Assembly: GCA_902727905.1 (NCBI GenBank)
Contig: CACVAR010000149.1
Location: 1 to 33,929, forward strand
DNA length: 33,929 nt
Direction of reading: 5' to 3'
Source: an uncultured Sulfurovum sp.
GTDB lineage: Bacteria > Campylobacterota > Campylobacteria > Campylobacterales > Sulfurovaceae
The notes under the pieces are model-generated. The model ran no database searches, was not told the origin of the DNA, and saw nothing but the letters and a program-made list of their open reading frames with translations. The position numbers and the translations under genes were made by a program. How positions within the stretch are numbered: the first letter of the stretch is position 1; the number at the start of each line of letters is the position of its first letter. This document shows, in pieces, positions 1-33,929 of the stretch.

Positions 1-71
1 CCACAACTATTATGCCCATTTTTTACGCTATTAATACTGCCACACTTTTTACATCTTGGTCTATGTCTCAT
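1..71 (-). CDS. Partial transposase, N-terminal zinc ribbon
   Basis: The minus strand from an ATG at 69-71 reads MRHRPRCKKCGSINSVKNG followed by HNSCG and then leaves the window, so only about 23 residues are visible. A Cys-x-x-Cys-Gly-Ser zinc knuckle followed by a Val-Lys-Asn-Gly stretch is typical of the DNA-binding head of IS1 InsA and IS1595/ISL3-like transposases. An AAGG purine run lies upstream of the ATG as a plausible ribosome binding site. The catalytic domain is not in the window, so the IS family is uncertain. Confidence 0.5.
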   Translation of the reverse strand, partial: MRHRPRCKKCGSINSVKNGHNSC

Positions 72-122
72 AAACTCATTATACCTTGCTACTCTTATCA
101 ACTAATTTGAGATGCACGACCA
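1..122 (-). mobile_element. Left part of an insertion sequence (IS1/IS1595-like), cut by the window edge
   Basis: The leftmost bases encode, on the minus strand, the beginning of a zinc-ribbon transposase. Between that start (71) and about position 122 lies a short non-coding end whose outermost minus-strand bases would read GGTCGTGCATCTC. This could be the terminal inverted repeat. The other IS end lies outside the window, so the boundary at about 122 is an inference. It is supported by the way the neighbouring membrane-protein gene stops within this segment. An 11-base copy of the putative end also occurs at 2701-2711. Confidence 0.45.
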
Positions 123-428
123 AAAAATAATACCAAAACCCATTTCAGCAATATTTATAAATAATAAAAATGTCATATTACTAATTAACAACAAAGTAAT
201 CATCACATAAAGTAAATGTATAAACTTATCATTCGAATATCCCACCATTAGAAGTGATAATATCGTAACAACTGCAGGGATAATTCCCCACAATAAAATA
301 ACCGTACTACTTATAACTAATTCCATCAACTCTACTGATAATACTTGATCTAGAACACTCAACAAAAATAAAAAACTTAAAGTGAAAAACAATATACTTA
401 CCACAACTTTTGTTTTTAAAGTTTTCAT
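102..428 (-). CDS. Small integral membrane protein, probably 3'-truncated by an IS
   Basis: No family is recognised. The ATG at 428 is chosen because a strong AGAGGGG ribosome binding site precedes it; a longer frame to 512 would run into the kinase gene with a basic, implausible extension. The product is about 108 residues, Leu/Val/Ile rich, with three likely membrane helices (roughly residues 7-30, 35-62 and 72-97). It starts 1 bp after the stop of the ABC1-kinase gene, so it is the third gene of a TetR-kinase-membrane operon. The last residues (WSCISN and stop) fall in what appears to be the end of the inserted IS. The original C-terminus is therefore probably lost. Confidence 0.6.
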   Translation of the reverse strand: MKTLKTKVVVSILFFTLSFLFLLSVLDQVLSVELMELVISSTVILLWGIIPAVVTILSLLMVGYSNDKFIHLLYVMITLLLISNMTFLLFINIAEMGFGIIFWSCISN

Positions 429-429
429 T

Positions 430-1764
430 TTACATCCCCTCTCTAACCAGTTTCTGTGCAAACCTCGTATCAATCGTCGCTTCCATCTTCTCAAATATAT
501 TGTAATACCCAAGTAAAGTGCGATCTATAAAAATATAATCTGCATTCACTTTATGTACAGCATGACGTTGACTCTTTTGTACTTTCATAATGGTGTTAAA
601 CCCACGTTGTGAAAAGTCAGCATTCTTTTTAAAATCAAACTTCTCTTCTTCAAAAATTTCAATGTAAATTCGATCTAAAGGTTTAATGGTTGACTGATAA
701 AAAGCTAACATCTCAGCTTTGTCTCCACGGTCTACCATATTCACATTGGCGTACTGTTCGGTTACCTCTTCATCTGATACTTTGTCAATGAGTAAAACAT
801 GTAGTTTTGAAAACTCTTTCAAAAACTCCTTGTCAACTTTTTTAACACAGCCAAAGTCAATCATGCCTAACATATTGTCAGTCATAAAAATGAAGTTACC
901 CGGATTTGGATCAGCATGTATCATCTTAAGTCTGTAAAGTCCTATGAAAAAAGAGTCAAATATGAGTTGAGCATAATGATTACGAACTGCTTCACTTGGA
1001 TTACTCTTTAGAAACTCTTCAAAGCCTTTCCCCTCTAAAAATGTAGACGTTAAAACACTCTTACTTGACAAGTTTTCAATAACGCTTGGCACAACGATGA
1101 GTTCATGATTTAAATGCTTTTCATAAAACTTTGTATTCGCTGCTTCCAACTCGTAGTTAACCTCTTCTGTCAAACGTTGTTCGACCTCTTGCATAAGATG
1201 GTCAATGTCTTGACCTTTAGCAAAACGTTTTAATCCAAAGTTGATAACTGACAAATCAGACTCAATACTTGACGCAATACCCGGATACTGAACTTTTACA
1301 GCCAAGGCTTTACCGTCTAAGGTCGCTTTATGCACCTGTCCTAAAGAAGCTGCGCCAAAGGCATTGTTGTCAAAAGTGTCAAACACATTTTGTGGATAAT
1401 CATGAAGCTCCTGTTTAATGATTTTTCGTATTAATGCTTTGTTAATAGGAGGAATTGAATTGAATGACTTAGAAATTTCATCCAAATACTCCTGTGGTAA
1501 AAAAGGCAAACCCAAAGCAATTTGTTGGGCAATCTTTACAGACACGCCTTTAAGTTCACCTAAAGAGTCTATGATGACCTTTGCAATCTGGGCATGCGTA
1601 TCTGACTTAGAAACTTCTTTCTCTTCTTTTGACATAAAAGCTCTTTTCACAGCTCCTTTACTAGAAACTACACTTATTTTGAACATCGCTTTTCCAGCTA
1701 CTTTTCCACGTGAAAGTTTGGTGATTGGGATTTTCTTTTGTAAAGTATCGTTATTGGTCTGCAT
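430..1764 (-). CDS. ABC1/UbiB (AarF/ADCK-like) atypical kinase
   Basis: A 444-residue protein of the ABC1/COQ8/UbiB atypical kinase family, whose members support quinone or lipid-related metabolism as ATPases or small-molecule kinases. Visible elements are the KxGQ-equivalent KIAQ at residues 77-80 (Gly replaced by Ala), the Ala-rich nucleotide loop GAASLGQVH from about 137, the ATP-binding lysine in LAVKVQYPG (near 157), the catalytic HADPNPGNF from 283 and the metal-binding IDFG with Asp303. No C-terminal membrane helices are obvious, unlike E. coli UbiB. The start is preceded by AGAGGAG and lies 14 bp inside the end of the upstream TetR gene, so the two are translationally coupled. The TetR protein is probably its regulator. 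The substrate is unknown. Classification as an ABC1 kinase is secure; a ubiquinone or menaquinone role is inference. Confidence 0.9.
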   Translation of the reverse strand: MQTNNDTLQKKIPITKLSRGKVAGKAMFKISVVSSKGAVKRAFMSKEEKEVSKSDTHAQIAKVIIDSLGELKGVSVKIAQQIALGLPFLPQEYLDEISKSFNSIPPINKALIRKIIKQELHDYPQNVFDTFDNNAFGAASLGQVHKATLDGKALAVKVQYPGIASSIESDLSVINFGLKRFAKGQDIDHLMQEVEQRLTEEVNYELEAANTKFYEKHLNHELIVVPSVIENLSSKSVLTSTFLEGKGFEEFLKSNPSEAVRNHYAQLIFDSFFIGLYRLKMIHADPNPGNFIFMTDNMLGMIDFGCVKKVDKEFLKEFSKLHVLLIDKVSDEEVTEQYANVNMVDRGDKAEMLAFYQSTIKPLDRIYIEIFEEEKFDFKKNADFSQRGFNTIMKVQKSQRHAVHKVNADYIFIDRTLLGYYNIFEKMEATIDTRFAQKLVREGM

Positions 1765-2494
1765 CTAAAACTCCTCTTAACTTTCGTTTCATTTTAGAAA
1801 AACCTGTCTTTTTTACAGAGAATCTTTCCAATGCTCCGAGCAGATGAGTTTTAAACAAAAACATCCCCAAATCATTGGCTCGGTTTAAAATATGTGATTG
1901 TAACAAGGCTTCAACTACCCCTAAAGAGTGGTCTATAAACTGTGTGGTATTTTCAAACATCTCAGAGTCGTCTTTTAGCCAATAAGCAACGACCATAATG
2001 TAATAGTCCCAAAAAAGTCTTGGTAAATGCTCTTCAAAAGGAGGGGTTGGAATCTCTTCGGCTTCAATGGCAATGATTAACATATCTGCCACCATGTCGG
2101 TAAACACTTCATTGTTTCCATAAAGTGCATCCAGTTTTAAACCACCTGATTGAAACACCATGTCAGAAATTTGTAAAATAAACTCTCTGTCTTCCAAATA
2201 AAGCTCTAATTCTGTCTCTATAAGTGTTTGTAGTTGTTCTCTAAGTGAATAAGTATGAAAATCTTCAATGCTTTGTAAAATCTCTGCTGTCTGCTTATGT
2301 TTTTCTTCAACATAGGCAAAAACAATTTTTTCTTTTGTTGAAAAGTAGTTGTAAATAGTAGGATTAGAGACTCCAGCATTCTTTGCCATCTCTCTCATCG
2401 AAGCATTTTTAAAGCCTTTTTCTATAATAAGATTGACAGCTTCTTCCAAGATTTTTGCTTTTGTTTGTTCTTTTGCTGACTTTGAGACCTTCAT
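1751..2494 (-). CDS. TetR/AcrR-family transcriptional regulator
   Basis: 247 residues. An N-terminal TetR helix-turn-helix is clear at about residues 12-58, with SMREMAKNAGVSNPTIYNYF as the recognition core. The rest is a helical ligand-binding and dimerisation domain. The C-terminus is long and basic (KKTGFSKMKRKLRG). The ATG at 2494 follows AGGAG with a 5-base spacer. It is the first gene of an operon with the ABC1 kinase, overlapping it by 14 bp, and probably represses that operon. Palindromic AT-rich sequences in its own upstream region (2522-2558) are candidate operators. The ligand is unknown. Confidence 0.9.
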   Translation of the reverse strand: MKVSKSAKEQTKAKILEEAVNLIIEKGFKNASMREMAKNAGVSNPTIYNYFSTKEKIVFAYVEEKHKQTAEILQSIEDFHTYSLREQLQTLIETELELYLEDREFILQISDMVFQSGGLKLDALYGNNEVFTDMVADMLIIAIEAEEIPTPPFEEHLPRLFWDYYIMVVAYWLKDDSEMFENTTQFIDHSLGVVEALLQSHILNRANDLGMFLFKTHLLGALERFSVKKTGFSKMKRKLRGVLDADQ

Positions 2495-2518
2495 AAATAC
2501 TCCTAAAGTTTTAAATAT

Positions 2519-2558
2519 TTAACTAAGTATAGTAAAAATAGCAATATTTGTCAATATT
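2519..2558. promoter_or_regulatory. Candidate TetR operator region
   Basis: Immediately upstream of the tetR-like gene there are two dyads. One is a near-palindrome of the form TTAACTA-AG-TATAGTAA (about 2519-2535). The other is AATATT-4 bp-AATATT (2543-2548 and 2553-2558). TetR regulators often bind such dyads in their own promoters. The region is very AT-rich, so the assignment is tentative. Confidence 0.3.
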
Positions 2559-2623
2559 TTATATACTAAATTAAAATTTTAATTTTATTCTCTATTTTAT
2601 AGTTAATTTGTATTATTTATTGT

Positions 2624-2629
2624 TATAAT
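2624..2629 (+). promoter_or_regulatory. Candidate -10 box for the CAP-domain gene
   Basis: A perfect TATAAT lies about 100 bp upstream of the CAP gene start, without a convincing -35 element, as is common for sigma70 promoters in Campylobacterota. If used, the transcript leader would contain the palindromic element at 2654-2699. Confidence 0.35.
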
Positions 2630-2653
2630 TTTAATGGGTTAAATAATGATGAC

Positions 2654-2699
2654 CCTAATGCACAAGAAGTATTTTAGTTACAGATACTTCTTGTGTTAG
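2654..2699. repeat. Palindromic repeat element, copy 1 (CACAAGAAG-type)
   Basis: A perfect 12-bp inverted repeat, CACAAGAAGTAT (2661-2672) and ATACTTCTTGTG (2684-2695), has an 11-base loop. It can be extended by CTAA/TTAG beyond a 2-base bulge. The same arm sequence, (C)CTAACACAAGAAG, forms the ends of a second, larger element at 6991-7100. There is no T-tract, so it is not a classical terminator. It lies in the probable leader of the CAP gene. Confidence 0.6.
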
Positions 2700-2732
2700 T
2701 GTCGTGCATCTATAAATATAATGGAGAGTATC

Positions 2733-3959
2733 ATGAAAAAACAATCGCATACTTTTATAATAGGAGGATTTGTCCTCTTTGCTACATACCTCTATTATCT
2801 TTCAGCTACACCTATCCCTGATCCCTTAACAATTAAAGAAGTACCCAAATTAAATATTCAAGTAGAAGAACAAAATGCACTTAACTATCTAAACTCTTTA
2901 CGCATAGGTGCTGGTCTTGTTCCTTTTCAAAGTCAACACCAACTAAATAAAGCAGCTAGAAGTCATGCCAACTATTTAACGAACCATTTTACTTATGGAC
3001 ACCAACAACAAGCAATACATAAAGATTTTACTGGAAAGTTTGCTTCCTCGCGTGTAACCCATGCAGGCTATGCTACTCCTCTAGTGATAGAAAATGTTTC
3101 AACCCATAATCAAAACTATAAAGAGTCAATCAATGGTCTTTTCTCTGCCATCTACCACCGTTTAGCATTTTTGGATTTTCGTTCAGATGCTATAGGTATT
3201 GGTATTAGCCAACATAGACATCAAAAACAGCAAACAGCTTTTGTTTATAATATGAGTTCAAAAACCTTAGAAACACTCTACAAAAAAAATAAAAATGCAA
3301 GCTCTACAGAGATTAATCAAGCGCTGAATAGTAATAAAAAACGTAATCAAAATGTTGTTATTTATCCTTTTAACAAGCAACAAGGCGTACCTCCTGCATT
3401 TTTTGATGAACTACCAGACCCTCTCCCAGAGCATAAAGTAAGTGGTTTCCCTATAAGTGTTTCTTTTAATTCAGCTTTTCATAAAGAGGGGAAACTCTTA
3501 AAGTTTGAACTCTATAATAATGATGGTGTTCAAATACATAATACGTTAAAATTTAACCATCAAACAGATCCCAACAAACGTTTAGAAAAACTAGACTTCG
3601 TGCTTTTCCCACTAAAAAGACTTGAATGGAATAGTAAGTACCATGTAAAATTCCTAGCAATTATTGATAAAGAGATAGTAAGTAAAGAGTGGAGTTTTCA
3701 AACACAAAAATTTAATATACCTCTTCATGTTATCAATCATAACAATCATGTTTTTACCGTTAAAGAAAATCACTCTCGTATTTTTTATTTTCCTCCAACA
3801 TCTAAAGTAGATCTATTACAAGATATTGCTTATCCTTCTAATGTAGACATTGAGTTTATAGACAAAAACACCATTAAACTAACAGCCCTCGCCAGTATAC
3901 AACGTAAACAAAAACTATCCATTGGGAAATACCATTTAACTTTAGACATCAGAAGATAA
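2733..3959 (+). CDS. Membrane-anchored CAP/SCP-domain protein
   Basis: The ATG at 2733 is preferred over the in-frame ATG at 2721 because GGAGAG lies just before it, giving 408 residues. An N-terminal signal or anchor helix (about residues 8-25) predicts a periplasmic or surface location. Residues 45-180 form a CAP (SCP/PR-1-like) domain: ALNYLNSLR at the start, SHANYLTNHF with a conserved His, IENVSTH with the conserved Glu, and the YHRLAFLD helix before a DAIGIGI strand. The remaining 220 residues look like beta-rich domains of unknown type, possibly an Ig-like fold around WNSKYHVKFLAII. Bacterial CAP proteins have been linked to cell-envelope functions, but no specific activity can be assigned. 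It is followed 17 bp later by the RNA methyltransferase gene, with which it may be cotranscribed. Confidence 0.8.
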   Translation: MKKQSHTFIIGGFVLFATYLYYLSATPIPDPLTIKEVPKLNIQVEEQNALNYLNSLRIGAGLVPFQSQHQLNKAARSHANYLTNHFTYGHQQQAIHKDFTGKFASSRVTHAGYATPLVIENVSTHNQNYKESINGLFSAIYHRLAFLDFRSDAIGIGISQHRHQKQQTAFVYNMSSKTLETLYKKNKNASSTEINQALNSNKKRNQNVVIYPFNKQQGVPPAFFDELPDPLPEHKVSGFPISVSFNSAFHKEGKLLKFELYNNDGVQIHNTLKFNHQTDPNKRLEKLDFVLFPLKRLEWNSKYHVKFLAIIDKEIVSKEWSFQTQKFNIPLHVINHNNHVFTVKENHSRIFYFPPTSKVDLLQDIAYPSNVDIEFIDKNTIKLTALASIQRKQKLSIGKYHLTLDIRR

Positions 3960-3976
3960 TGCTGATATAATTCTTT

Positions 3977-4753
3977 ATGTATTTAACCAGCATTGACAAT
4001 CCCAATATTCCAGAACTTCTTATTTATCAACAACTTCGTGACAATGCTTTTACAGAAGACAACTCTTTTATTGCCGACTCAGCTAAAGTTGTAAACCTAA
4101 TCTTGGAAACTGGTATAGAGGTAAAAAGTATATTTGCTACGCAAGAGTACTATAATGAGTTCGCTACACTTATAGAAAAAAAGAACATCCCTAAACTTTA
4201 TGTTGCAACAAAAGAACTCATGCAAACCATTGTTGGACATAAAGTACACCACAATGTTATGTTACATGGCATACGTCCTAGTCAAATAAAGATTAATGCA
4301 CTGGACAAAGAGATTGTCATGCTAGACAACATTACTTCAAGTGAAAATGTAGGCTCCATAGCCCGTTCAGCTACTGCTTTAGGCATAAACTCTTATATGC
4401 TACCCAAACAAGGTCCTCACCCCTTTGGGAGACGTGCTTTAAGAGTTTCTATGGGACATACAAGCCACTTAAAGACACATCTATATGATGATATAAAAAC
4501 CACACTCAAAGAGCTAAAGACTAGGGGTTACACCATTTATGCAGCTGAAATTACTGAAACATCAACTCCCTTGTCTAAAGTAACAGTTTCGGATAAATGG
4601 GTTTTACTCATGGGTCATGAAGGTCATGGCATTTCAGAAGATATACTAGAACTCTGTTCAGAAGTGGTACACATAGAAATGGAACCCAACATTAAAAGTT
4701 TTAACGTTGCTGTAGCAGCTTCAATTCTTATGTATAAATTTAAATTTAAATAA
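3977..4753 (+). CDS. SpoU/TrmH-family RNA 2'-O-methyltransferase
   Basis: 258 residues, matching the SPOUT class (TrmH/SpoU, RlmB-like) that transfers a methyl group from S-adenosylmethionine to a ribose 2'-OH in rRNA or tRNA. The knotted C-terminal domain shows the three usual motifs: motif 1 with the N-S-E-N-V-G-S-like stretch SSENVGSIARSATALG, motif 2 WVLLMGHEGHGIS, and motif 3 IKSFNVAVAASILMY. The N-terminal 100 residues are the substrate-binding extension typical of RlmB/TsnR-like enzymes. The start has no clear Shine-Dalgarno sequence, so coupling to the upstream CAP gene is possible. The exact target nucleotide cannot be deduced. Confidence 0.88.
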   Translation: MYLTSIDNPNIPELLIYQQLRDNAFTEDNSFIADSAKVVNLILETGIEVKSIFATQEYYNEFATLIEKKNIPKLYVATKELMQTIVGHKVHHNVMLHGIRPSQIKINALDKEIVMLDNITSSENVGSIARSATALGINSYMLPKQGPHPFGRRALRVSMGHTSHLKTHLYDDIKTTLKELKTRGYTIYAAEITETSTPLSKVTVSDKWVLLMGHEGHGISEDILELCSEVVHIEMEPNIKSFNVAVAASILMYKFKFK

Positions 4754-4803
4754 AAAATTTAATATTTCACAATTAAAACACAACTTTAATTTATACTTAT
4801 GCC

Positions 4804-4960
4804 ATGAGAGTCATTCATACTGTTTTCCCTTCATGATGATTTTACTGGCTCTCATCAATTAGCTTTTACTTCATACTTTTCTCTTCCCACCCGACTTTAT
4901 TTGGTCAGGGTAAAAGCTATTTTATTACTACATTAATAAATCATCATACTTTTTTCTCCT
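4804..4960. repeat. Tandem structured repeats in the intergenic region
   Basis: Two successive stem-loops occur. Stem 1 is ATGAGAGTCA (4804-4813) with TGGCTCTCAT (4846-4855), including one G-T pair. Stem 2 is TAGCTTTTAC (4860-4869) with GTAAAAGCTA (4910-4919). The 5' side of each loop carries the related sequence TCATACT(G)TTTTC(C)CT (from about 4815 and 4871). A third copy of that motif follows at about 4944. No open reading frame of worth covers the region. It may be a terminator region, a small RNA or decayed repeats. Confidence 0.4.
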
Positions 4961-5010
4961 TTTAATACTTCTTTAGATACATTGTCGCTAACTAGCATAG
5001 AGGAATAACA

Positions 5011-5898
5011 ATGAAAACTGACAAACTAAAAGGACTCATTTGGTGTTCACTACTTGGTGATGCCTATAGCTTAGGGGGACATTGGATTTATGACCAAGAA
5101 CAACTAGCAAACTCTACCCTTAACTTTAATGGTTTAAACGACCCACTATCTAACTATCATTCTACTAAAAAAGCAGGAGACTTTACCCACTATGGAGACC
5201 AAACAGTTTGGCTTTTAGAACACTTACAAGAAACCAAGAGCTATGATCCGTTTGATTATGCTAGCTACTGGCAAAAGAGCATGAGTAACTACAATGGATA
5301 TAAAGATGGTGCATCTGAAGCTTCTTTAAAAAACCTTAATGATGGGAAATCTTTTATGGGCTGTGGGTCTGACTCTACCGATTTATCAATTGTAGGTAGA
5401 CATTCTCCTTTATTGTTTACATTAAAAAATATAGATGAATTATTAGAGAGTATTAAACTCCATAACTGTTTAACACATTTAAGTAAAGAGACTTTAGATG
5501 CGAGTAAATATATTATGGAAGTTACGTTGGCAATGATCTATGATTTAGATGTTGAAAAAACTTTAAAGGAACGTTCAGTCTTTTATGGTGATATGGTTGA
5601 GGAAGAAGTTTCAAAAGCTTTTTTATTAAAGAACAAACCTGCTAATGAAGCACTACAAGAACTAGGTATCTCATGTGATGTCAAAGGTGGTTTAGCCTCA
5701 ACTGTCTATTTACTCCTTAACTATCACAATGATTTTACTGCTTTACTCAAAGCTAATCTACTCGCAGGAGGAGACTCAGCATCAAGAGCAATGGTTGCTG
5801 GAATGGTTGTGGGGGCAAAATATGGTTTTGAAGCTACTAAGCCAGCATGGATAAAAGAGCTTAATCAATATGAAAAGTTAAGTGAACTTATCAATTAA
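5011..5898 (+). CDS. ADP-ribosylglycohydrolase-family protein, divergent metal site
   Basis: 295 residues of the DraG/ADP-ribosylglycohydrolase fold, which normally removes ADP-ribose using two Mg2+ ions. The N-terminal LLGDAYSLGGHWIYD (G16, D17) and the C-terminal LLAGGDSASRAMVAG are the family landmarks. The usual S/T-D-D triplet appears here as HYGDQT (D63). The usual C-terminal GGDTDT is GGDSAS (D255, A257), so one acidic metal ligand is replaced. This resembles a subgroup of bacterial J1-crystallin-like homologues and suggests altered catalysis or another substrate. AGAGGAA precedes the ATG. No ADP-ribosyltransferase partner is adjacent. Confidence 0.8.
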   Translation: MKTDKLKGLIWCSLLGDAYSLGGHWIYDQEQLANSTLNFNGLNDPLSNYHSTKKAGDFTHYGDQTVWLLEHLQETKSYDPFDYASYWQKSMSNYNGYKDGASEASLKNLNDGKSFMGCGSDSTDLSIVGRHSPLLFTLKNIDELLESIKLHNCLTHLSKETLDASKYIMEVTLAMIYDLDVEKTLKERSVFYGDMVEEEVSKAFLLKNKPANEALQELGISCDVKGGLASTVYLLLNYHNDFTALLKANLLAGGDSASRAMVAGMVVGAKYGFEATKPAWIKELNQYEKLSELIN

Positions 5899-5908
5899 GC
5901 TTTGTGAG

Positions 5909-6403
5909 TCATAAAGTGAACAGCTTTAAATAGATAAATATAAGTACTATTCCCCCAACAGCAAAAAAGAAATGCTCCTTTGGGTTTGACTCAATAAAGA
6001 AAATATCCATAGATTTATTGTTAGAAAGAAAGTAAATAGGAACAATAAAGAGTAACGCCCAAACCACATTAGTCAATATCACTTCCATGCTGCTAAAAAT
6101 TTCCTCATAATCAACAGAGAAAAGAAGTACGGAGCTATCCAGTAAAAAGTTTGCTACGAAAGGAAATAGTGCTATACTGTAAAGTGTCACCAAAGTAAAT
6201 GCTCTTGCGAACTTACAACGAAGTAAAATACCAGCAATCATAAAAATACCCAAAAGAATGGGTAAAATTTTTATTAAGAGTGGGGTTTCTTCATCTATTA
6301 TCACTTGCACTAGCAGAAAACTTAATGCGAAGGCTATTAACCAAATAATCACTACTGTTAATTTCTTTTTAAAAGAACTTCCATCAGAGTAAAGCGTTAA
6401 CAT
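5909..6403 (-). CDS. Integral membrane protein of unknown function
   Basis: 164 residues, not recognised. There are about five hydrophobic helices (residues 15-35, 43-60, 65-88, 105-125 and 143-162) with short connecting segments. The N-terminus is Ser/Lys-rich and probably cytoplasmic. AAGGAA lies just upstream of the ATG at 6403. The gene converges on the ADP-ribosylglycohydrolase gene with a 10-bp gap and stands alone on its strand, divergent from the hemoglobin gene. No signature residues suggest transport or catalysis. Confidence 0.6.
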   Translation of the reverse strand: MLTLYSDGSSFKKKLTVVIIWLIAFALSFLLVQVIIDEETPLLIKILPILLGIFMIAGILLRCKFARAFTLVTLYSIALFPFVANFLLDSSVLLFSVDYEEIFSSMEVILTNVVWALLFIVPIYFLSNNKSMDIFFIESNPKEHFFFAVGGIVLIFIYLKLFTL

Positions 6404-6540
6404 ATGTTTTTCCTTATTTCTATATGTTACATTATATCAAATATATATTATTCTATAATAAGATTATTTAGTCAATTTTATTTATTAAGTATTAAGTTAT
6501 TTTCTACTATAAATAGCTCCATATAATATGAAGGTAAAAC

Positions 6541-6981
6541 ATGAACTACAGTATCATCCCACACAATGCAAATTACGTTCCACAAGTACAAAAACCAAAC
6601 GCAACATTCTTAGCTCAGGTTGGTGAACAGGGAATTCGAGACTTACTATCACGTTTTTATGTCTGTTTAGACCAAAGTGCCATTAGAGACATATTTCCAG
6701 CTAAAGATGCTGCAGAGATGGAAAAGGCTGCACAAACTTCTGCTGACTTTTTCATACAAATCTGTGGTGGACCAGCCTATTTTAACCAGAGACATGGAAT
6801 GCCTAAAATGCGTCAAAGACATATGCCTTTTACCATTACAGCTGAAGGAAGACTTCATTGGTTAATTTGTTTTGAAAATGCATTACAACCTTTAGAGAGT
6901 TCAGTTAAAGAGGAAGACTTACAAAGTTTTTGGGATTATCTTAATACTTTTTCAATTATGATGATTAATGCGCACGGTTAG
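6541..6981 (+). CDS. Group II truncated hemoglobin
   Basis: 146 residues. The segment GGPAYFNQRHGMPKMRQRHMPF is the group II (trHbO-like) signature. It includes the proximal heme-ligand histidine of RQRHMPF (His94) and the group II tryptophan Trp107 in LHWL; Tyr40 is a likely B10 tyrosine. Proteins of this group bind O2 or NO and take part in NO detoxification or oxygen handling. The N-terminal 20 residues form a short extension common in the Campylobacterota versions. GAAGG lies 7 bases before the ATG, and a TATAAT-like box sits just upstream. It differs from the group III hemoglobin Ctb of Campylobacter jejuni. It is transcribed alone and followed by a hairpin at its stop codon. Confidence 0.88.
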   Translation: MNYSIIPHNANYVPQVQKPNATFLAQVGEQGIRDLLSRFYVCLDQSAIRDIFPAKDAAEMEKAAQTSADFFIQICGGPAYFNQRHGMPKMRQRHMPFTITAEGRLHWLICFENALQPLESSVKEEDLQSFWDYLNTFSIMMINAHG

Positions 6982-6996
6982 GAGTTAAGTCCTAAC
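6977..6996 (+). terminator. Hairpin at the hemoglobin stop codon
   Basis: GTTAGGA (6977-6983) and TCCTAAC (6990-6996) form a perfect 7-bp stem with a 6-base loop, and the stop codon (6979-6981) lies in the 5' arm. The 3' arm is shared with the left end of the larger element at 6991-7100, so the two structures are mutually exclusive. There is no T-tract. A role in termination or mRNA protection is inferred. Confidence 0.4.
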
Positions 6997-7100
6997 ACAA
7001 GAAGTAAAAGGGAGGAAGAATATAATGAATTTAGGGAGGTTTCATTAGAAATAATATAAGCTTAGTAAAACTAAGCGTTACAAAACCTTCTTGTGCTAGG
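6991..7100. repeat. Palindromic repeat element, copy 2, with branched interior
   Basis: The ends CCTAACACAAGAAG (6991-7004) and CTTCTTGTGCTAGG (7087-7100) are inverted repeats with one mismatch in 14. They enclose two further stem-loops: TAATGAA/TTCATTA (7023-7029, 7041-7047) and GCTTAG/CTAAGC (7060-7065, 7071-7076). The outer arms match the arms of the element at 2654-2699. The 110-bp unit could be a MITE-like mobile palindrome or a structured RNA in the hemoglobin 3' region. A promoter-like sequence for the next operon begins just after it. Confidence 0.55.
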
Positions 7101-7101
7101 C

Positions 7102-7133
7102 TTGACGTATTATATAAGTATTTCGTGTATAAT
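7102..7133 (+). promoter_or_regulatory. Candidate promoter of the DUF4178 operon
   Basis: TTGACG at 7102-7107 and a perfect TATAAT at 7128-7133 are separated by 20 bp, longer than the ideal 17. The box lies about 70 bp before the first start codon of the operon. It is the best sigma70-like match in this gap. Confidence 0.4.
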
Positions 7134-7204
7134 ATGTGTAGTAATATAGCTTATACAAATAATTATTAAAATAATAAATTATACCTAAGGAAAATCTTTA
7201 GCTC

Positions 7205-7822
7205 ATGTCAAACCCAAAAGAGACTGAAAAACATCATAACTGTCCACAGTGTGGAGATAGACTCAGTATATTTTTTAAGTACTCTAAACTCATTAAGTGT
7301 CAATCATGTAACTCCTCAATTTTTTTAGAAGATGAAAGTGTCAAACTTATTGGTGAAAGTTCCGTATTAAGTTCTGAGCCATCTCTTATTCAACTCTATC
7401 AAAGATTCAAACTCCAAGGAAAAACATTTATACCCCTAGGAAAAATACGTTATGACTATGGTCGAGGTTTTTGGGAAGAGTGGTTTTTAAATGATGAACG
7501 CAACAAAGAGTTTTGGCTTAGTATTGATGAGGGTGATTTTGTTTTAGAAGAAAAAAATAAGCTCTCTCTTCCTTTTAAAGACTTTTCTAAATTTACAGTT
7601 GGATCTCGTCATGGTAAATACATTGTCACTGAAAAAGGTGAAGGTACTTGTATAGGTTTTGACGGTGAACTAGCAGAAGAAATTAAAATGGGTGAAAAAC
7701 ACCAATATATTCATCTAAGTCAAGGTGGTGGTAACCTTGTCACACTTGAGTTGACAAAAACATCAAGCCAAACTTTTAAAGGTAAATGGATTGACCCCTT
7801 GGACATTGAGGTACTTAACTAA
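7205..7822 (+). CDS. Zinc-ribbon DUF4178 protein (short)
   Basis: 205 residues. A four-cysteine zinc ribbon is visible at C13-x2-C16 and C32-x2-C35. It is followed by a domain resembling DUF4178 (about residues 60-200), a small beta-rich domain of unknown biochemical function with conserved GxWxEWFL-like and WLS(I)DEGD segments. There is no signal peptide or membrane helix. An AAGGAAAA purine run lies 13 bases before the ATG, unusually far, so initiation may be weak. It overlaps the next, larger DUF4178 gene by one base (TAATG) and is its smaller paralogue. From general knowledge, DUF4178 genes occur with DUF350 and aminopropyltransferase-like genes; such genes are found here 11 kb downstream. 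Confidence 0.75.
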   Translation: MSNPKETEKHHNCPQCGDRLSIFFKYSKLIKCQSCNSSIFLEDESVKLIGESSVLSSEPSLIQLYQRFKLQGKTFIPLGKIRYDYGRGFWEEWFLNDERNKEFWLSIDEGDFVLEEKNKLSLPFKDFSKFTVGSRHGKYIVTEKGEGTCIGFDGELAEEIKMGEKHQYIHLSQGGGNLVTLELTKTSSQTFKGKWIDPLDIEVLN

Positions 7823-9159
7823 TGAGTCAAGTTAAAAGCATTAAATGTACTAACTGTGCTGCGCCACTTGACCTTCTAGGTGGTGGACGTGTTGAAAGTA
7901 TTACTTGTCCTTACTGTAAATCAGTGCTTGACCTAAATGAAAACTATAAAGTGCTAAGTAACTTTAAAAACAGTAGAAAATTACATAAACTGCCTTTTGA
8001 AATAGGTATGAAAGGTCAACTTAACAGCATTGATTACACCATTATTGGTAGAGTTACTTATCAATCCATTAACTATCCAGATTCTATTTGGACAGATTTT
8101 TTACTCTATTCACCTCTTTATGGTTATGCCTATTTGACCTATGAAGATGGACACCTCATCTACTCGAAACGTAACCGAACTTTTCCCAACGTAACATGGT
8201 CACAACTTACAAAACAATCCTCTATTCTTGTCAATGGAAATGATTACAATCCTTTTGACCAGTATGAGGCTAAAGTTATTTACGTTGAAGGTGAACTAAC
8301 ATGGATAGCCAAACGTAATGACAAAACATACTTTACAGACTTAGTCAACCCACCCCATGGTATTAGTGTTGAAAAAACAAAAAATGAAATTGAGTATTAT
8401 GAAGCTAAATATTTAGACAGTGATGAAGTTTACACTGCCTTTAACATTGAAAAGCAAGAAAAACCTAAAACATTTAATGCTTTACAACCTTTTGAACGTC
8501 CATTTTTAAAATCACTCTCTTACATTGCTTATTGGGTTCTATTCATTGTTGCACTATTGACACTTGTTACCTATGTAGATGGTTCAGGAAAAGTCATTAC
8601 AAAGATTGCTGCCAATAATGAAGCTGTAAAGCATCTTGACTTTAGAGTAAAACATAAACGCTATTTAGTTGACCTAGAGTTACAAGCTTCAACATCCAAA
8701 GCACTCAATAACTTTAACCTACAAATTCATAAAAATAAAAAGATTGTCTTTTCTCTAACACCACATACAGCTTATATTTTTAATGAGACAACAGGTTCTG
8801 TAGAAAAAAATCTACACCCTTGGGAAAAAGATAGTAAAAAAGTACGTGTTTCCCTTAACTTAGCTTTAGGAAACTATCATCTAAGTATTAAGCCTATTAA
8901 TCCAAGTCTGAAAAGTACACTGTTTGTTAATATTACAGAAGCTTCATCACGGCTCAACTATTTGGTTTGGTTCTTTATCTTTACAACTTTCTCGTGGATA
9001 CTTTACAAGTTCTATCAATGGCGACATAAACTAAAAGTTGATGATGAACGAGGAATTGATATGATACATGACAATGCAAGGTATAGTGGGAGTCGTGAAC
9101 AAATGACGCTCTATCTTATTGTACTCGCCATAATACTAATCTTAGTATTTGGTGAGTAA
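7822..9159 (+). CDS. Zinc-ribbon DUF4178 membrane protein (long)
   Basis: 445 residues. The N-terminus has a zinc ribbon with C9-x2-C12 and C29-x2-C32, and residues 50-200 form a DUF4178-like domain (FEIGMKGQLNSIDYTIIGRV at its start). A membrane helix at about 231-250 is followed by a beta-rich, probably extracytoplasmic domain (260-370). Two more helices lie at about 377-398 and 428-444. The protein would therefore connect a cytoplasmic zinc and DUF4178 part with a domain across the membrane. The start codon overlaps the stop of the shorter paralogue, so translation is coupled. Its C-terminal codons contain the palindrome AATACTAA-TC-TTAGTATT (9132-9149). Function is unknown; a membrane-stress role is inferred from gene neighbourhoods of the family. 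Confidence 0.75.
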   Translation: MSQVKSIKCTNCAAPLDLLGGGRVESITCPYCKSVLDLNENYKVLSNFKNSRKLHKLPFEIGMKGQLNSIDYTIIGRVTYQSINYPDSIWTDFLLYSPLYGYAYLTYEDGHLIYSKRNRTFPNVTWSQLTKQSSILVNGNDYNPFDQYEAKVIYVEGELTWIAKRNDKTYFTDLVNPPHGISVEKTKNEIEYYEAKYLDSDEVYTAFNIEKQEKPKTFNALQPFERPFLKSLSYIAYWVLFIVALLTLVTYVDGSGKVITKIAANNEAVKHLDFRVKHKRYLVDLELQASTSKALNNFNLQIHKNKKIVFSLTPHTAYIFNETTGSVEKNLHPWEKDSKKVRVSLNLALGNYHLSIKPINPSLKSTLFVNITEASSRLNYLVWFFIFTTFSWILYKFYQWRHKLKVDDERGIDMIHDNARYSGSREQMTLYLIVLAIILILVFGE

Positions 9160-9168
9160 GGAGTTCTT

Positions 9169-9357
9169 ATGGCAAAATTTATAATACTCTTTTTTCTGAT
9201 TACAGGTGGAGCTACTAGCTACTTAACCTATACGGGTACAGGTCAAGAACGCATGGAAACGCTCGAAAAAGAGAGTGTCCGTTCTAACTCTTACCGTAGT
9301 GGGGGTAGCTGGGGTGGTTCTTCTTATAACTCTAGTGGTTATAGTTATGGTAAATAG
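9169..9357 (+). CDS. Small Ser/Gly/Tyr-rich membrane or secreted protein
   Basis: 62 residues. An N-terminal hydrophobic segment (residues 3-22) could be a signal anchor, followed by a charged linker and a tail rich in Ser, Gly and Tyr (YRSGGSWGGSSYNSSGYSYG). AAGGAG overlaps the stop of the upstream gene and sits 5 bases before the ATG, which supports real, coupled expression. It is the third gene of the DUF4178 operon. The low-complexity tail resembles surface-exposed or disordered segments; the function is unknown. The last codons form part of a strong hairpin. Confidence 0.65.
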   Translation: MAKFIILFFLITGGATSYLTYTGTGQERMETLEKESVRSNSYRSGGSWGGSSYNSSGYSYGK

Positions 9358-9379
9358 TATTTTAACAAATACTATTTAC
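9350..9379. terminator. Bidirectional hairpin between convergent genes
   Basis: GTAAATAGTATTT (9350-9362) and AAATACTATTTAC (9367-9379) give a perfect 13-bp stem with a 4-base loop. The stop codons of both the plus-strand gene (9355-9357) and the minus-strand gene (9372-9374) lie inside the stem. The position suggests a shared terminator for both directions. The stem is AT-only apart from a few pairs and lacks a long T-tract. Confidence 0.55.
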
Positions 9380-9590
9380 TTCGTTCATCTTCATTCTGCC
9401 ATCGTTTAATCAGTTCAAGCCCCATTTCAAAAGGAAGTTCCCCTTTGATACTAAGCTCTTCTACTTTTTTCTCAAGTTCAGCTGTAGGAATGGTCTTGTA
9501 CTCAACATTACTTGATGTAGCATATGCCGTCACCATGAAAATTCCAACAGCTAAAAATGGAAACATAATTGTTTGTTTTATATTCTTCAT
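9372..9590 (-). CDS. Small exported protein
   Basis: 72 residues, no family recognised. Lysines followed by a hydrophobic core (residues 8-24) and an AYATSS cleavage-like region form a signal peptide or anchor. The mature part is helical and acidic with KTIPTAELEKKVEEL and GLELIKRWQNEDE. AAGGAT lies upstream of the ATG at 9590. It is a single gene on the minus strand between the DUF4178 operon and the first response regulator. Function is unknown. Confidence 0.6.
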   Translation of the reverse strand: MKNIKQTIMFPFLAVGIFMVTAYATSSNVEYKTIPTAELEKKVEELSIKGELPFEMGLELIKRWQNEDERSK

Positions 9591-9703
9591 TTTAAATCCT
9601 TATAATTAAGTTATAGAGCGAATAATATAAATTTTTTGGAAACGTACTACTGAAGTTTTCATCTATTTTACGATTCAAATATAAATAATTATTACCTTGG
9701 ATT

Positions 9704-9726
9704 ATAAGTTATGTATTATAACTTAT
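9704..9726. promoter_or_regulatory. Dyad upstream of the first response regulator
   Basis: ATAAGTTAT (9704-9712) and ATAACTTAT (9718-9726) form a 9-bp inverted repeat with a 5-base spacer, about 100 bp upstream of the response-regulator start. The dyad could be an operator. The AT richness makes chance occurrence likely enough to keep confidence low. Confidence 0.3.
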
Positions 9727-9827
9727 ACTAATATATATTTGAGAAAAATAACCTTTAATTAAGTAGTATTTTTACAATGTTCAGTAATACTCTTACTAAT
9801 ATAATGTTTGTAATAAAGGGTATAGCT

Positions 9828-10232
9828 ATGTATTTAAATGAAATAACTATTTTATATGTAGAAGATGAGCTAGAGACTCAAGAGGTTATCAAAGAGATTT
9901 TAAATAGGGTTTGTAAAGAGGTTTTTATTGCTTCTGATGGAGTTGAAGGATTGGAAGTCTATAAAGACAAAGAACCAGATATTGTACTCTCAGATATTGT
10001 GATGCCAAACATGAACGGCATTGAGATGTGTCAAAAGATTAAAGAAATTAATCCTAATCAACTCATCGGACTTTTTACTGCTTATAATGAACCAGAATTT
10101 AAAGCACAAGCTTCAGAGCTTAAAATAGACAGCTATATTATGAAACCTTTTGATGACAAACAGTTCTTTTCTGCACTCAACTACATGGCAATGGCATTTC
10201 ATACCGATTTAAACATAAGTAAGGAGCTTTAG
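9828..10232 (+). CDS. CheY-like single-domain response regulator
   Basis: The ATG at 9828 follows AAAGGG and gives 134 residues; the in-frame upstream ATG at 9777 would add a poorly conserved extension. A complete receiver domain is visible: acidic pair E12/D13 (ILYVEDE), phospho-acceptor Asp56 in VLSDIVMP, Thr84 in LFTAYN and Lys106 in MKPFD. There is no DNA-binding output domain. It overlaps by one base with the next gene, so the two are coupled. It aligns without gaps with the regulator encoded on the other strand at 11298-11702, including the same ILYVEDE and Asp56 positions. A histidine kinase partner is likely one of the two hybrid CheB/CheR kinases nearby. Confidence 0.9.
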   Translation: MYLNEITILYVEDELETQEVIKEILNRVCKEVFIASDGVEGLEVYKDKEPDIVLSDIVMPNMNGIEMCQKIKEINPNQLIGLFTAYNEPEFKAQASELKIDSYIMKPFDDKQFFSALNYMAMAFHTDLNISKEL

Positions 10233-10873
10233 TGCCTGCAATTAAAAATGAAAAATTTAGAATTGGTGCTTCGCATACTATTGGGACTTGTGTTCTTCCA
10301 GGAGAAATCATCACAAAGGTTCATCAAGAAGTTAATAGACGCATAACACTTAATATATCAGCTTGTAATGAGATAGTAAAAGCTGTTAAAGCAAGAAAAA
10401 TTGACATGGGGTTTATAGAACTTAAGATTGAAGATAATGCTTTAAACTGTACCCCATGGATGGATGATGAGTTGGTATTTTGTTCCAAAAAACAATTACC
10501 AGCTGCACTCGCTAAAGAAGAGTTAAAACAGTATAGACTTTTATGTGCAAAGGTTGAGTCTATAGACCGAGATGTATTGGATGTGGTACTACTAAAACAA
10601 GATGTTTACCGTGATGATTTTAACGCCATACAAGAGCTAGACAATCCAACAGCAATTATACAAAGCATTAAGTTCTCAAATCCTCATGCTAGCGTCACGC
10701 CTATTGGTGTAGTCTCTAAACGTGCCATAGAGTATGAGCTAAAGTACAACCATTTCTATGTTACCTCCATTAACCATGCAAAAATATTAAAGAAATTTTA
10801 TATTGTCTATAGAAACGACTCTGCTTATGCTAATGAGATTAGCCGTATTTGTAAAAAAGTTCATAGTCATTAA
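10232..10873 (+). CDS. Stand-alone LysR-type effector-binding domain protein
   Basis: 213 residues starting with GTG. AAGGAG is 5 bases upstream and the start overlaps the stop of the response regulator. FRIGASHTIGTCVLPGEII matches the beginning of the LysR substrate-binding (periplasmic-binding-protein-like) domain, which normally follows a helix-turn-helix. IDMGFIE and DDELVFCSK fit the next conserved strands. The helix-turn-helix is absent, so this is an effector domain without DNA binding of its own. It may sense a small ligand and act on the coupled regulator. No catalytic residues are apparent. Confidence 0.7.
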   Translation: MPAIKNEKFRIGASHTIGTCVLPGEIITKVHQEVNRRITLNISACNEIVKAVKARKIDMGFIELKIEDNALNCTPWMDDELVFCSKKQLPAALAKEELKQYRLLCAKVESIDRDVLDVVLLKQDVYRDDFNAIQELDNPTAIIQSIKFSNPHASVTPIGVVSKRAIEYELKYNHFYVTSINHAKILKKFYIVYRNDSAYANEISRICKKVHSH

Positions 10874-10909
10874 TGTTCAATACTATAATGCATAGGATAT
10901 GCATTATGT

Positions 10910-11305
10910 TTAGTAAAATTCTTTTAAAAAGCTATCTCTAATCGTTTCAAATTGCCGGTAACCTTCAGCATTACAACCATCAGCCACAATAAATCTATTA
11001 ACTATTTTTAGAAACTCCATAATCTCAAACTTATTGTTATTTAACTCTTCTTTTATATAAGCAATTTTTTCATTAACAGCATTTTTATCGATATCATTTT
11101 TAATACCATTAAGCTCTTTTTCTGATATATTAAACTGTGTTTGAAAAAGTTTACAATACTTTTTTTGATCTTTTTTATTGGCATCAATGACATTATGTAC
11201 TACATCACAAATCAATGTTGCAGAAGCCAATTTAAAAGCTTTTTCATCTTGGAGGTTCTCTTTATTATTAATTAAAGAACAAATCGTATTAAGCTCGCTA
11301 CTCAT
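10910..11305 (-). CDS. Small helical protein, possibly TerB-like
   Basis: 131 residues, predominantly helical, cytoplasmic, with no signal peptide. The C-terminal segment FIVADGCNAEGYRQFETIRD resembles the ADG-x-x-E pattern seen in TerB-like tellurite-resistance and helical adaptor proteins, but the match is weak. AAGGAG is present 7 bases before the ATG at 11305. The start lies 8 bp inside the end of the response-regulator gene, so both are expressed together. By position it may be the output or a modulator of that regulator. The family assignment is a guess. Confidence 0.55.
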   Translation of the reverse strand: MSSELNTICSLINNKENLQDEKAFKLASATLICDVVHNVIDANKKDQKKYCKLFQTQFNISEKELNGIKNDIDKNAVNEKIAYIKEELNNNKFEIMEFLKIVNRFIVADGCNAEGYRQFETIRDSFLKEFY

Positions 11306-11702
11306 TGGCTACTCCTTCATTCTCCATTTCTAAGGTCAGAACCAAAAAACTTAATGAATTAAAAAATTGTTCCCGATTAAGAGGTTTCATCATATAAGTA
11401 TCTATATTAAGCTGAGCAGCTTTTTTTAAATAAGCAGGGTCATTAAATGCTGTAAAAAGTGCAAGTACCTGTGTTGATTTAATCTTTTTTATCTCTTCTG
11501 CCATAACCAATCCATCCATAACAGGCATAGAGATATCAGAAATGACAATATCTGGAGACTCTTGGTTATAAATAGATAAACCTTCCTCCCCATTATTCGC
11601 CACAAATACCTTTTTGAAATAAGTTTCCAAAATACTTTGTATTGCTTCTTGTGTTTCAATCTCATCTTCTACATAGAGTATTGAAAAATTATTCTCTTTC
11701 AT
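11298..11702 (-). CDS. CheY-like single-domain response regulator (second copy)
   Basis: 134 residues from the ATG at 11702, chosen over 11708 because AAGGA precedes it at a normal distance. The receiver domain is complete with E12/D13 (ILYVEDE), Asp56 (VISDISMP), Thr in LFTAFN and Lys in MMKPL. There is no output domain. It is a clear paralogue of the regulator at 9828-10232 and is oriented oppositely, with a different small partner gene downstream. The intergenic region to the first large kinase (11703-11872) separates divergent transcripts. Confidence 0.88.
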   Translation of the reverse strand: MKENNFSILYVEDEIETQEAIQSILETYFKKVFVANNGEEGLSIYNQESPDIVISDISMPVMDGLVMAEEIKKIKSTQVLALFTAFNDPAYLKKAAQLNIDTYMMKPLNREQFFNSLSFLVLTLEMENEGVANE

Positions 11703-11872
11703 TTTCATCCTTTTTTTCTAATTTGTAGAATAGCAAAAAGTGAATCAAGATAGTTTTAAATTAGAGTAAATATTTATTAGTTTTACTTATATTATAACAG
11801 TAATTGTTACTTTATAAAGTAGTTAAGCTATAGTACAAGAGAAGATTTATAGAAATCTAAAAGGTATTGCTT

Positions 11873-14800
11873 ATGGAAAATGAAAGATTTGAGATAGTAG
11901 GAATTGGTGCTAGTGCTGGTGGGTTTGAGGCACTGCAACTTTTTATCAAGAATTTAGAGTTAAAACAAGACATAGCTTATATTATTGCCCAACATCTCGA
12001 CCCCAAACAACCGACTATGTTGGTAGAACTTTTAGCAAAATCTACAAAAATTCCTATTACAAAAGTAATAGATGGGGAAATACCTCAAAAGAATCATATC
12101 TATATCTGTCCTCAAAACAAAAACATTACCCTTGTTGATTTTCGCTTTAGACTCACTGCTCCTGAAGTTAGAATTATGCCTAAACCATCTGTCAATATCT
12201 TCTTTAGCTCTTTAGCCAAAGATTTAGAGAATTTAGCTGTTGGTGTTATTCTATCAGGAACAGGTAGTGATGGGGCAGAAGGAATTAAAGCCATTAAAAA
12301 TGCAGGGGGCATCACCATTGCCCAAGAAGAAAAAAGTGCTAAATACCCATCTATGCCAAAGTCATCAATTGAGACAGGTTATGTAGATGCTGTCCTTACA
12401 CCTGAACAGATGGCAATTGAGATACCAAAGATTATAAAATCTCCTAGAATTTTAGAAGAGATCAGTGATGTACCTAAAAATCTTGACCGTATCTATGATT
12501 TACTCTTAATGAAAGTAAAAATTGATTTTTCAGACTATAAGCTCTCAACCATTCAACGAAGAATAGAAAGAAGAATGAGTGTCACACAAACAGAGTCTTT
12601 AGAAGAGTACGTAACTGTCTTAGAAAAATCAAAAAAAGAGATTCACCTACTCCATAAAGATTTACTGGTCATTGTAACCTCATTTTTTAGAAACAAAGAA
12701 GCTTTTGAAGCATTAGAAAAAGTCATTGCTAATAAGTTAAATACCTATAGTGACACCATAAGAGTTTGGATATCAGGATGTGCTACAGGGGAAGAAGCCT
12801 ATACCATAGCAATGTTATTACATAAGCTTTTAAAGCAAAAAGGTATTGAAAAAAAGATACAAATATTTGCAACAGACATTAGTGATGAAGCCATTATAAA
12901 AGCACGTGCAGGAACTTTTATTAAAGAAGAGATTGAGAATATAGACAACTATTATATTAAGAACTATTTTGTAAAAAAAGATGAATATTATGAGATAAGT
13001 AAACAGATACGAGACATGATAATTTTTTCAACACATGATATTGTTAAGGATCCAGCTTTTTTAAAAATTGATCTCATAAGTTGTAGAAATCTTTTAATCT
13101 ATTTTAATAATAGTCTGCAAAAAAGAATTTTTTCTATTTTTCATCACTCATTAAACAGTAATGGCGTTCTCTTTTTAGGAAAAAGTGAAAGTACTTCAAA
13201 TCTATTGCACTATTTTAAAAATATAGATTCTAAGTGGAAAATATTTTCAAAAGAAAACACACTCTCTTCCCCAAACATTACTAATATGACCTATTATCCT
13301 AAAAGATATCCTCGAAACTATTTACAAAAGCCCATGAAGGAACCCATCAATAAGAACGATAAAAAATCAATGATTTTTGATGCCATAAACCTGTCAATAA
13401 CAAAAGCCTTTGCCAATGACTTTTTAATTGTAGATAGAAACAATCAAATTGTATTTACCAATGGGGAGATTAATAAGTACATAAAAATTCCTGTTGGAAA
13501 CTTCAATAACGATGTCTTTTCATTTATAAATGATGACATCAGAATCGATTTAAGGGCAATTCTCTCAAAAGCAAAAAGAGAGTTAGTCTCTAGTAACCAA
13601 AGAGTACGAACCACCTTAAATGGTAGTAGTACCCTACAATATATCAATATTTTAGCATTTTCCTTAGAAGAAAATGAAGTTTTGGATGATGCTATTTGTA
13701 TTATGTTCATAGAGAGTTCTGATAAAATAGATACACAAAATATTACCGTTAACAAAAATAGTGAACATGCCCTTTATGAGATGGAAAATGAACTTCTGTT
13801 AATGAAAGAAAGACTTCAAACAACCAATGAAGAACTTGAAACAACCAACGAAGAACTGCAGTCTACCAATGAAGAGTTACAAAGTTCAAATGAAGAACTC
13901 CAATCTACCAATGAAGAGCTTCAAACATCAAATGAAGAGCTTCAAAGTTCAAACGAAGAGTTAACTACTGTTAATGATGAATTAGAGGTAAGGAGTTTAG
14001 AGTTAAGAGTCTCAAATACCGACCTTGAAAACACCTTTAATACCCTACATTTTGGTGTGGTGATTCTTGATAAAAAATTAAAAATACGAAAATACACGGA
14101 TGATATCAATAAAATTTTTGATATACGCATTTCAGATATTGGTGAAACCATAAATTCTGTTCAGTTTTATGGTAAAAAAGAGAACTTAAAAATGCTCTTA
14201 CTAGCGTGTTTAACAGAAAAGAAAGTTTATAACTTTGAGTTAATCTGCAGAAATGAAATCTATAATGCTGTGTTTGAACCCTATTTAAACGAGCAAAATA
14301 ATGTAGATGGCTTAATTTTAAGCTTTTACAATATTTCTAAGCTAAAAGAAAATGAACAAAAACTACTAAAAACAACACTTGAATTAGAGCGACATAAACA
14401 TAATTTAGAAGAAATTGTAGACATAAGAACTAAAAAACTTGAAAAATCGCATAGTGATATAGAAAATCTTTTAAACAGTGTCAACAACATCATTGTTGTT
14501 TCTAAAAATGGACAAGAACTCATTAATGCTAATCAAAAGTTTTATGACTTTTTTAAAGAGTATCAATCCCTAGATGAATTTAATGAAAGACATGATTGCA
14601 TATGTGAATTTTTTGAGATTTGTGATGAAAGTGATGACTTTATATATAGTGAAAAAGTTATGAAAAACAATCTCAACTGGGTAGACTTTATCTTAAGTTC
14701 TAAAAATAAAATGTTTAAAGCCAAGATTATAAAAGAAGAAAAGACTTTTATTTTTGACTTAAAAGTAACATTGATGCCAGACAATGATAATCTAAACTAT

Positions 14801-15595
14801 ATCATCGCCATGAATGATATCACCCTTTTACATGAATACCAAACATCTTTAAAGCTAAAAGTAGAAGCAGAAACAAAAAGTAGACTTGAACAAGAAAAAT
14901 TTTTAATTCAACAAAGTAAACTCGCATCCATGGGAGAGATGATAGGAAACATTGCCCATCAATGGAGACAACCCCTAAACTCTTTAAGTGCTTTAAATAT
15001 TGGACTCTCACTTAAACACCAAAAAGGTCGAATCCCCTTTGAAGAGATGACATTATTTGAAAAAAAGTCAAGTATTATTATCCAAAGAATGAGTAAAACC
15101 ATTGATGATTTTAGAAACTTTTTTGCGCCTAATAAAGTGTCTGAGACTTTTATGCTAAAAGAGGTCATAGAGGAAGCAACGCAATTCATACAACCTTCTT
15201 ATAATATCAACCATATTAAACTCATTAACCATGGTTCAAGTAACATCAAGATAAAAAATCATAAAAATGAACTCATACAAGTTTTACTGAACCTCTTTAA
15301 CAATGCTAAAGATGCCATAGTCGAGTTTAACCCCAATCATGGATTAGTCATTATTAATATCATAGAATTAGAAAAGCATGTACAAATAACGGTTGAAGAC
15401 AATGGAGGAGGAATTAAACAAGAAGTCATTGACAGGGTTTTTGAACCCTATTTTAGTACAAAATTTAAAGATGAAGGAACAGGTATTGGACTCTATATGT
15501 CAAAAATGATTATCGAAGAGTCCATGCAGGGAGAACTAAAGTTAGAAAACTGTAAAGAGGGTGTTTTAGCCACCATTACTTTACAAAACATCTAA
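11873..15595 (+). CDS. CheB-CheR-PAS hybrid histidine kinase
   Basis: The ATG at 11873 (AAAAGG 8 bases upstream) is preferred to an upstream TTG; 1240 residues. A CheB methylesterase domain comes first, with Ser14 (GASAGG), His41 (AQHLDP) and Asp133 (TGSDG). A CheR methyltransferase follows (about 195-460), with IQRRIERRM and the SAM-binding GCATGEEAY near 302. Then come a PAS-like segment, eight heptads of TNEELQS type (651-706, coiled coil), PAS-like regions (about 715-810 and 860-980), a HisKA box with His1029 in NIAHQWRQPL, and a HATPase (NNAKDAI, EDNGGGI, GTGIGLYM). The CheB receiver domain is absent. The protein can combine receptor-like methylation enzymes with kinase output. It has a close paralogue convergent with it. 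Confidence 0.9.
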   Translation: MENERFEIVGIGASAGGFEALQLFIKNLELKQDIAYIIAQHLDPKQPTMLVELLAKSTKIPITKVIDGEIPQKNHIYICPQNKNITLVDFRFRLTAPEVRIMPKPSVNIFFSSLAKDLENLAVGVILSGTGSDGAEGIKAIKNAGGITIAQEEKSAKYPSMPKSSIETGYVDAVLTPEQMAIEIPKIIKSPRILEEISDVPKNLDRIYDLLLMKVKIDFSDYKLSTIQRRIERRMSVTQTESLEEYVTVLEKSKKEIHLLHKDLLVIVTSFFRNKEAFEALEKVIANKLNTYSDTIRVWISGCATGEEAYTIAMLLHKLLKQKGIEKKIQIFATDISDEAIIKARAGTFIKEEIENIDNYYIKNYFVKKDEYYEISKQIRDMIIFSTHDIVKDPAFLKIDLISCRNLLIYFNNSLQKRIFSIFHHSLNSNGVLFLGKSESTSNLLHYFKNIDSKWKIFSKENTLSSPNITNMTYYPKRYPRNYLQKPMKEPINKNDKKSMIFDAINLSITKAFANDFLIVDRNNQIVFTNGEINKYIKIPVGNFNNDVFSFINDDIRIDLRAILSKAKRELVSSNQRVRTTLNGSSTLQYINILAFSLEENEVLDDAICIMFIESSDKIDTQNITVNKNSEHALYEMENELLLMKERLQTTNEELETTNEELQSTNEELQSSNEELQSTNEELQTSNEELQSSNEELTTVNDELEVRSLELRVSNTDLENTFNTLHFGVVILDKKLKIRKYTDDINKIFDIRISDIGETINSVQFYGKKENLKMLLLACLTEKKVYNFELICRNEIYNAVFEPYLNEQNNVDGLILSFYNISKLKENEQKLLKTTLELERHKHNLEEIVDIRTKKLEKSHSDIENLLNSVNNIIVVSKNGQELINANQKFYDFFKEYQSLDEFNERHDCICEFFEICDESDDFIYSEKVMKNNLNWVDFILSSKNKMFKAKIIKEEKTFIFDLKVTLMPDNDNLNYIIAMNDITLLHEYQTSLKLKVEAETKSRLEQEKFLIQQSKLASMGEMIGNIAHQWRQPLNSLSALNIGLSLKHQKGRIPFEEMTLFEKKSSIIIQRMSKTIDDFRNFFAPNKVSETFMLKEVIEEATQFIQPSYNINHIKLINHGSSNIKIKNHKNELIQVLLNLFNNAKDAIVEFNPNHGLVIINIIELEKHVQITVEDNGGGIKQEVIDRVFEPYFSTKFKDEGTGIGLYMSKMIIEESMQGELKLENCKEGVLATITLQNI

Positions 15596-15613
15596 TGCTT
15601 TATAGCCTAAAAA

Positions 15614-18600
15614 TTAACTTTCAAAACTAATCGTTGCCAATGCTCCTCCAGCATGATTTTCTAATGTCAAGTATCCTGACATAGACTCTTCTACAATCAT
15701 TTTTGCCATGTAAAGCCCTATGCCTGTACCGTCACTTTGAAACTTAGTGGTAAAGTAAGGTTCAAAAACTTTTTTAACTATCGCATCTGAAATACCACCA
15801 GCATTATCTTGTATTGTAATGTCTATGCCTTTATTTGTCTTTTTTGAGGATACTTTTACTTTTCGGTCATTAATCTTATTTTCCACTAAAGCATCTTTTG
15901 CATTGTTCAGTAAAATCAATAAAACCTGCATTAACTCATTTTTATAACTCTCCAGTACCAAGTCTTTTTCACACTCAAATATAAACTTAATATTATTACT
16001 AATATAACTGGCGTTAACAAAGTCCACACACTCCTTAACTGCTTCTTCCACTTTAAACTCTACTTTTTCTTTATCGGCTCTGAAAAAGTTTTTAAAGTCA
16101 TTAATCGTTGAACTCATTTTTTGTATAAGTTTATTGGATTTTTCAGTAAAGGCTTCCATATCATTCTTATTAAAATCATTATCAGAATATTTTGAAGAGA
16201 GTAGGTAAACAGAGGCACTTAAAGCATTAAGAGGTTGTCTCCATTGATGGGCAATGTTTCCTATCATCTCTCCCATGGATGCCATTTTACTTTGTTGCTG
16301 TAACATTGTTTCATGCTCTCTAAGTATCGTAATGTCTGTAAACGTGACAACTTGAGCATCTTTGTATATCTTTTTACTTGCTTTAACAACAAATACATGC
16401 TCTAAGCCATTCTTGTCATCTATGTAAACTTCATGAATTTCGTTGCTATATTTATTAATATAATCTATCCATAGAAGTCCATCCATTTCTGCTTTTAGAT
16501 GTTTTACATTTTTTTTATCTTTAAATAAGTCACAAATACAAAGATGTACTTTTAAAAAACTCTCAAAACTCTCGTAACCAAACATTGCTAAAAATTGTTT
16601 GTTTCCACTGGTTATTTTTTTACCATCTGTCAAAATAGTAATGGTTTCTTGTTCATCAAGAAGTTTTGTCACCCTATTTTTCTCTTCATTAATTGCTTTT
16701 TGACTCTCTATTAACTTCTGTTCACTCTCTTTGATGTACGTAACATCCATAAAAGTTAAAATAGCACCATCATAAATAAGCCTTCTATTCTCTCTATTCA
16801 CATAAGGATAAATTGTAATCTGATAATGAACCCCTTCATGTTGTAGTTCTAGTACACTTTTTTCTCTTTTCTCTATAACGTCAAGAATTAACTCTCTAAT
16901 GTTTCCTAAATCAATTTTAGTACCAACTGTAGTAATCAACTCATGAATGTTTTGATTGCTAATCTCAAATATCTCTTTAGCTTCTTGGGTAAATGATTTA
17001 ATTTTAAGATTATTATCGACAATAATCATACCAAAATCCAAAACCCTAAAAACATTTTCAAAGTCACTGTTACTCTCTCTAAGAAGAGAAGATTTTGTCT
17101 CTAGCTCTTCATTGACTGTTATGAGTTCCTCATTGGAACTTTGTAACTCTTCATTAGAAGTTTCTAGTTCTTCATTGGTACTTTGTAACTCTTCGTTAGA
17201 GCTTTGTAACTCTTCATTCGTACTTTGTAACTCCTCATTGGTGGTCTCTAGTTCTTCTATGGTTACCTGCAATTGCTCTTTTACAAGCATAAGCTCAGTC
17301 TCTAGTTCCCTTGCATAGTTAGAAGTAACGACTTTATCGTCTTTAATAATAACCACCTCATCAGAACTCTCCATAAATACAAGGGCCACAGAATCAGAAA
17401 GGAAATCATTGTTCTGTAGAGGAAAAACAATAATATTAATGTACTTTATTTTGTCTCCATTATCATCTACTTCTACCTTAACCCTTTTGTTAAAAGAAGC
17501 TGAAGATTTTCTAGCTTTAGCAATGAGTACCCTAATGTCCAGTCTAATTTCGTCTTTAATAAAAGAAAAAACATCTAAATTAAAGTTCCCTATGGGAAAG
17601 TCAATGTATCTTCTCGCATTCCCACCAATATAAGTAATGGAATCATTTCTATCAATAATTAAATAATCTTTAAAAAGTTTATCTTTAATAGAACTTGCCA
17701 TAGAACTTTCTATGGCAGAATCTTTGTCTAAAACTTTTTCTTTTTCATGAACTACTTTTTGATTACCTGTATAAATTCTTTTAGAGTAACGTTTTGGATA
17801 GTAGGCTAAGTTTCCAACGTTTAAATCCTTAGTATTTGCATCTTTTTTAAATATCTTGGCTTGATGATCTACCGTAATATACAAATCCTTTAAAGAGTTA
17901 ACAGCTTCACTTTTTCCCAAAAAGAGTATGCCAGAGTTTTTTAATGAATGGTGAAAAATAGAGATAATACGTGTCTGTAGTGTTGTGTTAAAATAAATTA
18001 ATAAATTACGACATGAAATAAGGTCTACTGAAAGAAAGGGAGGATCTTTAACTAAATCATGTACTGAAAATATAAGTGATTCTCTCACCCTTTTACTTAT
18101 TTCATATCGTTCATCTACAAGTTCAAAATAGTTATCAATATAAAAACTATCTATATGCTCTATCTCCTCTGGGGTGAAAGAGTTATTTCTAGCTGTATCT
18201 ATGGCTTGTTCACTAATGTCAGTGGCAAATATTTGTATGGTTTTCTTGACATCATATTCATCTAAAATCTTATGAATCACCATCGCAATACTATAGGCCT
18301 CTTCTCCTGTGGCACAACCAGCAACCCATACCCTAATACGCTTTTCATTTGAAGTAACCAAAGAGAGTATGGACTTTTCTAAAGACTCAAAATAAGCCTT
18401 ATCCCTAAAAAAGGAGGTGACAATAATAAGTAAATCTTTATAAAGTAGCGTAAGCTCATTTGAAGATTTTTTTAACAACTCTATATAGGCTTGTAAACTA
18501 GAAGACCTATTTACTACCATTCTTCGCTCTATTCGCCTTTGAATCGTCCCTAACTTATAATCTGTAAAATCAACATCAAACTTCTCTATAAGTAAATCAT

Positions 18601-19234
18601 AGATGGTATCAATACTCCCAACACTCACAATACTTTCATGGGGAGCATCAGGTAAGGTTAAAATTTTCAATATATCTTCTGCCATCTCTTTAGGGGTCAA
18701 AATAGCATCTACATCCCCAGTACGTATGGCAGCTTTAGGCATAGACGAGTACTTTGCACTCTTTTCATCTTGCGCAATGGTTATTCCTCCTGCATTTTTA
18801 ATCGCTTGTATGCCCTCACAACCATCACTTCCTGTACCTGAAAATATAATTCCCAAACATCTTGATTCAAATGTTTTAGCCAATGAAGTAAAAAAGATAT
18901 TTACCGAGGGTTTTGGGTATTGTTTTTTTAAAGGAGGAGAGAGTTTAAACAAATTATCTTTCATCGTTAAGTTATTATTAGGAGGACAGATGTATATTTT
19001 GTTCGCAACCACAGGCATATTGTCTTCAATCATCACAATAGAGATATCTTCAATATCACGGGCAAGTAATTCTAAGAGCATGGTAGGTCTAGCTGGATCT
19101 AAATGCTGTGTAATCACATAGGCAATGTGTTTGTTTTTACTGGTATTAAGGTGTGAAAAAAACTCTTGCATAGCTTCATAACCACCAGCACTCGCACCAA
19201 TGCCAACCACTCTTAAGTTTTCTTGTTTTTTCAT
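15614..19234 (-). CDS. CheB-CheR-PAS hybrid histidine kinase (paralogue)
   Basis: 1206 residues. The domain order is the same as in the neighbour: CheB with Ser15 (GASAGG), TQHLDP and TGSDG; CheR with IQRRIERRM and GCATGEEAYSIAM; eight NEELQS-type heptads at about 655-712; PAS-like regions; HisKA with His996 in NIAHQWRQPL; and HATPase motifs NNAKDAL, QDNAGGI and GTGIGLYM. All catalytic residues seen in the first copy are also present here. The two genes end 18 bp apart tail to tail. The start has no strong Shine-Dalgarno sequence. The most divergent parts are the PAS regions, so the paralogues may sense different signals. Confidence 0.9.
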   Translation of the reverse strand: MKKQENLRVVGIGASAGGYEAMQEFFSHLNTSKNKHIAYVITQHLDPARPTMLLELLARDIEDISIVMIEDNMPVVANKIYICPPNNNLTMKDNLFKLSPPLKKQYPKPSVNIFFTSLAKTFESRCLGIIFSGTGSDGCEGIQAIKNAGGITIAQDEKSAKYSSMPKAAIRTGDVDAILTPKEMAEDILKILTLPDAPHESIVSVGSIDTIYDLLIEKFDVDFTDYKLGTIQRRIERRMVVNRSSSLQAYIELLKKSSNELTLLYKDLLIIVTSFFRDKAYFESLEKSILSLVTSNEKRIRVWVAGCATGEEAYSIAMVIHKILDEYDVKKTIQIFATDISEQAIDTARNNSFTPEEIEHIDSFYIDNYFELVDERYEISKRVRESLIFSVHDLVKDPPFLSVDLISCRNLLIYFNTTLQTRIISIFHHSLKNSGILFLGKSEAVNSLKDLYITVDHQAKIFKKDANTKDLNVGNLAYYPKRYSKRIYTGNQKVVHEKEKVLDKDSAIESSMASSIKDKLFKDYLIIDRNDSITYIGGNARRYIDFPIGNFNLDVFSFIKDEIRLDIRVLIAKARKSSASFNKRVKVEVDDNGDKIKYINIIVFPLQNNDFLSDSVALVFMESSDEVVIIKDDKVVTSNYARELETELMLVKEQLQVTIEELETTNEELQSTNEELQSSNEELQSTNEELETSNEELQSSNEELITVNEELETKSSLLRESNSDFENVFRVLDFGMIIVDNNLKIKSFTQEAKEIFEISNQNIHELITTVGTKIDLGNIRELILDVIEKREKSVLELQHEGVHYQITIYPYVNRENRRLIYDGAILTFMDVTYIKESEQKLIESQKAINEEKNRVTKLLDEQETITILTDGKKITSGNKQFLAMFGYESFESFLKVHLCICDLFKDKKNVKHLKAEMDGLLWIDYINKYSNEIHEVYIDDKNGLEHVFVVKASKKIYKDAQVVTFTDITILREHETMLQQQSKMASMGEMIGNIAHQWRQPLNALSASVYLLSSKYSDNDFNKNDMEAFTEKSNKLIQKMSSTINDFKNFFRADKEKVEFKVEEAVKECVDFVNASYISNNIKFIFECEKDLVLESYKNELMQVLLILLNNAKDALVENKINDRKVKVSSKKTNKGIDITIQDNAGGISDAIVKKVFEPYFTTKFQSDGTGIGLYMAKMIVEESMSGYLTLENHAGGALATISFES

Positions 19235-19385
19235 ATTTTGTTCACTTTATACATAATTGGAATTATAACAAATTTCTCTCTTAAATAATTTAGTTGCTTA
19301 TTGCCTAACTTATGGAAAATATTCTTGAAAATGTTACTGAAAAATTGAAGGGAAAAATTATTAAGAAGTCAGCTTTTAATGCTGG

Positions 19386-19421
19386 AAATCCTCTCTGTTT
19401 TTATAAAGATAGAGAGGATTT
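19386..19421. terminator. Strong hairpin between the second kinase and a small exported protein gene
   Basis: AAATCCTCTCT (19386-19396) and AGAGAGGATTT (19411-19421) form a perfect 11-bp stem with a 14-base loop. It lies downstream of the minus-strand small gene (19444-19698) and would be its terminator. There is no long T-run after the stem. Confidence 0.5.
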
Positions 19422-19443
19422 AGAAGCTAAACCATTGGCTATA

Positions 19444-19698
19444 CTAATGCTTAATGGTAGGCTCTAGAGTTTTTTCAGACGAGACAGCTATCACTTCTTT
19501 TTTCTCATTCTCTTTTGTCTCAGTAGAAGTAGCTTCTTTTATATTCTCAGATACGTTTACAATTGAATCCTTAGTATCTTCAGCCATAGAAGTCGCAGCT
19601 TCCTTCATATCGACAAACATGTCCCTAAAACTAAACTCAGCTTGTGCGTTTATTGACAGTGCAACTACTGCCACAAATGTCATCATCAACTTTTTCAT
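19444..19698 (-). CDS. Small exported helical protein
   Basis: 84 residues. A canonical signal peptide (KKLMMTFVAVVALSINAQA) with an A-x-A site is followed by an acidic, amphipathic, probably coiled segment rich in Lys, Glu, Ser and Thr. GAGGAT precedes the ATG at 19698. No family is recognised. It is oriented opposite to the DUF350 operon that starts 266 bp away, and its downstream region holds a strong hairpin. The repeated SMAEDTKDSIVNVSENIKE-type pattern suggests a long helix that could lie on a membrane surface. Confidence 0.6.
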   Translation of the reverse strand: MKKLMMTFVAVVALSINAQAEFSFRDMFVDMKEAATSMAEDTKDSIVNVSENIKEATSTETKENEKKEVIAVSSEKTLEPTIKH

Positions 19699-19964
19699 TT
19701 TCCATCCTCTTTTTAAATTAATGTTATAAAGTAGTATAACTTGTAGTAAGTAGTTTAATAATTAAAACGTACCATTTAAAAATTTATTTTTATAATATAA
19801 AGTTATAATAATAAATTTTGTGGCATTTCAAATGAAAATCTTAAACAAAAAACAAAAACTTCTCAAACTAATATAACTTTTTTGGTTATAGTTATAAAAA
19901 ATAAGTTACTACAACATCTAAAGTCAACATTAAAAAATTCAAACATTGTTGTAAAGGAAGAAAC

Positions 19965-20177
19965 ATGGAAACATTTCAAATATCAGGTGTTTTATCTGCA
20001 CTCATTTATTCTGGTTTAGGTATTGCTGTTTTAGCATTGGTATTTTTACTCGTAGAAATAGTCACTAAATACTCAATTAACCGTAAAATATCCCATGATG
20101 GAAACATTGCCCTTGCAATTGTACTCGGTTCAATGATTATTGCCATTGGTATGATTATCTCAGCAGCCATTCGCTAA
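19965..20177 (+). CDS. DUF350 membrane protein
   Basis: 70 residues with two membrane helices (about 10-33 and 45-68) separated by a polar loop. The sequence GNIALAIVLGSMIIAIGMII is characteristic of DUF350 (YjfL-like) proteins, whose biochemical function is not established. AAGGAAG lies shortly before the ATG. Its stop codon directly abuts the start of the aminopropyltransferase-like gene, so the two are coupled. DUF350 proteins are often encoded beside spermidine-synthase-like and DUF4178 proteins; both are in this window. Confidence 0.85.
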   Translation: METFQISGVLSALIYSGLGIAVLALVFLLVEIVTKYSINRKISHDGNIALAIVLGSMIIAIGMIISAAIR

Positions 20178-21698
20178 ATGTCATCAACCATTGACAACAA
20201 AGCCAAAGAGATAGCATTACTCTTTGGTACTTTTCTCATTGCCATCTCTGGACTGGTCTACCAGCTCTTAGAGGGGACTTTATCTTCTTACCTTATGGGA
20301 GACTCCATTTACCATTTTTCATTGGTTATTGGGCTTTTTATGTCTTCCATGGGTATTGGTGCTTGGCTCTCTCGTTTTATTGAAGAGAATTTAGAACGTG
20401 CTTTTGTCAAACTACAACTTGCCATTGCACTTTTGGGTGGATTTTCTGCCTTTATTCTATTTTTTGCTTTTGCCTACATAAACAACTATGATGCTTTTCT
20501 CTATCTGGTCACTGTTTTACTAGGCTCTATGTTAGGGATAGAAATTCCCCTTATTATCCGTATACTCAAAGAGAGCTTTTCATTAAAAACCAATATCTCT
20601 AATGTTTTTACAGTAGATTACATAGGAGCATTATTTGCTTCTTTACTTTTCCCATTGGTTTTAGTTCCTAAACTCGGTCTCATGCAAACCTCTTTTCTTT
20701 TTGGTTTACTCAACCTGTTTGTCGCCACCATGTCCTGGTATATTTTTCGTAAACTTCTAGGTAAACAGTATATTTTGTATCTCTTGACAGTTTTTGTCGT
20801 ACTCTTGTTAGGCTTTTGGCAATCAAGTAAACTAACAAGCATGCTTGAAAATAAGCTTTATAAAAACAATATTATTTATGCTACCCAAACACCTTATCAA
20901 AAAATTGTAATTACAGCTAACAATGGACGAGTACAATGTTACATCAACGGTGCTATTCAGTTTGACAGCATTGATGAACACCGATACCATGAGTCCTTAA
21001 CCCATCCAGCTATGTTGACCAGTCCTAAACATGACAACATACTTATCATTGGTGGTGGTGATGGTATGGCTCTGCGTGAAGTTTTAAAATATGATGATGT
21101 ACAAAAGATTACTTTAGTTGATTTGGATCCAATGATGACCAAAATATTTAAAGAGCATAAAACCCTCAGTAAACTCAACGACAATGCCTACGACAACCCT
21201 AAAGTAACCGTTGTCAATCAAGACGCATGGAAGTTTATGGAGAATGCCACAACACTTTACGATGTAATTATTATTGATTTACCCGACCCAAATAACATTT
21301 CACTTTCACGTCTTTACAGCCAAACCTTTTACAAAATCTTAGCCAACCACCTCTCACGTTCAGGCGTCATGGTAACCCAAGCTACATCACCTATATTTAC
21401 CCCCAAAGCATTTTGGAGTGTTAAAGAGACCATGGCAAGCACAGGACTTGAAACCAAAGCCTACCATACTTATGTACCAAGCTTTGGAGAGTGGGGCTTT
21501 GTTATGGCTTCCAAGTTTCCAATCCATTTTAAAAACCATGAACCAATAAAAAATTTAAAATACCTCAACAAAGAAGTTCTACAACGTATGGAGATTTTTG
21601 AAAAAGATATTACCCAACAAGAGGTTAAAGCAAATAAACTGAGTAATCATAAACTCATTGAGTACTACAATGAAGGTTGGGATGTTTGGTATGAATAA
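20178..21698 (+). CDS. Membrane-embedded spermidine-synthase-like aminopropyltransferase
   Basis: 506 residues. The N-terminal ~220 residues contain six to seven membrane helices. The C-terminal half is a spermidine-synthase fold with GGGDGMALREVLKY (SAM-type binding loop at about 291), VDLDP (acidic ribose-binding strand) and IIIDLPDPN with Asp367 and Asp370, in the place of the catalytic Asp of SpeE. This enzyme class moves an aminopropyl group from decarboxylated SAM to a polyamine acceptor. No S-adenosylmethionine decarboxylase gene is in the window; an NspC-like decarboxylase follows instead. The start directly follows the DUF350 stop without its own Shine-Dalgarno sequence. The actual donor and acceptor are unknown. 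Confidence 0.85.
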   Translation: MSSTIDNKAKEIALLFGTFLIAISGLVYQLLEGTLSSYLMGDSIYHFSLVIGLFMSSMGIGAWLSRFIEENLERAFVKLQLAIALLGGFSAFILFFAFAYINNYDAFLYLVTVLLGSMLGIEIPLIIRILKESFSLKTNISNVFTVDYIGALFASLLFPLVLVPKLGLMQTSFLFGLLNLFVATMSWYIFRKLLGKQYILYLLTVFVVLLLGFWQSSKLTSMLENKLYKNNIIYATQTPYQKIVITANNGRVQCYINGAIQFDSIDEHRYHESLTHPAMLTSPKHDNILIIGGGDGMALREVLKYDDVQKITLVDLDPMMTKIFKEHKTLSKLNDNAYDNPKVTVVNQDAWKFMENATTLYDVIIIDLPDPNNISLSRLYSQTFYKILANHLSRSGVMVTQATSPIFTPKAFWSVKETMASTGLETKAYHTYVPSFGEWGFVMASKFPIHFKNHEPIKNLKYLNKEVLQRMEIFEKDITQQEVKANKLSNHKLIEYYNEGWDVWYE

Positions 21699-22755
21699 TA
21701 TCATGCCCACACCTTACTTTATTATGTATGAAAACAAACTCATACAAAACCTCAAAAAACTAAATGAGCTAGAAGAAAAATCCAACATTCACATCTTGCA
21801 CACGCTTAAGAGCTTTAATCAAAGCTCTGTATTACCTATTATCAGTGCTAAACTCTCAGGCATGAGCATTACAAGCCCTAAAGAGTTAGAAATGGCTAAA
21901 AACTCCCATGCTCAGCATATTCATCTTTATGCTCCTGCATTTACAAAATCCTCTTTAGACAACATGCTCAGACACATCTCAACCCTTTCACTCAACTCTT
22001 TAAACCAATGGAAACGCTTTCAAACACTGCCTAGCTCTAAAGGCTTACGTATTAATCCCAAACTTCATTTAGTCATTCCCAAACATTGTAACCCCAACCT
22101 AAAAGCCTCACGTTTAGGTGTTGATTATATTGAGTTTTTAGAACAATATCATAGTAACCCTAAGCAATTTACAACATTAGAAGGTTTACATTTTCATGCA
22201 CTCTTTCAAGACAAAGGTGAAGGCTTAAAACTTTTATTTGAACATCTCAACGCTCACTATCAAGATGTTTTACCTCAACTCAAATGGCTCAATCTTGGTG
22301 GGGGACATGACTTTACAAGCCTTGACTATGACGTTAATCTACTCATCAATGAGCTTAACAGTTTTCAGACAAAGTACCCAAAGCTAAAAATTTATTTTGA
22401 ACCAGGAGAATCTGTAACTAAGGGATGTGGAGACTTTGTTAGTAGCGTTTTAGACATTGTCACTATCGACAAATTGAACATTGCCATTCTTGACACCTCC
22501 ATTGAAACCCATCTTCTTGATGTTGCCATAGTACAACAAAAACTCAAAGTTAAAAATACCCAAGAAAAACCTACTCCTCACCTTTATGAACTCACAGGAA
22601 ACTCTTGTTTACAAGGCGACATCATTGGTACTTACTGCTTTACAGAAGCTTTAAATATAGGGCAAAGAATTGTCTTTGAAGACATGATGCCTTACACCAT
22701 GGTCAAGATGACTGAGTTTAATGGCATGGAAAAGGCTGGGTTTTATCTACACTAA
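21682..22755 (+). CDS. nspC: Carboxynorspermidine/carboxyspermidine decarboxylase-like PLP enzyme
   Basis: 357 residues from the ATG at 21682, which is preceded by GAAGG; other ATGs at 21670 and 21691 are possible. It belongs to the alanine-racemase-fold PLP decarboxylases, as seen in TPYFIMYE at the start, the PLP lysine in HTLKSFN (Lys43), GLHFHALF, LNLGGGHDF, IYFEPGESV and NSCLQGDIIG with the conserved active-site Cys. The end MVKMTEFNGM matches NspC and CASDC. These enzymes decarboxylate carboxynorspermidine or carboxyspermidine to norspermidine or spermidine. It overlaps the upstream aminopropyltransferase-like gene by 17 bp, so the two proteins probably act in the same pathway. It could be a second copy next to a housekeeping enzyme elsewhere. 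Its end overlaps the convergent res gene by 9 bp. Confidence 0.82.
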   Translation: MFGMNNIMPTPYFIMYENKLIQNLKKLNELEEKSNIHILHTLKSFNQSSVLPIISAKLSGMSITSPKELEMAKNSHAQHIHLYAPAFTKSSLDNMLRHISTLSLNSLNQWKRFQTLPSSKGLRINPKLHLVIPKHCNPNLKASRLGVDYIEFLEQYHSNPKQFTTLEGLHFHALFQDKGEGLKLLFEHLNAHYQDVLPQLKWLNLGGGHDFTSLDYDVNLLINELNSFQTKYPKLKIYFEPGESVTKGCGDFVSSVLDIVTIDKLNIAILDTSIETHLLDVAIVQQKLKVKNTQEKPTPHLYELTGNSCLQGDIIGTYCFTEALNIGQRIVFEDMMPYTMVKMTEFNGMEKAGFYLH

Positions 22756-25695
22756 ATTCATCTCAGAAATCATCTGTGACAACTCATTGCCATTTATCTT
22801 TGTTCTAAAAGAAACCTCTATCCCTTTTTGCTCCTTTAAACTCTCAAAAAAACGTTCAGCACTTTTAATTTTGAGTTTTTCAGCATTCCCAATCTCTGAA
22901 AAAGCATCATAACCTTTCGTCTCAACGACCAAATAAAGTTCTGATGATTCCCCATTGTCTATAACATAAGCAAAATCAGGACTGTAACTTTTACCATGTG
23001 GGGTAGGAATCTTTAACGATGGAAGCTTTCCAAATACCGTAATCTTTTGATGCATCGATTCATCTATGGTCACTTTTTCTATTTCAGAATCTACTTCCAT
23101 GAACTTTTCATCATAAATGGACTTTTCTAAAACGCTTTTATTACGTATGGGATAAACCTCTTTACCTAACGCTCCCCCTTTTAAAGCCTCCCTAAGATTT
23201 CCATTTTTATCTATGAACGCCGTATTGTTCACCTTTACTTCTTTAATATCATAAGAGATTTTATTCACAATCACTTCATAAATAGCACCTATAAAGATAT
23301 CTTTTAACCGTCCCAATGCCATGTTTTCATTGGAAGCGATGAGTAGAAACTTCTCTTTGTTAATTTTAGATAAAACCGTACTAACCGTTTGCATACTTAA
23401 CTTAGTCGCATTTGACAAGGACTTCACAAACTCATACAGGGTAAAGATTGAGGTACTCTCTACCTTAATTGTCTCATCATAACTGTGATGAACTTCAAGG
23501 TTTTCCACCTCTTTGTCAGTTCTTATAATAATGTCTTGCCCACCAATGCTAAAGTCATTATTAATACTTTCAATAGCACTTCCAATCAACACTTCGCTAT
23601 CTATTTCATATTTTATGGTCGCTTCATGGTTCAAACTCTCCCAAAGTGTTTGAAAACGTTTAAAGTTTTGAGCATTGATTTTAATATGTTGTTTTTTCTT
23701 AGCTTGACGACTTTCTTTAGTTTTTATACGGTTAGTGGTCTTAAAAAATGCATCAAAGTAGGCTTTTAGCTTTTGATTATCCACACCTTTCATCTCTATC
23801 TCTTTTAAAGCTTTAACTTCTTTATCATACGCTTCTTTGGAAATTGTTATTTCACTCATTCCATCATCATCATCAATGCTAATAAACCCTAAATCTTCAA
23901 GTTCATCTAAAAGCCTTACAGCAAATCTAGCTGTTGTGGCTATCTCATTTTCTACCATAATCTCTTCATTAAACAGTTTAGCTACCTTTTTAACACTATG
24001 CTCACTTATCTCATTTTGTATGGAGGCTACAAAGTCTTCTTCTGTTGAAGGTACGACCACAAAAAGTTCATTCACAAAGTCAAAATCTTCATGCTCTTTG
24101 GTAATACGCTCTCCCTTTTGATTCACAGCCAAACGCAATCCACGTCCTATCTGTTGGAGTTTGGTTATTTTGGAGTTAGAGGGGGCTAGTTTACAAAGGG
24201 TAAAGACATTAGGGTTATCCCATCCCTCTTGTAATGCCCATTGAGAAAAAATAAAACGTAAATCCGTATCAAAGGACAACAACTCCTCTTTTTTATTCAG
24301 TATAAGAGCAATCGCTTCTTCTTCATCTTTAATTTTAGACGATTTGGCAAAATACCCATGATGAACTTGTGCTATATTTTCTTTACTTCGCTCTAAATAA
24401 GTCCTGTAAGCCTCATCTAAATTTTTAGTCAAAACTTCATTTAAATTTTTCAGATATAGTTTTTCAAAAAGCTCTGCCAGTACGCCTTGGCTACCATCGT
24501 CTTGTAAATACTTACTCACCCCATCTATAAAAAAGAGACAAACAGCTTTAATGCCCAGTTTAAAAAGCTCCTCTTCACGTTCAAAATGGTTTTTAATGGC
24601 TCTGTCGACAATCACCTTTTGCATCTCATCAAACAACACCCCATAACTCTCAACCTCATCAAGTAGCAGTGAAATACCATTAGAAAAGAGTATCTCTTTT
24701 TTAGTGATTTTCTCTACCACATAAGCATTTAAATACGCTATGCCTACCACTTCTCCAAAGTTATCACCTTTTGACAAAGCACAAGTTTTATTTTTTGCTT
24801 CTATGTCTTTGTAGGCAATGGTTGCTACATAATCTTTTTGGGTTCTTCCCACAACTTTTTTAAGTTCTAAAGTATGATCATCGATGTTTTTGTTTCCAAT
24901 GGTATCTACCGAAATACCTTTAACCAATCCTCCTGAAAAAGCGTCAATACTGTCCAAGGTATAAAGTAAATTTTTATAAACATCATCTTTAAACGTCGCC
25001 CCAAACCGAAGCGTAAAAAGTGGATTGAATTTTTTAAGATATTCGGTTGTCTGCTTCCCCTCAAAACGGTGAGGCTCATCAATGACAATCACAGGTCTTA
25101 ACTCTGCCACAGCTTCCATATAAGACTTGGCACGACCTATTAAAGACTGCTCAACACCACGTTTGTTAATGGTGTTTTTTGCTTTATTAAACGATTGATA
25201 GGTTGAGACCAATACTGAAATATTTTGGTTCGAGTTATTCACATAGTTTCCAATGGTCTTGTCACTGTAGTTAAAAACAGAAATGCTTTTACCATACTCT
25301 TTGACAAAAAACTCTTTGGTTATGGCTATGTTTTTAAGTGTTCCTTGACGAATGGCATTGGAGGGAACCAAGATTATAAACTTACTCAATCCATAGTCAC
25401 GATTTAGCCGATAAATAGATTCTAAAAAAGTAAACGTCTTCCCCGTTCCTGTCTCCATAAGTGTGTCAAGAACCAACTCATCTTTGATGCTTACGTCTCC
25501 AATGCTTATAGCATTTTGTTCACGTACTTCTTTAATATTTTCAGCCAACATGGGTTTACTCGCTGTTAGCGAAAAACTTGGGTTACTTTTAGCATTACTA
25601 TTGGGTTTAAAGGCTATGTTTTTAAAGACATTGGAGATACTATTAACAGCTTTTTCTTGATAATCTAGTCGGTCAAATTTTATTTTTAGGCTCAT
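22747..25695 (-). CDS. res: Type III restriction endonuclease, Res subunit
   Basis: 982 residues. A superfamily 2 helicase-type motor is followed by a nuclease. The Walker A is METGTGKT (80-87), motif II is DEPH (206-209), motif III is RFGAT, the C-terminal RecA part has WALQEGWDNPNV, and motif VI is QQIGRGLRLA. The C-terminal PD-(D/E)xK nuclease is visible as SPDF (Asp907) and ETKGYD (Glu925, Lys927), so it looks active. In type III systems Res needs Mod and cleaves DNA 25-27 bp from the site. Mod is encoded upstream in the same direction, but rhuM and fic lie in between. The start has only a weak AGAG upstream. Confidence 0.93.
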   Translation of the reverse strand: MSLKIKFDRLDYQEKAVNSISNVFKNIAFKPNSNAKSNPSFSLTASKPMLAENIKEVREQNAISIGDVSIKDELVLDTLMETGTGKTFTFLESIYRLNRDYGLSKFIILVPSNAIRQGTLKNIAITKEFFVKEYGKSISVFNYSDKTIGNYVNNSNQNISVLVSTYQSFNKAKNTINKRGVEQSLIGRAKSYMEAVAELRPVIVIDEPHRFEGKQTTEYLKKFNPLFTLRFGATFKDDVYKNLLYTLDSIDAFSGGLVKGISVDTIGNKNIDDHTLELKKVVGRTQKDYVATIAYKDIEAKNKTCALSKGDNFGEVVGIAYLNAYVVEKITKKEILFSNGISLLLDEVESYGVLFDEMQKVIVDRAIKNHFEREEELFKLGIKAVCLFFIDGVSKYLQDDGSQGVLAELFEKLYLKNLNEVLTKNLDEAYRTYLERSKENIAQVHHGYFAKSSKIKDEEEAIALILNKKEELLSFDTDLRFIFSQWALQEGWDNPNVFTLCKLAPSNSKITKLQQIGRGLRLAVNQKGERITKEHEDFDFVNELFVVVPSTEEDFVASIQNEISEHSVKKVAKLFNEEIMVENEIATTARFAVRLLDELEDLGFISIDDDDGMSEITISKEAYDKEVKALKEIEMKGVDNQKLKAYFDAFFKTTNRIKTKESRQAKKKQHIKINAQNFKRFQTLWESLNHEATIKYEIDSEVLIGSAIESINNDFSIGGQDIIIRTDKEVENLEVHHSYDETIKVESTSIFTLYEFVKSLSNATKLSMQTVSTVLSKINKEKFLLIASNENMALGRLKDIFIGAIYEVIVNKISYDIKEVKVNNTAFIDKNGNLREALKGGALGKEVYPIRNKSVLEKSIYDEKFMEVDSEIEKVTIDESMHQKITVFGKLPSLKIPTPHGKSYSPDFAYVIDNGESSELYLVVETKGYDAFSEIGNAEKLKIKSAERFFESLKEQKGIEVSFRTKINGNELSQMISEMNLV

Positions 25696-25716
25696 TTTTT
25701 CTCTTTTTATTTTTCA

Positions 25717-25730
25717 CATGATATATCATG
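25717..25730. promoter_or_regulatory. 14-bp perfect palindrome before res
   Basis: CATGATATATCATG is fully self-complementary and lies about 21 bp upstream of the res start codon, next to the 40-bp repeats. It is a candidate operator controlling res expression separately from the rest of the operon. Confidence 0.35.
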
Positions 25731-25830
25731 AAAGTAACTTATAGATTTGCTTAAGTTACTTTAACGAACTAAAGTAACTTATAAATTATCTTATGTTACT
25801 TTAACGAACTAAAGTAACTTATAAGTACTA
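25731..25830. repeat. 40-bp tandem repeat with internal palindrome (2.5 units)
   Basis: Units at 25731-25770 and 25771-25810 and a half unit at 25811-25830 all begin AAAGTAACTTATA; the two full units end GTTACTTTAACGAACT. Across each junction GTTACTTTA-acgaac-TAAAGTAAC forms an inverted repeat, giving two hairpins or operator dyads. The half unit runs into the last codons of fic. The spacing is exact at 40 bp. The middle parts of the units (TAGATTTGCTTAA versus TAAATTATCTTAT) differ at several bases. Confidence 0.7.
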
Positions 25831-26955
25831 AAATAGCTCCAAATACTCTTCAAAGACAAAACTTTGATTTCTTTGAAAACCTGTAAATTCTACCAAAATA
25901 CCTTTTTCTTCAAAATCTTTTAATAACGCTCTTGCCGTCTTAGCACTTACCTCTAAAATTTCCATACATATTTTTACATTAATCACAGGGTGTCCGTAAA
26001 GGTACTCAACAACTTTTTGTGCATTTTGAGCTTTTTTACCAAAGTCAAAAAGCTTGATATCTATGTCACTTTTAAGTTTTAGAATACCATTAAAGGTCTC
26101 TATGCTACTTTTAGAGGTCTCAATGACAGCTGTTAAAAAGAACTTTACCCAATGTACTAAGTCATTAGAAGCACGAACCACTGTTAAAGCATCATAGTAT
26201 GCTCCTTTATTGCGTTCAAAAAAATCAGAAAGGTAAAGTGATGGATGCTGAAGTAACCCATTGCTTACAAGATAAAGGGTAATCAACAGTCGTCCTATAC
26301 GACCATTACCATCTAAGAAAGGATGTATTGTTTCAAACTGATAATGAATAATTGCCAATTTTATAAGATGTGGAACATTTAACGTATCGTTATGAATAAA
26401 ACTTTCTAAATCACTCATAAGCTCTTCTACTTCATCTTGATGAGGGGGAATATAAAAGGCATTATTAATGTTGCTTCCACCTATCCAATTTTGAGAAATT
26501 CTAAATGCACCAGGTTGCTTTTTTTCACCTCTCACCCCAGAGAGGAGTTGCGTATGAGTCTGTTTAATCAGTCGCTTACTTATGGGTAAGACTTCTAGTG
26601 ATTCTATGGCTTCACTCATCGCCTTAATGTAGTTTTGAACTTCCTCCCAATCATCACGCCGTTCAGGGTCAATACTTTCTCTCTCCATTAATGCTTCATC
26701 CATCTGTGTTTGAGTACCTTCTATTCTACTTGAAGTATTAGCTTCTTTCGTAATGTGCATTTGAACAAAAAGGTCAACATTTGGCACGATTAGTGTATAC
26801 GCATTTAATTGTCCTAGTAAAATATTGGCTTCTTCCAACAATACATTAATACTTGCATCATTCCATGTAAATGTGTGGTTTATTTTTTCAGGAGAAAAAC
26901 TATGATATTTATACTGTTCTTTGTAATGTCCTGCTATAAAATCTTTAAGTTCCAT
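25828..26955 (-). CDS. Fic-domain protein with N-terminal inhibitory motif and C-terminal winged helix
   Basis: 375 residues. The Fic active-site motif HPFLDGNGRIGR starts at His211, so AMP transfer (AMPylation) from ATP to a hydroxyl group of a protein is expected. An N-terminal inhibitory helix with SSRIEG (Ser75-Gly80, Glu79) marks the self-inhibited class where the helix precedes the Fic core. The C-terminal 60 residues (INVKICMEILEVSAKTARALL) look like a winged helix-turn-helix. AGGAG precedes the ATG; the gene follows rhuM by 3 bp. The target protein is unknown, and it could modify the restriction complex or a host protein. Confidence 0.88.
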   Translation of the reverse strand: MELKDFIAGHYKEQYKYHSFSPEKINHTFTWNDASINVLLEEANILLGQLNAYTLIVPNVDLFVQMHITKEANTSSRIEGTQTQMDEALMERESIDPERRDDWEEVQNYIKAMSEAIESLEVLPISKRLIKQTHTQLLSGVRGEKKQPGAFRISQNWIGGSNINNAFYIPPHQDEVEELMSDLESFIHNDTLNVPHLIKLAIIHYQFETIHPFLDGNGRIGRLLITLYLVSNGLLQHPSLYLSDFFERNKGAYYDALTVVRASNDLVHWVKFFLTAVIETSKSSIETFNGILKLKSDIDIKLFDFGKKAQNAQKVVEYLYGHPVINVKICMEILEVSAKTARALLKDFEEKGILVEFTGFQRNQSFVFEEYLELF

Positions 26956-26958
26956 TTT

Positions 26959-27963
26959 TTATCTCCTACTCTTTTCTATTAGCTCATTAACTGACTTATC
27001 AAAGTCAGATTCATAGTTTTGGTTTTGAATCTGTTTAAACTTATCATATTCACCTTCTGCTTTTTGTTTAGCCTCTTTATGAGAAATAGCACCCAAGTTA
27101 TCTAAAACTTTATACTCATTAAAATCAAGAAACTTGTCCACACTCTTCTGTAAACCTAACATGTCCAAAACTACTTCTCTCTCCAATAAACCTTCAATAT
27201 AGTCAAAGTAAGCACTAGAAATACGCTCTAACGCTTTAATAGACTTTTCATCTAAGTAATTCTTAGCAGTAGCAACATCAGACTTAATCACCTTACCATC
27301 AGGTGAGTTCTTCCATGTGTGTAACCCCATATTTGGCTTTTGACTGTCTACCGTGTAAAAAACTATCTCAGCAGCTGTTTGTCCAGCTATGGCAAAATGA
27401 AACTTGTTTTGTATATGAGCATAAAAGTTTTTAGCAATGCTAGAGTCTTTGTCATAGTCAATACAACATTCTGCAAATATATCGGTAATTTGTTGATAGA
27501 TACGCCGTTCACTATTGCGTATTTCTCGTATGCGTTGTAGTAACTCTTTGAAGTAGTCTTTACCAAAGTGTTGACCATTTTTAAGACGTTCATCGTCTAG
27601 TACAAAACCTTTTTGAACAAACTCAGAAAGTGTTTTAGTTGCCCATATTCTAAACTGTGTTGCCTCTTTAGAGCTAACCCTATAACCTACTGAAATAATC
27701 ATATCAAGATTATAAAACTCTATCTCTCTTTTGACTTCACGGTTACCCTCTTTTTGAACTTGTGCAATTTTTGCACAAGTTGAATCAGCTAACTCTTCAT
27801 CTAATAAAATATTTTTAATATGCTTGGTGACAACTGACCTATCAACACCAAATAAATCTGCTATCTGTTTTTGAGAAAGCCAAAAACTATCATCTTGATA
27901 AACAAAATCTAAATGACTGGTATTGATTGCTGTTTTGTAAAATATAATCTTATGTCTTTTCAT
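26959..27963 (-). CDS. RhuM-family protein
   Basis: 334 residues. The N-terminal part resembles a phage-type helix-turn-helix (WLSQKQIADLFGVDRSVVTKH). It is followed by the RhuM hallmark EFYNLDMIISVGYRV and a long helical C-terminus. Members are named after the virulence protein RhuM of Salmonella, but their molecular role is not settled; they often lie with restriction-modification genes. The start lies 2 bp after the mod stop with AGGGG upstream. A perfect 11-bp inverted repeat with a 3-base loop is built into the coding sequence at 27757-27781 (TCAKIAQVQ region). Confidence 0.85.
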   Translation of the reverse strand: MKRHKIIFYKTAINTSHLDFVYQDDSFWLSQKQIADLFGVDRSVVTKHIKNILLDEELADSTCAKIAQVQKEGNREVKREIEFYNLDMIISVGYRVSSKEATQFRIWATKTLSEFVQKGFVLDDERLKNGQHFGKDYFKELLQRIREIRNSERRIYQQITDIFAECCIDYDKDSSIAKNFYAHIQNKFHFAIAGQTAAEIVFYTVDSQKPNMGLHTWKNSPDGKVIKSDVATAKNYLDEKSIKALERISSAYFDYIEGLLEREVVLDMLGLQKSVDKFLDFNEYKVLDNLGAISHKEAKQKAEGEYDKFKQIQNQNYESDFDKSVNELIEKSRR

Positions 27964-27965
27964 CC

Positions 27966-29801
27966 CTAGCCCCTAAATCTCAACTTATCACCCTTAATGC
28001 CCACTTGTTCCACAGCAGATTCAAGTTCCAGTGTAAACTTGTCGTTGTCCACTAAAGGAGAGTAAACGGTAATGTATTCTAAACCATTTAAGGCTTTTAG
28101 GTGTGTGACAAGTTCATCTATGTTTAAAGAGCCTAAAATAAAAAGTACATTTTCAACCCTATAAAGTTTTTGTTCCATTAAAACCTCAACCTTTGAACTA
28201 AGCGACAAGCTTTCAGCAACCAAAAGGTTATAAAGTATCTCTTCATGGCTCTCTATACTTGGTGTTTGGCTAAAGCTCAAAAGGTCTTCTTGCGATGCTT
28301 GGTCTAGTGGTTTTTGGTAGAGTTTTTGTTTCACATCTTCTACTACTTCAAAGGTTCTAAAACCTATATCTCCTTGACCTATCTGCTCTCCTGCACGGTC
28401 TATGCGTTCCTTGGTAATGTCAAAGATGGTCTCATATCCTGCTTTTCGTGCTTCTGACTTTTCAGGTGTTTCTTCTGCCCATTGCACCAAAATAAACTTT
28501 CGATTTCCATTGTCTTTGGCATTAAAATCCATAACAGCATGAGCTGTTGTACCTGAACCTGCAAAAAAGTCTAGGATGATGTCATTACTTTTTGTAGATA
28601 AGTAAAGAATTCTGTTTAATAGCTTTGTTGGCTTTGGTGTGTCAAAATAAATATTACCATCAAATAAGTCTCTAAGTTCTTTTGTAGCATCTTGATTATG
28701 CCCAACATCTGTATACTTCCATATAGTTAAAGGAACTGTACCATCTTGAACTTCCGTTAAAAATCTTTTTATTGATGGTGTACTATTTCCATCGCTCCCG
28801 AACCAAATTCGATTATCTTTAACAAGTTCTTGAAACTTACTTTTGGAAACTCTCCAACACTTATTCTTAGGGGGGTTAACTATCTTTCCAGATGGTAGTT
28901 TAATTGAATAGTCATAACTTTCTGAATATGTCTTTACTGATAAATCCCCTGATTTCCAATTACCTCTGGAGTCATTATCGGGATTTTTGTATCTTTTATT
29001 TTGTTCATCTGTTCGAGGTAATAATCGTGGTCTCCAAATTTCTTTATTTTTAGTATAAATTAAAACATAGTCATGGTTATCACTAAACCACTTTGCATCA
29101 TTTGACGGACTATATTTTTTCTCCCAAATAATACTAGCCACAAAATTCTCCTCCCCAAAAACCTCATCACAAAGTAATCGAAGCTGAGCCACTTCATTGT
29201 CGTCTATACTTATAAAAATAACCCCATCCTCTTTAAGTAAATCTTTTGCCAATAACAAACGTGGGTACATAAAACTAAGCCAACCAGAGTGCGTCTTTGC
29301 TCCTTGAATGTTTTCGATGTAGTCCACATACTCTTTGTCATAACCCAAAGCGTCTAAAGTTTCTTCGGTTGTCTCGGTAAAATTGTCATTGTAAACAAAG
29401 CCATCATTTTTCGTGTTGTAAGGTGGGTCGATGTATATCATTTTTATGGCTTCAAAGTAGTTCTGCCGTAAAATCTTTAACGCATCTAAGTTATCACCTT
29501 TTAGAAGTATGTTGCCTGTTGCACCCCAATCTTTACTCTGCTCTTCTAAAGGTTTTAAAACTTTTTGATTTTTGCTAAATGCTGTATGGTACGCCTCTTT
29601 TTTACCAACCCAATTTAAACCATAACCCTCTTCTTTTGTTTCAGCTAAAGAGGGTTCTAAATCCATTTGTAGTTTCTCTCTGTCAATGAGGTACTTACCA
29701 TTTTCATCGATGCTAACAGCATGGGGAAAAAGTCTTTTAAGTTCTTTATATTTGTTGTCGTTAACACTTTGTTCGTCTATTACATTCTTGTTTAATGGCA
29801 T
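27966..29801 (-). CDS. mod: Type III DNA methyltransferase, Mod subunit (N6-adenine, beta class)
   Basis: 611 residues. The catalytic DPPY is at Asp125 (MIYIDPPYNTKNDG). The SAM-binding FAGSGTTAHAV starts at Phe413, after it, which is the beta-class order. The region in between (about 190-390) is the target recognition domain that sets the sequence specificity. Mod both methylates adenine and guides Res. AAGGT lies before the ATG. It is the first gene of the mod-rhuM-fic-res operon. A run of six C in the coding strand (28870-28875, in NPPKNK) is the longest C tract seen; it is too short to claim phase variation. Confidence 0.92.
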   Translation of the reverse strand: MPLNKNVIDEQSVNDNKYKELKRLFPHAVSIDENGKYLIDREKLQMDLEPSLAETKEEGYGLNWVGKKEAYHTAFSKNQKVLKPLEEQSKDWGATGNILLKGDNLDALKILRQNYFEAIKMIYIDPPYNTKNDGFVYNDNFTETTEETLDALGYDKEYVDYIENIQGAKTHSGWLSFMYPRLLLAKDLLKEDGVIFISIDDNEVAQLRLLCDEVFGEENFVASIIWEKKYSPSNDAKWFSDNHDYVLIYTKNKEIWRPRLLPRTDEQNKRYKNPDNDSRGNWKSGDLSVKTYSESYDYSIKLPSGKIVNPPKNKCWRVSKSKFQELVKDNRIWFGSDGNSTPSIKRFLTEVQDGTVPLTIWKYTDVGHNQDATKELRDLFDGNIYFDTPKPTKLLNRILYLSTKSNDIILDFFAGSGTTAHAVMDFNAKDNGNRKFILVQWAEETPEKSEARKAGYETIFDITKERIDRAGEQIGQGDIGFRTFEVVEDVKQKLYQKPLDQASQEDLLSFSQTPSIESHEEILYNLLVAESLSLSSKVEVLMEQKLYRVENVLFILGSLNIDELVTHLKALNGLEYITVYSPLVDNDKFTLELESAVEQVGIKGDKLRFRG

Positions 29802-29847
29802 GGGTTACCTTGTGGCTAAATTATAAAAGATTATAGAATAAATTTTT

Positions 29848-29858
29848 GAACAATGTTC
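29848..29858. promoter_or_regulatory. Palindrome upstream of mod
   Basis: GAACAATGTTC is a perfect 4-bp-arm palindrome with a 3-base centre, flanked by TTTT and AAAA that extend the dyad. It lies about 47 bp upstream of the mod start in the probable promoter, so it may be an operator. Confidence 0.3.
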
Positions 29859-30001
29859 TAAAATATGACAAATTGTAAGATGAAGTAGCGTAAAAAACAG
29901 AGCTAAAATAAGCACTTTTTTTATTTTTTGAATAGTAGAAGTTGAATTTAATAGTAAAATGGCTTATTTTAAAAGATAGATAGCTTTATGATGATTATTA
30001 G

Positions 30002-30055
30002 CTGTAGATTCAATTTTATCGAACAATTTAACATTCGATGAAATCGAACCTACAG
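30002..30055. repeat. 22-bp imperfect inverted repeat (hairpin) in the mod-nrdA gap
   Basis: The arms at 30002-30023 and 30034-30055 (each beginning or ending with CTGTAG/CTACAG and containing ATCGAA/TTCGAT) match at 19 of 22 positions with a 10-base loop. All three differences are transitions. Six T residues follow the plus-strand 3' side. It is downstream of nrdA and upstream of mod, so it could terminate nrdA transcription or be a mobile palindrome. The remaining ~220 bp of the gap contain no convincing gene. Confidence 0.55.
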
Positions 30056-30077
30056 ACTTTTTTAATTATTTAACTTT

Positions 30078-32465
30078 TTATTGACACCCAACACATTCCA
30101 TAGAACGGTCCTCTACATCATTAGAAGTTTCAGGAGATTGGCTTCTTAGATAATAAGTTGACTTTAGTCCAAACTTCCAAGCATTCATGTAAATCTCATT
30201 TAAGTACTTACCAGATGCTTTGTCAAGTGTAATGAAAATGTTAAGCGACTGACCTTGGTCAATCCACTTTTGTCTAATGGCTCCAGCTTTAACCAAAACA
30301 TTTTGATCAAGGTCATACGCAGGAGTATAATAGTTCCACGTGTCAGCTGACAACTTTGGTGCACATACAGGAATGAGTCCTGACAAATTCTCTTCAAACC
30401 ATTTACGTTTGTAAACCGGCTCAATGGCTTGTGTTGTTCCTGTCAAGATAGAGATTGACGAAGTTGGAGCAACAGCCATGAGGTAACCATTACGCATTCC
30501 ATCGGTTTTTACTTTTTCTTTCAACTTTGCCCAGTCATGGGTGTAACCAAAAAGTCCACCACGTTCAACAAGTTTACATGCCTCTTCACTTGCATTGTCA
30601 ATAGGGAAGATTCCTTTTGACCAATCTGAACCTTCATAAGTAGGGTACTGACCTTTTTCAATGGCTAAGTCAGATGAAGACTTAATAGCATAGTAAGAAA
30701 CAGACTCCATCACTTCATCTACTTTGTAGAAATGTTCGTTTGAACCCCATGCTATACTTTCTTCAGCCAACATTTGTGCTTCACCCATGACCCCTAAACC
30801 AATAGAACGAGATTTTTGGTTTGTCTTTTTCACTTTTGCCAATGGATAAAAGTTTAAGTCAATAACATTGTCAAGCATTCTAACAGCTGTTGGTACGACT
30901 CTAGCAATGTCTTCATTAGTATGAATCTTAGAAAGGTTAATTGACGCTAAGTTACAAACGGCTGTATCACCATCTGTTTTCTCTTTGTCAACCATCCAAA
31001 CTTGTTTACCATTTAGTGTGTCAAGTGCTGTAACTTTTTTAGCTGGCTTTGTCATACCATTACCAACCGTTAACATCTCATCTTCTTCATATACTTCAAC
31101 TGAACCGTCATCATATGTCAACTGAATCTTATAATGGTTCGGTGCTGTATTTTGAAAAATCTCAGTACAAAGATTTGAAGATCTAATAATGCCTGCATGT
31201 TTATTAGGATTAGATCGGTTAGCTGTGTCTTTAAATGTCAAGAATGGGTTTCCTGTTTCAAAGTATGAACGTAAAATCTCTTTCCATAAGCCTTTAGCAG
31301 AAATAGTTTCTCTCGCAATGTTATCTGTACCTGATTCAAGTTCTAAGTAACGTGCTTCAAACTCTTCACCATACATGTCTGTCAGCTCTCTTACTTCGTA
31401 TGGGTCAAACAGCGTCCATGTAGCATCTTCTTCTACTCTTTTCATAAAGAGGTCATTTAGCCATAACGCAGGGAAGAGGTCATGCGCTCTTCTTCGTTCT
31501 TCACCAGAGTTCTTTTTAAGGTCAAGGAAGTCACGTACATCAATATGCCAAGGCTCAATGTAAACAGCAATAGCCCCTTTACGCGTTCCAAGTTGGTCAA
31601 CAGCAATGGCAACGTCATTGGCAATCTTTAAGAAGGGTACAATTCCACCTGCTGCATGTTTGTGTCCATCAATATATGAACCCATACCACGAACCTGTGA
31701 CCAGTCCCAACCAATACCACCACCAAACTTAGAAAGCAATGCCATCTCTTTGTAAACATCAAATATACCTTCAATGTTGTCAGTTGACGAACCAATGTAA
31801 CATGATGACAACTGATGTCTAGGTGTACGTGCATTTGACAAGGTTGGTGTTGCAGCCATTACTTCAAACTTTGACAAAATGTCGTAAAACTTCTTTGCCC
31901 ATGTTTGACAATCAAACTCGTTTTGAGCCAAGAACATAGCAACACCCATAAAAAGCTGCTGAGGAAGCTCTATGGGGCTTCCTTCGCTGTCTTTAAGTAA
32001 ATAACGATCATAAAGTGTACGTATACCAAGGTAGTTAAATTGTAAATCTCTTTCAGGTACTAAATAATCATTTAAATCATCAAGGTCATACTTGTCTTTA
32101 AGCCCAAGAAGAATTCTACCTTCAGCCTCTCCTTTTTCAAAATACTTGCTCAAGTGGAAATAAGGTGTACCTTTAATACCACCAACATTCCGTCCTACTT
32201 TATGATACAAGTCATAAAGAAAAAGTCGAGAAGCAACAAAAGTCCAGTTAGGCTTATCAATATCAATCTTGTCAACAGCTGTTTTAATAAGCGTCTGTTG
32301 AATGTTCTCAGAAGTCATCATATCTTGAAACTGTAAATTGGCGTCAACTTCCAGCTCACTTTGACTTACACCCTCTAAACCTTCTACCGAAGATGAAGTG
32401 TTTTTTTGAATTTTTGTGATATCTAAAGTCTCAACACGACCATTTCTTTTTACAATTCTTATCAT
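30078..32465 (-). CDS. nrdA: Ribonucleoside-diphosphate reductase, class Ia alpha subunit
   Basis: 795 residues. An ATP-cone-like N-terminus (MIRIVKRNGRVETLDITKIQ) precedes the ten-stranded barrel. Features include Cys222 in SSCYIGSS, NLCTEIF, VCNLASINLS and the C-terminal redox pair CVGC (Cys791/794) that is recharged by thioredoxin or glutaredoxin. The enzyme reduces ribonucleotides to deoxyribonucleotides; it needs the beta subunit NrdB, which is not in the window. AAGGAG precedes the ATG. It lies downstream of purB, a pairing found in Campylobacter jejuni too. Confidence 0.96.
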   Translation of the reverse strand: MIRIVKRNGRVETLDITKIQKNTSSSVEGLEGVSQSELEVDANLQFQDMMTSENIQQTLIKTAVDKIDIDKPNWTFVASRLFLYDLYHKVGRNVGGIKGTPYFHLSKYFEKGEAEGRILLGLKDKYDLDDLNDYLVPERDLQFNYLGIRTLYDRYLLKDSEGSPIELPQQLFMGVAMFLAQNEFDCQTWAKKFYDILSKFEVMAATPTLSNARTPRHQLSSCYIGSSTDNIEGIFDVYKEMALLSKFGGGIGWDWSQVRGMGSYIDGHKHAAGGIVPFLKIANDVAIAVDQLGTRKGAIAVYIEPWHIDVRDFLDLKKNSGEERRRAHDLFPALWLNDLFMKRVEEDATWTLFDPYEVRELTDMYGEEFEARYLELESGTDNIARETISAKGLWKEILRSYFETGNPFLTFKDTANRSNPNKHAGIIRSSNLCTEIFQNTAPNHYKIQLTYDDGSVEVYEEDEMLTVGNGMTKPAKKVTALDTLNGKQVWMVDKEKTDGDTAVCNLASINLSKIHTNEDIARVVPTAVRMLDNVIDLNFYPLAKVKKTNQKSRSIGLGVMGEAQMLAEESIAWGSNEHFYKVDEVMESVSYYAIKSSSDLAIEKGQYPTYEGSDWSKGIFPIDNASEEACKLVERGGLFGYTHDWAKLKEKVKTDGMRNGYLMAVAPTSSISILTGTTQAIEPVYKRKWFEENLSGLIPVCAPKLSADTWNYYTPAYDLDQNVLVKAGAIRQKWIDQGQSLNIFITLDKASGKYLNEIYMNAWKFGLKSTYYLRSQSPETSNDVEDRSMECVGCQ

Positions 32466-32572
32466 ATAACTTCTCCTTGATTGTCTATATTATCTTACTT
32501 AAAATTTACTTTATTATTTGTTAAATATTATTATTTATTATTTATTAAAATTATTTATCTCTATTTAATAAC

Positions 32573-32645
32573 ATTGGCTAAAATGAACTTTACAAACTCG
32601 AAACAATATTAACATTAACTAGCTGTAATATCAAGTTTAGCCAAT
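32573..32645. other. Long-range stem in the purB-nrdA gap
   Basis: ATTGGCTAAA (32573-32582) and TTTAGCCAAT (32636-32645) are perfect 10-bp inverted repeats enclosing 53 bases. On the minus strand the structure directly follows purB and precedes nrdA. It could be a terminator-like or processing structure, or an attenuator. Confidence 0.35.
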
Positions 32646-32655
32646 ATAGTATCTT

Positions 32656-33929
32656 TTACTTAAAAACTCTTTTAAAAATTGCATCTACGTTTTTCGTATA
32701 GTAGTCATAGTTAAAACACTCTCTAATTTGTTCTTCAGAAAGTGAGTTTCTTAACTCTTCATCGGCTAGTAAGTGACCTAAGTATAATGACTCACCTTCT
32801 TCATTGACCGTTGGCTTTCCTTCTTTAATCTCTTCCCAAACTTTCATGGCATTTCTCTGTACGATTCTATAAGCATCTTCTCTTGATACTCCTTGAAGAG
32901 GTAATTCAAGTAATACTCTTTGAGAAAATACCAATCCACCTGTTAGGTTCAAGTTTTTCATCATGTTCTCTGGCATTACCGTTAAGTTCGCAATAACATT
33001 GTTCATACGGTGCATCATAAAGTTAGTCGTAATGAATGCATCTGGCAACCAAAAACGCTCAGTAGATGAATGAGAAATATCTCTCTCATGCCATAATGCA
33101 ACATTTTCCATCGCTGGGTTTGCATAGGCTCTAATCATTCTTGCTAAACCTGTAATGTTCTCAGTCAAAATAGGGTTTCTTTTATGAGGCATTGCCGATG
33201 AACCCTTTTGACCTTTTGCAAAGAACTCTTCTGCTTCGTATACTTCGGTTCTTTGTAAGTGTCTTACTTGTACAGCAAACTTTTCAATAGAAGAAGCCAT
33301 GGTTGCCAATGCAGTTGCAAGTCTTGCGTATCTGTCTCTGTGTACCACTTGGTTTGAACATGGCTCAGGTTTTAACCCTAACTCTGCCATTGCATACTCT
33401 TCAAGTTCAAGTGGTGCATGGGCAAAGTTACCCATAGCACCAGAGATTTGACCGACGGCAATAACATCCATGGTCTGCTCTAAGTTCAGTAAATGTCTTG
33501 CCATTTCGTCATACCATACTGCTAAGGTTAAACCAAAAGTAATAGGCTCTCCATGAATACCATGTGATCTTCCTACCATAAGTGTCATCTTATGTTCTTC
33601 AGCTCTTTTCTTAATAGACTCCATAAGCATTTTTGTGTCAGCAATGATAATTTCCAATGAAGCTTTCATTTGAAGTGCCACACCTGTGTCAACAGCATCA
33701 GAAGAGGTCATACCATAGTGAAACCATCTTGACTCTTCACCCAATGATTCTGAAACAGAAGTATTAAACGCAATAAGGTCATGTCGCGTAACTGCTTCAA
33801 TCTCTTCGATTCGCTCAACTGAGAAAGTTGCATTTTTAACAATCTTGTCTGCATCTTCTTGAGGAATTTTTCCAAGCTTCGCCCAAGCTTTTACAGCTGC
33901 TTTTTCAACTTCAAGCCATGCTGCGTATC
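32656..33929 (-). CDS. purB: Adenylosuccinate lyase, 5' end outside the window
   Basis: The reading frame continues past the internal TTG at 33744 to the window edge (YAAWLEVE is the first visible stretch). The true start is missing, and about 424 residues remain. The family motifs are TSSDAVDTG, GRSHGIHGEP and the signature SSAMPHKRNP. The enzyme cleaves adenylosuccinate to AMP and SAICAR to AICAR, acting twice in purine synthesis. It is followed by nrdA on the same strand, linking nucleotide and deoxynucleotide synthesis. Confidence 0.96.
   Translation of the reverse strand, partial: YAAWLEVEKAAVKAWAKLGKIPQEDADKIVKNATFSVERIEEIEAVTRHDLIAFNTSVSESLGEESRWFHYGMTSSDAVDTGVALQMKASLEIIIADTKMLMESIKKRAEEHKMTLMVGRSHGIHGEPITFGLTLAVWYDEMARHLLNLEQTMDVIAVGQISGAMGNFAHAPLELEEYAMAELGLKPEPCSNQVVHRDRYARLATALATMASSIEKFAVQVRHLQRTEVYEAEEFFAKGQKGSSAMPHKRNPILTENITGLARMIRAYANPAMENVALWHERDISHSSTERFWLPDAFITTNFMMHRMNNVIANLTVMPENMMKNLNLTGGLVFSQRVLLELPLQGVSREDAYRIVQRNAMKVWEEIKEGKPTVNEEGESLYLGHLLADEELRNSLSEEQIRECFNYDYYTKNVDAIFKRVFK

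Follow-up and report, generated by a model that had tools for sequence, protein, structure and literature searches.

In the 33,929-nucleotide stretch of an uncultured Sulfurovum genome that was analysed here (the window), a long palindrome between a globin gene and a DUF4178 gene (element 2) is, by comparative sequence evidence, the closing stem of a conserved and roughly single-copy structured RNA that reads on the minus strand from about 7103 to 6989. This RNA apparently represents an undescribed sRNA family of vent Sulfurovum bacteria, and it is predicted to be transcribed. The explanation that we favor, and that we hold to be reasonably probable, is that element 2 belongs to a trans-acting sRNA of ~115 nt that is activated by a copper-type regulator and blocks ribosome-binding sites (RBSs) with CU-rich stretches, while a second, shorter palindrome (element 1) is an unrelated leader hairpin. 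Comparison of genomes supports the conserved structure, the strand-specific promoter, and the box common to copper-type genes; we infer expression, copper as the signal, a regulator that binds the box, target pairing, and repression.

A conserved structured RNA on the minus strand

The features discussed are listed in Table 1. Element 2 folded far better than its dinucleotide shuffles (z = -7.0 on the minus strand and -4.1 on the plus strand), and the covariance model built for the family matched 6989-7103 on the minus strand (E 1.5e-19, with the sequence itself included in the model). In the closing stem (P1), 6 of 12 pairs carried double compensatory changes, with 17 alignment cells altered on both sides, and 93% of the P1 cells were paired, compared to 31-47% in a control in which the partner strand was slid. 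The arms change from CACAAGAAG/CTTCTTGTG to CATAGAA/TTCTATG, among other variants, yet still pair, and the aligned orthologues form a block of constant extent. Pairing maintained by compensatory changes, as in structured noncoding RNAs, was thus found in element 2, confirming for this element the structured RNA family suggested by an earlier sequence-only reading, although elements 1 and 2 are not members of one family as that reading had it.

On the minus strand, CTACAC-N6-TACAC is followed by 10 nt, TATNNT, ~5-6 nt, AAGCCUAACAUAGAA, and then the variable hairpin P2; 3' of this hairpin come UCAAUGAAAMCUCCCUAAAUUCAUUAUAUUCUUCCUCCCUUUU and, further on, UUCUAUGUUAGGAC. The loop of the inner hairpin P3 was CUCC(C/U) in nearly all rows of alignment A1, and the hairpin displays ACCUCCCUAA, which is complementary to RBSs, as is UUCUUCCUCCC, which is unpaired inside the element 2 RNA. 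The CU-rich stretch ATATTCTTCCTCCCTTTTA was unpaired in the four relatives that were folded. Almost no covariation was seen in the P3 stem; in a tandem second copy in G022, our reading of the alignment is that a hairpin with different letters is apparently retained at this position. Near the 3' end, the arms of a short hairpin co-vary in G014 (CTTAGGA/TCCTAAG); it has no U run and is a possible two-way terminator or alternative fold. No clear rho-independent terminator was seen in most species carrying the sRNA.

Searches of element 2 with the Rfam covariance models gave no match at the gathering score or at E <= 5, and 6S RNA and retron msr-msd, likewise without an Rfam match, were set aside on architecture and context only. 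The CCTAAC...GTTAGG ends resemble attC core sites; an attC-like recombination site was considered and provisionally set aside, given that the interior sequence is kept from species to species and that the element has its own promoter and occurs about once per genome.

Table 1. Coordinates of the predicted sRNA, its promoter, and the two palindromes in the window
Feature	Position	Strand	Remarks
Element 1, leader hairpin of the CAP-domain gene (2721/2733-3959)	2660..2696 (arms 2660-2674 / 2682-2696)	+	Separate from the sRNA
Element 2 arms	6991-7004 / 7087-7100		14 nt, 93% complementary, 82 nt between
Predicted sRNA, ~115 nt	6989..7103	-	5' end placed from the -10; 3' end uncertain, perhaps to ~6977
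P1, 5' strand CCTAGCACAAGAAG	7087..7100	-	Right arm of the sequence-only reading; double compensatory changes
P1, 3' strand CTTCTTGTGTTAGG	6991..7004	-	Left arm of the same; double compensatory changes
P2, variable hairpin GCTTAGTTTTACTAAGC	7060..7076	-	Folded here; sequence and position differ between species
P3, conserved hairpin AATGAA-ACCTCCCTAAA-TTCATT, CCUCCC loop	7024..7046	-	Nearly invariant in alignment A1
CU-rich unpaired stretch ATATTCTTCCTCCCTTTTA	7005..7023	-	Complementary to an RBS consensus; conserved in A1
Short hairpin GTTAGGA-GTTAAG-TCCTAAC	6977..6996	.	In the sequence itself; overlaps the globin stop codon and the P1 3' strand
Predicted -10 element TATAAT	7109..7114	-	TATNNT at the same offset from the box in 18/18 loci
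Putative regulator box CTACACATATTATACAC, direct repeat TACAC, 11-bp period	7125..7141	-	Upstream of the sRNA; box in 18/18 loci

The predicted sRNA promoter carries a box shared with copper-type genes

An alignment of 18 sRNA loci from 17 genomes had TACAC-N6-TA(C/A)AC upstream in every locus, and TATNNT stood at an identical distance from CTACAC-N6-TACAC on the minus strand in all 18, giving the RNA what appears to be its own promoter at fixed spacing and on one strand. When the 34 genomes of the genus were scanned with the combined box and -10 pattern, 57 sites were found compared to 6 in a reversed control. The most frequent protein-coding partner of the box was the DsbD gene, including the copy in this genome (G000:C191); the box also lay before genes for a CueO-like multicopper oxidase, a YtkA protein, a P-type ATPase with a heavy-metal-binding domain (HMBD), a CusA/CzcA-family RND protein, an OmpR-type response regulator, SoxX, and a malate:quinone-oxidoreductase-like protein, and at a conserved site upstream of SoxY. 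The order in G015 is RND pump, response regulator, kinase, a boxed multicopper oxidase, a boxed YtkA gene, and outer-membrane and fusion proteins, and in G022 and G164 the regulator genes likewise have a boxed gene and a multicopper oxidase in their vicinity, so that an operator common to copper genes occurs beside regulator genes, as in copper two-component systems.

Since the box is common to copper-type genes, the sRNA is very probably a member of a two-component regulon of the copper type, with copper control suggested by gene content, and a copper-type two-component system is, on the same ground, the simplest reading of the box regulon. As in CopRS, CusRS, and CrdRS, OmpR-type regulator and kinase genes are found here next to genes for a CusA-type pump and multicopper oxidase; direct-repeat operators are usual for this class. 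The TACAC-N6-TACAC box does not appear to be the E. coli CusR box, and the box regulon here, unlike those systems, includes CU-rich-loop sRNAs.

The SoxX and SoxY sites suggest a wider signal than copper. A minus-strand sRNA whose regulon answers periplasmic thiol/redox or sulfur-oxidation stress instead of copper would agree with dsbD being the leading protein-coding partner and with the sites before SoxX, SoxY, and the malate:quinone-oxidoreductase-like gene; however, the boxes beside the regulator and kinase genes neighbor copper-type efflux and multicopper oxidase genes, and we regard this alternative as rather unlikely. The copper signal itself is read from neighboring genes only.

Distribution and genomic neighborhood

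Of the 34 genomes of the genus, 18 (vent MAGs of the Sulfurovum type) carried homologues of the sRNA, mostly one per genome. The covariance model, which includes many of these sequences, matched 17 of the 34 at E below 1e-11; G008 gave a weak match (E 0.07), yet it has the box, the -10, the stem, and the TCTTTTTC tail. About half of the genus is without a detectable copy, in part owing to incomplete MAGs. In a 200-genome sample of the order, the covariance search gave only weak matches outside the genus (E 0.07 or worse), none of them convincing, while a pattern scan of 84,980 GTDB genomes returned ten contigs, all from uncultured Sulfurovum/Campylobacteraceae MAGs or a marine-rock MAG. Spread by viruses was rejected, the core pattern having no match in the IMG/VR viral contigs.

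BLAST of the genus with 6968-7125 as the query recovered orthologous stretches, usually a single one in each genome and in many cases incomplete. Some of their flanking genes are the same (globin upstream, DUF4178 downstream), and others are quite different. Element 2 with its promoter is thus an orthologous unit in 18 genomes, in some of them in other neighborhoods, and since the promoter is retained while the neighbors vary, the unit appears to be transcribed independently and not to be the leader of one gene. The same observation bears on a role mainly in cis, as an RNA that terminates or is antisense to the convergent globin gene: here and in several relatives the start of the element coincides with the stop codon of globin, and the two are convergent, but loci L093, L098, L099-L104, and L108 carry it away from globin with the same loops, making a cis role improbable. 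It is even less probable that the conserved block is a DNA or plus-strand feature (an operator, a DUF4178 leader, or the tiny ORF ATGAATTTAGGGAGGTTTCATTGA). This genome does have a TTGACG-17-TATAAT promoter-like match on the plus strand at 7103-7133 and an SD-ATG-like sequence; in relatives, however, the mini-ORF frame is broken by stops and one-base indels, the plus-strand -10 letters are not conserved, in contrast to the minus-strand -10 in 18/18 loci, and the downstream genes differ. The plus-strand mini-ORF and the cis leader were rejected on these grounds, neither frame nor downstream gene being conserved.

Element 1 and the arm letters common to both palindromes

The sequence-only reading had described palindromes at 2654-2699 and 6991-7100; both are present in the window sequence, and both fold far better than shuffles (z = -6.2 on the plus strand for element 1). 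Their arms have the 13-mer CTAACACAAGAAG in common, with one extra base in the left outer arm of element 1 (CCTAATGCACAAGAAG), and at <=2 mismatches CTAACACAAGAAG had 5 matches in the window vs 1.7 expected. Further inverted pairs with these arms were looked for in the whole 2.6-Mb draft genome, a search whose failure had been named beforehand as counting against the palindrome family, and none was found; the only other exact CTAACACAAGAAG is a lone unpaired copy, and copies of CACAAGAAG elsewhere in the genome were single and unpaired in the 30 of 53 loci that were inspected.

Element 1 falls within the leader of a gene that encodes a CAP-domain secreted protein and diverges from a TetR gene. 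Inverted arms with other letters occupy the same place in the close relatives G022, G009, and G025 (with a clear fold in G022 and G025 and a weak one in G009), and no such hairpin was found in the more distant species compared. Since the hairpin of close relatives has other arm letters, CACAAGAAG in both elements is peculiar to this genome; the position of the hairpin stays while its arms vary, which was the other outcome named as speaking against a family. It is thus extremely improbable that the two palindromes arose as copies of one non-autonomous mobile element (MITE- or REP/REPIN-like) whose ends are fixed and whose interior varies. Two hairpins 4.3 kb apart with 13-15 nt of arm in common speak for such an origin; against it are the findings that the multiple dispersed copies of such elements were not found, that each palindrome occurs once per genome, that the arms of element 1 are not conserved, and that element 2 is orthologous between species with its interior and promoter conserved. 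The palindromes are real, a dispersed family of them was not found, and elements 1 and 2 are two unrelated hairpins with letters in common in this genome only. The identity between element 1 and the sRNA stem may reflect either chance or a recent copying event. Element 1 was also considered as an sRNA target through the common arms and rejected: pairing was strong (~-20 kcal/mol) in this genome only, and in G022, G009, and G025 it was no better than with shuffled leaders, or only slightly.

Proposed mechanism and candidate targets

In the mechanism that we propose, an OmpR-type response regulator (copper-type, CopR/CusR/CrdR-like) would bind at the -35 region, on the TACAC direct repeat, and activate the ~115-nt trans-acting sRNA, whose minus-strand locus lies between globin and DUF4178, along with dsbD and copper-defence genes. 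Stem P1 would hold the RNA so that CCUCCC in the P3 loop and the unpaired UUCUUCCUCCC are presented, and these CU-rich stretches would pair with the Shine-Dalgarno/start regions of target mRNAs, blocking translation. Consistent with this proposal, a typical RBS with its start codon (AAAAGGGAGGAAGAAUAUAAUGAA) is complementary to the core UUCAUUAUAUUCUUCCUCCCUUUU, and accessible RBS-complementary CU-rich sequence, as in anti-RBS sRNAs, is found in both the conserved loop and the unpaired stretch. Ranking over ~430 gene starts of this genome gave no stand-out target. Duplexes of the sRNA with the RBS and AUG of dsbD were predicted at -10.7 to -20.9 kcal/mol in 12 genomes; since dsbD came only 20th among the 427 gene starts ranked in this genome, it is a candidate target and not a result.

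Relation to known sRNAs

In Campylobacter jejuni, the C/U-rich loop of CJnc190 pairs with the RBS and start codon, and the locus has a cis-antisense partner, CJnc180 (PMC8687705); the proposed mechanism thus has an experimentally tested precedent in the phylum. The putative Sulfurovum sRNA resembles CJnc190 in phylum, in being structured, and in its C/U-rich RBS-pairing loop, pairing being only proposed for the former, and differs in having no known sequence relation and another promoter and in its tie to a copper-type box, where CJnc190 has a cis-antisense partner. RepG of Helicobacter pylori is a trans-acting sRNA that targets G-rich leader repeats (PMC8322730), and CJnc230 of C. jejuni is an RpoN-dependent trans-acting sRNA with an anti-SD motif (PMC11187230); both are akin to the Sulfurovum sRNA in its proposed manner of action, while structures, promoters, and contexts differ. 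We found no report of a copper-induced Campylobacterota sRNA, or of any sRNA of Sulfurovum-type vent bacteria, in the open-access literature.

The CCUCCUCCC-motif ('cuckoo'/CcsR) sRNAs of Alphaproteobacteria are stress-linked and carry CCUCC in loops. Compared by description only, they belong to another phylum and have smaller hairpins and other promoters. With the present family, Sulfurovum-type vent bacteria would gain an sRNA family with promoter, operator, and probable signal, and metal stress would be linked to riboregulation by CU-rich loops of the kind known in C. jejuni and H. pylori.

Other predicted CU-rich-loop RNAs under the box

Box sites without a gene start close by also occur outside the element 2 family. 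Those in G017, G015, and G002 precede stem-closed RNAs with UUUCCCCCCUCCCCC or CUUCUCCCC loops, the one in G012 a hairpin displaying UUCCUCCU, and in another family of the order (G175 and G164) the box RNAs have CCUCCU, CUCCUU, or CUCCUCC. A CUCC(Y)-type motif lay within 90 nt at 23 of the 26 gene-less sites, compared to 2 of the 34 gene leaders with a box and to 8.6% of 90-mers from intergenic sequence, a descriptive figure, as the motif was picked after these RNAs were known. As 17 of the 26 sites belong to the element 2 family, independent support comes from 6 of the remaining 9, two of which (G015 and G017) are homologous to each other. We tentatively suggest, as a possibility and no stronger, that a copper-type two-component system of marine Campylobacterota drives sRNAs with unrelated scaffolds, in two families, all with RBS-complementary CU-rich loops. 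If this were true, copper stress would broadly tune translation initiation, and the regulon and its operator, not RNA sequence or homology, would define the sRNA class, with signal and targets directly testable. The three gene-less sites without the motif are the SoxY-type sites, and the G175 RNA has the motif, yet it was counted as gene-led, a gene start lying 121 nt further on.

Other box-preceded loci

The box, a CTACAC-N6-TACAC direct repeat and putative copper-type operator, also appears to drive other putative RNAs with CU-rich loops at L285 (G017:C8), L314 (G015:C31), L275 (G002:C150) and L298 (G012:C46), and the stem of the G017/G015 RNA pair carries compensatory differences, GAGTCACA/TGTGGCTC versus GAGCCATA/TATGGCTC. 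In another family, putative RNAs with CCUCC/CUCC loops lie under the same box (L304 in G175:C78; L306 and L312 in G164), and a globin-like gene adjoins the G175 RNA, as it does the predicted sRNA of the window. About 120-170 nt 5' of SoxY, the box and TATACT are conserved (L279, L283, L284, L286, L290, L295) and are followed by two AT-rich hairpins; unlike at the putative RNAs above, the C-rich loop is absent from these sites.

Second sRNA copy and other features

The tandem sRNA copy in G022 has its own box and -10, with an altered P3 hairpin and weaker C-rich loops. The leader hairpin of the CAP-domain gene and the closing stem of the sRNA have 13-15 nt of arm in common, in this genome only.

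Coordinates of additional features
Feature	Location	Remarks
CAP-gene leader hairpin	2660-2696 (+)	
Two successive DUF4178 genes	7205-9159	After sRNA locus; same arrangement in several relatives
Two adjacent near-palindromes	25752-25821	TAAGTTACTTTAACGAACTAAAGTAACTTA type; each self-complementary
Second sRNA copy (L094)	G022:C53:17195-17535
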